From positions 372,001-436,000 of the forward strand of contig NZ_CP119791.1 in NCBI RefSeq assembly GCF_029338295.1: a stretch of DNA of 64,000 nucleotides, given 5' to 3'. The notes beneath the pieces were generated by a model that saw nothing but the letters and a program-made list of their open reading frames with translations, made no database searches and was not told the origin of the DNA. Every line of letters starts with the position of its first letter. Position 1 is the stretch's first letter. This DNA is from Haladaptatus sp. QDMS2. GTDB taxonomy: Archaea; Halobacteriota; Halobacteria; Halobacteriales; Halococcaceae. The translations under genes and the position numbers were made by a program. Positions 1 through 64,000 of this stretch are shown here, one piece after another.

Positions 1-48
1 GGCGTCCTGCCCGACGACCTCTCTTCGGTCGGAAGCTGACCACCTTTT

Positions 49-477
49 TTAGCGAACGATGGTTACCGGAAGTGGCGACCGCCTGACGACAGATTCAGCA
101 ACGCTCCCGAGCAGAATCCGCGACACGCCGGTACGACCGTGACTTCCCATCACGATTTGGTCGAACTCGTTGTCCACAGCGAAATCGACGATTTCGTGTG
201 CGGGCCGTCCCACGACCGTCTCCGTATCTACGCCGCGGTCGTACTCTGCGGCCACGTCGTCGGCTTCGAGGAAGATGTCTTCTGCGATGCCTTCGGCGCG
301 TTTGTACCACTCCTCTGCGTAGCCCGGCAGCGACGCCTGTGGACTGAACCCGGTGTCGATTGGGTTGATGACGTAGAGGACCGTGATGTCCGAACTCGGA
401 AACTCCTTCAACCCAAAGCGGAGCGCGTGGGCGGCTTGTTCAGAGCCATCCATCGGAACCAGCAGACGCTTTCCCAT
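49..477 (-). CDS. Universal stress protein, UspA family
   Basis: Single-domain UspA protein of 142 residues, presumably cytoplasmic and ATP-binding. It opens with KRLLVPMDGSE, the first beta strand typical of the family, and closes with GSHGRTGVSRILLGS, matching the G-2x-G-9x-G(S/T) nucleotide-binding signature, followed by the usual RSPLPVTIVR end. I placed the start at the ATG giving MGKRLLVP; the reading frame continues upstream to a GTG, but those eleven residues do not fit the family. It follows the HerA-like gene on the same strand by about 40 bases. The family name is secure; the stress it answers to cannot be read from sequence. Confidence 0.93.
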   Translation of the reverse strand: MGKRLLVPMDGSEQAAHALRFGLKEFPSSDITVLYVINPIDTGFSPQASLPGYAEEWYKRAEGIAEDIFLEADDVAAEYDRGVDTETVVGRPAHEIVDFAVDNEFDQIVMGSHGRTGVSRILLGSVAESVVRRSPLPVTIVR

Positions 478-520
478 AGTGGCTGATACGGTACCACACC
501 TCAAAAACACTCCTCAGAAA

Positions 521-2311
521 TCAGGCCCCGCGACCGTGACGCGTGAGACAGGTCGAGAGGCCGATGAGTTCGACTGGTTCAGAGTTGTCCGGCGAGTAGA
601 CGACCATCTGCCCTTTCTCCATGTACGGCACCTTCTTCTCCAGATTCGCGGGGATGTTCACGCTCTTGATGGCGTCCTCGTCACCCAGGTTCAGCACGAT
701 CTTCGTGTTCACTTGCTTGAACACGGGTTCGGCGATGTCCTGTGGGTCCTGCGTGATGAGGAAGAGGCCGAGGCGCTCTTTGCGCCCCTGTTTTGCCGCC
801 TCGGTGAACTTGCCGATGACCTTCCGGGCCTGGGCGCTCTCCGCGTCGGCGAGGAAGTTGTGGGCCTCGTCCATCCCGACGACGAGCGGCGTCTCCTTGA
901 TGCGGTCGTACTGAGCGTCGTTCGAGAGCTTCTGGTCGATGAGTAGACTGGCCACCGCGAGGACGACGACCTCCGTCGCCCGACTGTTGTTGACGTGATA
1001 GGTCGGGACCACCGTCAGGCCGCCGGGGCGGACGAGGCGGTGAATCTGCTCCGTAATCGGTTCTGCGTCCTGGTCGAACACGCTGTCGAAGGCGGGAGAA
1101 CGCACCCGTCGGTGGACCGCGTCGAACGTGGCCTCGTGGACCCGCCCGCTCTCGTCTAACTGCTCGCGGAGCGCCGTGTCGTCGAGAAAGTCGAGAAAGC
1201 CACGATACGTGTGCTCGCCCGCCGTGCGGAAGTAGCGGTCGAGCAGGAAGTCGAGTGCGTTGTACTGGTTGTCGTTGAGGCTGCCGCCGGCCACCAGCCA
1301 GCGGTTGCGCCGGACGAGCGAGAACGGGATGGTGAATTCGACTTGCTCTGCGCGGTGGTGGTCTGCGGCGTAGGTGGACCCCTCGACTTTCGGGACGAAT
1401 GCGATGGTGTCGTCGTGGCCGCCGTGGGCGACGTTCTCGCGCTCACATCGCCGGGCGAACTCCTGCGTCAGTTTTGGGTTGTCGTCGTGCATCTGGGCGT
1501 ACTCGTCCTGTGGGTCGAACTGGACGACGGCCATGCGACGCTCCTGTGAACTCCCCGCCTCGACGGGGTAGGTACGCTCCTCGCTCAGATACTGGCGCAA
1601 CACGTTCTTCGCGCTGTGGGTCTTCCCGGACCCGGTCCCTCCGGCGATGAGCGTGTGGCGGAACACGAGCGGGTCGCCCGCCTCGTAGTCGTCTTTGACC
1701 CGGTAGTCGATGGTCGGGGGCTGGGCGCTGGTACGTACCTTCTCGCCGCCGACCGAGAGGTGGCCGAGGAAGACGCCTTCTTCGGGGATTTTGAGGCCGG
1801 TCTTGATTTCTGTCTGGTCGGTTGCCTCGCCGACGACAGTCTCGGGTTTCGGCACGCGGTCTGCCATCCGGCGTTTCAATTCGCCGTCGTCCTCGTAGAG
1901 GATGGCGATGGGTTCGAGCGTCGCCATGAACTTGTAGTCGTGTTCGTCGATGCCAGAAGAGCGCATCGCGCGGCGGGCGTGAATCTCCGTCGCGTCGTCT
2001 GTGTGGTACTCCTGGGCGTATTCGAGCGTCGTAATTCGACAGAAGAGGCGTTCGCCGTCCGGATACGAGACGAGGAGGTACTTCCCGATGCGCACGTCAG
2101 AGCGATTTGCCGCCGTCACGTAGGCCCTCAGACACGTCTCGTCGCGTTCTTCGCCAATGGAGAGGCCAGCGGACACCGCGAGCGTCCCGATTCCCCGGTC
2201 GGGACCCACGCCGTCTACGGAAACGGCTTCGAAGTCGCGCTCTGTGGCCGATGTGGCGTCGACGTCCCCGTCGTCGGGGTCGAAGTCGTTGAAATCGCCG
2301 AGGTCAGTCAT
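521..2311 (-). CDS. herA: HerA-like hexameric DNA-translocating ATPase
   Basis: 596-residue P-loop ATPase of the HerA/FtsK superfamily, probably a DNA translocase working with a NurA nuclease in DNA-end resection. Walker A GGTGSGKT lies near residues 224-231 and the Walker B strand LVVGMDEAH near 476-484, followed by a sensor strand LITQDPQD. An N-terminal domain of about 200 residues should be the HAS-barrel. The ATG giving MTDLGDF is chosen; 37 basic in-frame residues upstream do not look haloarchaeal. The NurA-like partner lies 400 bases away on the same strand, with a small opposite-strand gene between. HerA relatives also occur in defence systems, but the NurA neighbour argues for repair. 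Confidence 0.88.
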   Translation of the reverse strand: MTDLGDFNDFDPDDGDVDATSATERDFEAVSVDGVGPDRGIGTLAVSAGLSIGEERDETCLRAYVTAANRSDVRIGKYLLVSYPDGERLFCRITTLEYAQEYHTDDATEIHARRAMRSSGIDEHDYKFMATLEPIAILYEDDGELKRRMADRVPKPETVVGEATDQTEIKTGLKIPEEGVFLGHLSVGGEKVRTSAQPPTIDYRVKDDYEAGDPLVFRHTLIAGGTGSGKTHSAKNVLRQYLSEERTYPVEAGSSQERRMAVVQFDPQDEYAQMHDDNPKLTQEFARRCERENVAHGGHDDTIAFVPKVEGSTYAADHHRAEQVEFTIPFSLVRRNRWLVAGGSLNDNQYNALDFLLDRYFRTAGEHTYRGFLDFLDDTALREQLDESGRVHEATFDAVHRRVRSPAFDSVFDQDAEPITEQIHRLVRPGGLTVVPTYHVNNSRATEVVVLAVASLLIDQKLSNDAQYDRIKETPLVVGMDEAHNFLADAESAQARKVIGKFTEAAKQGRKERLGLFLITQDPQDIAEPVFKQVNTKIVLNLGDEDAIKSVNIPANLEKKVPYMEKGQMVVYSPDNSEPVELIGLSTCLTRHGRGA

Positions 2312-2361
2312 GGTCCGTACATCGAACCGGTCCCACAAACCCGTTTCCCACCGCGCCTCCC

Positions 2362-2367
2362 TTTTAC
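2362..2367 (+). promoter_or_regulatory. TATA-like element for the 2391 gene
   Basis: TTTTAC is centred about 27 bases before the ATG at 2391, the spacing expected for an archaeal promoter giving a leaderless transcript. This also supports the chosen start. Confidence 0.5.
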
Positions 2368-2390
2368 GTCTAGAGAACCTAGCATGTTCT

Positions 2391-2732
2391 ATGCTTCTCA
2401 TTCGCGGGCACGCTGGCGGCACGACGCTGACCGGGACGCTGTACGAGCGCGGTGAGCGTCCGCCAAAATATCGTGGGGCGCCGGACGACGGCGCGCCCTA
2501 CGTCTGGGTCTGTGACTCCTTCTACGAAGTCGAAAGCGGCGGACAAGTGCAGAAAATCAACGACGAGGAGCGCCGCGTCGCCTTCGAAGCCCCGACGCCC
2601 CACGGGTTCGAGACCCGCGAGGAGGCGATTCTCGCCGCCCGCGAACACCTCCGCACCCAGTTCGCCCGCGTTGGGCTCTCCTCTGGAGATGTCGAAATCG
2701 AGATTTCGAAAGTCAGACCCGAAGATCAGTAG
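2391..2732 (+). CDS. Conserved small haloarchaeal protein
   Basis: 113-residue acidic protein of unknown function. It starts MLLIRGHAGG and contains PYVWVCDSFYEVESGG, a pattern I associate with a haloarchaea-wide family of unknown function (I believe DUF7113, not verified). No membrane segment, signal peptide or catalytic motif is apparent. It is transcribed from between the herA-like and nurA-like genes on the opposite strand; its stop overlaps the 3' end of the nurA-like gene by 7 bases. A leaderless-type promoter sits upstream. That position is suggestive of a repair link, but nothing in the protein itself shows this. Confidence 0.8.
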   Translation: MLLIRGHAGGTTLTGTLYERGERPPKYRGAPDDGAPYVWVCDSFYEVESGGQVQKINDEERRVAFEAPTPHGFETREEAILAAREHLRTQFARVGLSSGDVEIEISKVRPEDQ

Positions 2733-3964
2733 TCGAGACCCCAGCGCACGTCGTCGTAGGTACGCTCGCGGTCCGCGTCGAAGGTTCGTTCGAGTTTCTG
2801 TTTCAGCGACTCCTTTTCCTGACGGTTGATGCGGGCGAGTTCGTCTGCCTTGTCGATGACCTTCGGCGGGCCGCGATTTCGCGCGACCTCGCAGAGCACG
2901 TGCATCGTGAGGCGCTCGCGCAAGTCTTCGTCGCGAGTGAACGCGTACGGTGCTTCGACCTTGTAGACGAGGTCCTGTCTCGGGTCGTAGACGATGAAGA
3001 ACGTCACCTCGTACTGCTCGGGGTCGAGGTTTCGCTCGATGTTGAGTGCGTCGCCCGACGCCGAAAACATCCCGTCGGACCCACCCCGCGAGACGAACCA
3101 GTTGGTGAACGTGAGGCAGTCGGTGAGCCGCTCGCCGTCCTCGCGGCGTTCGAGCACTTTCGAGAAGAACGCGGCGTCGTTGACCCACGGAGCCTCTGCC
3201 TTCCCCCGGACGGCGTTGGTGATGGCCTTCGTCGAGGAGTTTTTCACGAACCCGATGAGGGGAACCTCGCGATTTGCGAACCGTTCGACGAGTTCGACGT
3301 AGTTCGCGACCACGTCGCGGGGTCGTTTGTCCTCGATGAGGAGGTCTCTGAGTTCGGGGTCGCGGTTCTCCCAGTTCAGCAGGCCTTTCGGGTAGATGGG
3401 GCCGTCTAAGACGAGCAAGTCAGAGACGACGTCAGATTGCGTCAGGGCGTGTTTGCTCTCTGCGAGGTAGAGGGCGAGTGCGTGAACGACCGCTCCCTCG
3501 TAGCGATTGACCCGAGGAACTTGGAACAGGCGGGCGCGACTGTACCCCTCGTCGAACATCGACCACTCCTCGTCGAACCGTCCCGCGGCGTCGTTCGTGT
3601 GGACCGTGGCGACCATCGTCCGGGCGCGGTGGAGGTCTAAGTCCGAGGGAACCGCACTCATCGCCGCCTGGGCGACGTCGATGACGAGGCCGTTTTTGAA
3701 CGTCGTCGGGTTGATGGTTCCCGAGTCGATGCCGTGGCAGGACTCGAACTCGTCGTCACAGAGGGCGACCTGGGCGACGTCGATGCGCTTTCTGGCCACC
3801 TCGTCGAGCGGTTCCAAGACTTTCGTGGTGCCGTCCCAGAGGGGGTCTAAGAACTCGTTCCAGACGGTTTCTGCGAACGCCCGGTGGTCGCTCGCGTCCA
3901 CGTCCTGCTCGATCCGGCGGGCCAGGTCGGCGATGCCGTCGAAGTGAACCGGGTCGAGGGTCAT
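2726..3964 (-). CDS. nurA: NurA-domain 5'-3' nuclease
   Basis: 412-residue protein with the NurA fold. The metal-binding aspartate motif GIDSGTINP is near residues 78-86 and a second acidic site, LVLDGPIYPKG, lies mid-protein, as in archaeal NurA nucleases that resect double-strand breaks together with HerA, Mre11 and Rad50. The C-terminal third carries the conserved NurA end with KVEAPYAF. I chose the ATG giving MTLDPVHF; the open frame continues about 500 bases upstream, but that portion is the antisense of the exchanger gene and is serine/arginine rich. The stop overlaps the convergent small gene at 2391-2732. At 412 residues it is longer than crenarchaeal NurA, typical of haloarchaeal versions as I recall them. 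Confidence 0.87.
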   Translation of the reverse strand: MTLDPVHFDGIADLARRIEQDVDASDHRAFAETVWNEFLDPLWDGTTKVLEPLDEVARKRIDVAQVALCDDEFESCHGIDSGTINPTTFKNGLVIDVAQAAMSAVPSDLDLHRARTMVATVHTNDAAGRFDEEWSMFDEGYSRARLFQVPRVNRYEGAVVHALALYLAESKHALTQSDVVSDLLVLDGPIYPKGLLNWENRDPELRDLLIEDKRPRDVVANYVELVERFANREVPLIGFVKNSSTKAITNAVRGKAEAPWVNDAAFFSKVLERREDGERLTDCLTFTNWFVSRGGSDGMFSASGDALNIERNLDPEQYEVTFFIVYDPRQDLVYKVEAPYAFTRDEDLRERLTMHVLCEVARNRGPPKVIDKADELARINRQEKESLKQKLERTFDADRERTYDDVRWGLDY

Positions 3965-4007
3965 ATCCGCTTCATCTGCACCCCGGACGAAAAACACCGG
4001 GTATTCG

Positions 4008-4922
4008 TCACGAGAGCAGGAGGCTCGCCGGGTAGAGGAGCAGGCAGACGATGGCCTCTCGCCGCCCGAGGCCGCGCCGCCAGTACATGAGCGCGAGGAC
4101 GAGTATCGAGACGACGAGCATGTAGGTGAGCGACGTCGAAATCCCCACCGTGTCCACGCGGACGGTGGCCACGAGCGCGCCGACACCGAGGGAGAACACT
4201 GGGTCGGTGATGTTACTTCCCAGCAGAGCCCCGACCGAAATCCCTCCGTCACCGCGGTAGGCGGCGATTCCGGCGACCGTAATCTCCGGGACCGTCGTTC
4301 CGAGCCCTGTGAGCAGGCCAATGAGGTACTCGGAGATGCCGACCAGTCGCGCCAGTTCGACGGCGTTCGTGACCATGACCTGTCCGCCGACAACCACGAG
4401 GACGAGACCGGCGAGAATCCAGGGCACGGTCTGGCGCGGGGTCTGCCGTTCGACCGTCTCCTCTGCAATCTCCGCCCCGCCGACGTTCGAGTAGAGGATG
4501 TAGATGAACTCGACGTACGCGAGCATCATCAACACGCCCTCAGAGAAGGTGAGTTGTCCGTCGTCGACGGCGAGTATCATGATGACCATCGCGAGAACCA
4601 TTCCGCCGCCGTAGACGAGCACCTCTCGGCGGGTGGCCACGATGGGCGCAATCAGCGCGACGATGCCGATGGCGAGGGTTATCTGGGCGATCTCCGATCC
4701 GACGATGTTGCCGACGACGATGTCGCCCGCCCCGAGTCGCGCCCCCACGATGGAGGTGACCATCTCGGGGACGGACGTGCCAATGGAGATGACCGTCACG
4801 CCGATGAAAAACGGCGAAACACCATAGTAGAGCGCGAGATTGCTGGCTTCGGCCACCGCCCGCGACGCCCCGTAGACGAGCATCGCGAGGCCGGCGAGAA
4901 AGAGGAGAATCTCGATTAGCAT
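4008..4922 (-). CDS. Na+/Ca2+ exchanger family (CaCA) transporter
   Basis: 304-residue polytopic membrane protein with about ten hydrophobic segments. Two inverted alpha repeats are visible: GTSVPEMVTSIVGA in the N-terminal half and GTTVPEITVAGIAA in the C-terminal half, each followed by a GN/GSxI motif (VVGNIVGSEI and LLGSNITDPV). These carry the ion-coordinating residues of CaCA exchangers such as archaeal NCX_Mj. The likely role is Na+-driven Ca2+ (or other cation) export across the cytoplasmic membrane. It lies 43 bases upstream of the nurA-like gene on the same strand and may share its transcript. Cation specificity cannot be decided. Confidence 0.93.
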   Translation of the reverse strand: MLIEILLFLAGLAMLVYGASRAVAEASNLALYYGVSPFFIGVTVISIGTSVPEMVTSIVGARLGAGDIVVGNIVGSEIAQITLAIGIVALIAPIVATRREVLVYGGGMVLAMVIMILAVDDGQLTFSEGVLMMLAYVEFIYILYSNVGGAEIAEETVERQTPRQTVPWILAGLVLVVVGGQVMVTNAVELARLVGISEYLIGLLTGLGTTVPEITVAGIAAYRGDGGISVGALLGSNITDPVFSLGVGALVATVRVDTVGISTSLTYMLVVSILVLALMYWRRGLGRREAIVCLLLYPASLLLS

Positions 4923-5017
4923 CGCTGGCGCCCCACCATGGAGACGTGTACGTCAGGAGACGCGTTATCCCTTCGCCGACCAGAGGGCTATTTAGGTTGG
5001 CCCGAAATTCCACGCAC

Positions 5018-6532
5018 ATGAACGGGGCGCTCATCATCTTAGACGGCTGGGGAATCGGCGACCACGACCGCCTCGACGCCGTGCGAGGCGCGGACACGCC
5101 GAACTTCGACCGACTCAAAGCGACTGGAGCCTACGGCGAACTGACGGTCTCGGGCCGCCGCGTTGGCCTCCCAGACGGTCAGATGGGGAACAGCGAGGTC
5201 GGCCACTTGAACATCGGGGCCGGGCGGGTCGTCATGCAGGAGTTTACGAGAATCGAGGACGCCATCGTGGACGGGTCGTTCGCGACGAATGACGCCATCC
5301 AGGCCGCGTTCGACCGTGCTGAGGAATCCGGGGGGCGCGTCCACCTCATGGGCCTCGTCTCCGACGGCGGGGTCCACTCCGCGCAGTCGCACCTCCACGC
5401 GCTCATCGACATCGCCGCAGCCCGCGGCGTCGAAGCGGTCACCCACGCCTTCACCGACGGCCGGGACACCGCACCGAAGGGTGGCCGCCAGTTCCTTGCC
5501 GACCTCGAAACCCACGTCGAACAGGCCGGAACCGGGCACGTCGCCACCGTCACGGGCCGGTACTACGCGATGGACCGCGACCAGAACTGGGAGCGCACCC
5601 GCCGGGCCTACGATGCCATCGTCAACCGGGACGCCCCGCACACCGCTGCCTCCGCCGTCCAGGCCGTCGAAGCCTCCTACGAGCGGGGGGACACAGACGA
5701 ATTTGTCGAACCAACGCTCGTAGAGGGCGGAGCCGCCCTCGAAGCGGGCGATTCGGTCATCTTCTTCAACTTCCGCTCTGACCGGGGCCGGCAACTGACT
5801 CGAATGCTCGCGGCCATCCGCCCCGAGTGGGAGTTCGAGACGCACCCACCGGAGACGTATCTCGTCACGATGACGGAGTACGACAAGACCTTCGACGTAC
5901 CCGTCGCCTTCCCGCCGAACCAGCCAGAAGACACGCTCGGCGAGGTGCTCGCGGCGGCGGGCCTCACCCAATTGCGCATCGCCGAATCTGAAAAATACGC
6001 CCACGTCACCTACTTCTTGAACGGCGGGCGTGAGGTCGAATTCGACGGCGAGATTCGGAAAATCATCCAGAGTCCGGACGTGCCGACCTACGACTTGCAG
6101 CCGGAGATGAGCGCGAGGGAAGTGACCGACACGGCCATCTCCGTCATCGAGTCCGACGACCCCGACGTGCTCGTGTTGAACTACGCAAACCCGGACATGG
6201 TGGGGCATACTGGCGACTACGAGGCGGCGGTCGCAGCGGTCGAAGCCGTAGACGCACAACTCGGTCGCCTCGTCGCCGCCATCCAGCAGGCGGGCGGCCA
6301 CGTCCTCATCACCGCAGACCACGGCAATGCAGACGACATGGGGACGCCAGACGACCCCGACACGGCGCACACCCTGAACCCAGTGCCGCTCATCTATCTC
6401 TCGCCAAATAACACCGACGGTGGCCGTCACGTCGTCGCAGATGGTACGCTCGCGAACGTTGCACCGACCCTGCTCTCGCTCATCGGCGTGGAGAAACCGG
6501 CGGCCATGACTGGCGCGTCGTTGCTCGAATAA
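5018..6532 (+). CDS. gpmI: 2,3-bisphosphoglycerate-independent phosphoglycerate mutase
   Basis: 504-residue iPGM that interconverts 3- and 2-phosphoglycerate. The alkaline-phosphatase-fold metal site is seen in IILDGWG at the N terminus, the phosphoserine motif QMGNSEVGHLNIG, the substrate-binding FNFRSDRGRQLTR, and the C-terminal metal motif TADHGNADDM with TAHTLNPVP. Length matches the bacterial-type GpmI of about 510 residues rather than the shorter archaeal ApgM. The ATG giving MNGALIILDGWG is chosen over an upstream in-frame start whose 24 residues are arginine rich. Its TAA is immediately followed by the convergent neighbour's stop with no spacer. Confidence 0.97.
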   Translation: MNGALIILDGWGIGDHDRLDAVRGADTPNFDRLKATGAYGELTVSGRRVGLPDGQMGNSEVGHLNIGAGRVVMQEFTRIEDAIVDGSFATNDAIQAAFDRAEESGGRVHLMGLVSDGGVHSAQSHLHALIDIAAARGVEAVTHAFTDGRDTAPKGGRQFLADLETHVEQAGTGHVATVTGRYYAMDRDQNWERTRRAYDAIVNRDAPHTAASAVQAVEASYERGDTDEFVEPTLVEGGAALEAGDSVIFFNFRSDRGRQLTRMLAAIRPEWEFETHPPETYLVTMTEYDKTFDVPVAFPPNQPEDTLGEVLAAAGLTQLRIAESEKYAHVTYFLNGGREVEFDGEIRKIIQSPDVPTYDLQPEMSAREVTDTAISVIESDDPDVLVLNYANPDMVGHTGDYEAAVAAVEAVDAQLGRLVAAIQQAGGHVLITADHGNADDMGTPDDPDTAHTLNPVPLIYLSPNNTDGGRHVVADGTLANVAPTLLSLIGVEKPAAMTGASLLE

Positions 6533-7741
6533 TCACTCGAAGTAGCGTTTCACTCTGGACGCCGTCTCCTGATTTTCCACCATGTGGAGGTCTTCTATCG
6601 TCACGTCTCCCGGGTGAGTCCCGAGCAAGTCCTCGATGATGGACGCAAACTGCGCGTCCACCTCCTCGCCCATCCCCTTTGCTTTGGCGCGAACCCAGGC
6701 CTCTGACACCCCGTCGAGCAGCACGTCGCGGGGGTTCGGTTCGCCGAGTTCGCCCCGGCCATCGACCCGGTCGATGAGGTCCGCGATGTTCAACACGACG
6801 GTGTTGGTCACTTCGGGGTCGTTCGCGTCGATGGCGCTGTCGAGCAACGAGAGCAGTGCCTCCCAGCAGTGGGGTTCGAGGCGGTCGGCGTCCGCGGCAA
6901 CGCCACAGAAGTAGGCGAGCGACCGAACGCCCTCGACCGCCGGCCGTCTGAGCGAGGCTTTGAGCGCGTTGGTGGTGAGTTCGACCTCCGCGTCCACGAT
7001 GGCGTGGAGCACGTCGTCCGCGCCGGATTCGACGGCCTGCACCGCGATGCGATTCCAGTAGTCGAACAGCTTGTGGATGCTTCCGGCGGCGGCCACCTGC
7101 TCTGCGTCGGCAACGTCGCCGTACTGGGCGAGAATCTGTGCGGTGGCCGACTTGAGGGCGGCGACCGCCTGTAAGGCACCGTAGTGGTCGCGGTTGTCGA
7201 GGGAGGTCTGGGCAATCTGGAAGATCTCGAGCGCGGGATTGCGAGCACCGCGTCCCTCCTCACGTCGCCGCGTGGCGAAGGTGCGGTAGCGATCGAACGA
7301 GACGCGGTCGACGAGGTCAGTGAGCACCGGCTCGGGGTCGAGAAAGGAGAGCAACCGCCCCTCCAGTTTGAGCAGGCTGAGAAAGCTGTAGCCAGCGGTT
7401 CCGACGCCCGCCGCGACGGCGCTCGCTCGCAGCGCCGGTCCCGAGAGGTGTGGAACCATCCCGAACAGGGCGAGCGCGACGAGAATCGAGGTCCCAAAGC
7501 GAACCAGCAGCCGACTGAACACGCGGTCGCGATAGAGGTCTGCAAGCAGCGGCGCACCCCGACTCGACGTTATCTGGACGGACAGCAACGAGACGGAGAT
7601 GACGATGGCCAGAAACGACGCCTGCATGAGCGCGAGCAGTTCGAACAACCGACTTGTGGCGAGCGTCGGGTAGGCAACCGAGAGCAGGCCCATCCCGACC
7701 GCGACCACCCCCGAGACGGCCATTCGATGAATCCGGTCCAT
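6533..7741 (-). CDS. Membrane protein with large cytoplasmic domain, DUF2254-like
   Basis: 402-residue protein. The first 120 residues hold about four hydrophobic segments and the motif VISVSLLSVQITSSRGAPLL, resembling the signature region of DUF2254 membrane proteins. The remaining 270 residues are soluble, alanine-rich and helical, and may form repeat-like helical hairpins. No catalytic motif is seen. The start MDRIHRMAV is preferred to 38 basic residues upstream. It ends back-to-back with gpmI and is followed upstream by the amidohydrolase gene on the same strand at 80 bases. Function is unknown; the DUF2254 assignment is from memory of the motif. Confidence 0.75.
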   Translation of the reverse strand: MDRIHRMAVSGVVAVGMGLLSVAYPTLATSRLFELLALMQASFLAIVISVSLLSVQITSSRGAPLLADLYRDRVFSRLLVRFGTSILVALALFGMVPHLSGPALRASAVAAGVGTAGYSFLSLLKLEGRLLSFLDPEPVLTDLVDRVSFDRYRTFATRRREEGRGARNPALEIFQIAQTSLDNRDHYGALQAVAALKSATAQILAQYGDVADAEQVAAAGSIHKLFDYWNRIAVQAVESGADDVLHAIVDAEVELTTNALKASLRRPAVEGVRSLAYFCGVAADADRLEPHCWEALLSLLDSAIDANDPEVTNTVVLNIADLIDRVDGRGELGEPNPRDVLLDGVSEAWVRAKAKGMGEEVDAQFASIIEDLLGTHPGDVTIEDLHMVENQETASRVKRYFE

Positions 7742-7820
7742 ACGTTGCGTGGGTCGTGTCCCTGTATAAAACTCCGCCCGCGCGGAACCGAACCAACAGC
7801 CAACGCGGTGTCGAATCGCG

Positions 7821-9350
7821 TTACCGGTCGTCGTACACGACCTCGCCGTCCACAATCGTCATCGTCACGTCGATGTCCTCGATGGCCTCCGGGAACTCCC
7901 ACGGCGACTCGTCGAGGACGACGAGGTCTGCCCACTTTCCGTTCTCCACGGTTCCCAGTCGGTCCTCGTCGAACCCGGCGTAGGCCGACCCGATGGTGTA
8001 GGCGCGGAGGGCCTCGGTAACTGAGAGTCGCTGTGCAGGGTCGGGCGCGTTTACCGCCTGATGGACGCCGAACAGGGGATTCAGCGGCATACAGTCAGAG
8101 CCGAAGGCGAGGGGCACGCCAGCCTCGAGGAGGTCTGCGTAGCGGTTCGTCTGTCGGCGTCGTTCCTCGCCGAGTCGCGAGTCGTAGAGGCCGCCCTCGT
8201 GGGCCCAGCGCAGGAAGTTCGGCTGGACCGAGGCGACGACGCCGAGGTCGGCGAATCGGTCGATGTGTTCGTCGCTGAGCAGTTCTGCGTGTTCGACGCG
8301 GTGGCGTGCACCCCCTGGGTCTTCGGTGAGTTCCTCGTACGCGTTCAGAACGGCCGAAATCGCGTCGTCACCGATGGCGTGGGCGCAAAACTGGAACCCG
8401 GCCCGGTTCGCGAGTTTCACGTTCGTCCCGAGTTCCTCTGGTTCGACGACCCACTGGCCGGTCGAATCGCCGTCTGCGTAGGATTCGGAGAGTTTCGCCG
8501 TCCGCCCGCCGAAACTGCCGTCGGTGTAGGATTTGATGGCTCCTGTCCGCACCAGGTCTGAACCGTGGTTCGTCCGGAGGCCGGTTTCGATGGCGGCGTC
8601 CAGATGGTCAGTCCAGTAGTTGAGTCGGACGCGAAGAGTGAGTTCGTCGGCCAATTCGAGGTCGCGGAACACGCCGGGGGCGGTCGAGTTGCGAACCATG
8701 TCGTGGACGCCCGTCACCCCGAGGGCGTTCGCGTGGTGCTGGGCTGCCGTGAGCAGGTCGTGCATCTCCGCCGCGTCGGGTTCCGTCGCCTCGAAAATCA
8801 CGTCGAGGGCGGATTCGACGACGACGCCGGTCGGTTCACCATCTTCTGCGAGCACGTCTTCGTCTGGCATCGCAGAGAGGAACTGGTCGAGCGCGACGGA
8901 GTTGAGCGAGGCGACGTGTAAATCCTCGCGGAAGGCGGCGACGGGGCGGTCGGTGCTGACCTCGTCTAGGTCCTCGCGGGTGAGGTAGCGCGATTCGTCC
9001 CACTCGCTTTCGTCGTAACCGTAGCCGAGAATCCACCCTGCATCGCGGGCGGATTCAGAGAGCAGGTCGATGCAGTCTGCGGGACCGTCTGCCTCAGCCA
9101 GGTCGGCGTGGACGAGTCGTCGCCCGACCATGTTCAGATGGGTGTGGGCGTCGATAAAGCCAGGGAGGACGACCCGGCCGTCCAGGTCGACGACTTCCGT
9201 TTCCGTCCCCGTGAGAAAGTCGAGTTCGTAGGCCCGGTCGACGCGAACGATGCGTCCGTCGCGAATGGCCACCCCGTCTGCCGTTTCGTCGGGGTCCGTG
9301 AGCGTGTGTACTGCTCCGTTCGTGAGAATGAGGTCGGCGGCCGCTGTCAT
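7821..9350 (-). CDS. Amidohydrolase family 3 (YtcJ-like) metal-dependent hydrolase
   Basis: 509-residue TIM-barrel amidohydrolase. Metal ligands visible in order: GFIDAHTHLN (HxH) after strand 1, a carboxylated-Lys/Glu region, FCAHAIGDDA, HRVEHAELL and the aspartate motif AFGSDCMPLNP. The flanking beta-sandwich is formed by the N-terminal LILTNGAVHTLTD and the C-terminal WADLVVLDESPWEFP strands, with a terminal GEVVYDDR, as in YtcJ/imidazolonepropionase-like enzymes. The natural substrate is unknown for most of this group; N-substituted amides or formamides are possible. The ATG giving MTAAADLILTNG is used, two codons inside an upstream TTG. Confidence 0.9.
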   Translation of the reverse strand: MTAAADLILTNGAVHTLTDPDETADGVAIRDGRIVRVDRAYELDFLTGTETEVVDLDGRVVLPGFIDAHTHLNMVGRRLVHADLAEADGPADCIDLLSESARDAGWILGYGYDESEWDESRYLTREDLDEVSTDRPVAAFREDLHVASLNSVALDQFLSAMPDEDVLAEDGEPTGVVVESALDVIFEATEPDAAEMHDLLTAAQHHANALGVTGVHDMVRNSTAPGVFRDLELADELTLRVRLNYWTDHLDAAIETGLRTNHGSDLVRTGAIKSYTDGSFGGRTAKLSESYADGDSTGQWVVEPEELGTNVKLANRAGFQFCAHAIGDDAISAVLNAYEELTEDPGGARHRVEHAELLSDEHIDRFADLGVVASVQPNFLRWAHEGGLYDSRLGEERRRQTNRYADLLEAGVPLAFGSDCMPLNPLFGVHQAVNAPDPAQRLSVTEALRAYTIGSAYAGFDEDRLGTVENGKWADLVVLDESPWEFPEAIEDIDVTMTIVDGEVVYDDR

Positions 9351-9387
9351 ACCCAATCCTCAGTGGCCGGGGCGATAAAAAGTCGGG

Positions 9388-9894
9388 CTAGGCGAGTGCT
9401 TTCGCGTAGACGACCACGCTCGGGGTCGCCCCCGTGAACAGGTCCGCCTCTTTGGTGCTCACGCGTTCGAACCCGCGCGCCTCGTAGAACTGCCTCCCTA
9501 CGTCGTTCTCCTCGAACACTTCGAGGCGCAGCTTCGTCATGCCGCGGTCGGTGAGCGTCGATTCGATGCGGGAGAGCAATTTCGTCCCGACGCCGTCGCC
9601 CCAGTGGTCGGGGTGGACGTAAATCGCGTAGAGTTCGCCCTCGCCCATCTCGTCGCTCGGCCCACCAGAGGCAAAGCCGACTACTTCGTCTCCCTCAGCA
9701 ACGTAGTAGGCCGTCTCCTCGTTCGAAATGTAGCCTTCGAGTTTCTCCGCGTCGTACCACGCCGCGAGCATGGCGTCGACCTCGTCTTGCCCGACGATGT
9801 CCACGTACGCGGCCTCGTAGGCCGCGCGGCCAATCCGCTGGATGGCGGGTACGTCTGCCGATTTCACGGGTCGAATCGTCACGTCGGAGGACAT
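9388..9894 (-). CDS. GNAT family N-acetyltransferase
   Basis: 168-residue single-domain GNAT. The acetyl-CoA-binding loop is seen as VHPDHWGDGVGTKLL (consensus Q/RxxGxG/A), followed by the C-terminal NDVGRQFYEARGFERVSTKE, a typical beta5-alpha4 segment. The RimI-like N terminus begins VTIRPVKSADVPAI. The start MSSDVTIRPV is chosen over an extended basic frame. It lies about 40 bases upstream of the amidohydrolase on the same strand and diverges from hmgA. The substrate is not predictable. Confidence 0.9.
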   Translation of the reverse strand: MSSDVTIRPVKSADVPAIQRIGRAAYEAAYVDIVGQDEVDAMLAAWYDAEKLEGYISNEETAYYVAEGDEVVGFASGGPSDEMGEGELYAIYVHPDHWGDGVGTKLLSRIESTLTDRGMTKLRLEVFEENDVGRQFYEARGFERVSTKEADLFTGATPSVVVYAKALA

Positions 9895-9974
9895 AGGCTG
9901 TGTGACACGAGCCGACACCAAAAGCCTACGGGCGAAGCGCAATCGTTACGCACTCGGCCCGATATGCAGGAGAC

Positions 9975-11186
9975 ATGACCGAGCCCGGAGACCTCGTCGC
10001 CCGCGTCCGTGACGGGGAGATTCGACTCCACGAACTCGAACAGCACGCCGACGCGGACACCGCGGCCGCCGCCCGCCGCCAGTACGTAGAAGACGAGACT
10101 GGGGCTTCGCTCGCCGCGGTCGGCGACTACGGCTTCGACGCCGAGGACGCGAAATCCGCCATCGAGAACATGGTCGGAGCGATTCAGATTCCTCTCGGCG
10201 TCGCCGGCCCCGTCCCCATCCACGGCGGCGCGGCAGACGGCACGTTCTACCTCCCATTAGCCACCACCGAAGGCGCGCTGCTCGCGAGCGTCAATCGCGG
10301 GCTTTCTGCCATCCGGACAGCGGGCGGTTCGACCGCTCGCGTCATCAAGTCGAAGATGACCCGCGCCCCCGTGTTTCGCGTCCAGGATGTGGCCGAATCT
10401 GTCGAAGTCGTCGAGTGGGTGCGGGCGAACGAAGGGAAACTGAAGGCCGCGGCTGAGGAGACGACGAGCCACGGCGAACTCGTAGACGTCACGCCGTACG
10501 TCGTCGGGGACAACGTCTTCCTGCGCTTTGGCTACGACACGAAGGACGCGATGGGGATGAACATGGCCACCATCGCCACTGAGGCTGCCTGCGTCCTCGT
10601 CGAAGAAGAGACGCCCGCCTCGCTGGTCGCGCTCTCTGGCAACATGTGTACGGACAAGAAACCGGCCGCCATCAACGCCATCGAGGGGCGGGGGCGAACC
10701 GTCGTCGCGGACGTGCGCATCCCCCGCGAACTGGTCGAAGAGCGATTCAAGACCACGCCCGAGGCCATCGCAGAGGTCAACACCCGCAAAAACCTCGTCG
10801 GGAGCGCGAAAGCCGGCAGCCTCGGCTTCAACGCTCACGCTGCGAACACGGTGGCCGCGATGTTCCTCGCGACGGGCCAGGACGCAGCACAGGTGGTCGA
10901 AGGCTCGAACGCAATCGTCACCGCAGAGGCCCGCGAGGACGAACTGTACGCGAGCATCAGCCTCGCCAGCCTCGAAGTCGGCACCGTCGGCGGCGGGACG
11001 AAACTCCCGACGCAGGCGGAGGGCCTCGACATTCTCGGTCTCCGCGGCGGGGGCGACCCACCAGGCGCGAACGCCGACGCACTGGCGGAAGTAATCGCGA
11101 CTGGTGCCCTCGCTGGCGAACTCTCGCTTCTGTCTGCTCTGGCCTCGAGACACCTGTCTTCGGCACATGCCGAGTTGGGTCGCTGA
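9975..11186 (+). CDS. hmgA: Hydroxymethylglutaryl-CoA reductase, class I
   Basis: 403-residue NADPH-dependent HMG-CoA reductase, committing acetyl units to mevalonate and so to archaeal isoprenoid lipids. Diagnostic motifs in order: ENMVGAIQIPLGVAGP, TTEGALLASVNRG (catalytic Glu), DKKPAAINAIEGRG (catalytic Lys) and GTVGGGTKLPTQ near the C terminus, with a catalytic-type His in SSAHAELGR at the end. It has no membrane segments and the short archaeal length, as in the Haloferax enzyme that is the classical target of mevinolin resistance. The start codon is the first ATG in frame. Upstream lies the divergent GNAT gene; downstream is a 112-base spacer with a hairpin and a tiny gene. Confidence 0.98.
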   Translation: MTEPGDLVARVRDGEIRLHELEQHADADTAAAARRQYVEDETGASLAAVGDYGFDAEDAKSAIENMVGAIQIPLGVAGPVPIHGGAADGTFYLPLATTEGALLASVNRGLSAIRTAGGSTARVIKSKMTRAPVFRVQDVAESVEVVEWVRANEGKLKAAAEETTSHGELVDVTPYVVGDNVFLRFGYDTKDAMGMNMATIATEAACVLVEEETPASLVALSGNMCTDKKPAAINAIEGRGRTVVADVRIPRELVEERFKTTPEAIAEVNTRKNLVGSAKAGSLGFNAHAANTVAAMFLATGQDAAQVVEGSNAIVTAEAREDELYASISLASLEVGTVGGGTKLPTQAEGLDILGLRGGGDPPGANADALAEVIATGALAGELSLLSALASRHLSSAHAELGR

Positions 11187-11252
11187 CCAGTTTCACTTTC
11201 ACTCCGCTTACGGCTCCTGTTTATTGTACCTCTCTCGAAATTGAAAAAATAG

Positions 11253-11278
11253 CGCCCGTCGGCGAGCACCGGCGGGCG
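11253..11278 (+). promoter_or_regulatory. Hairpin in leader of the 42-residue ORF
   Basis: Arms CGCCCGTCGG and CCGGCGGGCG can pair over 10 positions with one G-U, around a 6-base loop. The hairpin ends 9 bases before a Shine-Dalgarno-like GAGGT (11288-11292) and 20 before the ATG at 11299. It follows a TTTATTG element (about 11219-11226) that would start transcription near 11249. It could instead be a 3' structure of hmgA. Confidence 0.45.
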
Positions 11279-11298
11279 TTCCCACTCGAGGTACAACC

Positions 11299-11427
11299 AT
11301 GTCCGACCACACCTGTTCCGACCAGCCGGCGGCATCGCGCGCCTACCGCTTACTGCGTCTCGTGAAGATTCTACTCACGATTATCGCCACCATCGTCACC
11401 ATCTGGCAGACGATAGGACAGCTATAG
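11299..11427 (+). CDS. Small single-pass membrane protein, 42 residues
   Basis: A 42-residue open frame starting MSDHTCSDQPAAS and running through a basic stretch RAYRLLRLVK into a hydrophobic helix, ILLTIIATIVTIW, and ending QTIGQL. Support for expression: a good Shine-Dalgarno match GAGGT six bases before ATG, in a window where most genes are leaderless, and a stop codon that shares the palindromic CTATAG with the stop of the convergent gene at 11422. The layout, basic residues before a transmembrane helix, predicts an N-in or N-out single-pass peptide. I do not recognise a family. It could be spurious, but the ribosome-binding site and membrane pattern argue against that. Confidence 0.6.
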   Translation: MSDHTCSDQPAASRAYRLLRLVKILLTIIATIVTIWQTIGQL

Positions 11428-11943
11428 CACTCGATAGACGCCCCGACTCTCGCTCACGTCGCCCGCCTGAACGAGTCGCGAAAGCGCCGTCTCGACGTAG
11501 CCCCGTGAGACGCCTCGCTGCTCGGCGAATTCGACGACGTCCGCCTCTGTCGGCGCGTCGAGTTCCGCGAGCGCCGCGAGCACGATGTCCTTTTTGCTCA
11601 TCGACTCACGGGTCGCCGTCGCCTGTTCGCCCGCTTCCGTAATCGCCGTCGCGTCGAGGCCGGAGCCTTCGAGGTACTCCTCGTCAGAGACCATCGCCTC
11701 GTCCGTGTACGTCTCCATCTCGGCGAAGGTGTCCACGTTGGCGAAGGCCTCTGCCTCTCCCTGTCGATTCGCGAGCATCTGCGCGCGGTGCTGGCGGGCT
11801 TCGTTCGGGTCGTCGGTGGTGATGAACTTCTTCAACTTCTTGTACTGCAGGCGCTTGCCACAGCTCGGACAGTTCGTCGTCTTCGGGCGTCCCTCGACGA
11901 CTTTCAGCGCGCCACAGTTGCTACAGCCGACGACCGCATACAT
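11422..11943 (-). CDS. Zinc-ribbon and winged-helix protein, DUF5817-like
   Basis: 173-residue protein. The N terminus is a zinc ribbon with two CxxC knuckles (CSNCG near residue 6 and CPSCGKR near 25), then a linker rich in acidic residues with the conserved stretch MLANRQGEAEAFA, then a C-terminal helix-turn-helix of about 60 residues (MSKKDIVLAAL to the end), resembling a small winged helix. This is a haloarchaeal family I know as DUF5817. The layout suggests a nucleic-acid-binding or transcription-associated role, which is inference. The start MYAVVGCS is preferred to a GTG four codons upstream. It overlaps the end of the 42-residue ORF. Confidence 0.85.
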   Translation of the reverse strand: MYAVVGCSNCGALKVVEGRPKTTNCPSCGKRLQYKKLKKFITTDDPNEARQHRAQMLANRQGEAEAFANVDTFAEMETYTDEAMVSDEEYLEGSGLDATAITEAGEQATATRESMSKKDIVLAALAELDAPTEADVVEFAEQRGVSRGYVETALSRLVQAGDVSESRGVYRVL

Positions 11944-12021
11944 ACGCTTCACCACTCGCCCAGGGCAATTGAATCCACCGCCCGGGCCACGCTTTTGCCC
12001 GTCGGAATCGTCTCTCAGCCT

Positions 12022-12363
12022 ATGGAGTCCGTGTCACTCTCCGACAGCGAAATCGTCGAAGCCGTCGATGGCGTCCACCTCGCACAGATGGCTGCAGGCG
12101 AGAAGATGAGCATCCAGCACTTCCACATCGAACCCGGCGCGTCCGTCCCGGAACACAGCCACCCCCACGAACAGACGGGCTACGTCACGAAGGGCACGCT
12201 CACCTTCCTCGTCGGCGGCGAGGAACGCTCGATTTCAGCCGGCGAGTCCTACGTGATTCCCGGTGACGAACCCCACGGCGCGGAGAATCGCGGCGACGTG
12301 CCGGTGGACGGCGTGGATATTTTCAGCCCGCCGCGGCTGGACGTGCCGTGGCTGGAGGGGTGA
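12022..12363 (+). CDS. Cupin domain protein
   Basis: 113-residue single cupin barrel. Motif 1 is visible as PEHSHPHEQTGYVTKG, giving the usual metal-binding two His plus Glu, and motif 2 as PGDEPHGAENRG, giving the third His. Such small cupins are isomerases, dioxygenases or binding proteins, and sequence alone does not say which. The start is the ATG giving MESVSLSD. It is convergent with the isocitrate dehydrogenase gene 158 bases downstream. Confidence 0.9.
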   Translation: MESVSLSDSEIVEAVDGVHLAQMAAGEKMSIQHFHIEPGASVPEHSHPHEQTGYVTKGTLTFLVGGEERSISAGESYVIPGDEPHGAENRGDVPVDGVDIFSPPRLDVPWLEG

Positions 12364-12445
12364 GATACCGCGAAGCGACTGTTCACTCCTATTCCTTGCC
12401 GTCGACTGTCGCCCTCGACTTCGACGCAGCCAGAGCACTGAATCG

Positions 12446-12465
12446 GACGTACCGTCCCGTACGTC
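12446..12465. terminator. Inverted repeat between convergent genes
   Basis: GACGTAC, six spacer bases, GTACGTC is a perfect 7-base inverted repeat in the 158-base spacer between the convergent cupin and icd genes. An A-rich stretch (AAAAATAGAGAGAAAA, about 12489-12506) lies next to icd and reads as T-rich on the icd strand, as expected of an archaeal terminator. Confidence 0.35.
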
Positions 12466-12521
12466 GAAACCGAGGGCTCGCTACGCGTGAAAAATAGAGA
12501 GAAAATCGAAGGTCTATCGGC

Positions 12522-13775
12522 TTACGCCAGGTTCTCTATCTCTTCGACGATGACGTCGGCGAACTCGCTGGTCGCGAGTTTCTTGCCACCTTCGATCTGG
12601 CGGTGCAGGTCGTAGGTGACGCGGCCCGTAGAGACGGCCTCTTCGACGGCGTCGCGGACGAGCTGTGCGGCGTCCTTCCAGCCCATGTAGTCGAGCATCA
12701 GTCGGCCCGAGAGGATGAGCGCGGTCGGGTTGACCTTGTCCATGCCGGCGTACTTTGGTGCGGAGCCGTGGACTGGCTCTGCGAGACAGAGTTTGTCACC
12801 GAAGTTCGCACCGGGGGCGATGCCGAGACCGCCAATCTGTGCGCCGGCGGAGTCGGACATGTAGTCGCCGTTCAGGTTCATCGTCGCGACGACGTCGTAC
12901 TCGTCGGTCCGGGTCAGAATCTGCTGGAGCATGTTGTCTGCGATGCGGTCCTTCACGACGATTTTGTCCGCTGGGCGCTCGCCGTCGTACTCTTCCCAGA
13001 GTTCGTCCTCGGTGATGGTGACGTCGCCGAACTCCTCTGCTGCGAGTTCGTAGCCCCAGTCACGGAAGGCACCCTCGGTGAACTTCATGATGTTGCCCTT
13101 GTGGACGAGGGTGACCGAGTCGCGGTCGTTCTCGATGGCGTACTCGATTGCCTCGCGGACGAGGCGCTTGGTCCCGAATTCGGTGATTGGCTTGATGCCA
13201 ATGCCGACGGGGCCGTCGTGGATGATGCCCTCTTTGCCCATCTCGTTCTCGACGAAGTCCTTTACCTGCTGGACCTCGTCGGTGCCCGCCTCCCACTCGA
13301 TGCCCGCGTAGACGTCCTCCGTGTTCTCACGGAAGGTGACCATGTCCATCTTCTCTGGGTGCTTGACCGGCGACGGAACGCCCTCGATGTAGTAGGTCGG
13401 GCGCACGTTCGCGTAGAGGTCGAGCTTCTTGCGGAGCGCGACGTTCAGCGAGCGGAAGCCAGCGCCGACGGGCGTCGTGAGTGGGCCCTTGATGGCGACA
13501 CGGAATTCCTTGATTGCCTCGACGGTGTCGTCAGGAAGGTTTTCGTCGTACTTCTCGCGAGCACTCTCGCCTGCGTAGACCCGCATCCAGTTGATTTCGC
13601 GCCCGGTTGCGTTCGCGGCTGCCTGCAGCACCTTCTGTGCTGCTGGTCCGACGTCGGTCCCAATCCCGTCGCCGTGAATAATCGGGATGATGGGGTTGTC
13701 GGGTACCTTGAGTTTGCCGTCCTCGACGGTGATTTTCGCACCGTCTTCCGGAACGTCGACCTTCTCGTAGCTCAT
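12522..13775 (-). CDS. icd: Isocitrate dehydrogenase, probably NADP-dependent
   Basis: 417-residue TCA-cycle enzyme converting isocitrate to 2-oxoglutarate and CO2. Visible motifs are [13 protein letters not shown] at the N terminus, the substrate-binding loop [16 protein letters not shown] with the phosphorylatable-type Ser, [13 protein letters not shown], and the cofactor region [12 protein letters not shown] followed by [12 protein letters not shown]. Length and motifs match the bacterial-like homodimeric ICDH of haloarchaea, which is NADP-dependent in Haloferax. The start is the ATG giving [12 protein letters not shown]. It diverges from the asparaginase gene. Confidence 0.97.
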
Positions 13776-13880
13776 AACACTGTAGGCTCAGGTTACCACA
13801 GTAAAAGGCCTGCTGTTTGCGGTCCGCGGCGAAAAAGCGAGCGAGGGCGTGGTCAAATCCCCGGTGCGTTTATCAGAATT

Positions 13881-13944
13881 GGTGGGGCTGCGGTTCGAAC
13901 CGCGCCAGTCGCCGGACCGATACCACCAAATGGCGCGCCCCACC
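13881..13944. promoter_or_regulatory. Nested palindromes upstream of the asparaginase gene
   Basis: A perfect 14-base palindrome GCGGTTCGAACCGC (13890-13903) lies between outer arms GGTGGGGC (13881-13888) and GCCCCACC (13937-13944). A TATA-like GTTTATC (about 13868-13874) would place the transcription start inside the palindrome. It may be an operator or a folded 5' leader of about 60 bases. Confidence 0.45.
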
Positions 13945-13955
13945 TGAGAGAACCA

Positions 13956-14849
13956 ATGCACGTCATCGTCCACGGCGGCGCGGGAAGCGCCCCCGACGAA
14001 CCCGAACTTCGCCAGCAGGTCCTCGACGAAGCGGCAGACGCGGGCGCAGCGACCACCGACCCCGTTTCCGCAGTCGTCGCGGCCATCAACGTCCTCGAAT
14101 CGTCGTCCCGGTTCAACGCGGGCGTTGGCGGCGCGGTGCAGTCAGACGGCGTCGTCCGCACCGACGCGGGCATCATGACCGACGAGTACGAGGCGGGAGC
14201 GGCCGCCGCGATGCCCGGCGTCGAACACGCCGTGGACGTGGCGCGGGTGGTCATGGCAGAGACGCCCCACGTTCTCGTTTCGGGTGTTCACGCGGTAGAC
14301 CTCGCCGATGCCTTCGACATCGAGACGGACGTGGACCTCTGGACGGAGAACTCGCGGAAAAGGTGGGATACACTCGAAGCCGTCCCCGAACACACGGACC
14401 TGCGCGGGCAACTCGACTGGATAACCGACAAATTCGGAGAAGGTAGCGGTGCTGAAATCGAGCCGAACCAATGGGACCACGACACCGTGGGCGCAGTCGC
14501 CGTCCACGAGGGCCGCGTCGCCACGGCCACCTCGACCGGAGGCCGCTGGCTCGCGCTCGCCGGTCGCGTGGGGGACGTTCCGCAAATCGGGAGTGGGTTC
14601 TACGTGACGCCCGCTGGCGGCGCGAGTGCTACCGGGGCGGGCGAAGACATCGCGAAAGTCACGCTTACCCGGCGAGCAGTTCAATTGCTCGAAGCGGGAC
14701 ACGAGCCACAGGAGGCGGCGAACTCGGCAATCGACGAACTCGCAGAAGCGACCGCGAGCGAAGCCGGAATCATCGTCCTCGACGCGGACGGCAACGCCGG
14801 GAGCGCGTTCAACACCGAGGCGATGCAGGTGAGCCGGGCGAGCAAATAG
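13956..14849 (+). CDS. Isoaspartyl peptidase/L-asparaginase, Ntn-hydrolase family
   Basis: 297-residue member of the type 2 (plant-type) asparaginase family, which self-cleaves to expose a catalytic threonine. The nucleophile is Thr177 in DHDTVGAVAVH; further hallmarks are N-terminal IVHGGAGS, NAGVGGAVQSDG, TSTGG, and the oxyanion/product-binding GDVPQIGSGFYV. Likely substrates are beta-aspartyl peptides and L-asparagine, freeing aspartate in the cytoplasm. The ATG at 13956 is chosen; the same frame is open for 1.3 kb upstream only as antisense of icd. The upstream region holds nested palindromes, so regulation is plausible. Confidence 0.93.
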   Translation: MHVIVHGGAGSAPDEPELRQQVLDEAADAGAATTDPVSAVVAAINVLESSSRFNAGVGGAVQSDGVVRTDAGIMTDEYEAGAAAAMPGVEHAVDVARVVMAETPHVLVSGVHAVDLADAFDIETDVDLWTENSRKRWDTLEAVPEHTDLRGQLDWITDKFGEGSGAEIEPNQWDHDTVGAVAVHEGRVATATSTGGRWLALAGRVGDVPQIGSGFYVTPAGGASATGAGEDIAKVTLTRRAVQLLEAGHEPQEAANSAIDELAEATASEAGIIVLDADGNAGSAFNTEAMQVSRASK

Positions 14850-14917
14850 TCGGTTCAATTCGGAGAAATGTGCTCGACAACGGCGCTTGCTTTCAGCTGA
14901 AACTCCGCTGACTGAGA

Positions 14918-14930
14918 CGTTCGACGAACG
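14918..14930. promoter_or_regulatory. Palindrome abutting TATA box
   Basis: CGTTCG-A-CGAACG is a perfect 13-base palindrome ending 10 bases before the TATA-like element at 14941-14950. Binding there could block or aid TFB/TBP loading at the zinc-ribbon gene 14974. Confidence 0.4.
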
Positions 14931-14940
14931 ACGAGAACTA

Positions 14941-14950
14941 TTTTTATTAT
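14941..14950 (+). promoter_or_regulatory. TATA box of the zinc-ribbon gene
   Basis: TTTTTATTAT is centred about 28 bases before the ATG at 14974, predicting a leaderless mRNA. Confidence 0.6.
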
Positions 14951-14973
14951 CGACGAATTCCATACGTTCTTCA

Positions 14974-15096
14974 ATGGCTCAGTTGACCATTGAACGAGGG
15001 GAACAGCGGACAGCGTGCCCAGACTGTGGGGGCGCGCTGCTCAACGTGCAGGGGTTGTTGACGTGCCACGACTGTTCGTGGGTCGAGGAACAGTAG
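14974..15096 (+). CDS. Small zinc-ribbon protein, 40 residues
   Basis: 40-residue protein MAQLTIERGEQRTACPDCGG followed by a second knuckle CHDCSW and an acidic end, VEEQ. The two CxxC pairs make a single zinc ribbon, one of many tiny zinc-finger proteins of haloarchaea; in Haloferax several affect growth, biofilm or swarming, but no role can be assigned here. The start is fixed by a TATA box 28 bases upstream; the longer open frame would begin inside the promoter. It ends 37 bases before map and may be read together with it. Confidence 0.85.
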   Translation: MAQLTIERGEQRTACPDCGGALLNVQGLLTCHDCSWVEEQ

Positions 15097-15133
15097 TCGC
15101 AAACCCTTTGCATCATTCCGGCCAAGTGCCGGT

Positions 15134-16024
15134 ATGAGCGACATCGACCTTTCTTCTGAGAAATACGAGAAACACCGCGAGGCAGGTAAGATTCTGGCCC
15201 AGGTGCGAGACGAGACGGCGGACAAAGTCGACGTCGGCGTCGGCCACCTCGAAGTCGCCGAGTACGCGGAGGACCGTATCCGCGAACTGGGCGGGAAGCC
15301 GGCGTTCCCCGTCAACATCAGCATCGACGAGGAAGCCGCCCACGCGACGCCGAAAATCGACGACGAGTCGGTGTTCGGCGAGGAGATGATCAACCTCGAC
15401 ATCGGCGTCCACGTCGATGGCTGGCTCGCGGACACCGCGATTACCGTGGACCTGTCCGGGCACACCGAACTCAAGGAAGCTCCGGAGCAGGCGCTCGAAG
15501 CCGCGCTCGACCTCGTCGAGCCCGGGGTCTCGACGGGCGAAATCGGGGCTGAAATCGAGGACGTCATCAAGAGCTACGGGTTCAATCCCGTAGTGAACCT
15601 CACGGGTCACGGCCTCGACCACTGGGAGCAACACACCCAGCCAACCATCCCGAACCGCGCCGTCTCGACGGGCGTCGAACTACAGGTCGGTGACGTGGTC
15701 GCCATCGAACCGTTCGCAACCGATGGCAGCGGGAAGGTTCACGAAGGAAGTAAAGAACAAATTTTCTCACTCGAACACGAGCGCCCGATTCGCAACCGCC
15801 AGGCTCGCGACGCGCTCGAACAGATAACGACCGAGTTCAAGACCCTGCCCTTCGCGACGCGGTGGCTCGACACCGACCGCGCCGAGATGGCGCTGCGCCG
15901 CCTGAAGCGCAACGGCATCGTCCACGGCTACCCGGTGTTGAAGGAAGCAGACGGCTATCTCGTCAGTCAGAAGGAACACACGGTCATCGTCACGGAAGAT
16001 GGGTGCGAGATTACCACTGCGTAA
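15134..16024 (+). CDS. map: Methionine aminopeptidase, type II
   Basis: 296-residue pita-bread-fold metallopeptidase that removes initiator methionine. The five metal ligands can be placed: Asp in HVDGWLADTAI (two Asp), His in LTGHGLDHWEQH, Glu in VVAIEPFATDG and Glu in VIVTEDGCEITT at the C terminus. The insertion of about 60 residues between the last ligands defines the archaeal/eukaryotic type II. The start MSDIDLSSEKYEK follows a short CCGGC-5-GCCGG inverted repeat (15118-15132). It belongs with the preceding zinc-ribbon gene by spacing only. Confidence 0.97.
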   Translation: MSDIDLSSEKYEKHREAGKILAQVRDETADKVDVGVGHLEVAEYAEDRIRELGGKPAFPVNISIDEEAAHATPKIDDESVFGEEMINLDIGVHVDGWLADTAITVDLSGHTELKEAPEQALEAALDLVEPGVSTGEIGAEIEDVIKSYGFNPVVNLTGHGLDHWEQHTQPTIPNRAVSTGVELQVGDVVAIEPFATDGSGKVHEGSKEQIFSLEHERPIRNRQARDALEQITTEFKTLPFATRWLDTDRAEMALRRLKRNGIVHGYPVLKEADGYLVSQKEHTVIVTEDGCEITTA

Positions 16025-16082
16025 TCTCGCCCGGATGGAGGAATGAGGGGGGAAGGCCGCGATATCTGCGGGGGAGGCCGTG

Positions 16083-16283
16083 TTACGCGTTGTTCATCCG
16101 CAGACTCGTCTCGTGCCCGCAGTTCAGACACGTGCTCACGCGGTAGGGCTCGCGTGAGAACTTCGCGTTTTCCGGTTTGTCGCTCTCGGTGAGGAGCTTC
16201 AGCGCGACTTTGTGGGGAGTTGCGCGACCGCACGCGTCGCAATCTTCGGTCATGTCACCGGGGGTTCGGTTCTGGGTTGACAT
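16083..16283 (-). CDS. Small zinc beta-ribbon protein, DUF7835-like
   Basis: 66-residue protein with two CxxC pairs: CDACGR near residue 13 and CLNCGHE near 53. The spacing of about 35 residues suggests one beta-ribbon, like ribosomal-protein-type zinc folds. The sequences STQNRTPGDM, KFSREPYRVS and the SLRMNNA end match a conserved haloarchaeal family (DUF7835 as I recall it). The start MSTQNRTPG is chosen; a TATA-like TTTTTATG on the minus strand (16311-16318) lies about 30 bases upstream. Function is unknown. Confidence 0.88.
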   Translation of the reverse strand: MSTQNRTPGDMTEDCDACGRATPHKVALKLLTESDKPENAKFSREPYRVSTCLNCGHETSLRMNNA

Positions 16284-16310
16284 CGTAGTTCGTACTGTGC
16301 TCGGAGGGAG

Positions 16311-16318
16311 CATAAAAA
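16311..16318 (-). promoter_or_regulatory. TATA-like element for the 16083-16283 gene
   Basis: Read on the minus strand, GTTTTTATG is centred about 31 bases before the start codon at 16283, giving a leader of at most a few bases. Confidence 0.5.
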
Positions 16319-16370
16319 CCCCAATCTGTTGCACGTCGTTTCAGACGGTTTTTCGCCATACGGGGGTCGA

Positions 16371-16419
16371 ATTGGGTGAACGAACGTTTCTAAGCGTTGT
16401 AGAGCGTTCACAACCCAAT
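16371..16419. other. Long imperfect inverted repeat in spacer
   Basis: ATTGGGTGAACG (16371-16382) pairs with CGTTCACaaCCCAAT (16405-16419), interrupted only by two bases, and encloses a smaller AACG/CGTT hairpin. The motif CTAAGCGT occurs inside the loop and again just after the right arm. It lies within a 280-base spacer and does not belong to either flanking leader. It may be an operator or the body of a small RNA. Confidence 0.45.
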
Positions 16420-16463
16420 CTAAGCGTGTTTTGGGGGTGATTAAAGAACCTATGGTCGTAATA

Positions 16464-16472
16464 GTTTTATAG
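16464..16472. promoter_or_regulatory. Unassigned TATA-like element
   Basis: GTTTTATAG reads as a TATA box on plus and as CTATAAAAC on minus. It is too far from either neighbouring start codon for a leaderless transcript. On the minus strand it would start an RNA near 16440 that crosses the inverted repeat at 16371-16419. Confidence 0.35.
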
Positions 16473-16532
16473 GGGTTGCTTGCGTGTGCAGGTGACACCC
16501 AACAACCGCCGTACGGGCGCTGTCTGCCGTAG

Positions 16533-16540
16533 ATTTAACC
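16533..16540 (+). promoter_or_regulatory. TATA-like element for the HIT gene
   Basis: ATTTAACC is centred 27 bases before the HIT ATG at 16564, so the HIT mRNA is probably leaderless. Confidence 0.5.
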
Positions 16541-16563
16541 GTTTTCGCGGAGCACCCTGCGAT

Positions 16564-17106
16564 ATGGACCAGCTCTTCGCTCCGTGGCGAATCGAGTGGA
16601 TCAAACGCCCGGACAAAAACGAGGACGTGGATGGGTGTGTCTTCTGTGACCTCCCGACCCGGGGGAACGCCCGGGAGAATCTGGTCGTCGCGACCACCGA
16701 CCACTCGTTCGTCCTGCTCAACAACTACCCCTACAATCCGGGTCACGTGATGGTCATTCCGCGAAAACACACTGGCGACTACGGCGACCTCACCGACGAC
16801 GAACTACTCGACCACGCCCGACTCAAACAGCGTACCTTCGAGGCACTGGAGGTGGCGATGGGCGGGGTCCAGGGATTCAACGCCGGGCTCAACCTTGGCC
16901 CCGCCGCTGGTGGGTCAATCGGCGACCACCTCCACACCCACGTCGTCCCCCGGTGGGGTGGCGACACCAACTTCATGCCCATCGTGAGCGACACCAAGGT
17001 CATCGTCGAGGCCCTGGACGAAACCTACGACCACCTCCACGACGCCTTCGCCGAACAGGACGGAACCCGGGTCAAGCGGGAGAACGGCCCGGTCGTCATC
17101 GAGTAA
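16564..17106 (+). CDS. HIT family nucleotide hydrolase/transferase
   Basis: 180-residue histidine-triad protein. The triad is DHLHTHVVPRW (residues 121-131, H-x-H-x-H-x-x). An N-terminal CVFCDL gives half of a zinc site, and GFNAGLNLGPAAGGS is the phosphate-binding loop, the pattern of Ap4A phosphorylase/HINT-like bacterial and archaeal proteins (Rv2613c type). It probably splits dinucleoside polyphosphates or related adenylates. The start MDQLFAPWRIEW is typical of the group and sits 27 bases after a TATA-like element. Confidence 0.92.
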   Translation: MDQLFAPWRIEWIKRPDKNEDVDGCVFCDLPTRGNARENLVVATTDHSFVLLNNYPYNPGHVMVIPRKHTGDYGDLTDDELLDHARLKQRTFEALEVAMGGVQGFNAGLNLGPAAGGSIGDHLHTHVVPRWGGDTNFMPIVSDTKVIVEALDETYDHLHDAFAEQDGTRVKRENGPVVIE

Positions 17107-17160
17107 CACGCCACGCAAACGGCGAAGCCACTTTACGCTCCCATCGCCAAACTCGACTCC

Positions 17161-18090
17161 ATGTCCCGCACCGCCGCCGTCCGCCGGGTTGGCCTCGTCG
17201 TTCTCGGGGTGAACCTGCTTCTCGTGGTCGCGAAAGCGGCGGTGTGGTACGTCACTGGGTCGCTCGCCGTCGGCTCTGAAGCGGTAAACAGCCTCGCGGA
17301 TGCCGTCTACTCGGCGGTCGTCCTCGGTGGGCTCTATCTCACGACCCAGCCTCCTGACTTCGAACACCCCCACGGCCACGAGCGCATCGAGCCGTTCGTC
17401 TCGCTCGTCATCGCCATCGGCATCTTCGTCGCGGGGGTGCTCATCCTCGCGCGGTCGATTACGACCGTCGCCGCCGGGACCACGAGTCCCCCCGCCGGCC
17501 CAGCGGCAATCGCCGTCCTTTCGGGGGCGGCGGTCATCAAATTCGGGCTGTATCGCTACTGCATGGACGTGGGGTCGAAGTACAACTCGCCCGCGGTCAC
17601 GGCGACGGCGCTCGACAACCGCAACGACATCCTCACCGCGAGCGCTGCACTCGCCGGGGTCATCGGGGCGTCGCTTGGGTACCCGCTGCTCGACCCGCTC
17701 GCGGCCGGGCTCGTCTCATTCGGCATCCTCTACACGGGCGTCGAAATCGTCCGTGACAACGTGGCCTACCTCGTCGGCGCGGCCCCGCCTGAGGAGTTAC
17801 GCATCGAAATCCTCCGGCGCGCGCTCGCCCACCCGCAGGTGTCGGGGGCCCACGACGTCGTCGCCCACTACGTCGGGCCGGAAATCGACGTGAGTCTCCA
17901 CATCGAGGTCGAAGGTGACCTGACGCTGATGGAGGCACACGACATCGAGACGGCTGTCGTCAATTCGATTCGCGACATCGCACAGGTGGACGACGTGTTC
18001 GTCCACATCGACCCGAAGGAACTCGGCGAGTGGAAAGAAGACGACGAGACGAACCGCTTGCTCAGGCGCTTCGACGGCGGAAAATCCTGA
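17161..18090 (+). CDS. Cation diffusion facilitator metal transporter
   Basis: 309-residue CDF protein that exports divalent metals by proton or ion exchange. About six hydrophobic segments fill residues 10-210. Metal-site motifs are NSLADAVYS in helix 2, the loop HPHGHERIEPF, and DNRNDILTAS in helix 5, followed by a C-terminal cytoplasmic ferredoxin-like domain with SGAHDVVAHYVGP and DVFVHIDPKE. The variant residues around DxxxD leave zinc, manganese or iron possible. A TATA-like CTTTACG is centred 27 bases before the ATG. Confidence 0.93.
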   Translation: MSRTAAVRRVGLVVLGVNLLLVVAKAAVWYVTGSLAVGSEAVNSLADAVYSAVVLGGLYLTTQPPDFEHPHGHERIEPFVSLVIAIGIFVAGVLILARSITTVAAGTTSPPAGPAAIAVLSGAAVIKFGLYRYCMDVGSKYNSPAVTATALDNRNDILTASAALAGVIGASLGYPLLDPLAAGLVSFGILYTGVEIVRDNVAYLVGAAPPEELRIEILRRALAHPQVSGAHDVVAHYVGPEIDVSLHIEVEGDLTLMEAHDIETAVVNSIRDIAQVDDVFVHIDPKELGEWKEDDETNRLLRRFDGGKS

Positions 18091-18102
18091 ATTAATCGGT
18101 GC

Positions 18103-19356
18103 TTACAGCGGCTTCCCGAAGGCGTAGACGGTCTGGTGACCCGTGACTTCGACGTCCACGAAGTCGCCGGGTTCGATGCCGTGTTCGGTGGCGTTCTGGA
18201 CGATGATTTGCCGGTACGCCGGGTCGCGACACTTCACGGAATCGCCTGTCCCCTCTTCGACGACGAGACAGTCGCGCTGGACCGTGCCGACCATCGCCTC
18301 GTAGGCCTCGCCGACGATTTCGTGTTTCGCGGTAGACATCTCCTTCGAGCGTTCCTTCTTCAGGGTTCCACCAAGGCCCTTTAGCTTCGCAGCGTCCGTG
18401 CCGGGGCGCTTCGAGAAGCGGGTGATGTTCACCTTCTCGGGGCGCGTCTCGCGCAGGAGCGCCATGCTCATCTGGTGGTCTGCGTCCGTCTCCGTCGGGA
18501 ACCCGACGATGAAGTCGGTCGAGAGGGTCCAGTAGTCGAGATACTCGTCGAACGTCTCGACGACTTCGACGTACTCTTCGACCTGGTGCTGGCGGCGCAT
18601 GTCGCCGAGCACGTCGTTCGACCCACTCTGGACGGGGGCGTGGAGGAAGTTGTAGAGCTTGTCGTGCTTTTCGAACACCTCGGCGAGTTCTTCCTGAATG
18701 CCGTGGACGCCCTTCGGGTTCGCCATCCCGACACGGACGCGGAAGTCGCCCTCAATCTGGCAGATTTCGTCGAGCAGCGTGTGCAGTTGGCGTTCGCCCT
18801 TGTCCCAGCCGTAGACACCTGTGTCCTGGCCGGTGATTCGAATCTCCTTCGCCCCTGCGTGGACGAGCGCGCGGGCCTTGCGGACGTTCTCTTCGACGGA
18901 GGGAGAGTCGATTTTGCCCGTCGCGAACTTCGTGATACAGTACGAGCAGTTGCTCATGCAGCCACGGGCGATAGGCAGGATGCCGATGACGCCATCGAGA
19001 ATCGGTTTCGAGTCGGGCGTCGGCGTCGGACACTCGCCGTTCAAGACGGCCGTTGGAACCTCGTCCCAGTGGAGAATCTGTGCTTCGATGCCGGCGTTTT
19101 GGAACTCTTCGCCCTGTGCGAGCGCCATACAGCCCGTGACGATGAGGTCTGCGGTCGTAGACTGGAGTTCCTCCGCCCGCCGAATCATGTTGCGTTCGGT
19201 CTTCTCGACGACCGTACAGGTGTTGAGAATCGCGACGTCGGCGTCCTCGGGGCCGTCTGCGCGATAGTGTCCCCCGTCGCGGAGCGCCTGCTCGATGAGG
19301 CGGCTCTCGCCCTGATTGGAGGTACACCCGTACGTCTCGATGTGATAGCGGGCCAT
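18103..19356 (-). CDS. tRNA t6A37 methylthiotransferase (e-MtaB/CDKAL1 type)
   Basis: 417-residue radical-SAM enzyme that adds a methylthio group to t6A at position 37 of ANN-decoding tRNAs. The N-terminal UPF0004 domain supplies the second Fe-S cluster through Cys11 (ETYGCTSNQ), Cys47 (NTCTVV) and Cys76 (TGCMA). The SAM cluster is C133-x3-C137-x2-C140 in RGCMSNCSYC. The C-terminal 60 residues form a TRAM domain that holds tRNA. Absence of the bacterial MiaB linker and the overall layout match the archaeal/eukaryotic e-MtaB group. The start is MARYHIETYGC. Confidence 0.95.
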   Translation of the reverse strand: MARYHIETYGCTSNQGESRLIEQALRDGGHYRADGPEDADVAILNTCTVVEKTERNMIRRAEELQSTTADLIVTGCMALAQGEEFQNAGIEAQILHWDEVPTAVLNGECPTPTPDSKPILDGVIGILPIARGCMSNCSYCITKFATGKIDSPSVEENVRKARALVHAGAKEIRITGQDTGVYGWDKGERQLHTLLDEICQIEGDFRVRVGMANPKGVHGIQEELAEVFEKHDKLYNFLHAPVQSGSNDVLGDMRRQHQVEEYVEVVETFDEYLDYWTLSTDFIVGFPTETDADHQMSMALLRETRPEKVNITRFSKRPGTDAAKLKGLGGTLKKERSKEMSTAKHEIVGEAYEAMVGTVQRDCLVVEEGTGDSVKCRDPAYRQIIVQNATEHGIEPGDFVDVEVTGHQTVYAFGKPL

Positions 19357-19413
19357 TCGCTTGCGGACGCTAACGCCCGGGCAGGCAAAAGCGCGACGGA
19401 TTCGACGGGACGC

Positions 19414-20562
19414 TCAGACCCGTTCGACGATGGTGGCGATTCCCTGTCCGAAGCCGATACACATCGTACAGAGGCCGTACCGTCCATCTGTCCGCTCCAG
19501 TTCGTGAACCAGTTTCGTGATGAGCGCCGCACCAGTCGCGCCGAGCGGGTGGCCGTGGGCGATTGCGCCGCCATTGACGTTCGTCTTGTTCCAGTCTGCA
19601 CCCGTCTCCTCGAGCCACGCGAGTGCGACGGAGGCGAACGCCTCGTTGACCTCGAACAGGTCGATGTCGTCGATTTCCATGTCCGCCGTTTCGAGAACCT
19701 CCTCCGTCGCCGGAATCGGGCCGGTGAGCATGGTGATGGGATCTACGCCCACGACCGTGGATTCGACGATTCGCGCCATTGGCTCCCAGCCGTGTTCTTC
19801 GGCGGCTTCCTCGCTCGCGAGCAAGAGCGCACTCGACCCGTCGACGATACCTGAGGAATTCCCGGCGTGAAGCACGCCATTGCCCTCTTCGCGGAAGGAA
19901 AGGGGCAGACCACCGAGTGTCTCCTGGTCGGTTCCGGGTCGAGGATGTTCGTCCGTTTCGAGGGTGACCGGCTCCCCGTCGACTTCCGTCTCGACGGGCA
20001 CGAGTTGGGAGTCGAACCGGCCTTTCTCGTTCGCCTGCCCCCAGCGCTGTTGGGAGGAGACGGCGAGACGGTCTACGTCCTCGCGGGAGAAGCCCCACTG
20101 CGCTGCGATACGCTCGGCGCCCTCGCCCTGCGTCGTCAATTCGTCGAAGTGCTGGAAGTAGGTGTCCGTGACCGACTGCCCGTCGCTCCCGAGCGGGACG
20201 CGAGTCATGTGTTCGACGCCACCCGCGACGAGCACGTCGTGCATCCCGGACATGATGTTCGCGGCGGCGAAGTTCACGGCCTGCTGGCCGGAGCCACACA
20301 TGCGGTTCAACTGGACGCCGGGGACGCCGTCACCCCACCCCGCCACCATCGGCGCGAGGCGACCGATGTTCAGTCCCTGTTCGTCGACCGGGGTGACACA
20401 GCCGTAGATGACGTCCTCGATTAGTGTCGGGTCGAAGTCGTTGCGCGATTCGAGGGCTTCGAGGGGTTTCGCCGCGAGGTCCTGCGGATGGAGGTCCTTG
20501 AGCGACCCGCCGCGCTTGCCGAACGGTGTGCGAACTCCATCGACGATGACAGCGTCTTGCAT
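19414..20562 (-). CDS. Thiolase (acetyl-CoA C-acyltransferase)
   Basis: 382-residue thiolase. The nucleophile Cys89 lies in NRMCGSGQQAV, the active-site His in GHPLGATGAAL, and the second Cys in CTMCIGFGQG near the C terminus. It starts MQDAVIVDGVRTPFG, as in AtoB/FadA-type thiolases. With these complete active-site residues it should condense or cleave beta-ketoacyl-CoA, in fatty-acid oxidation or polyhydroxyalkanoate metabolism. Unlike the archaeal mevalonate-type thiolases of the SCP-x group, it has the full bacterial motif set. No HMG-CoA synthase or acyl-binding DUF35 partner is next to it. Confidence 0.94.
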   Translation of the reverse strand: MQDAVIVDGVRTPFGKRGGSLKDLHPQDLAAKPLEALESRNDFDPTLIEDVIYGCVTPVDEQGLNIGRLAPMVAGWGDGVPGVQLNRMCGSGQQAVNFAAANIMSGMHDVLVAGGVEHMTRVPLGSDGQSVTDTYFQHFDELTTQGEGAERIAAQWGFSREDVDRLAVSSQQRWGQANEKGRFDSQLVPVETEVDGEPVTLETDEHPRPGTDQETLGGLPLSFREEGNGVLHAGNSSGIVDGSSALLLASEEAAEEHGWEPMARIVESTVVGVDPITMLTGPIPATEEVLETADMEIDDIDLFEVNEAFASVALAWLEETGADWNKTNVNGGAIAHGHPLGATGAALITKLVHELERTDGRYGLCTMCIGFGQGIATIVERV

Positions 20563-20674
20563 AGACGTGTCTACGAGCTAATACCTGCAAAACGGTTCGG
20601 CCGGAGTGGCCCGGGGTTACATTACTCGCCGCTCCCAGTCATCGGATTCGATTTGCGTAATGCTGAGCAGAAAA

Positions 20675-20682
20675 CATATATT
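20675..20682 (+). promoter_or_regulatory. TATA box of the lipoprotein gene
   Basis: CATATATT, in an AT-rich patch, is centred about 27 bases before the ATG at 20705. Confidence 0.55.
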
Positions 20683-20704
20683 CTGATGTTGACATTCTCA
20701 ATTA

Positions 20705-21091
20705 ATGCGTTTCTCAATTTCGAGACGTTCGGTGCTGGCCACTTTTGGAGCTGTCTCCGTCACTGGATGCGTTTCTCTCGACTCACTTTCCTCCTGTTCG
20801 GAGGGGACAGACAGCATCCGCGTGCAGAACATCTACGATTACGATACGTACAGCGGTCCAGCCAACCCCATTGAATTTGATACCCTCACCGAGGAAGAAC
20901 AACGAATCGCCCGCACCACCGTCAATGAGGGCGAATACGAGGTGTGCCACTCCAGTTCTGACGCGATGCAACGCCTCATCGACAGAGCGTACGAGCACGT
21001 AGAACAGCAGGAGGACGATTCTAGTGTCTATTTCCACTACAACGAACTCTACGAAATCGGCATCTACGTGCTCGATGAGAAGATACCGTGA
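20705..21091 (+). CDS. Small Tat-dependent lipoprotein
   Basis: 128-residue predicted lipoprotein. The N terminus MRFSISRRSVLATFGAVSVT combines a twin-arginine motif (SRRSVLA) with a lipobox cysteine at residue 22 (VTGC), the pattern of haloarchaeal lipoproteins exported folded by Tat. The mature part is acidic, with EEEQRIARTTVNEG, a single later cysteine (EVCHSS) and HYNELYEIGIYVL at the C terminus. I do not recognise the domain; it resembles the short halolipoproteins with an EEx-rich helix. It has its own AT-rich promoter and convergent deoC downstream. Confidence 0.85.
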   Translation: MRFSISRRSVLATFGAVSVTGCVSLDSLSSCSEGTDSIRVQNIYDYDTYSGPANPIEFDTLTEEEQRIARTTVNEGEYEVCHSSSDAMQRLIDRAYEHVEQQEDDSSVYFHYNELYEIGIYVLDEKIP

Positions 21092-21110
21092 GAGTCGCCG
21101 TCGGTGACGA

Positions 21111-21755
21111 TTACTCTTGTACTGCGAGGAACGATTCCATGATTGCCACACCAGAAGACGCGCCGATGCGCTCTGCGCCCGCTTCAATCATCGCCTTCGC
21201 CTCGTCCCAGTTGCCGACGCCGCCGCTCGCCTTGACGGGGAGGTACTCGGCCATCAGTTCGACGTCAGGGACCGTCGCGCCGCCGTCTGCGAACCCGGTC
21301 GAGGTTTTCACGTAGGCCGCGTCCGCCTCTTTCGCCAACTCGCAGGCTTTGTGTTTCTCCTCGTCTGAGAGCAGAGCCGTCTCGATGATGACCTTCACGG
21401 GGAGGGGGACGGCGGCGACGACTTCCGCGATGTCGTGGCGGACGGCGTCGTACTCGCCGGCCTTCAGTCGGCCGATGTTGATGACCATGTCAATCTCGTC
21501 TGCGCCTGCGTTCCAGGCGTCCTCGGCTTCGTCGCGTTTGGCGGTGGTCGTGTTCTGGCCGTGGGGGAACCCGACGACGGTGGCGAGCGTGAGGTCGGGG
21601 GCGTATTCGCTCGCTTCGTCGATGTAGCACGGCGGGATACAGACGTTCATGCCGTACTTCTGTGCGTCGTCGAGGACGGTTCGCACGTCGTCGAAGGTGG
21701 TCTCCGGCCCGAGGACCGTGTGGTCGATCATCGAGGCGAGACGGGCTGCGTTCAT
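21111..21755 (-). CDS. deoC: Deoxyribose-phosphate aldolase
   Basis: 214-residue class I aldolase that cleaves 2-deoxyribose-5-phosphate to acetaldehyde and glyceraldehyde-3-phosphate. The Schiff-base lysine is Lys150 in YVKTSTGF; the proton-relay region is [14 protein letters not shown] with [10 protein letters not shown]. Length equals the compact archaeal/Thermus DeoC. The ATG giving [13 protein letters not shown] is used; the frame stays open across the intergenic region and antisense of the next gene. It diverges from the R15P isomerase gene with 72 bases between, suggesting joint control of pentose catabolism. Confidence 0.95.
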
Positions 21756-21804
21756 AACACACCACAATATCTGCCGGAGTAAAAAACGCCCCATCGACTT
21801 TTCC

Positions 21805-21815
21805 GCTCCGGGAGC
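21805..21815. promoter_or_regulatory. Small palindrome between divergent deoC and R15P isomerase genes
   Basis: GCTCC-G-GGAGC is a perfect 11-base palindrome in the 72-base divergent spacer, 12 bases before the isomerase ATG. It could be a shared operator, though it is short. Confidence 0.25.
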
Positions 21816-21827
21816 CAAGTATGTGAC

Positions 21828-22787
21828 ATGAACGCGCCTGACACACTTCACGGGGAAGTGACGGAGACGGCCACCGCCATCGCGGAGATGGAAATCCGCG
21901 GGGCGGCCACCATCGCGGGCGCTGCTGCCCGCGCGCTCGGGGCACAGGCCGCGGCGAGCACTGCGAGTTCGCCCGAGGAGTTCCGCTCGGAGATGCGCGT
22001 CGCTGCCCGCGTCCTCCACGACACCCGACCGACGGCGGTCAGCCTTCCCAACGCCCTCCGGTACGTCCTGAACGACCTTCACGGCGACACGGTCGAAGAC
22101 CTGCGAGCGACGGTGGACCGCCGCGTTACCGCCTTCCTCGACCAGCTAGCCCACGCCCAGGACGAACTCGGGCGCTTCGGCGGCAACCGCCTCCGGGACG
22201 GCGACACCATCATGACCCACTGCCACTCCACTGACGTGGTGGCCTGTGTCAGCGCCGCCGTCGAGGAGGGAAAAGATCTCACTGCATACGTACGCGAGAC
22301 CCGACCCCGCAACCAGGGCCACATCACGGCCCACGAACTCGCCGAACTCGGCGTGGACGTGACGCTCATCGTGGACAACGCGGCACGCCATTACCTGAAC
22401 GAGGTGGACCACGTCCTCGTCGGTGCAGACAGCATCGCCGCCGACGGGTCGGTCATCAACAAAATTGGCACCAGTGGCCTCGCCGTAAACGCCCGCGACA
22501 TGGGCACACAGGTGATGGTTGCCGCCCAGACCATCAAACTCCACCCGGCGACGATGACGGGGCACACCGTCGAAATCGAGGAGCGCGACGCCACGGAGGT
22601 CATCTCCGAGGCCGACCGCGCCGAAATCGGGACCATCCGCGTCGAGAACCCGGCGTTCGACGTAACCCCACCGCGATACGTTGACGCCATCGTAACCGAA
22701 CGCGGCCAGTTCCCGCCCGAGAGCATCGTCATCCTCATGCGCGAACTGTTCGGCGAGCGCGTGACGAACCCGTGGGAATCGCCCTGA
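21828..22787 (+). CDS. Ribose-1,5-bisphosphate isomerase
   Basis: 319-residue member of the eIF-2B alpha/M1Pi fold. The catalytic Cys132 in MTHCHSTDV and Asp201 in [20 protein letters not shown] align with the residues known for the Thermococcus R15P isomerase (Cys133 and Asp202, from memory). It converts ribose-1,5-bisphosphate to ribulose-1,5-bisphosphate in AMP and nucleoside breakdown. Haloarchaea that lack Rubisco use the product through a phosphatase and aldolase. Neighbours deoC, a PfkB kinase and a nucleoside phosphorylase support the assignment over eIF-2B-like or methylthioribose-1-phosphate isomerase functions. Confidence 0.93.
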
Positions 22788-22829
22788 GAGACCGCAACGG
22801 GTTTACTCTTCCCGGCCGCGATTTTCGCT

Positions 22830-23654
22830 ATGGTACTTCCGGACGGCTTTTCGATTCCACCGCTCCCCGTACTCGTGGTTCTCTTCGTCGCCCTTCTCGC
22901 CGTCGCGGGCGCGCTCTACCGACGAAAACCGCCGGTCACGCGGAAGGTCGTCGTCGCGTTCGCCCCGTGGATGGTCGTGGGGTCGAGTCTCTACGTCCTC
23001 TACCAGATAGAGGGCCTCCCGCAGGCGATTGCACCGTTTTTCAGTTCTCCGACCGTCTACGGTTCGACGTTCGTCATCGCCGGGGCTATCTGGGCGCTCG
23101 TGGCGGGGCGACCTGCAGACGAGTGGTCGCTGCGTGCTGCACCCGGCCTCCTCGCCGCAACTGGACTCCTCGGCGTCGTCCTCGTCGCGGGCGCGACCCT
23201 CGCCATCGGCAGTTCATCAGGACTCATGCTGTTCTGGCCGGCAGTGGGTCTCGTCGTCTCCGTCGTCCTCGCGACGCTTGTCTGGGCCGGCGTGCGCGTC
23301 GGTCTTCCCGACATCACGAAGACGACGGGAAGCGCGGGCGCACTCGTCGTCTTCGCCCACACGCTCGACGGGGTTTCGACCGCCGTCGGCATCGACGCAC
23401 TCAACTTCGGCGAGCAGACGCCACTGTCGCGGGCCATCATCGAGTTCGCCGCCGCGTTACCAACCGCCGAGGTGCTCGGAACCGTTTGGTTGTTCGTCCT
23501 CGTGAAAATCGCCCTCGCGACCGTCGTCGTCACCTTCCTCGCCGAATCGGTGCGCGACCGACCCCGTGAGGGTTACCTCCTGCTCGCGCTGGTCGCCGCC
23601 GTGGGCCTCGGTCCCGGCGCGCACAACCTGTTGCTGTTCACCGTCCTCGGGTGA
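22830..23654 (+). CDS. DUF63 family membrane protein
   Basis: 274-residue polytopic membrane protein with seven or eight hydrophobic helices. The conserved archaeal signature FAHTLDGVSTAVGID and FGEQTPLSRAIIEF identify DUF63; the helix regularly ends GPGAHNLLL. A transport or membrane enzymatic role is likely because polar His, Asp and Glu residues sit within predicted helices, but no function is known. A TATA-like GTTTACTC (22801-22808) is 27 bases upstream of the ATG. It lies between two genes of nucleoside catabolism. Confidence 0.9.
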   Translation: MVLPDGFSIPPLPVLVVLFVALLAVAGALYRRKPPVTRKVVVAFAPWMVVGSSLYVLYQIEGLPQAIAPFFSSPTVYGSTFVIAGAIWALVAGRPADEWSLRAAPGLLAATGLLGVVLVAGATLAIGSSSGLMLFWPAVGLVVSVVLATLVWAGVRVGLPDITKTTGSAGALVVFAHTLDGVSTAVGIDALNFGEQTPLSRAIIEFAAALPTAEVLGTVWLFVLVKIALATVVVTFLAESVRDRPREGYLLLALVAAVGLGPGAHNLLLFTVLG

Positions 23655-23693
23655 GCAGACTTTTTTGTGACGGCCCCCGAACTGAGGCTGGAA

Positions 23694-24569
23694 ATGCCTC
23701 GCGTCATCTGTGCCGGTCACGTAAACTGGGACCTGACATTGCGCGTAGACCGCCTCCCCGAACCCGACGGCGAGGCCCTCATCGAGTCCCAACGCAGGGC
23801 CGGCGGCGGCAGCGCGGCGAACACGGCTGTCGCGCTCACCGGGCTCGGCACCGACGTGGGCCTCATCGGCAGCGTCGGCACCGACGAGAACGGGCGTGAC
23901 GCACGCGAGGAACTCACCAACGCAGGCCTCGACCTCTCACACTTGCTTACTGTGGCGGGCGAAACCGCGGTCAAGTACCTCATCGTGGACCCGACGGGCG
24001 AGGTGATGGTGCTCGGAAACAAGGGGGCGAACGAAGCCGTCACACCCGACGACGTAGACCCCGAGTACGTCCGAAGCGCCGACCACATCCACCTCACGAG
24101 CCAGCGCCCCGACACGGCCGCCCACATCGCCCAACTCGCCGCCGAGGCAGGCATCCCGGTCAGTTTCGACCCCGGTCGCCGCGTGGTCGACCGCGACTTC
24201 TCGGCCACGCTCCCGCACGTTGATTACCTCCTGCTCAACCGATACGAAGCCGAGCAAGCCGAGGACAAGTTCGACCTCGACACCCCAGACCGCGTCGTCG
24301 TCACCAAGTTCGGTGCGGGCGGGGCACAACTCATCACGGACGGTAAACTCGCCTCTCACGCCGGGTTCGACGTCGAAACCACCGATTCGACCGGGGCGGG
24401 TGATGCGTTCGCTGCGGGGTTCATCCACGCACAACTTGCGGGTAAACTACTTCCTGCGTCACTCGAATTCGCTGCGGCGTGTGGCGCACTCGCCAGCCAA
24501 CAGTCCGGGGCGCGCACCTCGCTCTCTCCAGCGCGCGTCCGAGCGTTCCTCGCCGACCACGAGGCGTGA
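23694..24569 (+). CDS. PfkB family sugar kinase, candidate ribose-1-phosphate kinase
   Basis: 291-residue ribokinase-fold kinase. The N-terminal PfkB signature is GGGSAANTAVALTGLG, and the C-terminal signature DSTGAGDAFAAGF holds the catalytic base Asp237 and anion hole. A haloarchaeal pathway uses an ATP-dependent ribose-1-phosphate kinase of this family to feed R15P isomerase; the isomerase lies 900 bases upstream and a nucleoside phosphorylase follows at 40 bases, so that substrate is a good inference. Other sugars remain possible. An upstream GTG (23667) lies within the T-rich promoter TTTTTT at 23661-23666, so the ATG at 23694, 30 bases on, is preferred. Confidence 0.9.
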   Translation: MPRVICAGHVNWDLTLRVDRLPEPDGEALIESQRRAGGGSAANTAVALTGLGTDVGLIGSVGTDENGRDAREELTNAGLDLSHLLTVAGETAVKYLIVDPTGEVMVLGNKGANEAVTPDDVDPEYVRSADHIHLTSQRPDTAAHIAQLAAEAGIPVSFDPGRRVVDRDFSATLPHVDYLLLNRYEAEQAEDKFDLDTPDRVVVTKFGAGGAQLITDGKLASHAGFDVETTDSTGAGDAFAAGFIHAQLAGKLLPASLEFAAACGALASQQSGARTSLSPARVRAFLADHEA

Positions 24570-24608
24570 ATCCGCCGTATTTTTGCCGTCGCCTCGTGAA
24601 CTGCGACT

Positions 24609-25334
24609 ATGGCAAAACAGCCCCACCTCCTCGTCTCCGAAGGCGACGTCCACGACATCGCGCTCATCCCCGGCGACCCGGGCCGCGTAGACCGCATCGC
24701 GAGCCAGTGTGAGAACGTCGAACTCGTCGCCGAGAACCGCGAGTACAAGGTCGTAAACGCCGAGTTCGAGGGCCGAGAACTCACCATCTGCTCGACAGGG
24801 ATTGGCTGTCCATCCGCCGCCATTGCCGTCGAGGAACTCTCTCGCGTCGGCGTCGAGACGTTCATCCGCGTCGGCACTACCGGCGCACTCCAGCGCGGCA
24901 TCGAAATCGGCGACATGATTGTCGCGACCGGGGCGGCGAAAAACGAGGGCACCTCCAAACGCTACGAGGACGTCGAATTCCCCGCCGTCCCCGACTTCGA
25001 CGTGCTCTCGGAACTCGTGAACGCCGCCGAGGCAAACGACGAAGACGTTCACGTCGGCCCAATCGCCTCCGACGACGCGTTCTACGCGGAAACCGACGAG
25101 TTCGTCGAGGCGTGGGAAGCCGCGAACCTCCTCTCCGTCGAGATGGAAGCTGCGGCCGTATTCACGCTTGCCCGTCGCAAGGGCCTTCGCGCCGGCGCAA
25201 TCTGCACCGTCGACGGCAACCTCGTCGAGGGCACCCAGAAGGGCGAAACCGAGGGTGAGGAACTCCCCGACAAGGCGAAGAACAACGTCGAGCGCGCTAT
25301 CCGCATCGCGCTCACGGCGACCACCTCCCTGTAA
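24609..25334 (+). CDS. Nucleoside phosphorylase (PNP/UDP family)
   Basis: 241-residue phosphorylase that releases a base and ribose-1-phosphate from nucleosides. Phosphate-binding residues lie in ALIPGDPGRVDRI and the RVGTTGALQ loop; the ribose-binding Glu-Met-Glu is in SVEMEAAAVFTLA; STGIGCPSAA is the second glycine motif. This is the NP-I fold of hexameric uridine and purine phosphorylases. Base preference is unclear: in halophilic archaea, a guanosine phosphorylase starts the pentose bisphosphate route. It has its own TATA-like GTATTTTTG 27 bases before the ATG, so it need not be co-transcribed with the kinase. Confidence 0.93.
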   Translation: MAKQPHLLVSEGDVHDIALIPGDPGRVDRIASQCENVELVAENREYKVVNAEFEGRELTICSTGIGCPSAAIAVEELSRVGVETFIRVGTTGALQRGIEIGDMIVATGAAKNEGTSKRYEDVEFPAVPDFDVLSELVNAAEANDEDVHVGPIASDDAFYAETDEFVEAWEAANLLSVEMEAAAVFTLARRKGLRAGAICTVDGNLVEGTQKGETEGEELPDKAKNNVERAIRIALTATTSL

Positions 25335-25371
25335 GGAAACGCCTTTCTCACTCACTTTCGAACGTGCGGCC

Positions 25372-26856
25372 ATGCGCTCTCAGGTGCGCCGCCGCCTCTC
25401 CACCTACTACGCTCGCCTCCAGCGCCTCGAACGCCGCCAGATGCGCGACCTCAGGCGCTGGATGGAGGGCACCCGAAACCTAATTCATCTGACGGTTATC
25501 ATTCTCGTCCCGCTGCTCATCGCTCTCGTCACCGCCATCTCGAACTCGGTCGCCCAACTCTCCTTCCTGCTGTTTCCGCCACTCGCCGCCGGGACCTACA
25601 CCCTCTTTGCCGACCCCGAAGGCAAGTATTCGAAACCCGGGAAGTTCGTCGCCGGACTCACCATCGGCGCGCTCTGTGGCTGGGTCGCCCTCGAGATCGC
25701 GGTACTCGGCTTTCTCGAAATGCCGCCGACCGGGCGCTCCGTCAGCGCGACGAGCGCCGCCATCGGCATCTTCCTCACTGGCGTCGCGACGTGGGTGTTC
25801 GACATCGAGGAACCCTCCGCGTTTTCAACCGCCCTACTCGCGCTGGTCACCGGCTCCACACAGCTCGATTACGTCATCTCCGTCGCCCTCTCGAGTTCGC
25901 TCGTCGCGCTCGTGTTCGTCTTCTGGAAAGAGCAGTTCTACCACCGCCGCGCCCGCTATCTCTACCAATCGACGAAGGGTGACGACCACGTCCTCGTCCC
26001 GATGCGCGGAGAGGCACAGGTCGCCACCGCGATGTTCGGAGCCCGCCTCGCCGCCGCCCACGACGCCGGAAAGGTGGTGTTGCTCGATATCGTGGACGAC
26101 GCAGCCCTCGCCGAGGCGGAAGCCCAACTCGTCGACGAACGCGACGTGACCGCGCTCACAGAGGAGGCAGACGAGGAATCCATCGCAGAACAGGCCGAGA
26201 CGAAAGCCGCTTCCGAGGCCGCGACGCGCCTCGAAGCCCGCGCCAATCGTCTCAAGACGAAAGTCGGCGTGCCCGTCGAAGTCGTGGTCGCGGTGGACGG
26301 CAACACCCCCGCCCAGACGGTCATCCAGACCGCTCGGTCCACCAACTGCGACCTCATCGTCTCGCCGTACGAAGAACGTCACGGGGCGCTCTCGCCGTTC
26401 ATCCGGACCCTGTTTCGCAGCGAGGTGGACGTGGCGGTTCACCGTTCGAGCGGTGGGCGGTCGCGCTGGCGACGCATTCTCGTTCCCATCCGCAGCCCGA
26501 GCGACGTGGGCCACGCCATGATCGACTTCGCGCTGCGGCTCACCGGGCGGACGGGACGGGTGAGCGTGGCCCACTGCATCACCGCCCGCGAGCAGCGCCG
26601 GGAGGCTGAGAATATGCTCGCTGACCTCGTCGACGCCTTCGAGGGGAATCTGGAGACGCGCGTCTCGCGGTCGAAGATAGAGGATTTCCTCACGGCGAAC
26701 GCCAGTCAGTACGACCTCGTCTTCCTCGGGGCGAGCACCGACCGGTCTGCGGCCTCACGGCTCATCTCCCCGCCGACGTTCGAGCGGATTCAGGACCTCG
26801 ACTGCGACGTGGCCATCGTCGATCGGGGTAAACACCCGCTCCCGACGTTCGATTAG
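25372..26856 (+). CDS. HPP-type membrane protein fused to UspA-like domains
   Basis: 494-residue protein. A basic N terminus with a short helical stretch (residues 1-30) leads into four or five hydrophobic segments (about 35-185) with the HPP-like SFLLFPPLAAGTYTLFADPEGKYSKP. The rest is cytoplasmic: two UspA-like domains begin VLVPMRGEAQVATAM (about 205) and RRILVPIRSPSDVGHAM (about 365), separated by an acidic coiled region. The design suggests a small-molecule channel or carrier gated by nucleotide-binding UspA units, which is inference. The ATG giving MRSQVRRRL is chosen. The stop overlaps the convergent K+ channel gene by 4 bases. Confidence 0.85.
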   Translation: MRSQVRRRLSTYYARLQRLERRQMRDLRRWMEGTRNLIHLTVIILVPLLIALVTAISNSVAQLSFLLFPPLAAGTYTLFADPEGKYSKPGKFVAGLTIGALCGWVALEIAVLGFLEMPPTGRSVSATSAAIGIFLTGVATWVFDIEEPSAFSTALLALVTGSTQLDYVISVALSSSLVALVFVFWKEQFYHRRARYLYQSTKGDDHVLVPMRGEAQVATAMFGARLAAAHDAGKVVLLDIVDDAALAEAEAQLVDERDVTALTEEADEESIAEQAETKAASEAATRLEARANRLKTKVGVPVEVVVAVDGNTPAQTVIQTARSTNCDLIVSPYEERHGALSPFIRTLFRSEVDVAVHRSSGGRSRWRRILVPIRSPSDVGHAMIDFALRLTGRTGRVSVAHCITAREQRREAENMLADLVDAFEGNLETRVSRSKIEDFLTANASQYDLVFLGASTDRSAASRLISPPTFERIQDLDCDVAIVDRGKHPLPTFD

Positions 26857-28022
26857 ACGTTATTGTTCTTTTCGTCTACGTCGAGGATGCGGTCTGCGAA
26901 CGCCTCCATGCCCCGCTGACCGAGGGCGGACTGGACGAGCAGGTGGCCGCCGATGACCGCCGGACTGATGACGGTGTCCGCACCGGCGCGTTTCAGTTTC
27001 TGGATGTTCTCGCGTTCGGTGGCGGCGGCGACGATGTTGATGTCGGGATTCAACTGCCGCGCGGTGAGAATCGAGAGGGCGTCCTCCGCGTCGGAGTTGG
27101 TCGCCGCGACCACCGCCTTCGCGCGGTCGATGCCGACGCGTTCGAGGACGGGTTCGTCGGAAGGTTCACCGGTCAACACCTTGTAGCCCCGGTCTGAGAG
27201 GTCTGTGGTGTGTTCCTTGTCCGGGACGACGACCACGAACTCGGAGGTCGTCTGCAGTTCTTCTAAAATCGGTTCGGTCAGTTCGCCGTAGCCGAGGACG
27301 ACGACGTGGTTTTCGAGGGTTGCGAGTTGTGATTCGCTCATGATACCAAGTGCTCGTGAGAAGCGCGCTTCGATGGCGGGGCCGAGGACGGACCCGAGGG
27401 CGATTGCGAAACTGGCGGTGCCGATGACGATGACCGTCATGCCGAACAGACGGGCGACGGGCGTCGCGGGGGAGGCGTCACCGTAGCCGACCGTGCTCGC
27501 GGTTACCAGGGTGAAGTAGAAGGCATCGACGAGGTTGTTGATGCCGGTGAACTGCTCGCGCAGGGCGAACGTCCCGACGGTGCCGTAAATCTGCGCCCCG
27601 ACGATGGCGGCGACCGCCCCGAGTTGGGTCGTCGAAAGCGAAATTTCCTGGGTGAATCGCTTTCGGTGAAGCCCGACGACGGGGAGTGCGAGCAACGAGA
27701 GCGCCACCAGCGGCAGCGACAGCGAGTTCGACTGGAGGAGGCCCTGTGCGGCAGTAAGCGGCAGCAGCACCATCGTCAATATCCACCCGGCTTCGAGCCC
27801 CCGCCTGAGGCCGAGCACGCCGACGAGCAGGAGGAATCCGGTCAGTGCGCCCGTGAACCCGGCCGTCTCCTGGACAGCGTCGGGGACGTAGGGACTGAGC
27901 GGTCCCGGCACGACCGTCGGCGTCGCGATGTTCGCCACGCCAGTCGCGAAGGAGAGCAACGCCACTGCCAGTGTCAACAGGATGGCGATGCGGGTGCTGA
28001 ACCAGGCGCGCCTCCGTTCCAT
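26853..28022 (-). CDS. Potassium channel with RCK/TrkA-N domain
   Basis: 389-residue ion channel. Hydrophobic helices fill residues 10-140, then a two-helix pore with the K+ selectivity filter TVGYGD (residues 177-182) and an inner helix. The C-terminal half is an NAD-binding RCK domain beginning HVVVLGYGELTEPILEEL, with AVVAATNSDAEDAL and ADTVISPAVIGG. The extra N-terminal helices before the pore differ from simple two-helix channels such as MthK. It should pass K+ under nucleotide or ligand control, of high value in a salt-in organism. The start MERRRAWFSTR is preferred. It diverges from two TrkA-C membrane protein genes. Confidence 0.92.
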   Translation of the reverse strand: MERRRAWFSTRIAILLTLAVALLSFATGVANIATPTVVPGPLSPYVPDAVQETAGFTGALTGFLLLVGVLGLRRGLEAGWILTMVLLPLTAAQGLLQSNSLSLPLVALSLLALPVVGLHRKRFTQEISLSTTQLGAVAAIVGAQIYGTVGTFALREQFTGINNLVDAFYFTLVTASTVGYGDASPATPVARLFGMTVIVIGTASFAIALGSVLGPAIEARFSRALGIMSESQLATLENHVVVLGYGELTEPILEELQTTSEFVVVVPDKEHTTDLSDRGYKVLTGEPSDEPVLERVGIDRAKAVVAATNSDAEDALSILTARQLNPDINIVAAATERENIQKLKRAGADTVISPAVIGGHLLVQSALGQRGMEAFADRILDVDEKNNNV

Positions 28023-28145
28023 ACACGTGTCTGGTTCCGTGATAGTATATAAACCTCCCACTTCCCATACTCGTTGGCGGCGGTACAACCACTCGTTACT
28101 CGCGGGTTCCGGTACTGGTAAAGTCCCTCCGTGTGTGGGTCAATT

Positions 28146-29393
28146 ATGGTTCAGTCGTTTCCGATTCAGGTGCTTCTCGGCATCTATCTCGGACTTTTGA
28201 CGGGGATAATCCCCGGCCTCATCGCGTTCACGCTGGGGTTCGTCTTCAAGTATTTTACCGGGGTGACGCTACCCGGGTTCGGTGTGGTGACCCTCGGAGT
28301 CGCCATCGCGGGCATCAACGGCGGCCTGCTCGGCCTCATCGACCCTACCATCGGGAGTTCGCCCACGCTCCTCGTCGCCGCCATCGTGGTGATGATGGTG
28401 ACGCTTTACACCCACTCAATCGGCGACAAACTCGGCGCTGAATTCCCAAAGCGACTCTCACTCAAACGCCTTCGCGAGCAGAAACTCTCCCAGGACGTGT
28501 TGAACCGGGTCGGGGTTCGCGGCGAGATTCAGATAGACATCGTCGGCCCAGTCGGCGACATGGAGGGCTATCCGCCGCTCTCGACCGACCTGCGGACGGC
28601 GATTCAGGAGTCGAAACTCTCCTTTCCCCACGACCTCCCGCTCTCTGAACTCGAAGCGCGCATCGCAGACCGACTCAAGAACGACCACGACCTCGCCGAC
28701 GTGGCGGTGACGGTCGATTCACAGGCGAAAGCGAGCGTCAACGCCGCCCCGCCGAGTGGCAGCCTCTCTCGGCGCGTCCCGAAGGGAACCCGGGCGGTAT
28801 CGCTCGATGCCCTCGTTCCGACCGGCATCGTCCGTGGGGACGAGGTAGAACTCAGGACGACCGCCGGGACAGTCACGGGACCGGTCGTCTCCGCGCAGTC
28901 CACCGAAGGCGGTGAGCCGGCGAAACCGGCCGCCGAGGTCACCGACGGCGGCGAAGACGCCGCGACGCCCGCACCGGCCCCCCACGCGCCGACGACGACC
29001 GGCGGCGACGGACGAATCACCGTCGCAGTGGAGCGTGCAGCGGCGAAGCAACTCCTCGGCGTAGCGTCCGGGCGCGTCGTGACGAACGCCCGAGGGACGC
29101 GCAGAGAGTACGAACTCGTCTCGCTGTTGCGCCGGGCGGGCAAACGCTTCCAGAAAATCAGCGTCCGTGCGGCCGGCGAACTCGACGGCCACACCCTCGG
29201 CGACGTCGGGGTACGAACTAATTACGACGTGGCCGTCCTCGCCGTGAAACGTTCGACGAAGGCCGAGACGAACGGGTCTGCTCGCGGCTGGGTGTTCGCG
29301 CCGCGGGGTGAAACCATGCTCGCGGCCGGTGACGAACTGTTCGTCGTCGGGACGCGCGACGCGCTCGCGTCGTTCAAGGAGGTGGCGGCGTGA
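28146..29393 (+). CDS. Membrane-anchored TrkA-C domain protein, first of pair
   Basis: 415-residue protein with three to four hydrophobic segments in residues 5-90 (LLTGIIPGLIAFTLGF, LGVAIAGINGGLLGLI, LLVAAIVVMMVTLY) and a long cytoplasmic part. The final 75 residues form a TrkA-C (RCK_C) domain, FQKISVRAAGELDGHTLGDV to GDELFVVGTRDAL. Between lies an acidic Ala/Pro-rich linker (about 270-300). No Rossmann TrkA-N half is present, so it may sense a ligand and act on a partner. The ATG at 28146 is used over a GTG five codons before. Its stop TGA overlaps the next gene's GTG by 4 bases. Confidence 0.82.
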   Translation: MVQSFPIQVLLGIYLGLLTGIIPGLIAFTLGFVFKYFTGVTLPGFGVVTLGVAIAGINGGLLGLIDPTIGSSPTLLVAAIVVMMVTLYTHSIGDKLGAEFPKRLSLKRLREQKLSQDVLNRVGVRGEIQIDIVGPVGDMEGYPPLSTDLRTAIQESKLSFPHDLPLSELEARIADRLKNDHDLADVAVTVDSQAKASVNAAPPSGSLSRRVPKGTRAVSLDALVPTGIVRGDEVELRTTAGTVTGPVVSAQSTEGGEPAKPAAEVTDGGEDAATPAPAPHAPTTTGGDGRITVAVERAAAKQLLGVASGRVVTNARGTRREYELVSLLRRAGKRFQKISVRAAGELDGHTLGDVGVRTNYDVAVLAVKRSTKAETNGSARGWVFAPRGETMLAAGDELFVVGTRDALASFKEVAA

Positions 29394-30550
29394 CGCTCGT
29401 CGAAAATCTCCTTCAGTCGGTCCTTGCATCTGCGGTTTCGGTCGTCGGGATGGGACTGCTCGGCCTCGCCGGTGCGCTGGCGCTCGCGTTCGTCTACCGC
29501 TGGTACTCCCGCCAGAAGTCCCCGCGAAGCGTCGCCATCCTCGTTGGCCTCTCTGCGGTCTCGCTGTGGCTAAACACTGACTTCGCGCTCAAGCAGGTCA
29601 TCACCGACGGTAACCTCGCTGACCTCCAGACGAACGCCATCGTCACCATCGCTTCGTTCATCGCCGGTGGCATCGGAGCCTCTATCGGCCATCAGATCGG
29701 CGACGACCTCGCGGTTCGATTCTTCGCCATCTCGGGAGTCAAGGACCTGAACCGCGAGATGAGCCAACTCGTTCAATCAGTTGGGCGGACGATTACGGTC
29801 ACGCTCCCCGAGGAGATTCACGACATCGAGGGGTACGACCCGGCCGACGACGCGACCAAGGAGAAACTCTCGGGTATCTCGCTCGTGTTTCCGCGGAAAC
29901 TCACCGTTGGCGAACTCAAGAGTCGCCTCGTCTCCCGGCTCAAAGAGGACTACAGCGTCGGCCACGTGGACATCGAACTGGACGAGAGCGGCACCGTCAC
30001 CTTCCTCGCAATCGGGAGTCGGGCCGCCGGCCTCGGGCCGACGCTTCCCCCGGGAAAAGTCGCCCTCGCCATCCACGCAGACCCCGCCCACGGCGCGAGC
30101 GCGGGCGACCTCGTGCAAGTGTGGAAGCCGGGACCGGAACCCGAACTCGTGACCGCGGCGGAACTGCGCGCTCGCGTCGAAGACATCGTCACGCTCGTCG
30201 TCGATGCGGGCGACGCAGATCTCCTCTCTGCGGAGGAGCAGTACCGCCTCATCACGCTCCCCTCCGAACCGCTCCCCGACCGCGAGTTTGCCTCGCTGCT
30301 TCGGGCCGCGGACGAGACCATGGGGGCGATTGCCGTCCACGAGTCGAGTGCCCTCGTCGGCACGATGCTCGGCGACCTCGACTCGACCATCGTCGCCATC
30401 AAACCCCAGTCAGGCGGCGTGAGCGCGATTCCGTCGCGCAGCCACGTCCTCGAAGCGGGTGACACTATCTACGTCATCGCCCGCCCGGAGGAACTGCGGC
30501 GGCTCGAAGCCGTCACCGGCCCATCGAAACAGCAGACGCCGGCCGAGTGA
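29390..30550 (+). CDS. Membrane-anchored TrkA-C domain protein, second of pair
   Basis: 386-residue protein of the same layout as its upstream neighbour: three hydrophobic segments (about 15-37, 47-65, 82-100), a soluble middle with KLTVGELKSRLVSRLKEDY that parallels LPLSELEARIADRLKNDH in the first protein, and a terminal TrkA-C domain (GTMLGDLDSTIVAIKPQ to GDTIYVIARPEEL). It starts with GTG inside the upstream stop (GTGA), so translation is coupled and the two proteins probably act together. The K+ channel gene diverges upstream. Function beyond ligand binding is unknown. Confidence 0.82.
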   Translation: MTLVENLLQSVLASAVSVVGMGLLGLAGALALAFVYRWYSRQKSPRSVAILVGLSAVSLWLNTDFALKQVITDGNLADLQTNAIVTIASFIAGGIGASIGHQIGDDLAVRFFAISGVKDLNREMSQLVQSVGRTITVTLPEEIHDIEGYDPADDATKEKLSGISLVFPRKLTVGELKSRLVSRLKEDYSVGHVDIELDESGTVTFLAIGSRAAGLGPTLPPGKVALAIHADPAHGASAGDLVQVWKPGPEPELVTAAELRARVEDIVTLVVDAGDADLLSAEEQYRLITLPSEPLPDREFASLLRAADETMGAIAVHESSALVGTMLGDLDSTIVAIKPQSGGVSAIPSRSHVLEAGDTIYVIARPEELRRLEAVTGPSKQQTPAE

Positions 30551-30593
30551 ATTCCGGCGAGGCTTTTTCTTCTCGCGGGAGAGACCCACAGAC

Positions 30594-30872
30594 ATGCAGT
30601 GGAAACTCTTCGCGAATCTCGCGGAAGCGGCTGGCGAGAAAGAGCCGCCAGTCGATGCACAACCGGGTGACACCCTCGGTGACGCGCTCTCCGCCCTCGT
30701 CTCTCAATACCCAGCGCTCCGGGACGAACTCTTAGACGAGGAGGGCAACCTCTACGACCACATCCGCGTCCTCAGAAACGGGCGCAGCCCATTCGTGAAA
30801 AACGACGGCCTCGATACCGTGTTAGAAGAAGGCGACGAACTCGCCCTGTTCCCCCCGGTCAGTGGCGGGTAG
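30594..30872 (+). CDS. samp1: Ubiquitin-like small archaeal modifier protein, SAMP1 type
   Basis: 92-residue MoaD/ThiS-fold protein ending PVSGG, the C-terminal diglycine that E1-like UbaA adenylates. It serves both as sulfur carrier for molybdopterin synthase and as a protein tag (SAMPylation) in Haloferax. The start MQWKLFANLAEAAG and the stretch LYDHIRVLRNGRSPF match SAMP1 rather than SAMP2 or SAMP3. A T-rich promoter (30563-30570) lies 27 bases before the ATG. Its end overlaps the convergent GNAT gene by 14 bases. Confidence 0.93.
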   Translation: MQWKLFANLAEAAGEKEPPVDAQPGDTLGDALSALVSQYPALRDELLDEEGNLYDHIRVLRNGRSPFVKNDGLDTVLEEGDELALFPPVSGG

Positions 30873-31764
30873 TCAGGTCGGCTTCGAGGACGAAGTCGGG
30901 TTCTTTGTGGATTTGCACCCGAGCGGCGGCCGCATCGCTCACGTAGCGAACCGTTTCGGGGACGAGGACGCGCGTGCGGTCTACCCCCTGCGCGGCAGCG
31001 TCGGCACTGAGCGCGGCGAACAGTGACCGCGCCGCATCGACGTCATCCCACGCACCGACGCCGTATTCGGCGTAGGTGTGGGTCTCTCCGTCGTCGTTGG
31101 TGTGCTCGTAGGTTCGATTCCGGTAGGCCATGGCGACCGTGCCCTCGTCTTGGACGGCGAAGACGGCATCCTCCTCGAGGGTTCTGAGTTTGCCGAGCGT
31201 GAGCTCCGAGAGGGCCCACGACTCGTTGAAATCGAGGCTGAGTCCGGCGAGGTGCGTGCGAGCAGCCGAGCGATTCCAGTAGCTCCACGCGGCTTCTGCG
31301 TCGTGGGTGACGGTCATGGTTGGCGTGGCGTCCGCGTCGGGTTCTGGTTTCACGAAGCGGAACTCGGTCGCCGGTTCGAAGCCGACGGCCCGCGACTGGC
31401 CAAGTCCACCCATATTCCACGAGTACACCATGTTGCGGGCGACGGTCGCGCCCCGCTCTGCGGCCCAGTCGAAGAACGCCTCGGAGAGCCGTCGGGCGAT
31501 TCCCTGCCCGCGGAACGCCGGATTGACGCGCATCCCCTGCCCCCAGGCTTCGTGGTCAGAGAGCATGACCCCCTGCGTGAGGCCAGCGATGTCGGCGCCA
31601 GCATCGACGACGAACGTCCGTCGGGTGTCACTCTCTGCTTCGACCCAGCGCTCGATGACCCACGGGATGTGGTCGTCGACGCCGTGGTCGTCCCACGTTT
31701 CCTGTGTAAACGCGACGATTGGGTCGACGTCAGACTCGCGTATTGGTCTGACCGTCAGTTCCAT
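30859..31764 (-). CDS. GNAT family acetyltransferase, two-part
   Basis: 301-residue protein. The first 150 residues form a complete GNAT domain: RPIRESDVDPIVAF at the start and the acetyl-CoA loop RVNPAFRGQGIARRLSEAFF, followed by SRAVGFEP. The second half looks like a degenerate second GNAT repeat (VLVPETVRYVSDAAA), so the protein may be a double-GNAT. The substrate is unknown. The ATG giving MELTVRPIRESD is chosen; it overlaps the end of gatD by 10 bases on the same strand, so the two are probably co-transcribed. Confidence 0.87.
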   Translation of the reverse strand: MELTVRPIRESDVDPIVAFTQETWDDHGVDDHIPWVIERWVEAESDTRRTFVVDAGADIAGLTQGVMLSDHEAWGQGMRVNPAFRGQGIARRLSEAFFDWAAERGATVARNMVYSWNMGGLGQSRAVGFEPATEFRFVKPEPDADATPTMTVTHDAEAAWSYWNRSAARTHLAGLSLDFNESWALSELTLGKLRTLEEDAVFAVQDEGTVAMAYRNRTYEHTNDDGETHTYAEYGVGAWDDVDAARSLFAALSADAAAQGVDRTRVLVPETVRYVSDAAAARVQIHKEPDFVLEADLTTRH

Positions 31765-32996
31765 GGGACCGACCGCTCGGTTATCTCGCCGGCGAGCGGC
31801 GTCTGCATCGTCCCGACGACGTCGTCGGTATTCGCGAGCGCCCACATCAGCTTGACCTTGGCCGTGCCGGGGAGCATGTCCTCGCCCTCGACGACGCCCG
31901 CGTCGAGCAGGTCGCGGCCGGTGTCGTACACCCGGTCGCAGACGCGCCCGGAGAGACACTGGCTGGTCATGACGACGACGGTTCCGTCCTCGACGAGGTC
32001 GCGGATGTGCGGAATCCAGTCGGTGTGGACGTGGCCGAGGCCGGTTCCCTCGATGACGACGCCCGCTTTCCCCTCCAGGACGTCGAGGAACGCCGGGTCC
32101 ATCCCTGGGGTGAATTTGACTAGTTCCACGTCGGTTTCGATGTCCGGGGCGATGGCGAGGTCGCGCTCGCCGCGTTTCGTGTAGTCGCGTCGGAAGGTGA
32201 GTTCCTCCGTGTCGTAGTCGATTTCGCCGAGGGGCTTCGCCCCGATGGTCTGGAAGGCGTCGCGCCGGGAGGTGTGGTTCTTCCGGACGCGCGTGCCCTC
32301 GTGGAGCGCGCAGGTGGTGTCGCTCTCGGTGGCGTGCATGCAGACGAGCACCTCCGCGCAGTCGCTTTTCGCGGCTTCGACCGCACAAACAGCATTCATC
32401 ACGTTGTCGGAGGACGGCCGGTCAGCAGAGCGCTGACTGCCGGTGAAGACGATGGGGACGGGCGTCTCTATCATGAAGGACATCGCGCTCGCGGTGAACT
32501 GCATCGTGTCGGTGCCGTGCATAACCACGACGCCGTCCGCGCCGTTCTCGATTTCCTCGTAGATGGCGTGGGCGAGGTCCTGCCAGACATCTGACGTCAT
32601 GTTCTCAGAGAGGATGTTCGCGACGACGCGCCCGCGGTAGTTCGCCCGCCCGGCGAGGTCGGGAACTGCGCGAAGCACGTCTTCTGCGTCGAACTGAGCG
32701 GTTACCGCGCCGGTGCGGTAGTCCACCGTAGAGGCGATGGTGCCGCCGGTCGAGATGAGGGCGATGGTCGGGAGGTCCTCGTCGAATTCGACTTCCGACA
32801 CCTCGCTCGTCTCGCCGGGCTCGATCTGATAGACGTCAGATTCGAGCACTTCGACCTCGGCGTTGTCGCGGGCGATACCGACGTTGTAGCCGCCGTCTAG
32901 CTTGACGACGAGCGTCTCCTGGGTGGTCGACGGCAGCAGCACACCTTCGTAGGTCTGCTCGCCGCGTTCGACGCGGACGCGGTCCCCTGGGTTCAT
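31755..32996 (-). CDS. gatD: Glu-tRNA(Gln) amidotransferase subunit D
   Basis: 413-residue archaeal GatD, which releases ammonia from an amide donor for GatE to convert Glu-tRNA(Gln). The N-terminal beta-barrel begins GDRVRVERGEQTYEGVLLP; the asparaginase domain shows the first catalytic Thr in ALISTGGTIAS, the second in VVMHGTDTMQFTA, and Lys in the AAK segment. Subunit E is not in this window, as is common in archaea. The ATG giving MNPGDRVRV is chosen from family starts; an in-frame ATG at 33035 adds 13 residues and cannot be excluded because a CATATT promoter-like element lies about 22 bases beyond it. Confidence 0.94.
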   Translation of the reverse strand: MNPGDRVRVERGEQTYEGVLLPSTTQETLVVKLDGGYNVGIARDNAEVEVLESDVYQIEPGETSEVSEVEFDEDLPTIALISTGGTIASTVDYRTGAVTAQFDAEDVLRAVPDLAGRANYRGRVVANILSENMTSDVWQDLAHAIYEEIENGADGVVVMHGTDTMQFTASAMSFMIETPVPIVFTGSQRSADRPSSDNVMNAVCAVEAAKSDCAEVLVCMHATESDTTCALHEGTRVRKNHTSRRDAFQTIGAKPLGEIDYDTEELTFRRDYTKRGERDLAIAPDIETDVELVKFTPGMDPAFLDVLEGKAGVVIEGTGLGHVHTDWIPHIRDLVEDGTVVVMTSQCLSGRVCDRVYDTGRDLLDAGVVEGEDMLPGTAKVKLMWALANTDDVVGTMQTPLAGEITERSVPWN

Positions 32997-33082
32997 ACGC
33001 CTCGCTACCGCGTGACTGGACTTGAACCCTGCCATCTTTCTCCCACCAAACACCCATATTCGCCCGCCACGAACCACCAGTC

Positions 33083-33559
33083 ATGGCAGAGCGTACAGAA
33101 GAACTCACGCGGACGCGCACGACGCGCGAATCGGCTGCGTCGGCCCCGGACACCACGAGTGAGGAATCGAGCGGCGGCCTCGTCTCTCGACTGCGTCCCC
33201 GCCGCCCGCGACTGTCGCGGCTCTTCGACCCGAAATTCTTCCTGCTCGCCCTCGTGGCGACGCTCGTCGGTCTGTTCGCCGGCGGATTTACGCCGCTTGG
33301 CCCGATTGGCAGCCTCGCGGGCCTCGGCGTCGCTGCGTTCCTCCTCGGCATGCTGGCCGACGAACGGCGTTACCTCGAGGTCGGGGCCGCGGGCGCACTC
33401 GCCTCCGGCGTGAGCGCGTTGCTCACCAATCTGTTTCTGTCGGCCGCCGGGTTTGGCGTCCCCATCGCACTTTTCGGCGCGAGCGCGGGACTCGGCATCG
33501 CAGTCGTCGGGTTCTACGTCGCCCGTGACCTGAAAAAGGGGTTCTCGAAGGAGCTTTAG
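33083..33559 (+). CDS. Small multi-pass membrane protein
   Basis: 158-residue protein. Residues 1-50 are polar, with an Arg/Thr-rich then Arg/Pro-rich segment (RLRPRRPRLSRLFDP). Four hydrophobic stretches follow: FFLLALVATLVGLFAGG, LAGLGVAAFLLGML, a helix in VGAAGALASGVSALL, and ALFGASAGLGIAVVGFYVA, with a basic end, KKGFSKEL. I do not recognise the family; glycine-rich helices recall small haloarchaeal membrane proteins. The start is supported by CATATT centred 26 bases upstream. It diverges from gatD and overlaps the ArsR-like gene's end by 4 bases. Confidence 0.8.
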   Translation: MAERTEELTRTRTTRESAASAPDTTSEESSGGLVSRLRPRRPRLSRLFDPKFFLLALVATLVGLFAGGFTPLGPIGSLAGLGVAAFLLGMLADERRYLEVGAAGALASGVSALLTNLFLSAAGFGVPIALFGASAGLGIAVVGFYVARDLKKGFSKEL

Positions 33560-34218
33560 CCGGCTATCTTCCAGACGTCGTTCTCGACGTACACTAGCCC
33601 GCGGTCTGCCATCTGATAGAGTGCGTCTTCGACAATTGGGTAGGGCGCTTCGACGACGGTGGCCACCTTCGCGGTGGTGTCTGCGCCGCCCGCCATCGCC
33701 CGCAAGATGTCGGTGAACAGCCGGGCGTTCGCGTCGCCAACGTACTCGGAGAGACGGTCCATCACCTCGGTGAGGCGGCCCTGCACCCACCGCTGGGCCA
33801 TCGACAGCTCGCTTTCGAGCTGTTCTAAGTTGTTGAGTTCCGCGGCCACGTCCGCGAGCGAGGCCTCGCCGTTCGTGCTCGTCGTCTTCACGTTGAGCGT
33901 GAGGTGGCGACAGGTCGTCTTCATGTCGAGGCTCGAACTGGCGGGATAGGCACTCTTCGTGCCGAAACTGTACGGCGAGACGTTGACCTCGAGCCGGAGA
34001 TTTCGCGCGATGTGGAAGTACTTCCGGCGCTGGTCGTCGGTTCGACTCTCGACGAGTCCCGCGTCTTCGAGTTTCCGGAGGTGGTCGATGACTGCCTTCG
34101 GGCTGACGCCGAGGTACTCACTAATCTCGGTGACGTAGCACGGCTTGCGTGCGAGCAATCGCAGGATGCGCCGGCGATTTTCGTTTCCGAGTAAGTCGAG
34201 TAAGGCAGCCGAATCCAT
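33556..34218 (-). CDS. ArsR-like winged-helix transcriptional regulator
   Basis: 220-residue regulator. The N-terminal winged HTH covers residues 1-80 (LLGNENRRRILRLLARKP, then SEYLGVSPKAVIDHLRKLEDAGLVES and the wing RRKYFHIA). The middle is a haloarchaea-specific segment LEVNVSPYSFGTKSAYP, and the C terminus has an EQLESELSMAQRW coiled helix plus a second HTH-like fold ending VYVENDVWKI. No metal-binding cysteine box is seen, so it is not a classical metal sensor. The ATG giving MDSAALLDLLGNEN is chosen. The 600 bases upstream are gene-free and hairpin-rich. Confidence 0.87.
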   Translation of the reverse strand: MDSAALLDLLGNENRRRILRLLARKPCYVTEISEYLGVSPKAVIDHLRKLEDAGLVESRTDDQRRKYFHIARNLRLEVNVSPYSFGTKSAYPASSSLDMKTTCRHLTLNVKTTSTNGEASLADVAAELNNLEQLESELSMAQRWVQGRLTEVMDRLSEYVGDANARLFTDILRAMAGGADTTAKVATVVEAPYPIVEDALYQMADRGLVYVENDVWKIAG

Positions 34219-34325
34219 TAGCTTCCCTTTAGCAGTCTGTGGGCAAAAGGATACCTCACTGGAAACGAGCGTCAATTGACGAGTTTACGTTGTAACCCGT
34301 CTCTTATCCATCCAGTATGAAACCA

Positions 34326-34372
34326 CGGTACACGCCGTGTCACCCTACTGAGAAACGACGTGGCGTGTACCG
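34326..34372. repeat. 11-base perfect inverted repeat
   Basis: CGGTACACGCC (34326-34336) and GGCGTGTACCG (34362-34372) are exact inverted copies separated by 25 bases. It could be a stem of a structured RNA or paired operator half-sites. Confidence 0.6.
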
Positions 34373-34414
34373 AGAAGTGGCTCCGGCCCCCCATCGCAAA
34401 GTGGATACCCCACG

Positions 34415-34455
34415 CTCGACAACCTGTCGAGTCGCGTACCTGTGACCTGGTACGC
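34415..34455. repeat. Two adjacent perfect hairpins
   Basis: CTCGACA-ACC-TGTCGAG (34415-34431) is followed after two bases by GCGTACC-8-GGTACGC (34434-34455). Tight loops and adjacency suggest folded RNA. Confidence 0.55.
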
Positions 34456-34500
34456 AATACATAGAGACGGGCTGTCAGGGTAAGACTTTGTTTCACCCGA

Positions 34501-34519
34501 TTACGGATTTTACGTAATG
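34501..34519. promoter_or_regulatory. AT-rich palindrome
   Basis: ATTACG-GATTTTA-CGTAAT is a 6+6 inverted repeat enclosing a TATA-like TTTTA. It could be an operator overlapping a promoter that reads either way; on minus it would lead into the hairpins at 34455-34326. Confidence 0.4.
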
Positions 34520-34597
34520 TCGTGACAGCTGTAGCGTTGGGACTCGCCTCTCAAAATCGCTAAAATGGGGGAGGGGGGAGGGAGTTGCTCAGATATC

Positions 34598-34636
34598 GGT
34601 ACGGCGGCTGGGGGTTGGGCCTCCCAGCCACGTACC
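34598..34636. repeat. Strong imperfect hairpin
   Basis: GGTACG-GC-GGCTGGG on the left pairs with CCCAGCC-A-CGTACC on the right, 13 pairs with a small asymmetric bulge and a 10-base loop. No T-run follows, so it is not an obvious terminator. Confidence 0.55.
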
Positions 34637-34790
34637 ACCTTGGTATTCTCTTCGGGGGGTAAAGAACATTGTGTGATTTTCTGGGTGAATCCCTCCAATC
34701 AAAACATCTCGTGTTGATTTTCGCGGTAACTCGAACCCATCTGAAAACCGGACAAAATCACCCTCCTCTTATTGCAGTCGGTCCTGTATG

Positions 34791-34797
34791 TTATATA
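34791..34797 (+). promoter_or_regulatory. TATA box of the TrmB-like gene
   Basis: TTATATA is centred 27-28 bases before the ATG at 34822. Confidence 0.65.
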
Positions 34798-34800
34798 GAA

Positions 34801-34820
34801 GCCTGGCCGTGTGGTCAGGC
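34801..34820 (+). promoter_or_regulatory. Inverted repeat between TATA box and start codon
   Basis: GCCTGGCC-GTGT-GGTCAGGC has 8-base arms with a single mismatch (G-T). It fills the space from TATA to the expected transcription start, the classic place for a repressor, possibly the TrmB-like protein itself. Confidence 0.5.
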
Positions 34821-34821
34821 A

Positions 34822-35643
34822 ATGGTCGGGCCCATGACCGAAAGCACGAATCCAAATACAGCCGTCGACCTGTTACAACAACTCGGACTGAAAGAGTACG
34901 AAGCTCGCTGTTTCGTTGCCCTCACACAGTTACCGACTGGCACCGCGAAAGAAATCAGTGAACTCGCTGATATTCCTCGCACGCGCGTCTACGACGCCAT
35001 CAGAGTCTTAGAGGCAGAGGGACTGGTCAGCGTTCAACACGGCAGTCCGCGACAGTTTCGTGCCGTCTCTGTTTCCGAAGCAGCGGAGACGCTTAGATTG
35101 CAGTATCTCGACCGAATCGAATCGCTCGAACGGACGCTCAACAATCTCAGCAAGCCGGAAGCCAATTCTGATACCGAATCTGCGGAGGTGTGGACGCTCA
35201 ACAGTCGGCATGCCATCGAATCTCGGACGCTCGAACTCATCGACGAAGCAGAATCCGAAATCGTCCTCGTCCTCGCGGACGATGCGATGCTCTCTGACCC
35301 ACTTTTCGAGCGCCTCAAATCGGCAAAAGACCGCGGCCTCGACGTCATCGTCGGCGGCTTTTCTCCGTCGGTTATCTCGAGGCTCTCCGACGAATTGACG
35401 ATGATTAGCGTGTTCGAGTCGGAGCTCGACTGGCTTACGGGACAGCACGTAGCCGGTGAGGCGGCGGTCGGTCGCCTCCTTCTCACCGACAAATCGAACC
35501 TCTTCGTCAGCTCCATTCAGGGAGACATGAGTCAAACTGGGAACACGACCGAGGAACACGCTGTGTTCGCGAGCGGACTCACCAACGGACTGGTCGTAAT
35601 CGCGCGCCGACTCATCTCGACGGGACGAAACTCGCTGGACTAG
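34822..35643 (+). CDS. TrmB-like transcriptional regulator
   Basis: 273-residue regulator. The N-terminal TrmB winged HTH spans about residues 15-85, LLQQLGLKEYEARCFVALTQ then TGTAKEISELADIPRTRVYD and AEGLVSVQHGSPRQFRAV. A helical linker with LDRIESLERTLNNLS follows, then a C-terminal domain (about 130-270) beginning SRTLELIDEAESEIVLVLAD, similar to the PLD-like ligand domain of TrmB relatives. Such proteins control sugar or central metabolism. The ATG at 34822 fits a leaderless transcript; a second ATG at 34834 (MTESTNP) is equally plausible on protein grounds. The promoter carries an inverted repeat at the start site. Confidence 0.88.
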   Translation: MVGPMTESTNPNTAVDLLQQLGLKEYEARCFVALTQLPTGTAKEISELADIPRTRVYDAIRVLEAEGLVSVQHGSPRQFRAVSVSEAAETLRLQYLDRIESLERTLNNLSKPEANSDTESAEVWTLNSRHAIESRTLELIDEAESEIVLVLADDAMLSDPLFERLKSAKDRGLDVIVGGFSPSVISRLSDELTMISVFESELDWLTGQHVAGEAAVGRLLLTDKSNLFVSSIQGDMSQTGNTTEEHAVFASGLTNGLVVIARRLISTGRNSLD

Positions 35644-35696
35644 TCGCACATCGTATCCATCTGTCACACCGTCGTTTCTTGCGACTCCCCACGTCG

Positions 35697-36317
35697 TCAC
35701 CGGGCCGTGGCGTCGTATCGGTCGAACGCTCGCGAGGCAAGCCAGACCGTTCCGACCGAGAGCAGGACGGTCACGAGGGGCAGGACGATGCCAGGCTCGT
35801 AGCGAAGCGGCGGGTAGAGTCCGAGCCCGTAGTCGATGTAATCGTTGACGAGGAGTGCGCCGAGCGCGGCCAGAAGCGCCCCGCGAGTCGTCTTTCCGTA
35901 GTGGGGGATGAGGTAGGCTTCGCCGACGAAACCGAGGTGGGTGAGGATGATGCCGAAGTAGGCCCACACTTCCGGGAAGTACAGCGAGAAGCCAAGATTT
36001 AGCGCGATGGCCGTCCAGATGCCGTACTTGACGAGCCAGACGAACGCGAAGGTGTGGAGGTAGGCGAGCGCGAGATTCTGTGGTGCGTCGTCGAGTCGCC
36101 GCCCGAGGTTCGGGACGAGCACCACGAGCGAGAGCGTCGCGAGGAACACGGCGGTCGGCGAGTCGGTGTAAAACGGCCAGAGGAACGTCGAGACGCCGGG
36201 CATCGTTTCGACGTAGAACCGGATGCCGACGAGGATGGCCACCGCGTTGGCGAAGACGAGCCACGTCAGGCTGGGAGCGTTTTCGAGATAGTAGCGGGCG
36301 TAGCGCTCCGGAATCAT
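35697..36317 (-). CDS. DUF1405 family membrane protein
   Basis: 206-residue polytopic membrane protein with six or seven hydrophobic helices. Conserved features of DUF1405 are visible: a polar WPFYTDSPTAVFLATLSL region, FAFVWLVKYGIWTA, and VNDYIDYGLGLYPPL toward the C terminus. The function of the family is unknown. The start MIPERYARYYLEN is preferred over an open frame reaching further upstream. It diverges from the DUF5802-like gene. Confidence 0.9.
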   Translation of the reverse strand: MIPERYARYYLENAPSLTWLVFANAVAILVGIRFYVETMPGVSTFLWPFYTDSPTAVFLATLSLVVLVPNLGRRLDDAPQNLALAYLHTFAFVWLVKYGIWTAIALNLGFSLYFPEVWAYFGIILTHLGFVGEAYLIPHYGKTTRGALLAALGALLVNDYIDYGLGLYPPLRYEPGIVLPLVTVLLSVGTVWLASRAFDRYDATAR

Positions 36318-36423
36318 AGTCTGGCCTCCGGGCCGCGGAATGAAAGGCGTGTCGTGTGCCGTGTTTGCACGTCGACATAAATCTGCTGGCAAACGCTTAT
36401 CACCAAAATTGTGCTATGTTACC

Positions 36424-36774
36424 ATGTACCAAATGTTCGAGCGATTCTCAAGTGGCTACTACGTCGGCCAGTTGTACGTCGAACCGTACGACGGTGACGT
36501 GGCGCTGATGCACCAGTCCCAACACGAGCGAGTGAACGAACAGGTCTACGCGACGGCGGGAGTCGCCCGCGCGGACTACCCGCTCGTGATGAAACTCGGT
36601 CATTGCCACTTCTCGGTCCACGCCGACGCGGGCGTGCCGGAGTACTCGCTGTTCGTCCCCGAGTCGCTCAATCGGGCGGTGGGACTCGAAAATCCACCCG
36701 AACGCCGGGAGGTCTGGCTTGCCCGGGCCAATCGCGCCCAGCAGTTGCTCCGCATCGCGGGCGCAGTCGCCTGA
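36424..36774 (+). CDS. Conserved haloarchaeal protein, DUF5802-like
   Basis: 116-residue soluble protein. The start FERFSSGYYVGQLYVEPYDG and the core QHERVNEQVYA, LVMKLGHCHFSVH and ENPPERREVWLARANRAQQLL match a family found across haloarchaea (DUF5802 as I recall). No enzymatic motif is evident. A TATA-like CTTATC (36396-36401) is centred about 26 bases before the ATG at 36424, favouring that start over the ATG three codons later. Confidence 0.85.
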   Translation: MYQMFERFSSGYYVGQLYVEPYDGDVALMHQSQHERVNEQVYATAGVARADYPLVMKLGHCHFSVHADAGVPEYSLFVPESLNRAVGLENPPERREVWLARANRAQQLLRIAGAVA

Positions 36775-36805
36775 TTTTAAGAGGCTCCCCCGCTTTGTTC
36801 GACCG

Positions 36806-37690
36806 ATGTTCGACGACCTGCTCGGCCGCACGGAACTCAAATCACGCATCGAGGAACTCGAAGAGGAAAAACGCCACCTCGAACGCCAACTCGAGGCCGA
36901 GCAGGACCGCCGCGCCGACGCTGTGAGCGCCCGCCAGACCGCAGAAGAGCGGGTCAACCGCCTCGAAGACCGTATCGCGAGCCTCGAAGGCCGCCTCGAC
37001 CAACCCGACGAAGAGCGATCGCTCGCCGTCCGCCGCGAGGAGCGACTTCGCGGCGACCGCCTCGAGGAGGTGCTCTCACGGCTCGAATCCGTGCGGACAG
37101 GTCCCGAAGGGGCGCTTTCTGCGGTCGTCACGGAATCGGTTCCCGAAGACGTATCCGACCTGCTCGACGACCGGGCGGCGCTGGTCTCGCAAGCCGTACC
37201 CTGTGTCTTCTTCGGCGACGACGCGGGTCTCGTGAGCGTCGTCCTCGAACCGCCGCTGGTCCCCGACGAACGGACGACGTGGGACGACCACTTCGCGTTC
37301 GACCGGGCGTGGTTCGAACCGACCGGGACGTTCGCCTTCGCGCTCGTCCGCTCCGACCTGTTCGCCCTCGGGGAGTACGACGGCCGCGAGCGCGTCTCCC
37401 TCACCGGGTTCGAAACCGACGTGAAGAGCAACCACTCGAAAGGTGGCTTCTCGCAGGGCCGATTCGAGCGCATCCGCGAGGGACAAATCGCAGACCACGT
37501 CCAACGCTGTCTCGACGCGGTCGAGCGAATCGACGCAGACCGCCTCATCGTCGTCGGCGAGCGCACCGTCCTCGGGAAATTCAAAGAGCACGCCGACGCG
37601 ACCCGGACGGTGGACGCGACGGGCGACCCCGAAACCGCACTGGACGATGCGTTTCGGGACTTCTTCACGACGCGCCTGTCAACCATCTGA
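36806..37690 (+). CDS. Vms1/ANKZF1-type peptidyl-tRNA hydrolase-like protein
   Basis: 294-residue protein. Residues 1-95 form a charged coiled coil (ELKSRIEELEEEKRHLERQL onward). The rest is an eRF1-like VLRF1 domain; the signature SKGGFSQGRFERIR (residues 211-224) carries Gln217, at the place of the glutamine that eukaryotic Vms1 uses to cut nascent chains from tRNA on stalled ribosomes. Unlike eukaryotic proteins it lacks the zinc finger and ankyrin repeats; the coiled coil may provide ribosome contact. A TATA-like ATTTTAAG (36774-36781) precedes the ATG by 27 bases. Confidence 0.87.
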   Translation: MFDDLLGRTELKSRIEELEEEKRHLERQLEAEQDRRADAVSARQTAEERVNRLEDRIASLEGRLDQPDEERSLAVRREERLRGDRLEEVLSRLESVRTGPEGALSAVVTESVPEDVSDLLDDRAALVSQAVPCVFFGDDAGLVSVVLEPPLVPDERTTWDDHFAFDRAWFEPTGTFAFALVRSDLFALGEYDGRERVSLTGFETDVKSNHSKGGFSQGRFERIREGQIADHVQRCLDAVERIDADRLIVVGERTVLGKFKEHADATRTVDATGDPETALDDAFRDFFTTRLSTI

Positions 37691-37738
37691 GTCTCCGCCT
37701 CCGCGAGAATTAAGGGACCCCTCACCAGACGTGTGGGT

Positions 37739-38755
37739 ATGGATATCGCGCTACTCGCACACGAAAAGTTTCCTGACGACGCGAAGACCGCACTGGGCAT
37801 CCTTCGCTACTCCGACGACAACGTGGTCGCCGTCTTAGACCGGGATAGCCCGGGCACCCGCGTCCACGACACCACTCCCGACGTACAGGACGCACCCGTC
37901 GTCGCGAGCATCGACGACGTGGAGGCCGACTACGACGCTCTCGTCATCGGCATCGCCCCAATCGGCGGCGGGTTCGACGACTCGTGGCGCGACGACGTTC
38001 GCACGGCACTCAAAGCGGGCAAAGACGTGATTTCTGGGCTCCACTACTTCCTCGAAGAGGACGAGGAGTTCGCTCGACTCGCGGAGGAAAACGGCGCAGA
38101 ACTCTGGGACGTGCGCAAACCTCACGACGGCCTTTCGGTCGCCAAGGGCATCGCGGACTCCGTGGATGCCGAAGTCATCCTCACGGTCGGCACGGACTGC
38201 TCGGTGGGCAAGATGACCGTCTCGCTCGAACTCGCTCGTCGCGCACAGGAACGGGGCATCGACGCCGAGTTCATTCCGACCGGGCAGACCGGCATCATGA
38301 TCGAAGGCTGGGGCAACCCAATCGACCGGGTCATCTCTGATTTCACCGCGGGCGCGGTTGAGGAGATGATTTTAGAGAAGGGCAATGACCACGACTACCT
38401 GTTCGTCGAAGGGCAGGGCACCATCATCCACCCCGCCTACTCCGCGGTCACCTGTGGCATCCTCCACGGGTCGATGGCGGACAAACTCATCCTCTGTCAC
38501 GCCTCCGGGCGCGAGGCAATCCACGGCTACGAGTCGTTCGCCCTCCCTGACTTCCAGACGTACAAGAATCTCTACGAAGACCTCGCTCGGCCCGTCCACC
38601 AGACCGAAGTCGTCGCCGGGGCACTCAACACGCGCTCCATCAAAGACGACGAGGAGGCGGCGTCGGCGGTCGAGGCCTACGCAGACGCCATCGACGCGCC
38701 GGCACAGGACCCGGTCCGATTCGACCCAGACACCATCCTGGACGAAGTGCTATGA
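37739..38755 (+). CDS. dgcN: DgcN-type N-acetyltransferase, DUF1611 family
   Basis: 338-residue protein of the DUF1611 family. An N-terminal Rossmann-like half is followed by a P-loop half with GTDCSVGKMTVSLELARR (residues about 150-167). A bacterial member, DgcN, N-acetylates D-glutamate for D-glutamate use, and DgcA then racemises the product. Here the stop overlaps the dgcA-like start (ATGA), giving a two-gene operon with the same order. The ATG giving MDIALLAHEK is chosen, two codons inside a GTG, with AATTAAGG 27 bases before it. Substrate assignment rests on this pairing. Confidence 0.82.
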   Translation: MDIALLAHEKFPDDAKTALGILRYSDDNVVAVLDRDSPGTRVHDTTPDVQDAPVVASIDDVEADYDALVIGIAPIGGGFDDSWRDDVRTALKAGKDVISGLHYFLEEDEEFARLAEENGAELWDVRKPHDGLSVAKGIADSVDAEVILTVGTDCSVGKMTVSLELARRAQERGIDAEFIPTGQTGIMIEGWGNPIDRVISDFTAGAVEEMILEKGNDHDYLFVEGQGTIIHPAYSAVTCGILHGSMADKLILCHASGREAIHGYESFALPDFQTYKNLYEDLARPVHQTEVVAGALNTRSIKDDEEAASAVEAYADAIDAPAQDPVRFDPDTILDEVL

Positions 38756-39789
38756 GCCTCGACGCCTCCTTCGAACGCGTCGCGCTGCCGCTCGAAAACC
38801 CGTTCACCATCGCCCGCGGGACCCAGGAGGTCGCGGAGAACGTCATCGTCCGTATCGAGGACGACGAGGGCACCGTCGGCGTCGGCGGGGCCGCCCCGTC
38901 GGAGCACTACGGTGAGACGGCCGCGACGGTCGAAGCCGTCATGCCGGACCTGCTCGCGGTGGTCGAAGAAGTCGGCGACCCACACGCCCTCGACGAAATC
39001 GAGCGGAAGATGCAGGCGCGAGTGAACCGCAACCCGGCGGCCCGCGTCGCCGTGAGCATCGCGCTCCACGACCTCGTGGCAAAACGTGTGGACCTCCCGC
39101 TCTATCGCTACTGGGGACTCGACGCAGACCAGGCCCCGGACACGTCGTTCACTATCGGTATCGACACGAAGGAGACGATGTACGAAAAGACGCGCGACGC
39201 CGTCGAAGCCGGGTACGAAATCCTCAAAATCAAGGTCGGCACCGACCGCGACGAGGAGATAATCGAGACGGTTCGCGAGGCAGCCCCTGACGCGACGATT
39301 CGCGTGGACGCGAACGAGGGCTGGACGCCACGGAAAGCAGTGGAAATGTGCCACCTCCTCGCCGAGTACGACGTCGAGTTCGTCGAACAACCGGTCCCCG
39401 CGGAAGACCCCGAGGGCCTAAAGTTCGTCTACGAACGCTCGCCGCTGCCCATCGCCGCCGACGAGTCGTGTATCACGCTCGCGGACATCCCACAAATCGC
39501 AGACCGCGTGGACATCGCGAACCTGAAGCTGATGAAGTGTGGCAGCCTCCGCGAGGCACTGCGGATGATTCACACCGCGCGGGCCCACGGCCTCGAAGTC
39601 ATGCTTGGGTGTATGATCGAATCGAACGCCTCCATCGCGGCGGCGGCGCACCTCGCTCCGTTGCTCGACTATGTTGACATAGACGGGTCGCTGCTGCTCG
39701 CCGAGGACGAATATGACGGCATTCCGATGCCAGCAGGCGTCCTCGAATTCGACCCCGCCCTGCCCGGAACCGGCGCTCGTCGGTCGTAA
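38752..39789 (+). CDS. dgcA: Enolase-superfamily racemase/dipeptide epimerase, DgcA-like
   Basis: 345-residue muconate-lactonising-enzyme subgroup protein. Catalytic lysine motif ILKIKVG (KxK) is near residue 160; metal ligands follow in RVDANEG, VEFVEQPVP and IAADESC; the second lysine lies in NLKLMKCG. A DxD specificity motif near the C terminus (YVDIDGSLLL) is typical of L-Ala-D/L-Glu epimerases. Coupling to the DUF1611 gene (4-base overlap) suggests it racemises N-acetyl-D-glutamate rather than peptides, as in the DgcN-DgcA pathway. Either activity is possible from sequence. Confidence 0.87.
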   Translation: MSLDASFERVALPLENPFTIARGTQEVAENVIVRIEDDEGTVGVGGAAPSEHYGETAATVEAVMPDLLAVVEEVGDPHALDEIERKMQARVNRNPAARVAVSIALHDLVAKRVDLPLYRYWGLDADQAPDTSFTIGIDTKETMYEKTRDAVEAGYEILKIKVGTDRDEEIIETVREAAPDATIRVDANEGWTPRKAVEMCHLLAEYDVEFVEQPVPAEDPEGLKFVYERSPLPIAADESCITLADIPQIADRVDIANLKLMKCGSLREALRMIHTARAHGLEVMLGCMIESNASIAAAAHLAPLLDYVDIDGSLLLAEDEYDGIPMPAGVLEFDPALPGTGARRS

Positions 39790-39921
39790 CCCCTCGCGTT
39801 CATCTTACGTTGGTTACAATTCCCGCAAGTCATTCCACGACGCTGTCATCACTCCTGTAACTTGTTGATAATGTCATGTCCTGTGAGTAACACTGGTTAT
39901 AGTTTGCTTATAGGCCGCCTT

Positions 39922-39936
39922 CCTGAACATTTCAGG
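39922..39936. promoter_or_regulatory. Palindrome upstream of TATA box
   Basis: CCTGAA-CAT-TTCAGG is a perfect 6+6 inverted repeat, 20 bases upstream of the TATA box at 39957. Its position fits an activator or repressor site for the SDR-fold gene. Confidence 0.45.
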
Positions 39937-39956
39937 CAATGTGAGAAATGTGTGCG

Positions 39957-39966
39957 TTTTTATATA
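39957..39966 (+). promoter_or_regulatory. TATA box of the SDR-fold gene
   Basis: TTTTTATATA, the strongest TATA match in the window, is centred about 26 bases before the ATG at 39987. Confidence 0.7.
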
Positions 39967-39986
39967 TGCGTCCCGAATGAGCGGGT

Positions 39987-41003
39987 ATGCACGTCTTCAT
40001 GGCTGGGGCAACCGGTGTTCTCGGTCGGAGACTGGTTGCCGAACTCGCCCGGGAGGGCCACGAGGTGTACGGCCTGAGCCGTTCTCCTCGAGGTGACGAA
40101 CTGGTCCGCGCTGCGGGCGGAGAGCCATGCCGCGGCGACGTTCTCGACTACGAGTCGCTGTGTATGGCCGCCGCAGGGGCGGACGTCATCGTGAACGCCG
40201 CGACGGCCGCGCCGAAAACGCGTGACCCGACCTCGGAAGACTGGGCCAGAAACGACGAGGTACGACGCCAGGGCACGCAAAATTTGACCGCCCTCGCGAG
40301 TCGGGTCGGCGCAGACCAGTACGTCCACCAGAGCATCGTCTGGGTGGCGAGACGCGAAGACGGCGGGCCGTTTTCCGAGGAGGACGACTGGAATCCCACA
40401 CCGCACACGCAGGCGGAAGCGGACGCAGAACGTCTCGCGATCGACGCTCGCATGGCGTTTGGCTACGACGTGACGATTCTTCGCTGTGGATGGCTGTACG
40501 CCCCGGAAGCGACCCACACGCAACTCATCGCGCAGGGTTTGCTCGCCGGTGAGATGCCCATCATCGGTAGCGGGCTGTTCGGACGCGGGGACGCCCACCT
40601 GTCGTGTCTGCACGCGGAGGACGCTGCCCGCGCGTTCACGACCGTCATCGACCGCCGAACCGACGGCCTCTGGCACGTCGTCGACGACGAAGCCGTTACC
40701 ACCGCGAACTACCTGATGGAGTTCGCCCGCCTGCTCGGCGCGTCGAAGCCACGGCGGGTGCCGGCGTGGCTGGCGAAATACACCACCGGCACGGATGCAG
40801 CACGCTTTTTCAGCCACTCGATGCAGACCACGAACGAACCATTTTGCGAGGAAACCGGCTGGCGGCCCCACTACGGTTCCTACCGCGACGGGCTCTCGCA
40901 GGTCGTCCGCGACTGGGAGCAAGACGGGACGCTCAACGAGCGCCACGGAAGCGCCGAGTGGGCGGGCGAGAAAGCGGAGAGCGTCCTCTGGCGGACCGCC
41001 TGA
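39987..41003 (+). CDS. Atypical extended SDR, NAD(P)-binding epimerase-like
   Basis: 338-residue Rossmann protein. The nucleotide-binding loop is GATGVLGRRL at residues 7-16 and VIVNAATAAP is the NNAG-equivalent strand. At the catalytic position, where extended SDRs have YxxxK, I read PHTQAEADAERL, with neither Tyr nor Lys, so it is an atypical SDR that may bind rather than reduce or epimerise. The last 80 residues contain an epimerase-like PRRVPAWLAKY substrate segment. It has its own strong promoter with an upstream palindrome. It is convergent with the archaeal-type ThrRS gene, 9 bases apart. Confidence 0.88.
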   Translation: MHVFMAGATGVLGRRLVAELAREGHEVYGLSRSPRGDELVRAAGGEPCRGDVLDYESLCMAAAGADVIVNAATAAPKTRDPTSEDWARNDEVRRQGTQNLTALASRVGADQYVHQSIVWVARREDGGPFSEEDDWNPTPHTQAEADAERLAIDARMAFGYDVTILRCGWLYAPEATHTQLIAQGLLAGEMPIIGSGLFGRGDAHLSCLHAEDAARAFTTVIDRRTDGLWHVVDDEAVTTANYLMEFARLLGASKPRRVPAWLAKYTTGTDAARFFSHSMQTTNEPFCEETGWRPHYGSYRDGLSQVVRDWEQDGTLNERHGSAEWAGEKAESVLWRTA

Positions 41004-41012
41004 ATCGCCCGC

Positions 41013-42848
41013 CTACGCGCCGGTAAAGTGCGGATGACCGCTGACGTGCGCCGGGAGATAGCGAGGCCGCCGGGGACGCTCGCCGATTTCGTCGTCGACC
41101 AGTTCGTGAAGCTCGTCGAACGACAGTGACACCTCGTCGCTCGACTCCCGGCGGTTGACCTTGAACGCGCCAGCTTCGAGTTCGCGGTCACCGACGACGA
41201 CGTAGTAGGGGACCCAGTCGCGTTCTGCCTTCGCGATGCGCTTTCCGACCGTCTCGGAACGCTCGTCTACGTCCGCCCGAATCTTCGCTTCGGCGAGTCG
41301 CGCGACCAGGTCGTCGCAGTAGTCCACGTGGTCATCGCTCACCGGGATGAACCGAACCTGGGTCGGCGAAAGCCACGTCGGCAGACGCGGTACGTCCTGG
41401 GTCGCCGCGTGTTCGAGCAGTGCAGCCATCACCCGTTCGATGCTGCCACTCGGCGAGTAATGCAGGATGTTCGGGTGGTGGGTCTGTTGGCCGTCGCTGT
41501 ACTCGATGCCGAACCGCGCTGCGCTCTCGACGTCAATTTGCACCGTCGGGTTCTCGATGGGGCGGCCGAGGCCGTCGATGACGGCGAAGTCGATTTTCGC
41601 AGACCAGTAGTGGTGACGCTCGGGGAGCAGTTCGAGAAGGACGGGTTTTCCCAGATCAGCGACGACCGATTCGACCCACTCGCGGTTTTCGTCGTAGAAC
41701 TCGCGGGTCATGCGGAACGCGCCCTCGTAGGAAACGCCCAAATCGCCGCCCGTCGCGTAGCCAAGTTTCGCCTGCTTTTCGAACTCGACTTTCGCCTGTT
41801 CGATGTCCTTCGTCGCGGTGTGCATGTCGGGCATGGTGAACGCCCGCTGGCGTTTGAGGCCCATCACCTCGCCGCGCTGTTCGCGCCGGAAGGAGTAGGT
41901 GCTCAGCTCGTAGATTCGCAGGGGGAGGTCGTTCGCCGAGATGTGCATGTCGCGCATGATGGAGAACTGGCCGAAGCAGGCGGCGAATCTGAGCATCATA
42001 CGCCGGTCGCCGGACTCGAAGCGGTACTGTCGCTCGCCGAACTTCTCTGCGTGCTCGCTAATCGAGCGTGCGCCCAAATCGTACATGATGGGCGTCTCGA
42101 CGGGCATCCCGCCGTAGTCGATGACGAGGTCGGAAACGTACTGCATGAGCGAGTCACGGACGAGTTTGCCCCGCGGGTACCAACGGAGGTTCCCCACGTC
42201 TGAGAGTTCGTCGTAGCCGACGAACTCCTTCTCACCCATCAGTGCGAAGTGCGGCGGTTCCTGGCCTTTACTCGCGGTGACGCCCTCGACTTCCGCGGCG
42301 ATGAGCGCCTGGAAGTCCTCGCTGAACTGGGCTTTCGATTCGACCGGGTCGAGCAGGTCGCCGTCGGGCGTGCAGACGTACCACTCGCTCGGTTCGCGCT
42401 CCTCGGCCGCTTTTTCCTCGTCGCGGTGGGCACTGACGTGGCGCGAGAGTTCGGAGAGCGGGTGGCCCTTACAGGAGATTTCGAACGCCTTGTACCACCC
42501 GAACGGTGCGCGAAGCAGTTCGTAGTCGTCTTTCAGTTCGGCTTCGAGTTCGCGCATGACGCGCTTTGCGACGTCCGGTGGCGCGAGGTCGTCGCTCAGG
42601 TGGGCGTAGGGATACAACACCACCTTGTTTGCGTTCAGTTGGCTCGTGACGTCGCGGAGTTCGGCCGCGGCGTTTTCGACGACGCCGGAGACGCTCTCTG
42701 CGTCCCCCGATTCGACGCTGATGAAGACGGTGACGCAGTCGTCCATGCGCCCCTCCATGGCGACGCCGTCGGTTTCTGCGATGTCTCTGCCGGCCTCCTT
42801 CTTCGCTTCGAAGGAGAGATGGTCTGCGTGGATAAACAGGAGTTTCAT
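41013..42848 (-). CDS. thrS: Threonyl-tRNA synthetase, archaeal type
   Basis: 611-residue class II synthetase. The N-terminal 140 residues, starting MKLLFIHADHLSFEAKKEAG, are the DTD-like editing domain unique to archaeal ThrRS, which removes mischarged Ser by using D-aminoacyl-tRNA deacylase chemistry. The catalytic core shows a zinc Cys in FAACFGQFS, motif 2 FRREQRGEVMGLKRQRAFT, and motif 3 GSIERVMAALLEH; a C-terminal anticodon-binding domain starts LSPTQVRFIPVSDDHVDY. All parts look intact. The ATG giving MKLLF is chosen over a frame reaching upstream. A second, bacterial-type ThrRS gene diverges from it. Confidence 0.95.
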   Translation of the reverse strand: MKLLFIHADHLSFEAKKEAGRDIAETDGVAMEGRMDDCVTVFISVESGDAESVSGVVENAAAELRDVTSQLNANKVVLYPYAHLSDDLAPPDVAKRVMRELEAELKDDYELLRAPFGWYKAFEISCKGHPLSELSRHVSAHRDEEKAAEEREPSEWYVCTPDGDLLDPVESKAQFSEDFQALIAAEVEGVTASKGQEPPHFALMGEKEFVGYDELSDVGNLRWYPRGKLVRDSLMQYVSDLVIDYGGMPVETPIMYDLGARSISEHAEKFGERQYRFESGDRRMMLRFAACFGQFSIMRDMHISANDLPLRIYELSTYSFRREQRGEVMGLKRQRAFTMPDMHTATKDIEQAKVEFEKQAKLGYATGGDLGVSYEGAFRMTREFYDENREWVESVVADLGKPVLLELLPERHHYWSAKIDFAVIDGLGRPIENPTVQIDVESAARFGIEYSDGQQTHHPNILHYSPSGSIERVMAALLEHAATQDVPRLPTWLSPTQVRFIPVSDDHVDYCDDLVARLAEAKIRADVDERSETVGKRIAKAERDWVPYYVVVGDRELEAGAFKVNRRESSDEVSLSFDELHELVDDEIGERPRRPRYLPAHVSGHPHFTGA

Positions 42849-42936
42849 TCGATTTGTTGGGTTGGATACGTGGATGTGGAAAGTCGTGGCAAACGGCAAG
42901 CCAGCGGCACGGCTACTTAGAAGGAGGCGAGTCCAC

Positions 42937-42955
42937 GTGTTGTCCCGAACAACAC
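42937..42955. promoter_or_regulatory. Inverted repeat between the two thrS genes
   Basis: GTGTTGT-CCCGA-ACAACAC is a perfect 7+7 inverted repeat in the 228-base divergent spacer, about 90 bases from each of the two start codons (88 bases upstream of 42848 and 121 before 43077). It could be a shared operator. Confidence 0.45.
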
Positions 42956-43046
42956 ACTCATAGCTAAGCAGACTTGACCCCACCAGATAAACCTGTCGTG
43001 GACTGACACGTACTCACACGGCCGATTGCGTCCGCGTCTCAACACA

Positions 43047-43054
43047 CTTATTTT
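43047..43054 (+). promoter_or_regulatory. TATA-like element of bacterial-type thrS
   Basis: CTTATTTT is centred 27 bases before the ATG at 43077, indicating a leaderless message. Confidence 0.55.
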
Positions 43055-43076
43055 CCGTCTCTTTCTTACCTCGGCC

Positions 43077-44999
43077 ATGAGCGAAATCGTCGTCACGTTG
43101 CCCGACGGTTCCGAACTCCACATGGAGTCGGGGTCGACCGTCGAAGACGTGGCATTCGAAATCGGACCCGGACTCGGCCGAGACACGGTCGCTGGCGTCG
43201 TAGACGGTGACCTCGTGGACAAGGACACCTCCCTGACCACGGACTGCCGCCTCGTCATCGTCACCCCACAGAGTGACGAGTATCTCACCGTCCTCCGCCA
43301 CACCGGTGCGCACGTCTTCGCACAGGCCCTCCAGCGCCTCCACCCCGAAGCCAAACTCACGATTGGCCCGTGGACCGACGACGGTTTCTACTACGACATC
43401 ACTGGCGTCGATTTAGACAGCGACGACTTGCGCGCAATCGAGGCCGAAGCCGAGAACATCATCGCAGAAGACCTCGATGTCGAACGCGTCGAACTCTCCC
43501 GCGAGGAGGCACTCGAGCTGTACGCGGACAACCCGTACAAACGCGACATCCTCGAAACCGAAGCGGCGGGCGACGACACACTCTCCTTCTACGAGCAGGG
43601 CGAGTTCAAAGACCTCTGTAAGGGCCCTCACGTCGAATCGACCGGCGAAATCGGCGCGTTCAAACTCTTAAACATCTCTTCGGCCTACTGGCGCGGCGAC
43701 GAAGAAAACGATACCCTCACTCGCGTCTACGGGACGGCATTCAAATCTGAGAAGGACTTGGAAAAATTCTTAGAACAGCGCGAGGAGGCCAAAGAGCGCG
43801 ACCACCGCAAACTCGGCCGTGAACTCGACCTCTTCTCGATTCCCGAAGTCACCGGCCCCGGCCTCCCGCTGTACCACCCGAACGGGAAGAAAATCCTCCA
43901 GCAGCTCGAAGGCTACGGCCAGTCGCTGAACGAGAACTTCGGCTACGACTACGTCGAGACGCCCCACCTGTTCCGGACGGAACTCTGGAAGCAGTCCGGT
44001 CACTACGACAACTACGTAGACGACATGTTCCTCCTCGACGTCAACGACGAGGAGTACGGCCTGAAGCCGATGAACTGCCCCGGCCACGCGACCATCTTCA
44101 AGCAGGGGTCGTGGAGTTACCGCGACCTCCCAGTTCGTTACGCAGAGAACGGGAAGGTCTATCGCAAGGAACAGCGCGGCGAACTCTCCGGGCTCTCCCG
44201 GGTCTGGGCGTTCACCATCGACGACGGCCACCTGTTCGTCCGCCCCGACCAGATTAAATCGGAAGTCGAAGACACGATGGACCTCATCTTCGAGGTGCTC
44301 GAAACGTTCGACTTAGATTACAAAGTCGCCCTCGCCACTCGCCCCGAGAAATCCGTCGGCAGCGACGAAATCTGGGAGCAAGCCGAGACGCAACTGAAGA
44401 CCGTCCTCGACGACTCGGCCATCGACTACCGCCTCGAAGACGGCGATGGCGCGTTCTACGGGCCGAAAATCGACTTCTCGTTCGAGGACGCCCTCGGCCG
44501 GGTCTGGGACGGGCCGACGGTCCAACTCGACTTCAACATGCCGGAGCGCTTCGACCTCACCTACACCGGCGAGGACAACGAGGACCACCGCCCGGTGATG
44601 ATTCACCGCGCCCTCTACGGCTCCTTCGAGCGCTTCTTCATGGTGCTCATCGAGCACTACAACGGCAAGTTCCCAACGTGGCTCGCCCCAGAGCAGGTGC
44701 GCATCCTGCCCGTGAGCGACGACAACATCCCGTACGCGAAGGAACTCAAACACCGACTGGGCGACTTCCGTGTCACCATCGAGGACCGCTCGTGGACGGT
44801 CGGTCGGAAGATTCAGCAGGCCCACACCGACCGCGTGCCCTACCAGATTATCGTCGGCGGCGAAGAGGAAGCAGACCGCACCATCTCCGTGCGCGACCGA
44901 AAAGAGCGCGACCGCAACGACGTGCAGTTAGCCGACTTCAAGGCGCATCTCGAATCCGAACAGGAAGAGAAGCGGCTGGAACCGGATTTCCTCGAGTAA
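43077..44999 (+). CDS. thrS: Threonyl-tRNA synthetase, bacterial type
   Basis: 640-residue synthetase with the full bacterial layout: TGS domain (1-65), SAD editing domain with its metal/hydrolysis residues H75-x3-H79 and C181/H185 (HTGAHVFAQ and CKGPHVEST, the same spacing as E. coli H73, H77, C182, H186), catalytic core with zinc Cys in [10 protein letters not shown] and motif 2 [19 protein letters not shown], and anticodon domain starting [15 protein letters not shown]. Nothing is truncated and the protein is acidic like its neighbours, so it is not a recent bacterial import. The start [11 protein letters not shown] follows a TATA-like element by 27 bases. Confidence 0.96.
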
Positions 45000-45020
45000 A
45001 TCAGCCCAGTCGCAGGCACG

Positions 45021-45027
45021 TTTATCC
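45021..45027 (+). promoter_or_regulatory. TATA-like element supporting a TTG start
   Basis: TTTATCC is centred about 26 bases before the TTG at 45049; no ATG or GTG occurs in a suitable place. Confidence 0.5.
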
Positions 45028-45048
45028 TGTTTCCCCCCGAACCTCCAC

Positions 45049-45543
45049 TTGTCTGGCGACCCCGCCACGACGTGTATTGCGTTGCAATTTCCAACCGTAA
45101 CAGGGTCAAATCTAGAAGGGAAGGAGTACCACCTGCCGCGGGACTTCGAGGGGGAGTTGAACCTCGTGTTCGTCGCCTTCCGCCGCGACCAGCAGGCTGA
45201 CGTGGACTCCTGGGTACCGTTCGTCGAAGATTTATGCGCCACCCACGACGGGTTTCAGTACTACGAACTGCCCGTCCTGAGCCGCAGTTACCGGCTCGTC
45301 CGCCCGTTCATCGACGGCGGGATGCGCGCGAACATCGAGGACGTGAACACACGCGAACGCACGATTACGGCGTACATCGACAAACGGCCGTTCCGCTGGG
45401 AACTGGAAATTCTCTCGGAACACGCGATGCACGCCTTCCTCGTCACACGGGACGGGGAGGTCAGGTGGCACGCGCCCGGGCCGCTCACGGCCGGAAAGGC
45501 GGACGAACTCGAAAATCTGCTTCGAGAACCGGTCGCCGCCTGA
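45049..45543 (+). CDS. Thioredoxin-fold (redoxin/ATP10-like) protein with TTG start
   Basis: 164-residue protein. Strand LNLVFVAFRRDQQADVDSWV is the first beta-strand and helix of a redoxin-like fold, and MHAFLVTRDGEVRWHAPGPL the last strands; the active-site CxxC is absent and the only cysteines are in TTCIA and EDLCATHD. It resembles ATP10-like/peroxiredoxin-like proteins of unknown activity. The start appears to be TTG, giving MSGDPATTCIALQFP, because it is preceded at the right distance by a TATA element and the next Met is 90 residues in. It follows thrS by 49 bases. Confidence 0.75.
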   Translation: MSGDPATTCIALQFPTVTGSNLEGKEYHLPRDFEGELNLVFVAFRRDQQADVDSWVPFVEDLCATHDGFQYYELPVLSRSYRLVRPFIDGGMRANIEDVNTRERTITAYIDKRPFRWELEILSEHAMHAFLVTRDGEVRWHAPGPLTAGKADELENLLREPVAA

Positions 45544-45586
45544 GCCTGCGGGTCTGTTGCTGGGGTTCGGACGCCAACCGACCCGC

Positions 45587-46624
45587 TCAGTCGCCACCCG
45601 TTTTGTGACTCCCCTCCGTGTCCCGGAGGATGAACGAGCCAATCGAGAGCGTGTGCTTCGCCACCGTCGCGATGCGCATGACGAACGCGAGCAGGATGAC
45701 GAACGGGACGATGGAGATGGCGGAGGCCGCGCTCACGACCCAGACGAGGTTGTCGAGGCCGAGGAACGTGCCCATCACGGAACTCGAATCGAGGTAGATG
45801 ATGGACACCGTGGCGACGATGAGCGCCGGGATTGCGGAGTACATCATCGCCCGAGAGAGGTTGATGAGTTCCCACTGGAAGTAGAGCGTCTTGAAGTGCT
45901 CACGGGCAGGTCCGAAGAAGGTGAGGGCGTCGCGGAGTTTCTGGAGGGCTTCTGAGGCCTCGTCGTTGAGTTTGTCACCGTACTGGTTCTGGATGCGCCG
46001 CGCCTCGTACACCTTCCACGAGTAGTTGTAGTCGAGTGCCGCAGAGAGGACGTCGAAGGTGCCGAACTGGGCCTCGTCGAGCTCTTCTGTGACCTCGTCT
46101 GCGTTGCCGGTGACGCTGTCTGTAAATCGAGTGATGTGGTCGCGTTCGTCGTCATTCACGTTCCCGTCGAGGGCGTCTTTGAGCTCCGCTGCGTGCTTTC
46201 CAGAGAATTCGATGATGGTCTTGAGAAAGCGCGAGGGTTCTGCGGGGCTGACCTGCACGCCGAGGGCTTCCTCCACGTCGGTCTGGAACTGCATCGCGCC
46301 CTCCATGCGGTCTCGCTGGTCGCCGATGGGGCCGAGTTCCTGTGAGAGGACGAGTTGGTTCAGCGTCACCACCAGCGTCACGCCGGTGATGATGGCGGTG
46401 ACGAACGCCTGAAACAGCGTCTCAGTCGGGTCCTTGCTCGACATCGTCTTTCGAATCAGGGTGGGGTCGAGCGCCCCGAGAATGACGAGTGTCACGAAAA
46501 AGGCGACTAACAGCAGTCCGGCGACGAGCCAACGGTTTGCGCCCATGAGAAACCAGAGTTTCACACGGCTTTCCGGGACACGACCCCGCATCGTGTCACT
46601 CGGCTCGTCAGTTCCATTGCTCAT
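45587..46624 (-). CDS. Four-helix membrane protein with central cytoplasmic domain
   Basis: 345-residue protein. Hydrophobic segments: WLVAGLLLVAFFVTLVILG (about 31-50), FVTAIITGVTLVVTLNQLVL (72-92), MMYSAIPALIVATVSIIYL (257-276) and VVSAASAISIVPFVILLAF (292-311). Between pairs lies a 165-residue acidic helical domain. The arrangement of 2+2 helices is reminiscent of the Bestrophin/DUF-type haloarchaeal membrane proteins, but no signature is recognised, so function is unknown. It is downstream of pspA by 46 bases on the same strand, suggesting a membrane-stress link by context only. Confidence 0.8.
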   Translation of the reverse strand: MSNGTDEPSDTMRGRVPESRVKLWFLMGANRWLVAGLLLVAFFVTLVILGALDPTLIRKTMSSKDPTETLFQAFVTAIITGVTLVVTLNQLVLSQELGPIGDQRDRMEGAMQFQTDVEEALGVQVSPAEPSRFLKTIIEFSGKHAAELKDALDGNVNDDERDHITRFTDSVTGNADEVTEELDEAQFGTFDVLSAALDYNYSWKVYEARRIQNQYGDKLNDEASEALQKLRDALTFFGPAREHFKTLYFQWELINLSRAMMYSAIPALIVATVSIIYLDSSSVMGTFLGLDNLVWVVSAASAISIVPFVILLAFVMRIATVAKHTLSIGSFILRDTEGSHKTGGD

Positions 46625-46669
46625 GCAACGAGGAATACTGGCGCGGCAAAAGGGTTGGTGGCTACCCGG

Positions 46670-47488
46670 TTAGTTTTCTTCTTCTTTGATGTCTTCGAGT
46701 TCGGCTTCGACTTCGGGATCCGTCGTCTCCGCTTCTGTCTCCGCTTCCGTCTCTGCGTCCATCTCGGTTTCCGATTCCGCCTTCGGCGTGGACTTGCCGG
46801 CTTCGGCCTTTAGCGTCTCCAGTTCGGCCTCGACTTCGTTGTCTGTCGAGAGCGATTCGAGTTCGCGGTCGATGGAGTCCTTGTCGGAGAGTGCGTCCTC
46901 GAACGCGCCGGTCTCTTCGAGTTCGTCGAGCGCCTCAGCCCGGGCCTCCATGTCGTCGGTACGTTCGCGGGCGCGGTCGATGGCCCGTGAAACGTCCTCC
47001 ATCTCCTTGCCTGCGCCGGTCATCGCCTCGGAGACGCGGGTGCTCGCCTCTGCGGCCTCGTAGCGAGCCTTGATGGTCTCCTTCTGGGTGCGGAACTCCT
47101 CGATGCGGTTCTGGAGTTCGTTCTTCTTCGAGACGAGGTTGTCCTGGGTGTTCTGCAGATTGGCGATTTGGCCCTCCAGTTCCTCAATCTGGGTCATCTT
47201 CTGTTTTTTCTTCTCCAGGGCCTGCCGCGCGAGGTCGTCGCGATCCTGGTTGACCGCCTCGCGTGCCTGTCGGTTGTGCTTCTCTACGTTCTCCTCCAAT
47301 CGACGCTTCTGGATTTCGAGGCGCTTTTTCTGCGTCGTGAGGTCTGCGATGCCGCGTTTTACGTCCTGTAGCTCGTCGCGCATCTGCTCGTAAGAGTAAT
47401 CGAGCGTCTCAGTCGGGTCCTCCACCCGATTGAGCAGCGCGTTGATTTTAGACCGGATGACGTACGACATGCGCGCGAAGATTCCCAT
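46670..47488 (-). CDS. PspA/IM30 (ESCRT-III-like) membrane-remodelling protein
   Basis: 272-residue protein. It starts MGIFARMSYVIRSKINALLN, the amphipathic helix and first core helix of PspA/Vipp1, followed by a long coiled coil (about 25-165; EQMRDELQDVKRGIADL onward). The C-terminal 70 residues are a low-complexity tail rich in Glu, Ala and Thr, unlike bacterial PspA. The protein probably binds damaged cytoplasmic membrane. In Haloferax a PspA homologue is abundant in high salt, to my knowledge. It lies immediately upstream of the four-helix membrane protein gene and diverges from the hydrolase gene. Confidence 0.9.
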   Translation of the reverse strand: MGIFARMSYVIRSKINALLNRVEDPTETLDYSYEQMRDELQDVKRGIADLTTQKKRLEIQKRRLEENVEKHNRQAREAVNQDRDDLARQALEKKKQKMTQIEELEGQIANLQNTQDNLVSKKNELQNRIEEFRTQKETIKARYEAAEASTRVSEAMTGAGKEMEDVSRAIDRARERTDDMEARAEALDELEETGAFEDALSDKDSIDRELESLSTDNEVEAELETLKAEAGKSTPKAESETEMDAETEAETEAETTDPEVEAELEDIKEEEN

Positions 47489-47543
47489 GGGTGCTATTGG
47501 CCATGCGCGGCCTTAAAAACTCTCACCACACTAACACTCAATA

Positions 47544-48140
47544 ATGACAGGCGAACCCGTACTCATCCCTGGCGCCAGAGACGTTCGCGCGACTCACGAC
47601 ACCGTCCCCGACGCGACGAGCGTCGTCGTCGCGTGCCCGCCACACCCCCAGCAGGGCGGCAAACGAACCGACTCACGGCTCACCGCCGTCTCCGAGGAAC
47701 TCGCCGCTCAGGGTATCGCAACGCTCCGATTCGACTACGGCGCGTGGGACGAAGGCCGCGGCGAGCGCGAGGACGCCCGTAACGCCGTCGCGTGGGCGCA
47801 GGACCACTACGAACACGTTGGTCTCTTTGGCTTCTCCTTTGGCGGCGCGATTGCCCTGTTGACCGCGGCGGGTCGCGATGACCTCGCGGCCGTGAGCGCG
47901 CTCGCACCCGCCGGTGCGCTCCCTGCGGGCCTCGACGTGGCGGCGTCGCTCTCCGACATCGCAGCCCCCACGCAAGTGGTGTTCGCCTCGCGTGACACGA
48001 CGGCGAACTGGGAGCCAGTCGTCGAGCGGGCGCGCGAACTCGACTTCCGCGTCGACGAGATGAGCGCCGACCACTTTTTCATCGGGCAGAAACAGAAGGT
48101 CGCCGCGCTCGTCTGCGACTTTCTTGTTGCACACCTGTAG
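47544..48140 (+). CDS. Alpha/beta hydrolase (dienelactone-hydrolase-like)
   Basis: 198-residue alpha/beta hydrolase. The nucleophile elbow is GFSFGGAIA near residue 95, after [14 protein letters not shown]; the acid Asp should be in [10 protein letters not shown] and the catalytic His in SADHFFIGQ. The compact size matches dienelactone hydrolase-like and COG2945 hydrolases, with unknown ester or peptide substrate. It diverges from pspA; pyrG starts 68 bases downstream on the same strand. Confidence 0.9.
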
Positions 48141-48208
48141 TGTGGGAAGCCGTCTCGGTGGCTCGGACGCTCCGAAATGGTTTTGAAGAACGATTGCGGA
48201 CAGACAGT

Positions 48209-49849
48209 ATGCCGACGGAACCCGAAACGGATTACGACCCGACTCTCGGGAACAAGTTCATTTTCGTTACCGGGGGTGTGATGTCCGGACTCGGGAAGGG
48301 TATCACCGCCGCCAGCACCGGCCGACTTCTCTCGAACGCTGGGTTCGACGTGACCGCGGTCAAAATCGACCCGTATCTCAACGTCGACGCGGGGACGATG
48401 AATCCCTACCAGCACGGCGAGGTGTACGTCTTGGAAGACGGTGGCGAAGTGGACCTGGACCTGGGTAACTACGAACGTTTCCTCGATATCGACATGACGT
48501 TCGACCACAACATCACCACCGGGAAGACCTACAAACACGTCATCGAGAAGGAGCGCGCCGGGGACTACCTCGGGAAGACGGTCCAGATCATCCCGCACAT
48601 CACCGACGACATCAAGCGCCGCATCCGCGAGGCCGCAGAGGGCCACGACATCTGTATCGTCGAAGTGGGCGGCACGATTGGCGACATCGAGGGCATGCCA
48701 TATCTCGAAGCCCTCCGCCAGTTCGTCCACGAGGAAGAAGAGGAGGACGTTCTGCTCACGCACGTCACGCTCGTCCCGTACTCGAAAAACGGCGAGCAGA
48801 AGACGAAACCGACCCAGCACAGCGTCAAAGAACTGCGCTCGATTGGCCTCCAGCCAGACATCCTCGTCGGGCGCTGTGAGACGAAACTCGAACCGGCGAC
48901 CAAGGAAAAAATCGCGCTCTTCTGTGACGTTCCGACGGAGGCCGTCTTCTCTAACGCCGACGTCGAGGACATCTACCACGTCCCGCTGATGGTCGAAGAG
49001 GAAGGACTCGACGAGTACGTGATGGAGCACCTCGCCATCGCGGACCAGGCCATTCCGAAGGGCGAGCGCAAAAACGAGTGGCGCGACCTCGTGACTCAGG
49101 AGACCTCCGGGTCGGTCAAAATCGCGCTCGTCGGGAAGTACGCACTGGAAGACGCCTACATCTCGATTCACGAATCGCTCAAACACGCCGGCCTCGACCA
49201 GGGCGTCGACGTGGACATCCTCTGGGTCGATTCAGACGAGATGGCGGAGGACCACATGGAACGACTGCACGACGCGGACGGCATCGTCGTCCCCGGCGGC
49301 TTTGGCTCCCGCGGAACGCAGGGCAAAATCAAGGCCATTCGCTACGCCCGCGAACACGACATTCCGTTCCTCGGTCTCTGTCTCGGGTTCCAACTCGCCG
49401 TCATCGAGTACGCCCGCAACGTCCTCGGACTCAACGGCGCAGACTCGACGGAGATGGAACCGGAGACGCCACACCCGGTCATCGACCTGTTGCCCGAACA
49501 GTACGACTTAGAGGACCTCGGCGGCACGATGCGCCTCGGCGCACACGAGACTCAAATCACGCCGAACACCCTCGCGAGCGAGGTGTACGGCGGGACGTCG
49601 TGTGTCGAACGCCACCGCCACCGCTACGAGGTGAACCCGAACTACATCGACCAGCTCGAAGCCGACGACCTGACGTTCTCAGGCAAGGCGAACAACCGGA
49701 TGGAGATTCTCGAACTCGCGGGTCATCCATACTTCTTCGGGACGCAGTTCCACCCCGAGTTCAAGTCCCGTCCCGGTCGGGCGAGTCCGCCGTTCGTCGG
49801 ACTCGTGAAGGCAGTTCTCGCTGAGCAGGAATCGGAGGTCGAAATCTGA
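48209..49849 (+). CDS. pyrG: CTP synthase
   Basis: 546-residue enzyme that converts UTP to CTP with ATP and glutamine. The synthase domain begins [19 protein letters not shown] (P-loop) followed by [20 protein letters not shown] and [10 protein letters not shown]. The class I glutaminase has its oxyanion motif [10 protein letters not shown], nucleophile Cys in [13 protein letters not shown], and the His-Glu end [10 protein letters not shown]. The ATG giving [11 protein letters not shown] is preferred; an upstream GTG shares the hydrolase stop but gives a basic extension. The stop overlaps the guaAb start (TGATG). Confidence 0.98.
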
Positions 49850-50766
49850 TGGTAAACGTAGACGAATTCATCCCGGAAGCAGAGGCAGAGATTCGAGACG
49901 AAGTCGGCGACGGTCACGCCATCATCGCCCTCTCGGGCGGTGTGGACTCCTCGGTCGCCGCGACGCTCGCCCACCGCGCCGTTGGCGGCCAACTCACCCC
50001 GGTGTACGTGGACACTGGGCTGATGCGCAAAGGTGAGACCGAGCAGATTCGCGAGACGTTCTCGTTCATGGAGAACCTTCGCGTCGTCGAGGCACAGGAC
50101 CGCTTCCTCGACGCGCTCTCCGGCGTCACCGACCCCGAGGAGAAGCGCGAAATCATCGGTGCGCAGTTCATCCGCGAGTTCGAGACGGTCGCCAAAGAGG
50201 AAGAAGCAGACTTCCTCGTTCAGGGGACCATCTACCCGGACCGCATCGAATCCGACGGCGAAATCAAGTCCCACCACAACGTCGGCGGCCTCCCGGACGT
50301 GGTCGATTTCGACGGCATCGTCGAACCCGTCCGCGACCTCTACAAGGACGAAGTCCGCGAGGTGGCCCGCGAGCTCGGTCTCGAATCGGTCATCGCAGAG
50401 CGAATGCCGTTCCCCGGCCCCGGCCTCGCCGTGCGCGTCATCGGCGAAGTCACCCACGAGAAGGTCGAAGTCGCCCGTGAATCGACGTTCATCGTCGAAG
50501 AAGAACTCGAAGCCTACGAACCGTGGCAGGCGCTCGCCGCGGTCATCGGCAAGGCGACGGGTGTCAAAGGAGACAACCGCGTTCACGGCTGGATTGTGGC
50601 CGTGCGCTCGGTCGAGAGCCGTGACGGCATGACTGCCCGCGCTCAGGAACTCGACTGGGAGACGCTCCAGCGCATCCAGTCGCGTATCACGGGGTCGCTC
50701 GACAACGTCTCGCGCGTGGTCTACGACGTAACCCACAAACCGCCTGCGACCATCGAGTACGAATAA
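49849..50766 (+). CDS. guaAb: GMP synthase, ATP pyrophosphatase subunit (GuaAb)
   Basis: 305-residue subunit that adenylates XMP and uses ammonia from a separate glutaminase subunit. The PP-loop SGGVDSS is at residues 29-35; ESHHNVGGL-type [12 protein letters not shown] and the C-terminal dimerisation domain ending [17 protein letters not shown] are complete. The glutaminase subunit is not in this window, as expected for two-subunit archaeal GMP synthases. Its start overlaps the stop of pyrG and its stop overlaps the next start, forming a three-gene nucleotide operon. Confidence 0.97.
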
Positions 50767-51083
50767 TGAATGCAATCGTCGTCGGTGCCGACGAGTACGC
50801 ACTCGGTGACGCCCTCGAATCGATGGGCGTCTCCGTCACCTACGTCGAAGGGTTCGCGAACCGCCCCGCGCTCGAAGACGCGGGTATCGTCGACTGTGAC
50901 CTGTTCGTCCTCACGGACGTCTCACAGGCCACGTCGATTCCGGTCGCAAAGGACATCAACGACCAACTCCGGGTCGTCGTCTACGCGGACGATTCGGTCC
51001 CCGAGTTCGTCCGCGGTCGGTCTGCGCTCATCATCGACCCGGACCTGCTCTCCCCGGAGACGGTCGCAGAAGAACTCGTCTGA
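50766..51083 (+). CDS. Small Rossmann-like protein of pyrG-guaAb operon, DUF7126-like
   Basis: 105-residue protein starting [20 protein letters not shown], with alternating beta-alpha elements (DLFVLTDVSQATSIPVAKD, LRVVVYADDSVPEFVRG, SALIIDPDLLSPETVA) like a truncated TrkA-N fold but without the full glycine-rich loop. I recall this haloarchaeal family as DUF7126. Its ATG overlaps the TAA of guaAb (TAATG), so it is translationally coupled to GTP/CTP synthesis genes; a regulatory role in nucleotide synthesis is possible but only by context. Confidence 0.85.
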   Translation: MNAIVVGADEYALGDALESMGVSVTYVEGFANRPALEDAGIVDCDLFVLTDVSQATSIPVAKDINDQLRVVVYADDSVPEFVRGRSALIIDPDLLSPETVAEELV

Positions 51084-51095
51084 GCGAATTCCCGT

Positions 51096-51767
51096 TTACA
51101 GCGTCGCAGCGAGTCTGTCCAATCGCTTCGCCCCGTCTTTGAGAAATGGCACGCCGTGGCCCATGGCAGCGACGTCGAACTGGGGCGCGCGGTGGGCGAG
51201 CGCCTTGATGCTTCGTTCTACTTCCACATCGTCGTAGCTGAGCAGGTATGGCGACGGTTCGAGACGGCCGTGTCGTTCGACGACGAGGTCGCCGAGGAAG
51301 GCGGTAGAGAGCGTCTCGCTCACGTAGGCGACGTGGCCGGGGGTGTGCCCCGGCGTGTGGTAGGCGGTGAAACTCCCGAGTTCGTCGCCATCTGCGACGA
51401 GTTCCACCTCCGGGACCTCCTTGAGCACGGGAGAGGCGAGGCGCTGGAGGGCCGCTTTGCGATTTCGCCATCGTGGCCGTTGCTCGCCGCGCAGGAAGGG
51501 GGCGTCGCCCTCCCCGATGTAGATGGGGGCGTCGAGGTCGACGAGGCGGCCGAGCGTCCCGACGTGGTCCATGTCGTAGTGGGTGAGCAACACGCGGTCG
51601 ATCTCCCGCATCGCATAGCCCGTGGCCGCCACTTCCTTGCGGAGGGTCTTTGCGTCCCACGGATTGCCCGTGTCGATGAGCGTGAGGGCGTCGCCGTCGG
51701 CGACGAGGTAGGCGTTCACGCCGCGGAGGTCGAACCACCAGCACTGCTGTGTGAGTCGATTTGCCAT
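51096..51767 (-). CDS. Metallo-beta-lactamase fold hydrolase
   Basis: 223-residue MBL protein. The first metal motif reads LTHYDMDHVGTLGRL, with Asp rather than His at the second metal-1 position (HxDxDH instead of HxHxDH). The rest is standard: HTPGHTPGHVAYV, then FLGDLVV with the bridging Asp, and a final AMGHGVPFLKDG His. The family covers glyoxalase II-like thioesterases and lactonases; the variant motif means the metal may differ. The start MANRLTQQCWWFDLRG is used. It diverges from the PPOX gene. Confidence 0.9.
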   Translation of the reverse strand: MANRLTQQCWWFDLRGVNAYLVADGDALTLIDTGNPWDAKTLRKEVAATGYAMREIDRVLLTHYDMDHVGTLGRLVDLDAPIYIGEGDAPFLRGEQRPRWRNRKAALQRLASPVLKEVPEVELVADGDELGSFTAYHTPGHTPGHVAYVSETLSTAFLGDLVVERHGRLEPSPYLLSYDDVEVERSIKALAHRAPQFDVAAMGHGVPFLKDGAKRLDRLAATL

Positions 51768-51857
51768 TAGTGTTCTCGACGCGCTCCACCGCCGAGGGCG
51801 TTTCGCCCGACGGGTCGGTTTATTCCGTCCGAGCGCGAATACGGAGTGGGGAGTAGC

Positions 51858-52307
51858 ATGTCATCTGAAGAATTCATCGAACAGGGTGGGACGATGACCG
51901 ACACTGAGATTGACTTTTTCCTGCGCAGCCAGGGCTACGGTGTCCTCTCGCTGGCCGCCGGCGACGAGGCTTACGGCGTGCCCGTCTCGTTTGGGTACGA
52001 CGGCGACCACCTGTACTTCATGTTCCTGCAACTGGGGCCGGAATCGCAGAAACTTTCGTACGCGTCGCGGACGCACACGGCGAGTTTCCTCGCCTATCAG
52101 GTCAACTCGAAATTCGACTGGCAGAGCGCAATCGTCACCGGGACGCTCCGAGAGATCCGTGACGACGAGGTGACCCACGCTCGCGACACGATGGAGCAAA
52201 ACGCCTGGCATCCGAGCCTGTTCTCCGAGGCCGACCCGATGGGCGGCCCCTACGGGTACGTCCTCGACATCGAGTCGAAATCCGGACGGAAGGGGCAGGA
52301 CGCCTAA
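51858..52307 (+). CDS. Pyridoxamine 5'-phosphate oxidase family flavin-binding protein
   Basis: 149-residue split-barrel protein, starting with GTMTDTEIDFFLRSQGYGVLS and containing YGVPVSFGYDGDHLYFM, typical of PPOX/FMN- or F420-binding domains. It has no specific substrate residue that I can assign. An upstream GTTTATTCC lies near 51818-51826, giving a leader of about nine bases. Its stop overlaps the convergent aldo/keto reductase gene by 4 bases. Confidence 0.88.
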   Translation: MSSEEFIEQGGTMTDTEIDFFLRSQGYGVLSLAAGDEAYGVPVSFGYDGDHLYFMFLQLGPESQKLSYASRTHTASFLAYQVNSKFDWQSAIVTGTLREIRDDEVTHARDTMEQNAWHPSLFSEADPMGGPYGYVLDIESKSGRKGQDA

Positions 52308-53122
52308 CCCGCGAGGAACCCACGCAGGGTTCCGGAAACCGTCTTCGCCGTGGAGGGGCGGCCAATGCGTTCCATCTCGTGGTCGGTGAGTTTGAAGTCG
52401 AATACCTCGAGGTTATCCTTCAGGTGAGGATACGACGACGCCTTCGGAATGGCGACGACGTTGTCCTGCTGGATGAGCCACCGCAGGGCGACCTGTGCCG
52501 CCGATTTCTTGTAGCGAAGCCCGATGCCAGAGAGCGTGCTGTCGGTGAGCAGGCCCCCGTGCAGGAACGGGCTGTACGCCGTCAGCACGACGTCGTGAAT
52601 CTGGCAGTACTCGACCAGCGCCTGTTTTCGGTCGAACGGCGTGTAGCGCACCTGATTCGTCAGGATGGGTTCGAGCGATTCGTCACGGGCGGCCATGAGC
52701 TGGGCCTGACTGAAGTTGCTCACTCCGATGTGGTGGACGACGCCCTCTTCCACGAGGTCGTTCATCGCGTCGAGGGTTTCGCGCAGGGGAACCAGCGGGT
52801 TCGGCCGGTGGATGAGCAAGCAGTCTACGTACTCGGTATTCAACCGGGCGAGGCTCGCGTAGGTCGATTCTTTCACCTTCTGCTCACTCAGATTCGTCGG
52901 CGAGAGTTTCGTGACGAGGAAGACGTCCTCGCGGTCCACGGTCGAATTGTTGATGGCCGCGCCAACCTGTCGCTCGTTTCGGTAGTTCTGTGCAGTGTCC
53001 ATGTGCCGATAGCCGAGGTCCAGCGCCGTCTCGACCACCCGACGGCAGGCGGTTCCGCGCAGTTGCCACGTTCCAAGCCCAATCTTCGGGACCGCTGCCC
53101 CCTGTGCCACCACGTATTCCAT
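52304..53122 (-). CDS. Aldo/keto reductase
   Basis: 272-residue TIM-barrel oxidoreductase. The catalytic tetrad is visible: Asp and Tyr in HMDTAQNYRNE, Lys in FLVTKLSP, and His in CLLIHRPN. The NADPH site is in the C-terminal IPKASSYPHLKDNLEVFDF. The N-terminal VPKIGLGTWQLRG is diagnostic. This is the 2,5-diketogluconate-reductase-like group, reducing small aldehydes or ketones. The ATG giving MEYVVAQGA is preferred over a longer frame. Confidence 0.93.
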   Translation of the reverse strand: MEYVVAQGAAVPKIGLGTWQLRGTACRRVVETALDLGYRHMDTAQNYRNERQVGAAINNSTVDREDVFLVTKLSPTNLSEQKVKESTYASLARLNTEYVDCLLIHRPNPLVPLRETLDAMNDLVEEGVVHHIGVSNFSQAQLMAARDESLEPILTNQVRYTPFDRKQALVEYCQIHDVVLTAYSPFLHGGLLTDSTLSGIGLRYKKSAAQVALRWLIQQDNVVAIPKASSYPHLKDNLEVFDFKLTDHEMERIGRPSTAKTVSGTLRGFLAG

Positions 53123-53223
53123 GTCCTGAGACACGCTGCCCACGGACGTAACCGCTTTTTCGTCCAAACGGAGTGTCACGCACACGCGAACGAACTAAGA
53201 ACCGTCCGGCCCTTGCGTCGGGT

Positions 53224-53541
53224 ATGTCACTCGACCGATTCACGAAACCCGAACCCGACGTGGGCGAAGTCCAGACCGAGGAACTCGTCGTCTCCGACGA
53301 CGCGCTCGTCAAACTGTTCGCCCTCGGCCCCGGTGCGGAACTGAAACCACACCCACACGATTCGTCCTCGAACGTCTTTCACATTCTCGAAGGCACGATA
53401 ACCGTGATTCAGGACGACGAAGAAGAGGAAATCGAGGCTCCCGGCGTCGTTTTCCACGACCGGGGCGTTCTCCACGGCGCGCGAAACGAGACGGACGAAC
53501 CAGTCTACTTCACGGCCACGCTCGCGCCGTTCCCGAGCTAA
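53224..53541 (+). CDS. Cupin domain protein
   Basis: 105-residue single cupin. Motif 1 is LKPHPHDSSSNVFHILEG, with two His and an unusual S/N in place of the Glu; motif 2 is PGVVFHDRGVLHGARNE. An acidic run EEEEIE separates them. Whether metal is bound is uncertain because the Glu ligand is not obvious. The start MSLDRFTKPEPD is used. The 3' end overlaps the convergent MTHFS-like gene by 4 bases. Confidence 0.87.
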   Translation: MSLDRFTKPEPDVGEVQTEELVVSDDALVKLFALGPGAELKPHPHDSSSNVFHILEGTITVIQDDEEEEIEAPGVVFHDRGVLHGARNETDEPVYFTATLAPFPS

Positions 53542-54236
53542 CGGAATCGCTGGAGGACGGGAATCTCTTCAATGCGGTCTGCAGAGAGCAGGCCCCAGTC
53601 GATACCCGCGGGTTTCCGCCCGTGCTCGGGGCGAATCTCCCGCTCAGGAGTCACGATGAGGTCCATGGACACGTCGTGGGCACCGACTTCGACGGCCTCG
53701 TCGACGATTTGGCGTTCGTGAACCGTCGTGACGACGGGCGTGTCGTCGTCCACGAGTCCGAGTTCGCGGAGGATGGCGTACTCCAGGTCGCTGTACCCCT
53801 CGCCCTTCCCGATTCGTGCGCCCGTCTCGGTGACGGCGACGCTTCCGGAGACGATGAGGCCGATACCGTCGATTTCGTCGGGGCTGACCTGCGTGCCGTA
53901 CTCGTCCATGTGCGAGATGGCGGCGGCGCGGTCGGTATCCTCGATGGTCGCCGGATCGAGGCGGACGAAACACTGCTCGTCGCGCAGGCGCGGGACGGCC
54001 ATGTAGACGAGTTTCCCCTCGGCGAGTGCCCGCCGCCGGACGGGGAGCTGTGGTGAGTCGGGGTTCGCCTTGATGACCGTCGCGTCCTGCCACTCGGAGG
54101 TTTCAGCGAGTCGGTCTGCCGCCTCGCGTGCGCCGTCGAAGTTCGGAATCCGCCCGTGTGGCGGAAACGGAAATCGAGCGATTCCCTCTGCTTCGAGGGC
54201 GTCCCAGACGCGCTCGCGGAGGGCCTGTTTGTCCAT
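53538..54236 (-). CDS. 5-formyltetrahydrofolate cyclo-ligase-like protein
   Basis: 232-residue protein of the 5-FCL/MTHFS family. It shows MDKQALRERVWDALE at the N terminus, the substrate region TVIKANPDSPQLPVRRRAL, VYMAVPRLRD, and the family's GARIGKGEGYSDLEYAIL loop that binds ATP and folate. Haloarchaea use folate-type carriers, so a cyclo-ligase reaction is plausible, though archaeal members of this family have sometimes been linked to other pathways. The start is MDKQALRE. It is followed by the SRPBCC gene on the same strand. Confidence 0.88.
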   Translation of the reverse strand: MDKQALRERVWDALEAEGIARFPFPPHGRIPNFDGAREAADRLAETSEWQDATVIKANPDSPQLPVRRRALAEGKLVYMAVPRLRDEQCFVRLDPATIEDTDRAAAISHMDEYGTQVSPDEIDGIGLIVSGSVAVTETGARIGKGEGYSDLEYAILRELGLVDDDTPVVTTVHERQIVDEAVEVGAHDVSMDLIVTPEREIRPEHGRKPAGIDWGLLSADRIEEIPVLQRFR

Positions 54237-54281
54237 GCACGTCTTTCCGCCGTCACCGCAAAAACAGTTGGCAGTCGGCGG

Positions 54282-54764
54282 TCAAGGCGCGTCCGTCGTC
54301 GTTTCCGCCTCGTATCCCTGCTCAGCCATCCGCTTCAGATTCGCGAGCGTGTCGGCTAAACCGCGTTTCATCGACCGATTGACGAACAGGGCTTCGACGA
54401 TGCGCCCGACTGGGCGAATCCGGGGCAGGAATTCGTATTCGATGGACTGGTGGACGCGGGTGGCATCACCGACTGGTTCGAAAGTGGCCGTAAGCACCGG
54501 TTGCATCACGCCGAGGTCGCCTTCGTGGACCTGTCGGGTCGGCCGGTCGAACGCGGTTATCACCCACTCGCTTTCGTCTTTTATCGGGCCGACACCACCG
54601 TACTCGCGGTAGATGGTCCCCTTACCGACGGGGCCGTCACTGACGTAGGTGACTCGGTCTGTGAACGCCGCGGACAGTTCCGCATAGCGGTCCACGTCAC
54701 TGTATACCTCCCAGACGTACGCAGGCGGGGCCTGAACAGTCGTCGATGCTTCTACCCGTGCCAT
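54282..54764 (-). CDS. SRPBCC (START-like) family protein
   Basis: 160-residue helix-grip fold protein, beginning VEASTTVQAPPAYVWEVYSDVDRYAEL, the typical polyketide cyclase/SRPBCC start, and ending with a long helix SMKRGLADTLANLKRMAEQ. It probably binds a hydrophobic ligand. The ATG giving MARVEAST is preferred; an upstream extension crosses the promoter region. It diverges from the DUF6884-like gene with a palindrome between. Confidence 0.87.
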   Translation of the reverse strand: MARVEASTTVQAPPAYVWEVYSDVDRYAELSAAFTDRVTYVSDGPVGKGTIYREYGGVGPIKDESEWVITAFDRPTRQVHEGDLGVMQPVLTATFEPVGDATRVHQSIEYEFLPRIRPVGRIVEALFVNRSMKRGLADTLANLKRMAEQGYEAETTTDAP

Positions 54765-54849
54765 AGTAAATAGTACGTTGGGGCAGACGATATCGTTTGT
54801 GAGGTATTCACACGCAATGTAGTAGAATCGGCTGAAATATCTCCGGAGA

Positions 54850-54869
54850 GTGACTGTTTGGGCAGTCAC
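54850..54869. promoter_or_regulatory. Palindrome beside TATA box
   Basis: GTGACTG-TTTGGG-CAGTCAC is a perfect 7+7 inverted repeat, ending 8 bases before the TATA-like ATTTTTAC (54877-54884) of the 54909 gene. It also lies 86 bases upstream of the divergent SRPBCC gene. Confidence 0.5.
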
Positions 54870-54876
54870 AGGCTAG

Positions 54877-54884
54877 ATTTTTAC
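54877..54884 (+). promoter_or_regulatory. TATA-like element of the 54909 gene
   Basis: ATTTTTAC is centred about 28 bases before the ATG at 54909. Confidence 0.55.
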
Positions 54885-54908
54885 TACTCGCTCCCGATGG
54901 ATTAAAAC

Positions 54909-55358
54909 ATGGCATCCATTGCGATTGTCCATGGGGGTGCAGCACAGCGGGGTGGGACTCGGTCTGCGTGCGACCAGTATACGGCAGACCACTTTCAGAC
55001 GTGCCGCGAGTACGCAGAGGCAACCTGCGACTCGTGGGTCATTGTCTCGGCGAAACACGGGGTTATCCACCCGAACAGGCAGATACAGAGCTACGACGTC
55101 ACCCGCGCGGATTTCGACCCGTTCGAGGAGATGCAGTGGGTAAAGCGCATCCAGCGTCAACTCGGTGACGTGCTGTTCGACCAGTACACCAGTCCGCAGT
55201 TCTCGCGCGTCGTCGTGTTGACCGACGACTACCACACCGCGGCACTCGACCCGGTGTTCAAACAGGCGACGGGTCGCGGAGTCGCCGTCGAAAAACCGTT
55301 CGAAGGTCGCTACGACGAACCGGTAGAATCGGTGCTCAAACAGCCGGTTCCCCGGTAG
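54909..55358 (+). CDS. DUF6884-type protein
   Basis: 149-residue protein. The core WVIVSAKHGVIHPNRQIQSY, followed by a basic-aromatic segment and VVVLTDDYHTAALDPVF, matches DUF6884 domains, which recall the uracil-DNA-glycosylase/TGT-associated folds. Two cysteines near the N terminus (SACDQY and QTCREY) and one in EATCDSW may bind metal. No activity is known to me. It has a TATA element and a palindrome immediately upstream. Confidence 0.82.
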   Translation: MASIAIVHGGAAQRGGTRSACDQYTADHFQTCREYAEATCDSWVIVSAKHGVIHPNRQIQSYDVTRADFDPFEEMQWVKRIQRQLGDVLFDQYTSPQFSRVVVLTDDYHTAALDPVFKQATGRGVAVEKPFEGRYDEPVESVLKQPVPR

Positions 55359-55363
55359 CGAAC

Positions 55364-56008
55364 CTACGCGTCTCTTTTTGCGAGGCCAGCGAGGTGGCCC
55401 ACTTCCGGGACGATGACTTCGTTCGCGCCGAGACATGCGGCGTTCTCGCTTCCTGGCAGGGCGAACACGGGGACTCCGTCGGCGATACCTGCGGCTGCGC
55501 GGGTTCCGACGACGCGGGTGCCGATCTCGTCGAACGAGAGCCGTCGGAACAGTTCGCCGAAGCCAGGGAGTTCCTTCTCCATCAGCGGCGAGATAGCCTC
55601 GATTGTCACGTCGTCGGGCGTCACACCAGTCCCGCCGGTGGTCACCACGACGTTCACGTCGTCGCGGCCGACGAGGCGGTCTACGGTCTGTTGAATCCCA
55701 TCGAAGTTGTCGTCGATGAGTTCGCGGGTGGCGACGGTGTGCCCTGCGCCTTCGAACGCCTCGGCTATCGCGTCACCCGCGGGGTCGTCGTCGAGCGACC
55801 GAGTGGTGGACACGGTGACGATGGCGACGCCGACCGTCTCTACGTCGTGGTGGTGGTGACCGTGTTTGTGGTCGTCATGGCCGTGCGTGTGGGCGTCGTG
55901 TCCATGTTCGTGGTCGTCGTGACCGTGCTCGTGGTCGTGGCCGTGTCCGTCGTGGTGTGATTCGTAGTCGTGTCCGTGTCCCGTGTCGGCGTTCTTCTGC
56001 TCGGCCAT
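55364..56008 (-). CDS. moaB: MoaB/MogA molybdopterin biosynthesis protein with histidine-rich N-terminal tail
   Basis: 214-residue protein. Residues 1-55 hold 21 histidines, alternating with Asp, Gly and Glu (for example [11 protein letters not shown]), then the MogA/MoaB fold begins [17 protein letters not shown]. The molybdopterin adenylyltransferase motifs [16 protein letters not shown] and [15 protein letters not shown] are intact. The catalytic domain adenylates molybdopterin; the tail looks like a metal-binding or metal-storage tag seen in nickel and zinc chaperones and is not part of the family. It begins at the ATG giving [10 protein letters not shown]. Confidence 0.92.
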
Positions 56009-56059
56009 GGCTGGGTCTACTCGTCTCGGTACAAAAACTATCGGGGCAAAAAGTGGCGA

Positions 56060-56506
56060 TTAGCTCCCCGTCTCGTCCGGGATGGCGCCCATCTGGCGCA
56101 TCATCCCCAGCACGTCGAAGTTGGTCCAGACCTCTGTGACCTGTCCGTCTACGATACGGTCGATTTCGATACCCGTTACCTCGACGTGGTTGCCGGAGGC
56201 CGGAACGCCGGCGAGCTCGCCGTCGTGGGTACCGACTGCCTTCCAGCGCGTGGCCACCATGTCCCCTTCGGAGACGATGTCTTCGATGGTCACATTGAGG
56301 TCGGAGAACGCCTCACGGTACTGTTTTACGTTCTTTGTGAACCCTTCGCGTCCGTGAATCGATTCCGGTTCTGTCGGATTGTGTTCGACGTACGATTCTG
56401 CGATAATCTCGTCGACGACGCTGTAATCACCCGTGTTCAGCGTGTTCCACAGTTTTTGGACAATCTCTTCGTTCGATGCCGCTGGGCGCGTTGCTTTGCT
56501 TGCCAT
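56060..56506 (-). CDS. SnoaL-like (ester cyclase/NTF2-fold) protein, first tandem copy
   Basis: 148-residue alpha+beta barrel protein of the SnoaL/NTF2-like superfamily. EIIAESYVEHNP, REGFTKNVKQYREAFSDLNVTIEDI, and the ending VEVTGIEIDRIVDGQVTEVWT are typical of ester cyclase-like members. It is a tandem duplicate of the next upstream gene: both start MASKATRP and both end GAIPDE-like, with the same length. The ATG is preceded by a ribosome-binding-like GGTGAGGGA. Ligand unknown. Confidence 0.9.
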   Translation of the reverse strand: MASKATRPAASNEEIVQKLWNTLNTGDYSVVDEIIAESYVEHNPTEPESIHGREGFTKNVKQYREAFSDLNVTIEDIVSEGDMVATRWKAVGTHDGELAGVPASGNHVEVTGIEIDRIVDGQVTEVWTNFDVLGMMRQMGAIPDETGS

Positions 56507-56594
56507 TTCCCTCACCCAGTACATGCTAGGTCGTTTCAGGCGATAGACTCGTATGCGTGATTCTGTGGACGTCAAAAAAGGCTGAACTTCTCCG

Positions 56595-57041
56595 TCAGCT
56601 CCCCATCTCGTCTGGAAGTGCCCCCATCTGTTGGAGCATGCCGAGACTGTCGAACTGGTTCCACGCCTCGACGACCTTGCCGTCCTCGAAGCGGTCGATT
56701 TCGATGCCCGAAATTTCGACGGGCTTGTTCGTCGGCGCGATTCCGCGCAGGTCACCCGTGTGCTTCGCGTTGAGGCGCCATCGAAGGGCTACTTCGTCGC
56801 CTGCGGCGAAGATGTCCTCGATCGTCAGGTCGATGTCGGAGAACGCTGCTCGCATCTCCTCTATGTTCGCGCGGAAGCCGTCGCGGCCGCGAATCGGTTC
56901 TGACTCGAAGGCGCTGTGTTCGACGTAGTCGTCTGCGACGTACTGGTCTACGAGGCTGTAATCGCCGTACGTTCCCGTTTCCCAGAGTGCTCGCACGATG
57001 TCGGCGTTCGATTCGAGTGGGCGTGTCGCTTTACTTGCCAT
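56595..57041 (-). CDS. SnoaL-like protein, second tandem copy
   Basis: 148-residue paralogue of the downstream copy. It shows the same skeleton: VADDYVEHSAFESEPIRG, GFRANIEEMRAAFSDIDLTI, and VEISGIEIDRFEDGKVVEAWN. The two differ mostly in the middle (TNKPV versus SGNHV), so they may bind different ligands. The start is MASKATRPLES, preceded by GGTGAAGGA. The 88 bases between copies contain nothing else I can recognise. Confidence 0.9.
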   Translation of the reverse strand: MASKATRPLESNADIVRALWETGTYGDYSLVDQYVADDYVEHSAFESEPIRGRDGFRANIEEMRAAFSDIDLTIEDIFAAGDEVALRWRLNAKHTGDLRGIAPTNKPVEISGIEIDRFEDGKVVEAWNQFDSLGMLQQMGALPDEMGS

Positions 57042-57178
57042 TTCCTTCACCCAGAGAAACGTATGCGTCGTCAGGAAATATCGTGGTATGCTATCCCACG
57101 ATGACTGTCCGTAGACCCGACCTGTCATCGCTTTCCGCAGACCGTACTGTTTTGCCCCCCCGCGTGCCTTGCTGTCAC

Positions 57179-58222
57179 ATGAAGGCGGTACACTTCGACG
57201 AACACGGCGACCGCGACGTACTGCAGTATGGCGAACTCCCGGACCCCGACCCGGCCCGCGACGAAGTCATCGTAGAAATGCGGGCAGGTGCACTCAACTT
57301 CCTCGACGTGTGGACACGACGGGGCCTTCCCGGCCTCGACCTCGAGATGCCCCACATCCCCGGCAGCGACGGCGCGGGCATCGTTCATGCGGTGGGCGAG
57401 GACGTGGCCAGATTCGAACCGGGCGACCGCGTCGCGGTCACGGCGGGTCTCTCCTGTGGCGTCTGTGAGTTCTGTCGCGATGGCGACCCCTCGCTGTGTG
57501 AGGACTTTGGCGTCCTCGGCGAGCACACCCGTGGCGTCCACAGCGAACTCGCCGCCGTGCCCGCGGAGAATCTCGTCCCCGTCCCCGAACACGTCTCGTG
57601 GGAAGTCGCGGCGGCCGCCCCGCTCGTCTTCCAGACAGCGTGGCGAATGCTCATCACGCGCGCCGAACTCGAACCCGGCGAGAAAGTGCTCGTACTCGGG
57701 GCCAGCGGCGGGGTGGGTCACGCCGCGATTCAGATTGCGAAATACGCCGGTGCGGAGGTGTTCGCCACCGCTTCCAGTTCCCAGAAACTCGAACTCGCCG
57801 CAGAGTGTGGCGCAGACCACGTCCTCAACTACGAGGAGACGGACTACGCAAGCGAAATCTACGAACTCACCGACAAGCGTGGCGTGGACGTCATCGTCGA
57901 CCACGTCGGCGGCCCGACGTGGCAGGATTCGATAAAGAGCCTCGCGAAAAACGGCCGCCTCGTCACCTGTGGAGCCACCCTCGGACGCCACCCGCAGACG
58001 GACTTAAATCGCATCTTCTGGAACCAACTGCAGATTCTCGGGTCGTCGATGGGGACGCCCGGGGAAGCCGACGACGTACTCCCGCTCGTCTGGGACGGCA
58101 CCTTCCGCCCGCACATCCGCGAGGTGCTGCCGATGAGTGAGGTCAAACGCGCCCACGAGATGCTCGAAAATCGCGATGGATTTGGGAAGGTTGTAGTCGT
58201 TCCGGACTCCCAGTACAATTGA
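57179..58222 (+). CDS. Zinc-type medium-chain dehydrogenase/quinone oxidoreductase
   Basis: 347-residue MDR protein. The N-terminal GroES-like domain has RAGALNFLDVWTRRG and the structural zinc lobe CGVCEFCRDGDPSLC (four Cys); the NADPH domain has VLGASGGVGHAAIQIAKYAG. The catalytic zinc cysteine position in the first domain (LNFLDVW) holds Leu/Asn, so catalytic zinc is probably absent and the enzyme is quinone-oxidoreductase-like. The start MKAVHFDEHGDRD is chosen over a long frame across the promoter. It overlaps the next small gene by one base. Confidence 0.92.
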   Translation: MKAVHFDEHGDRDVLQYGELPDPDPARDEVIVEMRAGALNFLDVWTRRGLPGLDLEMPHIPGSDGAGIVHAVGEDVARFEPGDRVAVTAGLSCGVCEFCRDGDPSLCEDFGVLGEHTRGVHSELAAVPAENLVPVPEHVSWEVAAAAPLVFQTAWRMLITRAELEPGEKVLVLGASGGVGHAAIQIAKYAGAEVFATASSSQKLELAAECGADHVLNYEETDYASEIYELTDKRGVDVIVDHVGGPTWQDSIKSLAKNGRLVTCGATLGRHPQTDLNRIFWNQLQILGSSMGTPGEADDVLPLVWDGTFRPHIREVLPMSEVKRAHEMLENRDGFGKVVVVPDSQYN

Positions 58223-58506
58223 TGGCCGACGACCGCTACGTCCACGACCCAGCGGCGTTCGACAGCGAGGACGAAACCGCCAGCCAGCAGGCCGAAGACA
58301 GGGATTTCAGCTGGCGAGGCTGGATTCTCGTGGGCGTCGTCGTCGTCTCGTTTCTCGTCATTCCGGGGCTGATTCTCCTCTTACCAGCGGCCGAAGACTT
58401 CGTCGTGAGCCTCGGCCTCTCCTACCGCGACACCTACCTGTTTCTCCCGCTCATCCCGGCGTTCCTGCTCGGGACGCTCGCCGTCTGGGCGACGACTCGT
58501 CCCTGA
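58222..58506 (+). CDS. Small two-helix membrane protein
   Basis: 94-residue protein. An acidic N terminus (about 35 residues, ADDRYVHDPAAFDSEDE) leads into two helices, ILVGVVVVSFLVIPGLILLL and LFLPLIPAFLLGTLAVWA. It is conserved-looking, but I do not recognise a function. The ATG begins inside the stop of the dehydrogenase gene (TGATG), so translation is coupled and the two may act together at the membrane. It ends with its TGA directly against the ALS stop on the other strand. Confidence 0.83.
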   Translation: MADDRYVHDPAAFDSEDETASQQAEDRDFSWRGWILVGVVVVSFLVIPGLILLLPAAEDFVVSLGLSYRDTYLFLPLIPAFLLGTLAVWATTRP

Positions 58507-60090
58507 CTACCGGGAGTAAGGCACTTCCACGAGTGCCATATCGTCGGACGGAACCACTCGTTCGAGTGTCTCTTCGAGTTCGTCCCACGTCGCCGGTCGA
58601 TAGGCGTCGATGCCGAAACTCTCCGCGAACCTGACGAAGTCGGGATTCGTGAGGTGCGTGCCGAAGGAATTGCCCGTGTGTTCTCGCTGTTTTCGCGAGA
58701 TGAGGCCGTAGTCGTTGTCGTTGAACAGCAGTATCGTAAACCCACAGTCGAGTCGCGTCGCTGTCTCGATTTCTGCGGCGTTCATCAGGAAGCCGCCGTC
58801 GCCCGTCGCGGCGACGACGTTCGAATCGACGGCGAGGTCTGCTGCTACCGCGCCGGGAACGGCGATGCCCATGGTCGCGAGGCCGTTCGAGATGATGGTC
58901 GTGTTCGGTTCGTAGGCGGGGAAGTTCTGTGCGATGACCATCTTGTGGTGGCCCACGTCCGAGATGAGCACGTCCGCCGGGTCCATCGCTTCGCGGAGGT
59001 ACGGGAGGGCTCCCGCCACGCTGAACCCGTCGTCTGCGGCTGGTTTCGTGAGCACCTCGTCGATGATTGCCGCCCGTTCTGCTGCGTACCAGTCGTCGTC
59101 CGTCGAACAGGTGTCGAGATGGTCTCCGAGCGCGCGCAGGCCGGCTGTGATGTCACAGACGAGTTCTACGTCCGGATTGTAGTGTTCGTACACCTCCGCC
59201 GGTTCGTGGTCGAGGTGGACCACCGCCTTGTCGAGACTGTGATTCCACTTCTCCGGGTCGTGTTCCGCGATGTCGTAGCCGATGGCGAGGATGGCGTCCG
59301 CCCGCTCGATGACGGCGTGGGCCTCGTCGTTCGACCCCGAGTCGAGGGTCATGAGCGAGTGGTCGTCGTCGTCAGAAATCGCCCCCTTCCCCATGTAGGT
59401 GGCGACGACTGGAGCGTTCGTCTTGGCGACGATTTGCTGGAGGACGTCCCCGGCGTGCGTGCGCACGGCTCCGTTGCCGGCGAGAATGAGCGGTCTGTCG
59501 GTTCCACAGAGCAGTTCAGCCGCGCGCTCGACAGATGCTGCGTCCGGGTCGGGCCGCCGGATTCGCTCGCGCTGTTCGAGGGGCGTCGCATCCGTGGCCT
59601 CCCCCGCGACGTCCTCGGGGAACTCGAGGTGGGTCGCGCCGGGTTTCTGATACTCGGCGAGTTTGAACGCCTTGCGAACCGACTCGTTCACGATTTCTGG
59701 TTCACCTATCTGCGTGTTCCACTTCACGACGGGTTCGAACATGTGAACGATGTCGAGCGCCTGATGACTCTCCTTGTGGAGGCGCTCGCGCCCGCCCTGC
59801 CCCGTAATCGCGACGAGCGGACTCTTATCGAGGTGGGCGTCTGCGACCCCCGTGAGGAGGTTCGTCGCCCCCGGGCCGAGCGTCCCCATGCAGACGCCCG
59901 CGTGGCCGGTTAGTCGGCCGTGGACGTCGGCCATGAACGCTGCGCCCTGTTCGTGGCGCACTGGGATGAACTCGATCGACGAATCCGCGAGCGAGAACAG
60001 GACGTCTTCGAGTTCTTCCCCCGGCAGGCCGAACACGTACTCCACACCCTCTACCGCGAGACACTCGACGAGCAAGTCGGAGGCCTTCAT
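58507..60090 (-). CDS. Acetolactate-synthase-like thiamine diphosphate enzyme
   Basis: 527-residue ThDP enzyme. The activator Glu47 lies in VRHEQGAAFMADV; the Pyr-binding start is FGLPGEE; the ThDP motif is ATGDGGFLMNAAEI, ending with the NDNDYGLISRKQ Asn. Its length of about 530 (not 570-590) and the KEENNED-like ISRKQREHTGNS region resemble catabolic acetolactate synthase (AlsS) and related pyruvate-handling enzymes, without an adjacent regulatory subunit. Benzoylformate or other decarboxylases are possible, but the RHEQGAAF and FAD-lacking pattern favours AlsS. Start MKASDLLVECL. Confidence 0.88.
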   Translation of the reverse strand: MKASDLLVECLAVEGVEYVFGLPGEELEDVLFSLADSSIEFIPVRHEQGAAFMADVHGRLTGHAGVCMGTLGPGATNLLTGVADAHLDKSPLVAITGQGGRERLHKESHQALDIVHMFEPVVKWNTQIGEPEIVNESVRKAFKLAEYQKPGATHLEFPEDVAGEATDATPLEQRERIRRPDPDAASVERAAELLCGTDRPLILAGNGAVRTHAGDVLQQIVAKTNAPVVATYMGKGAISDDDDHSLMTLDSGSNDEAHAVIERADAILAIGYDIAEHDPEKWNHSLDKAVVHLDHEPAEVYEHYNPDVELVCDITAGLRALGDHLDTCSTDDDWYAAERAAIIDEVLTKPAADDGFSVAGALPYLREAMDPADVLISDVGHHKMVIAQNFPAYEPNTTIISNGLATMGIAVPGAVAADLAVDSNVVAATGDGGFLMNAAEIETATRLDCGFTILLFNDNDYGLISRKQREHTGNSFGTHLTNPDFVRFAESFGIDAYRPATWDELEETLERVVPSDDMALVEVPYSR

Positions 60091-60154
60091 GAGTCGTTAT
60101 TCACATCACTGCGCCATCATTCCACCGGCTGGGAGAGTCTGCCCGTAGTCTACG

Positions 60155-60167
60155 AATAATTATTACC
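60155..60167. promoter_or_regulatory. AT-rich element between divergent genes
   Basis: AATAATTATTACC is nearly self-complementary and is centred 28 bases before the ATG at 60190, fitting its TATA box. The same element could serve the divergent gene at 60090 with a leader of about 40 bases. Confidence 0.5.
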
Positions 60168-60189
60168 TCAAACTGAGTTATGTTACCAC

Positions 60190-60303
60190 ATGGCACAAAC
60201 ATTTGAGTGTATGGACTGTGGTCACCGCATGGAGGCCACCACACGCACGCCGTGTCCCGAGTGTGGCGGCGTCATGCAGAACCTCGCGGTTCGCCGCGAG
60301 TAA
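60190..60303 (+). CDS. Small rubrerythrin-like zinc-ribbon protein, 37 residues
   Basis: 37-residue open frame starting MAQTFECMDCGHRMEAT and continuing through CPECGGVMQNL to the end at AVRRE. Two CxxC knuckles spaced 16 residues apart make a rubredoxin-like zinc ribbon. I recognise this as one of the short rubrerythrin-like domain proteins of haloarchaea (DUF7129 in my memory). It has a leaderless-type promoter at the expected distance. It is too short for length-filtered gene finding, but the pattern and promoter together are convincing. Confidence 0.85.
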   Translation: MAQTFECMDCGHRMEATTRTPCPECGGVMQNLAVRRE

Positions 60304-60334
60304 ATTTTGGTCGGTTTCCCGACCGCTTTTTCGA

Positions 60335-61732
60335 CTATTCGGAGAGTGAAATCTCCGCGTCGCCGTCTGCGTCCTGAATCCACATCGTCTTGCGGTTGAC
60401 GAATTCGAGGATGCCGTCCCGCGAGAGTTCGCGCCCGTAGCCGGAGTCTTTGACGCCGCCGAAGGGGATACGCGGGTCGGATTTTACGAGTTCGTTCACG
60501 AAGACGCACCCGGCCTCGATGCGGTGGCCAACGCGTTCGCCGCGTTCGAGGTCACTCGTCCAGACGCTCGCGCCGAGACCGAGGTTCGTGTCGTTGGCCA
60601 CGCGAATGGCTTCTGCCTCGTCTCCGACTTTGAATACAGACGCGACGGGGCCGAACACCTCTTCCTCGGCCGCGGGCGACCCGTCGGGCACGTCGGTCAA
60701 CACCGTCGGTGGGTAGTAGAAGCCGTCACGGTCCATCGGCTCACCGCCGAGTTCGACGGTCGCCCCGGCCTCGACGCTCTCTGTGACCTGCTCGTGGAGG
60801 TCCTCCATGAGTCCCTCACGCGCCTGCGGGCCGATGTCGGTATCCTCGTCCATCGGGTCGCCGATGGTGAGCGATTCGAGTTCCGCTTTGAATTTCTCCA
60901 TGAACTCGTCGTAGACGGCTTCGTGAACGATGAACCGTTTCGCCGCGATACACGACTGTCCCGAGTTGATGGTACGCGCACGCGCGCCGACCTTCGCGGC
61001 GGTGTCCACGTCCGCGTCGTCGAGGACGACGAACGGGTCGCTCCCGCCGAGTTCGAGCACTGTCTTCTTCAAATTCTTGCCCGCGTTCTCGGCCACCGAC
61101 CGGCCGGCGGCCTCGCTCCCGGTGAGCGTGACGGCCGTGATTCGCTCGTCTGCGATGATGTCCGCGACCTGGTCCGACCCGACGAGCAGCGTCTGGAAGA
61201 CGCCCTCGGGGTAGCCTGCCTTGCGGAACACGTTCTCAATGGCCTGTGCGCATTCGGGGACGTTCGAGGCGTGTTTGAGCAGCCCGACGTTCCCGCTGGT
61301 CAGGTGCGGGGCGGCAAACCGGAACACCTGCCAGAACGGGAAGTTCCACGGCATCACTGCGAGGACCGCCCCGAGCGGCTCGTAGGAGACTTTCGACCGG
61401 GCGTGGGGTTCGCTGCCGATGACTTCGTCCTGGAGGTGTTCGCCCGCGTGTTCTGCGTAGTAGTCACAGACCCACGCGCACTTTTCGACCTCGGAGACGG
61501 CGGCCGTAATCGGTTTGCCCATCTCCCGGGTCATCATCTCTGCGTACTCCTGTTTGTTCTCCCGGAGCACCTCCGCGGCGTTTGCGAGCAACTGCTGGCG
61601 TTCGAGGATGGGGACGTCACGCCAGTCGTCGAACGCTTCCTGCGCGTTGTCGAGGGCTTCGTCGACCACGTCGTCCGTGTCCTCGGAAATCGGTTCGAGT
61701 GCTTCGCCAGTGGCCGGGTTGACGCGCTGCAT
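60335..61732 (-). CDS. Aldehyde dehydrogenase, succinate-semialdehyde type
   Basis: 465-residue NAD(P)-dependent ALDH. The start MQRVNPATGEALEPI and motifs MPWNFPFWQVFR, ELGGSDPFVVLDDADVD (general base Glu) and NSGQSCIAAKRFI (nucleophilic Cys) identify the succinate-semialdehyde dehydrogenase (GabD/YneI-like) group, with PFGGVKDSGYGRELSRDGI at the end. The PFWQ motif fits NAD-dependent SSADH-like enzymes that oxidise small aldehydes. The substrate is not provable from sequence. Confidence 0.93.
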   Translation of the reverse strand: MQRVNPATGEALEPISEDTDDVVDEALDNAQEAFDDWRDVPILERQQLLANAAEVLRENKQEYAEMMTREMGKPITAAVSEVEKCAWVCDYYAEHAGEHLQDEVIGSEPHARSKVSYEPLGAVLAVMPWNFPFWQVFRFAAPHLTSGNVGLLKHASNVPECAQAIENVFRKAGYPEGVFQTLLVGSDQVADIIADERITAVTLTGSEAAGRSVAENAGKNLKKTVLELGGSDPFVVLDDADVDTAAKVGARARTINSGQSCIAAKRFIVHEAVYDEFMEKFKAELESLTIGDPMDEDTDIGPQAREGLMEDLHEQVTESVEAGATVELGGEPMDRDGFYYPPTVLTDVPDGSPAAEEEVFGPVASVFKVGDEAEAIRVANDTNLGLGASVWTSDLERGERVGHRIEAGCVFVNELVKSDPRIPFGGVKDSGYGRELSRDGILEFVNRKTMWIQDADGDAEISLSE

Positions 61733-61788
61733 ACGTCACGATAGGGCAAACAGACGGGTAACTTTGATGGCGAACGAAGGTTCCGAAA

Positions 61789-62490
61789 CTACCAGTCGAT
61801 GACTCGACGCGACCGCCAGAACCGCCCAGAGGGGCCGCCGGGGGCGAACCGCGCCAGCCACGCCGGGGTGTCTGCGCCCTCCGCGACGCTGCGCGAGGCC
61901 CCCGGCCCGCCCATGTCGGTGCGCACCCATCCGGGACAGACGGCGTTGGCCATCAACCCGCGACGGTTGTACTCGCCGTGGAGGTACGCTGAGAGCCCGT
62001 TAATCCCGGCTTTCGAGATGCGGTACGGGCCATATCCACCAGACATGCCCTCGCCGAGTGCGCCCATCCCAGACGAGACGTTGACGATGCGCGGCCCCTC
62101 GGTTTCGAGCAACAGTGGGAGCGTGGCGCGAGCGACCAGCACAGCACCCCGAAGGTTCACCGAGAGCGTCTCGTCGATGGTCTCAATCGACTGCTCGTGA
62201 AGCGGCCTTCCCGTTCCAACCACGCCGGCGTTGTTCACGAGAATATCGAGTTTCCCGTGCTCGTCTCGAATTCGCTCTGCAGCCGCCTGAATCTGGTCGT
62301 CTGCGGTCACGTCGAGCAGAATTGGGTGCTGGTCTGGCGCATCTACGTCGGCCACGTCCCGCGCCCCGGCGTAGACGGTCGCGTCGTGACTTGCGAGCAC
62401 CGCCGCTACCTCCTCGCCGATGCCGCGGCTCGCCCCCGTCACGAGTGCGACCTGTCCGTCGAGTGAATCGTAGAGTTCGACGCCGTCCAT
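61789..62490 (-). CDS. Classical short-chain dehydrogenase/reductase
   Basis: 233-residue classical SDR. Cofactor motif TGASRGIGEEVA; NNAG motif in ILVNNAGVV; catalytic Ser in VNVSSGMGALGE and Tyr-x3-Lys in YGPYRISKAG. Several aspartates after the cofactor strand suggest NAD+ or NADP+ without clear preference. The end is slightly ragged, with GPSGRFWRSRRVIDW. The start MDGVELYDSLDGQV is used. It lies on the same strand as the IPP-isomerase-like gene across a 172-base spacer with hairpins. Confidence 0.92.
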   Translation of the reverse strand: MDGVELYDSLDGQVALVTGASRGIGEEVAAVLASHDATVYAGARDVADVDAPDQHPILLDVTADDQIQAAAERIRDEHGKLDILVNNAGVVGTGRPLHEQSIETIDETLSVNLRGAVLVARATLPLLLETEGPRIVNVSSGMGALGEGMSGGYGPYRISKAGINGLSAYLHGEYNRRGLMANAVCPGWVRTDMGGPGASRSVAEGADTPAWLARFAPGGPSGRFWRSRRVIDW

Positions 62491-62578
62491 GGCTGTGAGA
62501 GGCGCGGAAGCGAGAAAAGGCTGTGGCGGAGGCGGCGCTGTTGAATGTTAGTAAACGTCGATTGCAGAACCGTCTTCG

Positions 62579-62645
62579 TGCGAGCACGGAGTGCTCGCAA
62601 CCCTTTTTCGGGCGCGTTTTTCGCGCGAGCGTTTATGGCTCGCGC
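62579..62645. repeat. Two perfect hairpins in intergenic spacer
   Basis: TGCGAGCAC-GGA-GTGCTCGCA (62579-62599) has 9-base arms and is followed by ACCCTTTTT. GCGCGAGC-7-GCTCGCGC (62623-62645) has 8-base arms. They sit between two minus-strand genes. The motif GCGAG is shared by both hairpins, so this may be an extragenic palindromic repeat or a terminator unit. Confidence 0.5.
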
Positions 62646-62662
62646 CCAAAAAGGTGCAGGTG

Positions 62663-63256
62663 CTAGTTGAAGTCCCGCCGCATCGCAATCTCGAACCACG
62701 GGCAGAGACGGAGCTGGCGGTAGAATCGTGGGTTCTCGTGCAGGTACTCGTAGGGGACCCACATCAGGCCGGCCACTTCCTCGTCGTTCACGTCGAGGCT
62801 TTTGTCTTGGAGGGTGCACTTGAGCACCGAGCAGACTTCCCATTCGAGACCCTCGTTCTCGTAGTAGCGTTTGTATTCGAACTTGTCCGTGACCCGGAGG
62901 TCGTCGTACTGGTCGGGCGTGATGCCGAGTTCCTCTTCTAAGCGTTCGCGGGTGGCTTCTTCCTGGGTCTGGCCCTCGACGGGGTGGGAGGCGACGGTGC
63001 CGTCCCAGTAGGTGTCCCAGAGGCGCTTGTTGAAGGCGCGCTGTGCGAGCAGAATGTTGCCGTCGCCGTCGAAGACGAGCGCGGTGAACGCGCGGTGTCG
63101 GATGCCGTCGCCGGTGTGAGCATCGAGACGGTTTACGAGTTCGAGTTCGGTGTCGTCCTCGTCCACTGCGATAACGTCCTGCATCGCGTTTTTGTGGAGT
63201 TCACCCGTAGACTCGCCCTCCGCCTCAGATTCGGCCGCAGATTTCGTCGTACTCAT
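62663..63256 (-). CDS. Isopentenyl-diphosphate isomerase-like Nudix protein
   Basis: 197-residue protein with the type I IPP isomerase layout: RAFTALVFDGDGNILLAQRA, then WDTYWDGTVASHPVEGQ, a partial Nudix box TQEEATRERLEEELGI, and the active-site region YYENEGLEWEVCSVL with glutamates. In known type I enzymes the second catalytic residue is a Cys just before the HP pair; here residue 89 is Ala (VASHP). Whether it isomerises IPP is therefore open; it may be an inactive or differently acting Nudix protein. The start MSTTKSAAESEAEG is chosen. It follows the lipid kinase gene on the same strand. Confidence 0.82.
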   Translation of the reverse strand: MSTTKSAAESEAEGESTGELHKNAMQDVIAVDEDDTELELVNRLDAHTGDGIRHRAFTALVFDGDGNILLAQRAFNKRLWDTYWDGTVASHPVEGQTQEEATRERLEEELGITPDQYDDLRVTDKFEYKRYYENEGLEWEVCSVLKCTLQDKSLDVNDEEVAGLMWVPYEYLHENPRFYRQLRLCPWFEIAMRRDFN

Positions 63257-63279
63257 GCTGATACAGACAACGACCCCTT

Positions 63280-64000
63280 TCAAACACCCTTCGGATTCGG
63301 TCGGGTGCCCCACTCCTCCGGGTTGGGGTCGTAGGTCGGCCCGACGTGGAATCGCATCTCGCCGCGGCGACTGCGCGCGGACAGTTTGTTCAGTTTCAGC
63401 ATCTCTCCGTCCAGACTGAAGTGGACCGGGTCGCCCTCGTGGGTCAGGCGCAGTTGGGGAACTTTGATGCGCGTCAGATGGGAGGCTCCGCGCTGGAGCA
63501 GGCGGTCTGCGGCCCCGCGGGTCAGGTAATTCAGCGTCGGCGCGCGCTTGATGATGACGACGTTCATCAGGCCGTCTTCCATGTTTGCCTGTTTGACCTG
63601 CTCGCCGGGGAACCGCCGGCCGTTGCCGATGAGAATCATGATTGCTTCCCCCGACCAGAGCACGTCGCCGCCCTCGCTCGCTCGCACGTCGATTTTCAGG
63701 CCGTCGAAACTCTGGGTCTTCTCCAGCGTGTTCAGGACGTACGCCATCACGCCGAGGCGTCGCTTCTGCTGGGGCGTGGTCGCGGCGCTCGCCTCCGCCG
63801 TGACGCCGGCGACACAGGAGTTAATGAACGGGCGCTCCTCCGCCCACCCGAGGTCGAGGCTGCGGACGTTCTTGCTATCCAGCACCTCGAAGGCGTGCGG
63901 GACGCTCTTGATGCCGATGTTGTCCGCAAAATCGTTCCCTGTCCCTGCTGGAACCACTCCCATCTCCACGTCGGAGAGGGCGTTCGCTTCGTCTACCCCT
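63280..64000 (-). CDS. Diacylglycerol-kinase-family lipid kinase, 5' end beyond window
   Basis: Partial gene: the frame is open to the window edge, so the N terminus lies outside. The visible 240 residues contain GVVPAGTGNDFADNIGI, the nucleotide-binding GTGNDFA motif of the diacylglycerol kinase/YegS family, then a beta-rich C-terminal domain with ILIGNGRRFPGEQVKQANMEDG and the end VHFSLDGEMLKL. It should phosphorylate a lipid or sphingosine-like substrate at the membrane; in haloarchaea, archaeol-type lipids are a possibility. It is followed by the IPP-isomerase-like gene 23 bases on. Confidence 0.9.
   Translation of the reverse strand, partial: GVDEANALSDVEMGVVPAGTGNDFADNIGIKSVPHAFEVLDSKNVRSLDLGWAEERPFINSCVAGVTAEASAATTPQQKRRLGVMAYVLNTLEKTQSFDGLKIDVRASEGGDVLWSGEAIMILIGNGRRFPGEQVKQANMEDGLMNVVIIKRAPTLNYLTRGAADRLLQRGASHLTRIKVPQLRLTHEGDPVHFSLDGEMLKLNKLSARSRRGEMRFHVGPTYDPNPEEWGTRPNPKGV

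Follow-up and report, generated by a model that had tools for sequence, protein, structure and literature searches.

A conserved histidine-rich N-terminal tail on MoaB, the predicted molybdopterin adenylyltransferase of haloarchaea

MoaB of Pyrococcus furiosus is a molybdopterin (MPT) adenylyltransferase that assembles as a dimer of trimers (PMC3896444). For Cnx1G a copper precedent has been described (Kuper 2004, as cited in PMC11489736), the MPT-bound structure (1uuy) carrying in its title a link between molybdenum and copper metabolism, and whether MPT is capped by copper or another metal before molybdenum insertion has been a standing question since that structure. In haloarchaea, natural His-rich stretches are known on other enzymes: that of Haloferax volcanii PitA binds to resin charged with nickel or cobalt (PMC8576121, PMC5746218). 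The genes for PitA and Cdc48d are essential, yet cells stay viable when the His-rich part of either protein is exchanged or cut away (PMC6985049).

Within the 64,000-nucleotide stretch of Haladaptatus sp. QDMS2 DNA that we analysed (the window; positions 372,001–436,000 of NZ_CP119791.1), a moaB-type gene on the minus strand (55364–56008, ATG start) encodes a 214-residue predicted MPT adenylyltransferase. The MoCF_biosynth profile (PF00994) matches residues 62–204 as a full-length domain (profile 1–143 of 144; E 3e-28; 98.7 bits against a cut-off of 26.6), and the solved structures nearest to the core are MoaB proteins (1y5e, E 4e-35). The catalytic fold (residues 57–214; 55364–55840, minus strand) is modelled by AlphaFold2 as a confident MoaB-type fold (core pLDDT ~98), the monomer superposing on 1y5e over 156 residues with Z 28.1 and rmsd 1.0 Å. 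The active-site motifs GGTG (residues 125–128; 55625–55636, minus strand), GFGExFR and PGS are all kept, the GGTG columns being invariant or nearly so in our alignment A1, where His205 of the C-terminal helix (55394–55396, minus strand) is also nearly invariant. The best NCBIfam match, the equivalog moaB_proteo (TIGR02667), reaches 156.3 bits, below its curated cut-off of 222.4, and by this score the protein falls outside the proteobacterial equivalog. ORF, PF00994 and fold match thus agree on the complete MoaB/MogA fold with a 21-histidine N-terminal tail that an earlier note on this DNA had described. An antisense ORF (55394–55960, plus strand) was set aside as a shadow of the MoaB His codons.

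A protein search of the genome found a MoaB/MogA-type protein at this one place; the remaining PF00994 matches comprise a pair of adjacent MoeA-like ORFs and two matches called CinA-like by judgement. Since the genome also encodes MoaE (MPT synthase) and two PF00384 molybdoenzymes, this MoaB is the best and only candidate MPT adenylyltransferase of the cell, its activity being predicted. Upstream and divergent, an MDR alcohol dehydrogenase gene (57185–58222) is the neighbour of moaB, as in 29 of 35 haloarchaeal loci; it says little on function, because it is not a molybdenum gene. A clustering of neighbours was confounded by antisense frames. Two tandem SnoaL-like genes (56060–57041) lie between moaB and the alcohol dehydrogenase gene.

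The N-terminal tail (residues 1–54; 55847–56008, minus strand) contains 21 His, 9 Asp, 8 Gly and 4 Glu, with only 2 His among the other 160 residues of the protein. Its first His is residue 11, so that the His-rich stretch measures ~44 residues, close to the ~46 given in the earlier note. The tail has the His-rich low-complexity segment that marks His-rich metal-binding proteins and is predicted to be disordered from its composition and model confidence (AlphaFold2 residues 1–50: pLDDT ~60–64, no secondary structure). It ends in the junction motif HHHHD (residues 51–55; 55844–55858, minus strand), whose haloarchaeal consensus, from conservation in 96 sequences, is HH-x-H-D. Chance composition as the source of the tail was ruled out, at least 21 His in 54 residues having a binomial P of ~2.5e-18 given a local His mean of 3.0% (nine neighbouring proteins). 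Fresh DNA slippage was likewise rejected: no perfect tandem unit in the tail DNA exceeds 7 bases, and Gly and His codons differ at synonymous positions (GGA/GGC/GGT, CAC/CAT). No homologous GTPase, FKBP or LarC domain was found in the protein, its sole Pfam match being MoCF_biosynth, and by sequence its resemblance to the HypB, SlyD and LarC metal chaperones is limited to the tail.

Every one of the order's 391 genomes gave a match to the MoaB core, and N termini were read in 158 distinct haloarchaeal MoaB sequences. A His-rich tail occurs in 100 of them and a short form ending DDHGHD in 28, mainly from one family (f5; 24 scored so and four more), while 28 lack the motif and 2 have a reduced one. 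A conserved peptide, MVDF[QE]xRDT[RS]R, followed by an acidic linker, opens many haloarchaeal MoaB whether or not they have the His motif. Among 96 His-type sequences, His is found at positions −4, −3 and −1 before the fold in 98, 98 and 93%, respectively, with Asp next; His or Ala predominates at position −2, and position −6 is His in 72%. Farther upstream, His drops to ~30% and then below 20%, and tail length varies widely; start codons were set by a rule of thumb that overestimates some of these lengths and leaves the junction statistics unaffected. The shortest tails have ~6 residues (MGHHNH, MGDHHHH) and still place H-x-H next to the first strand. Given a junction kept at 93–98% and an upstream part variable in both His content and length, the N terminus is best described, on conservation, as a fixed site with an extension that varies. 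Searching the whole phylum for H-x repeats gave a background too noisy for any result. Among MoaB of the phylum's other families, which have short tails, a His stands no more than 10 residues from the fold in all 30 sequences. The haloarchaeal tail therefore appears to have grown out of an older N terminus that already contained His; the MoaB tree cannot root gains and losses of the tail.

Far from being absent or highly variable in close relatives, the outcome that the earlier note had named, together with no effect on molybdoenzymes, as telling against its idea, the tail is shared by both congeners and the junction is conserved as above. The survey of haloarchaeal N termini that the note had proposed thus finds the tail widespread and HH-x-H-D kept, with length and upstream sequence left to vary. 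The note's interpretation is borne out in part: the tail is real, but, judged by its distribution, it belongs to the haloarchaea as a lineage and is conserved throughout an archaeal class.

Conservation of the motif goes with that of the catalytic signatures. GGTG, GFGExFR and PGS are all kept in 128 of 130 motif-bearing copies (long form, 98/100; short, 28/28; reduced, 2/2) and in 1 of 28 copies without the motif, these last belonging mainly to one clade, so that the correlation reflects a few independent events and not 28. Moreover, the C-terminal segment of His205 contains a His in every one of 158 sequences of the His-type, short-type, unclassified and outgroup sets, related non-haloarchaeal archaea included, and 19 of the 30 sequences that lack the tail motif have none there. 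By these patterns the motif is tied to the intact enzyme, and in annotation it would help to tell Moco-active haloarchaeal MoaB from degenerate paralogs. Family f5 genomes (for example at L140, L141, L164 and L166) hold a second MoaB paralog with a degenerate active site, in which GGTG is changed to GATS or GSAS, and with an acidic, His-free tail.

The motif also follows the Moco pathway. Of 78 genomes tested for MoaE and read for MoaB, 71 have MoaE, and 70 of these 71 encode a MoaB with the His motif (68 with clear H-x-H and two, G003 and G049, with a partial one). In the exception, G236, no motif-bearing MoaB was found, and a second look near moaE showed no further MoaB there. MoaE is absent from seven genomes, six of which also lack a motif-bearing MoaB, the remaining one (G275) having a DGHD-type MoaB. 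The association gives a Fisher P of 2e-7, or 2e-6 with the two partial motifs counted as absent, in a sample that is non-random in that part of the 78 genomes were picked for weak first-round matches. The MoaE losses are spread over four genera and thus provide more independent cases than the motif-less MoaB clade; two of these genera (g28 and g53) also hold genomes with both MoaE and motif. In 16 genomes moaB lies within ~10 kb of moaE, and these copies are His-type, except that of G003, which is a partial His copy; no motif-less moaB copy was seen within that distance. Going with MoaE as it does, the tail motif is tied, at the level of gene content, to Moco synthesis.

To place the tail among other His-rich proteins of the genome, a DNA pattern for HxHxHxH was run over the whole genome, where it matched 55 times and its reversed control 23 times. 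Checking covered the first 30 listed matches and went partly beyond, to an ABC ATPase and a permease, and the convincing proteins among those checked were MoaB, a LarC with a long His-rich insert (L147:1062–2462; PF01969, nickel insertion), a Znu-like ABC ATPase, a NicO-like (nickel/cobalt) permease named from sequence features without a Pfam match, and a Cdc48d-type AAA ATPase with the C-terminal tail DDGHDHDHDDHDHDHSHD (L146:153–1058). The last gene overlaps the start of a gene for a metallo-beta-lactamase-fold (PhnP-like) protein. Three of the four proteins other than MoaB are thus annotated as handling nickel, cobalt or zinc, the AAA protein being the counter-example. Since the PitA stretch binds nickel and cobalt resin, metal binding by the MoaB tail is likely by analogy; since the PitA and Cdc48d His-rich parts are dispensable in H. 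volcanii, a need for the MoaB tail cannot be assumed.

We give an even chance to the reading that the tail is a selected transition-metal-binding element of an MPT adenylyltransferase and buffers or exchanges metal close to the dithiolene. MoaB, in place of MogA, would load MPT with AMP, after which MoeA would insert molybdate. The fixed HH-x-H-D at the start of the fold would be a putative transition-metal site and the disordered His/Asp/Gly stretch of variable length a low-specificity metal reservoir, together holding a soft or borderline metal (Cu+, Zn2+ or Ni2+) near the enzyme. The tail would then either shield the exposed MPT dithiolene from free metal or exchange a capping metal before molybdate insertion. 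We infer metal binding, the choice of metal and the buffering or exchange role from these features; copper is suggested solely by the Cnx1G precedent, and from sequence zinc and nickel are as likely. Some points speak against a metal role. The Cdc48d-type AAA protein has such a tail, with no metal role known for it; MogA and Cnx1G, which are not known to have one, are active; and, as some MoaB tails have ~6 residues, a long reservoir would not be essential.

A somewhat unlikely alternative is that the long tail is a near-neutral habit of the lineage: disordered acidic tails are frequent on haloarchaeal proteins, GAC to CAC changes replace Asp by His, only solubility at high salt would matter, and metal binding would be incidental. 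The highly variable upstream sequence, with lengths from 6 residues up, would be expected from such drift, as would His-rich tracts turning up on the Cdc48d-type ATPase and tracts of PitA and Cdc48d that the laboratory organism can do without (PMC6985049). Drift accounts poorly, however, for His at −4, −3 and −1 being conserved at 93–98% across families, for the His-free acidic tails of the same family sitting on paralogs without catalytic motifs, and for the HxHxHxH stretches being confined to very few proteins of the genome. The junction motif may instead be structural or catalytic in MoaB itself, for example by forming with His205 a metal site that keeps the oligomer together, or by contacting MoeA, with the long tail as a mere elaboration. 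This is an unlikely reading in our view, to which the H-x-H beside the first strand even in the shortest tails, the His there in 30/30 related archaeal MoaB, the C-terminal His of every intact copy (gone from 19/30 motif-less copies) and the dimer of trimers of P. furiosus MoaB (PMC3896444) all lend weight.

Set against a structural or catalytic junction is the activity of E. coli MogA and Cnx1G, which are not known to have the motif. A function outside Moco synthesis, with the protein a moonlighting MoaB relative and the tail a metal sensor, seems very improbable: Mycobacterium smegmatis MoaB2 is reported to bind sigma A (PMC11656743), whereas here the catalytic motifs are intact, the protein is the only MoaB/MogA of its genome, moaE lies nearby in many relatives, and the motif-bearing MoaB is lost together with MoaE.

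The metal-binding reading has a stronger version, which we regard as distinctly unlikely: MoaB would be a metal-exchanging adenylyltransferase whose HH-x-H-D and His reservoir both give and retrieve the metal capping the MPT dithiolene, most likely copper, at a site derived from the older archaeal N-terminal His. If true, the proposed copper step of cofactor synthesis would be a built-in, genetically removable part of MoaB. With a conserved, removable metal-binding tail of this kind present in the genus Haloferax, which is genetically tractable, the question of the capping metal could be tested directly.

Compared with known systems, haloarchaeal MoaB combines an enzyme and a type of tail that are each familiar. 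P. furiosus MoaB (4lhb) shares the fold (Z 24.6, rmsd 1.8 Å), the GGTG active site, the archaeal origin and the predicted MPT adenylylation, but its solved chain has no His-rich tail, and it is a known hexamer whereas the haloarchaeal MoaB was modelled as a monomer. MoaB 1y5e, with 43–44% identity over the core and rmsd 1.0 Å, likewise lacks a His-rich tail in the solved chain. Cnx1G and MogA have the same fold and, as predicted here, the same reaction, at 28% identity; they are not known to have a His tail. Haloarchaeal PitA and Cdc48d, contaminants of metal-affinity purification from the same class of organisms, do carry natural His-rich stretches, but these are other enzymes, whose stretches lie within a linker or C-terminally and are dispensable in the laboratory. 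In agreement with the earlier note, which knew of no such tail on MoaB, none was described on MoaB or an MPT adenylyltransferase in the literature searched, with subscription journals mostly outside it. HypB, SlyD, UreE, Hpn and the LarC of this genome also have a disordered His-rich segment that is thought to store or deliver metal; they differ in family and in their unrelated fold, metal delivery being for MoaB a conjectured role, and the MoaB tail would extend such His-rich tails from nickel- and zinc-handling proteins to the molybdenum pathway.
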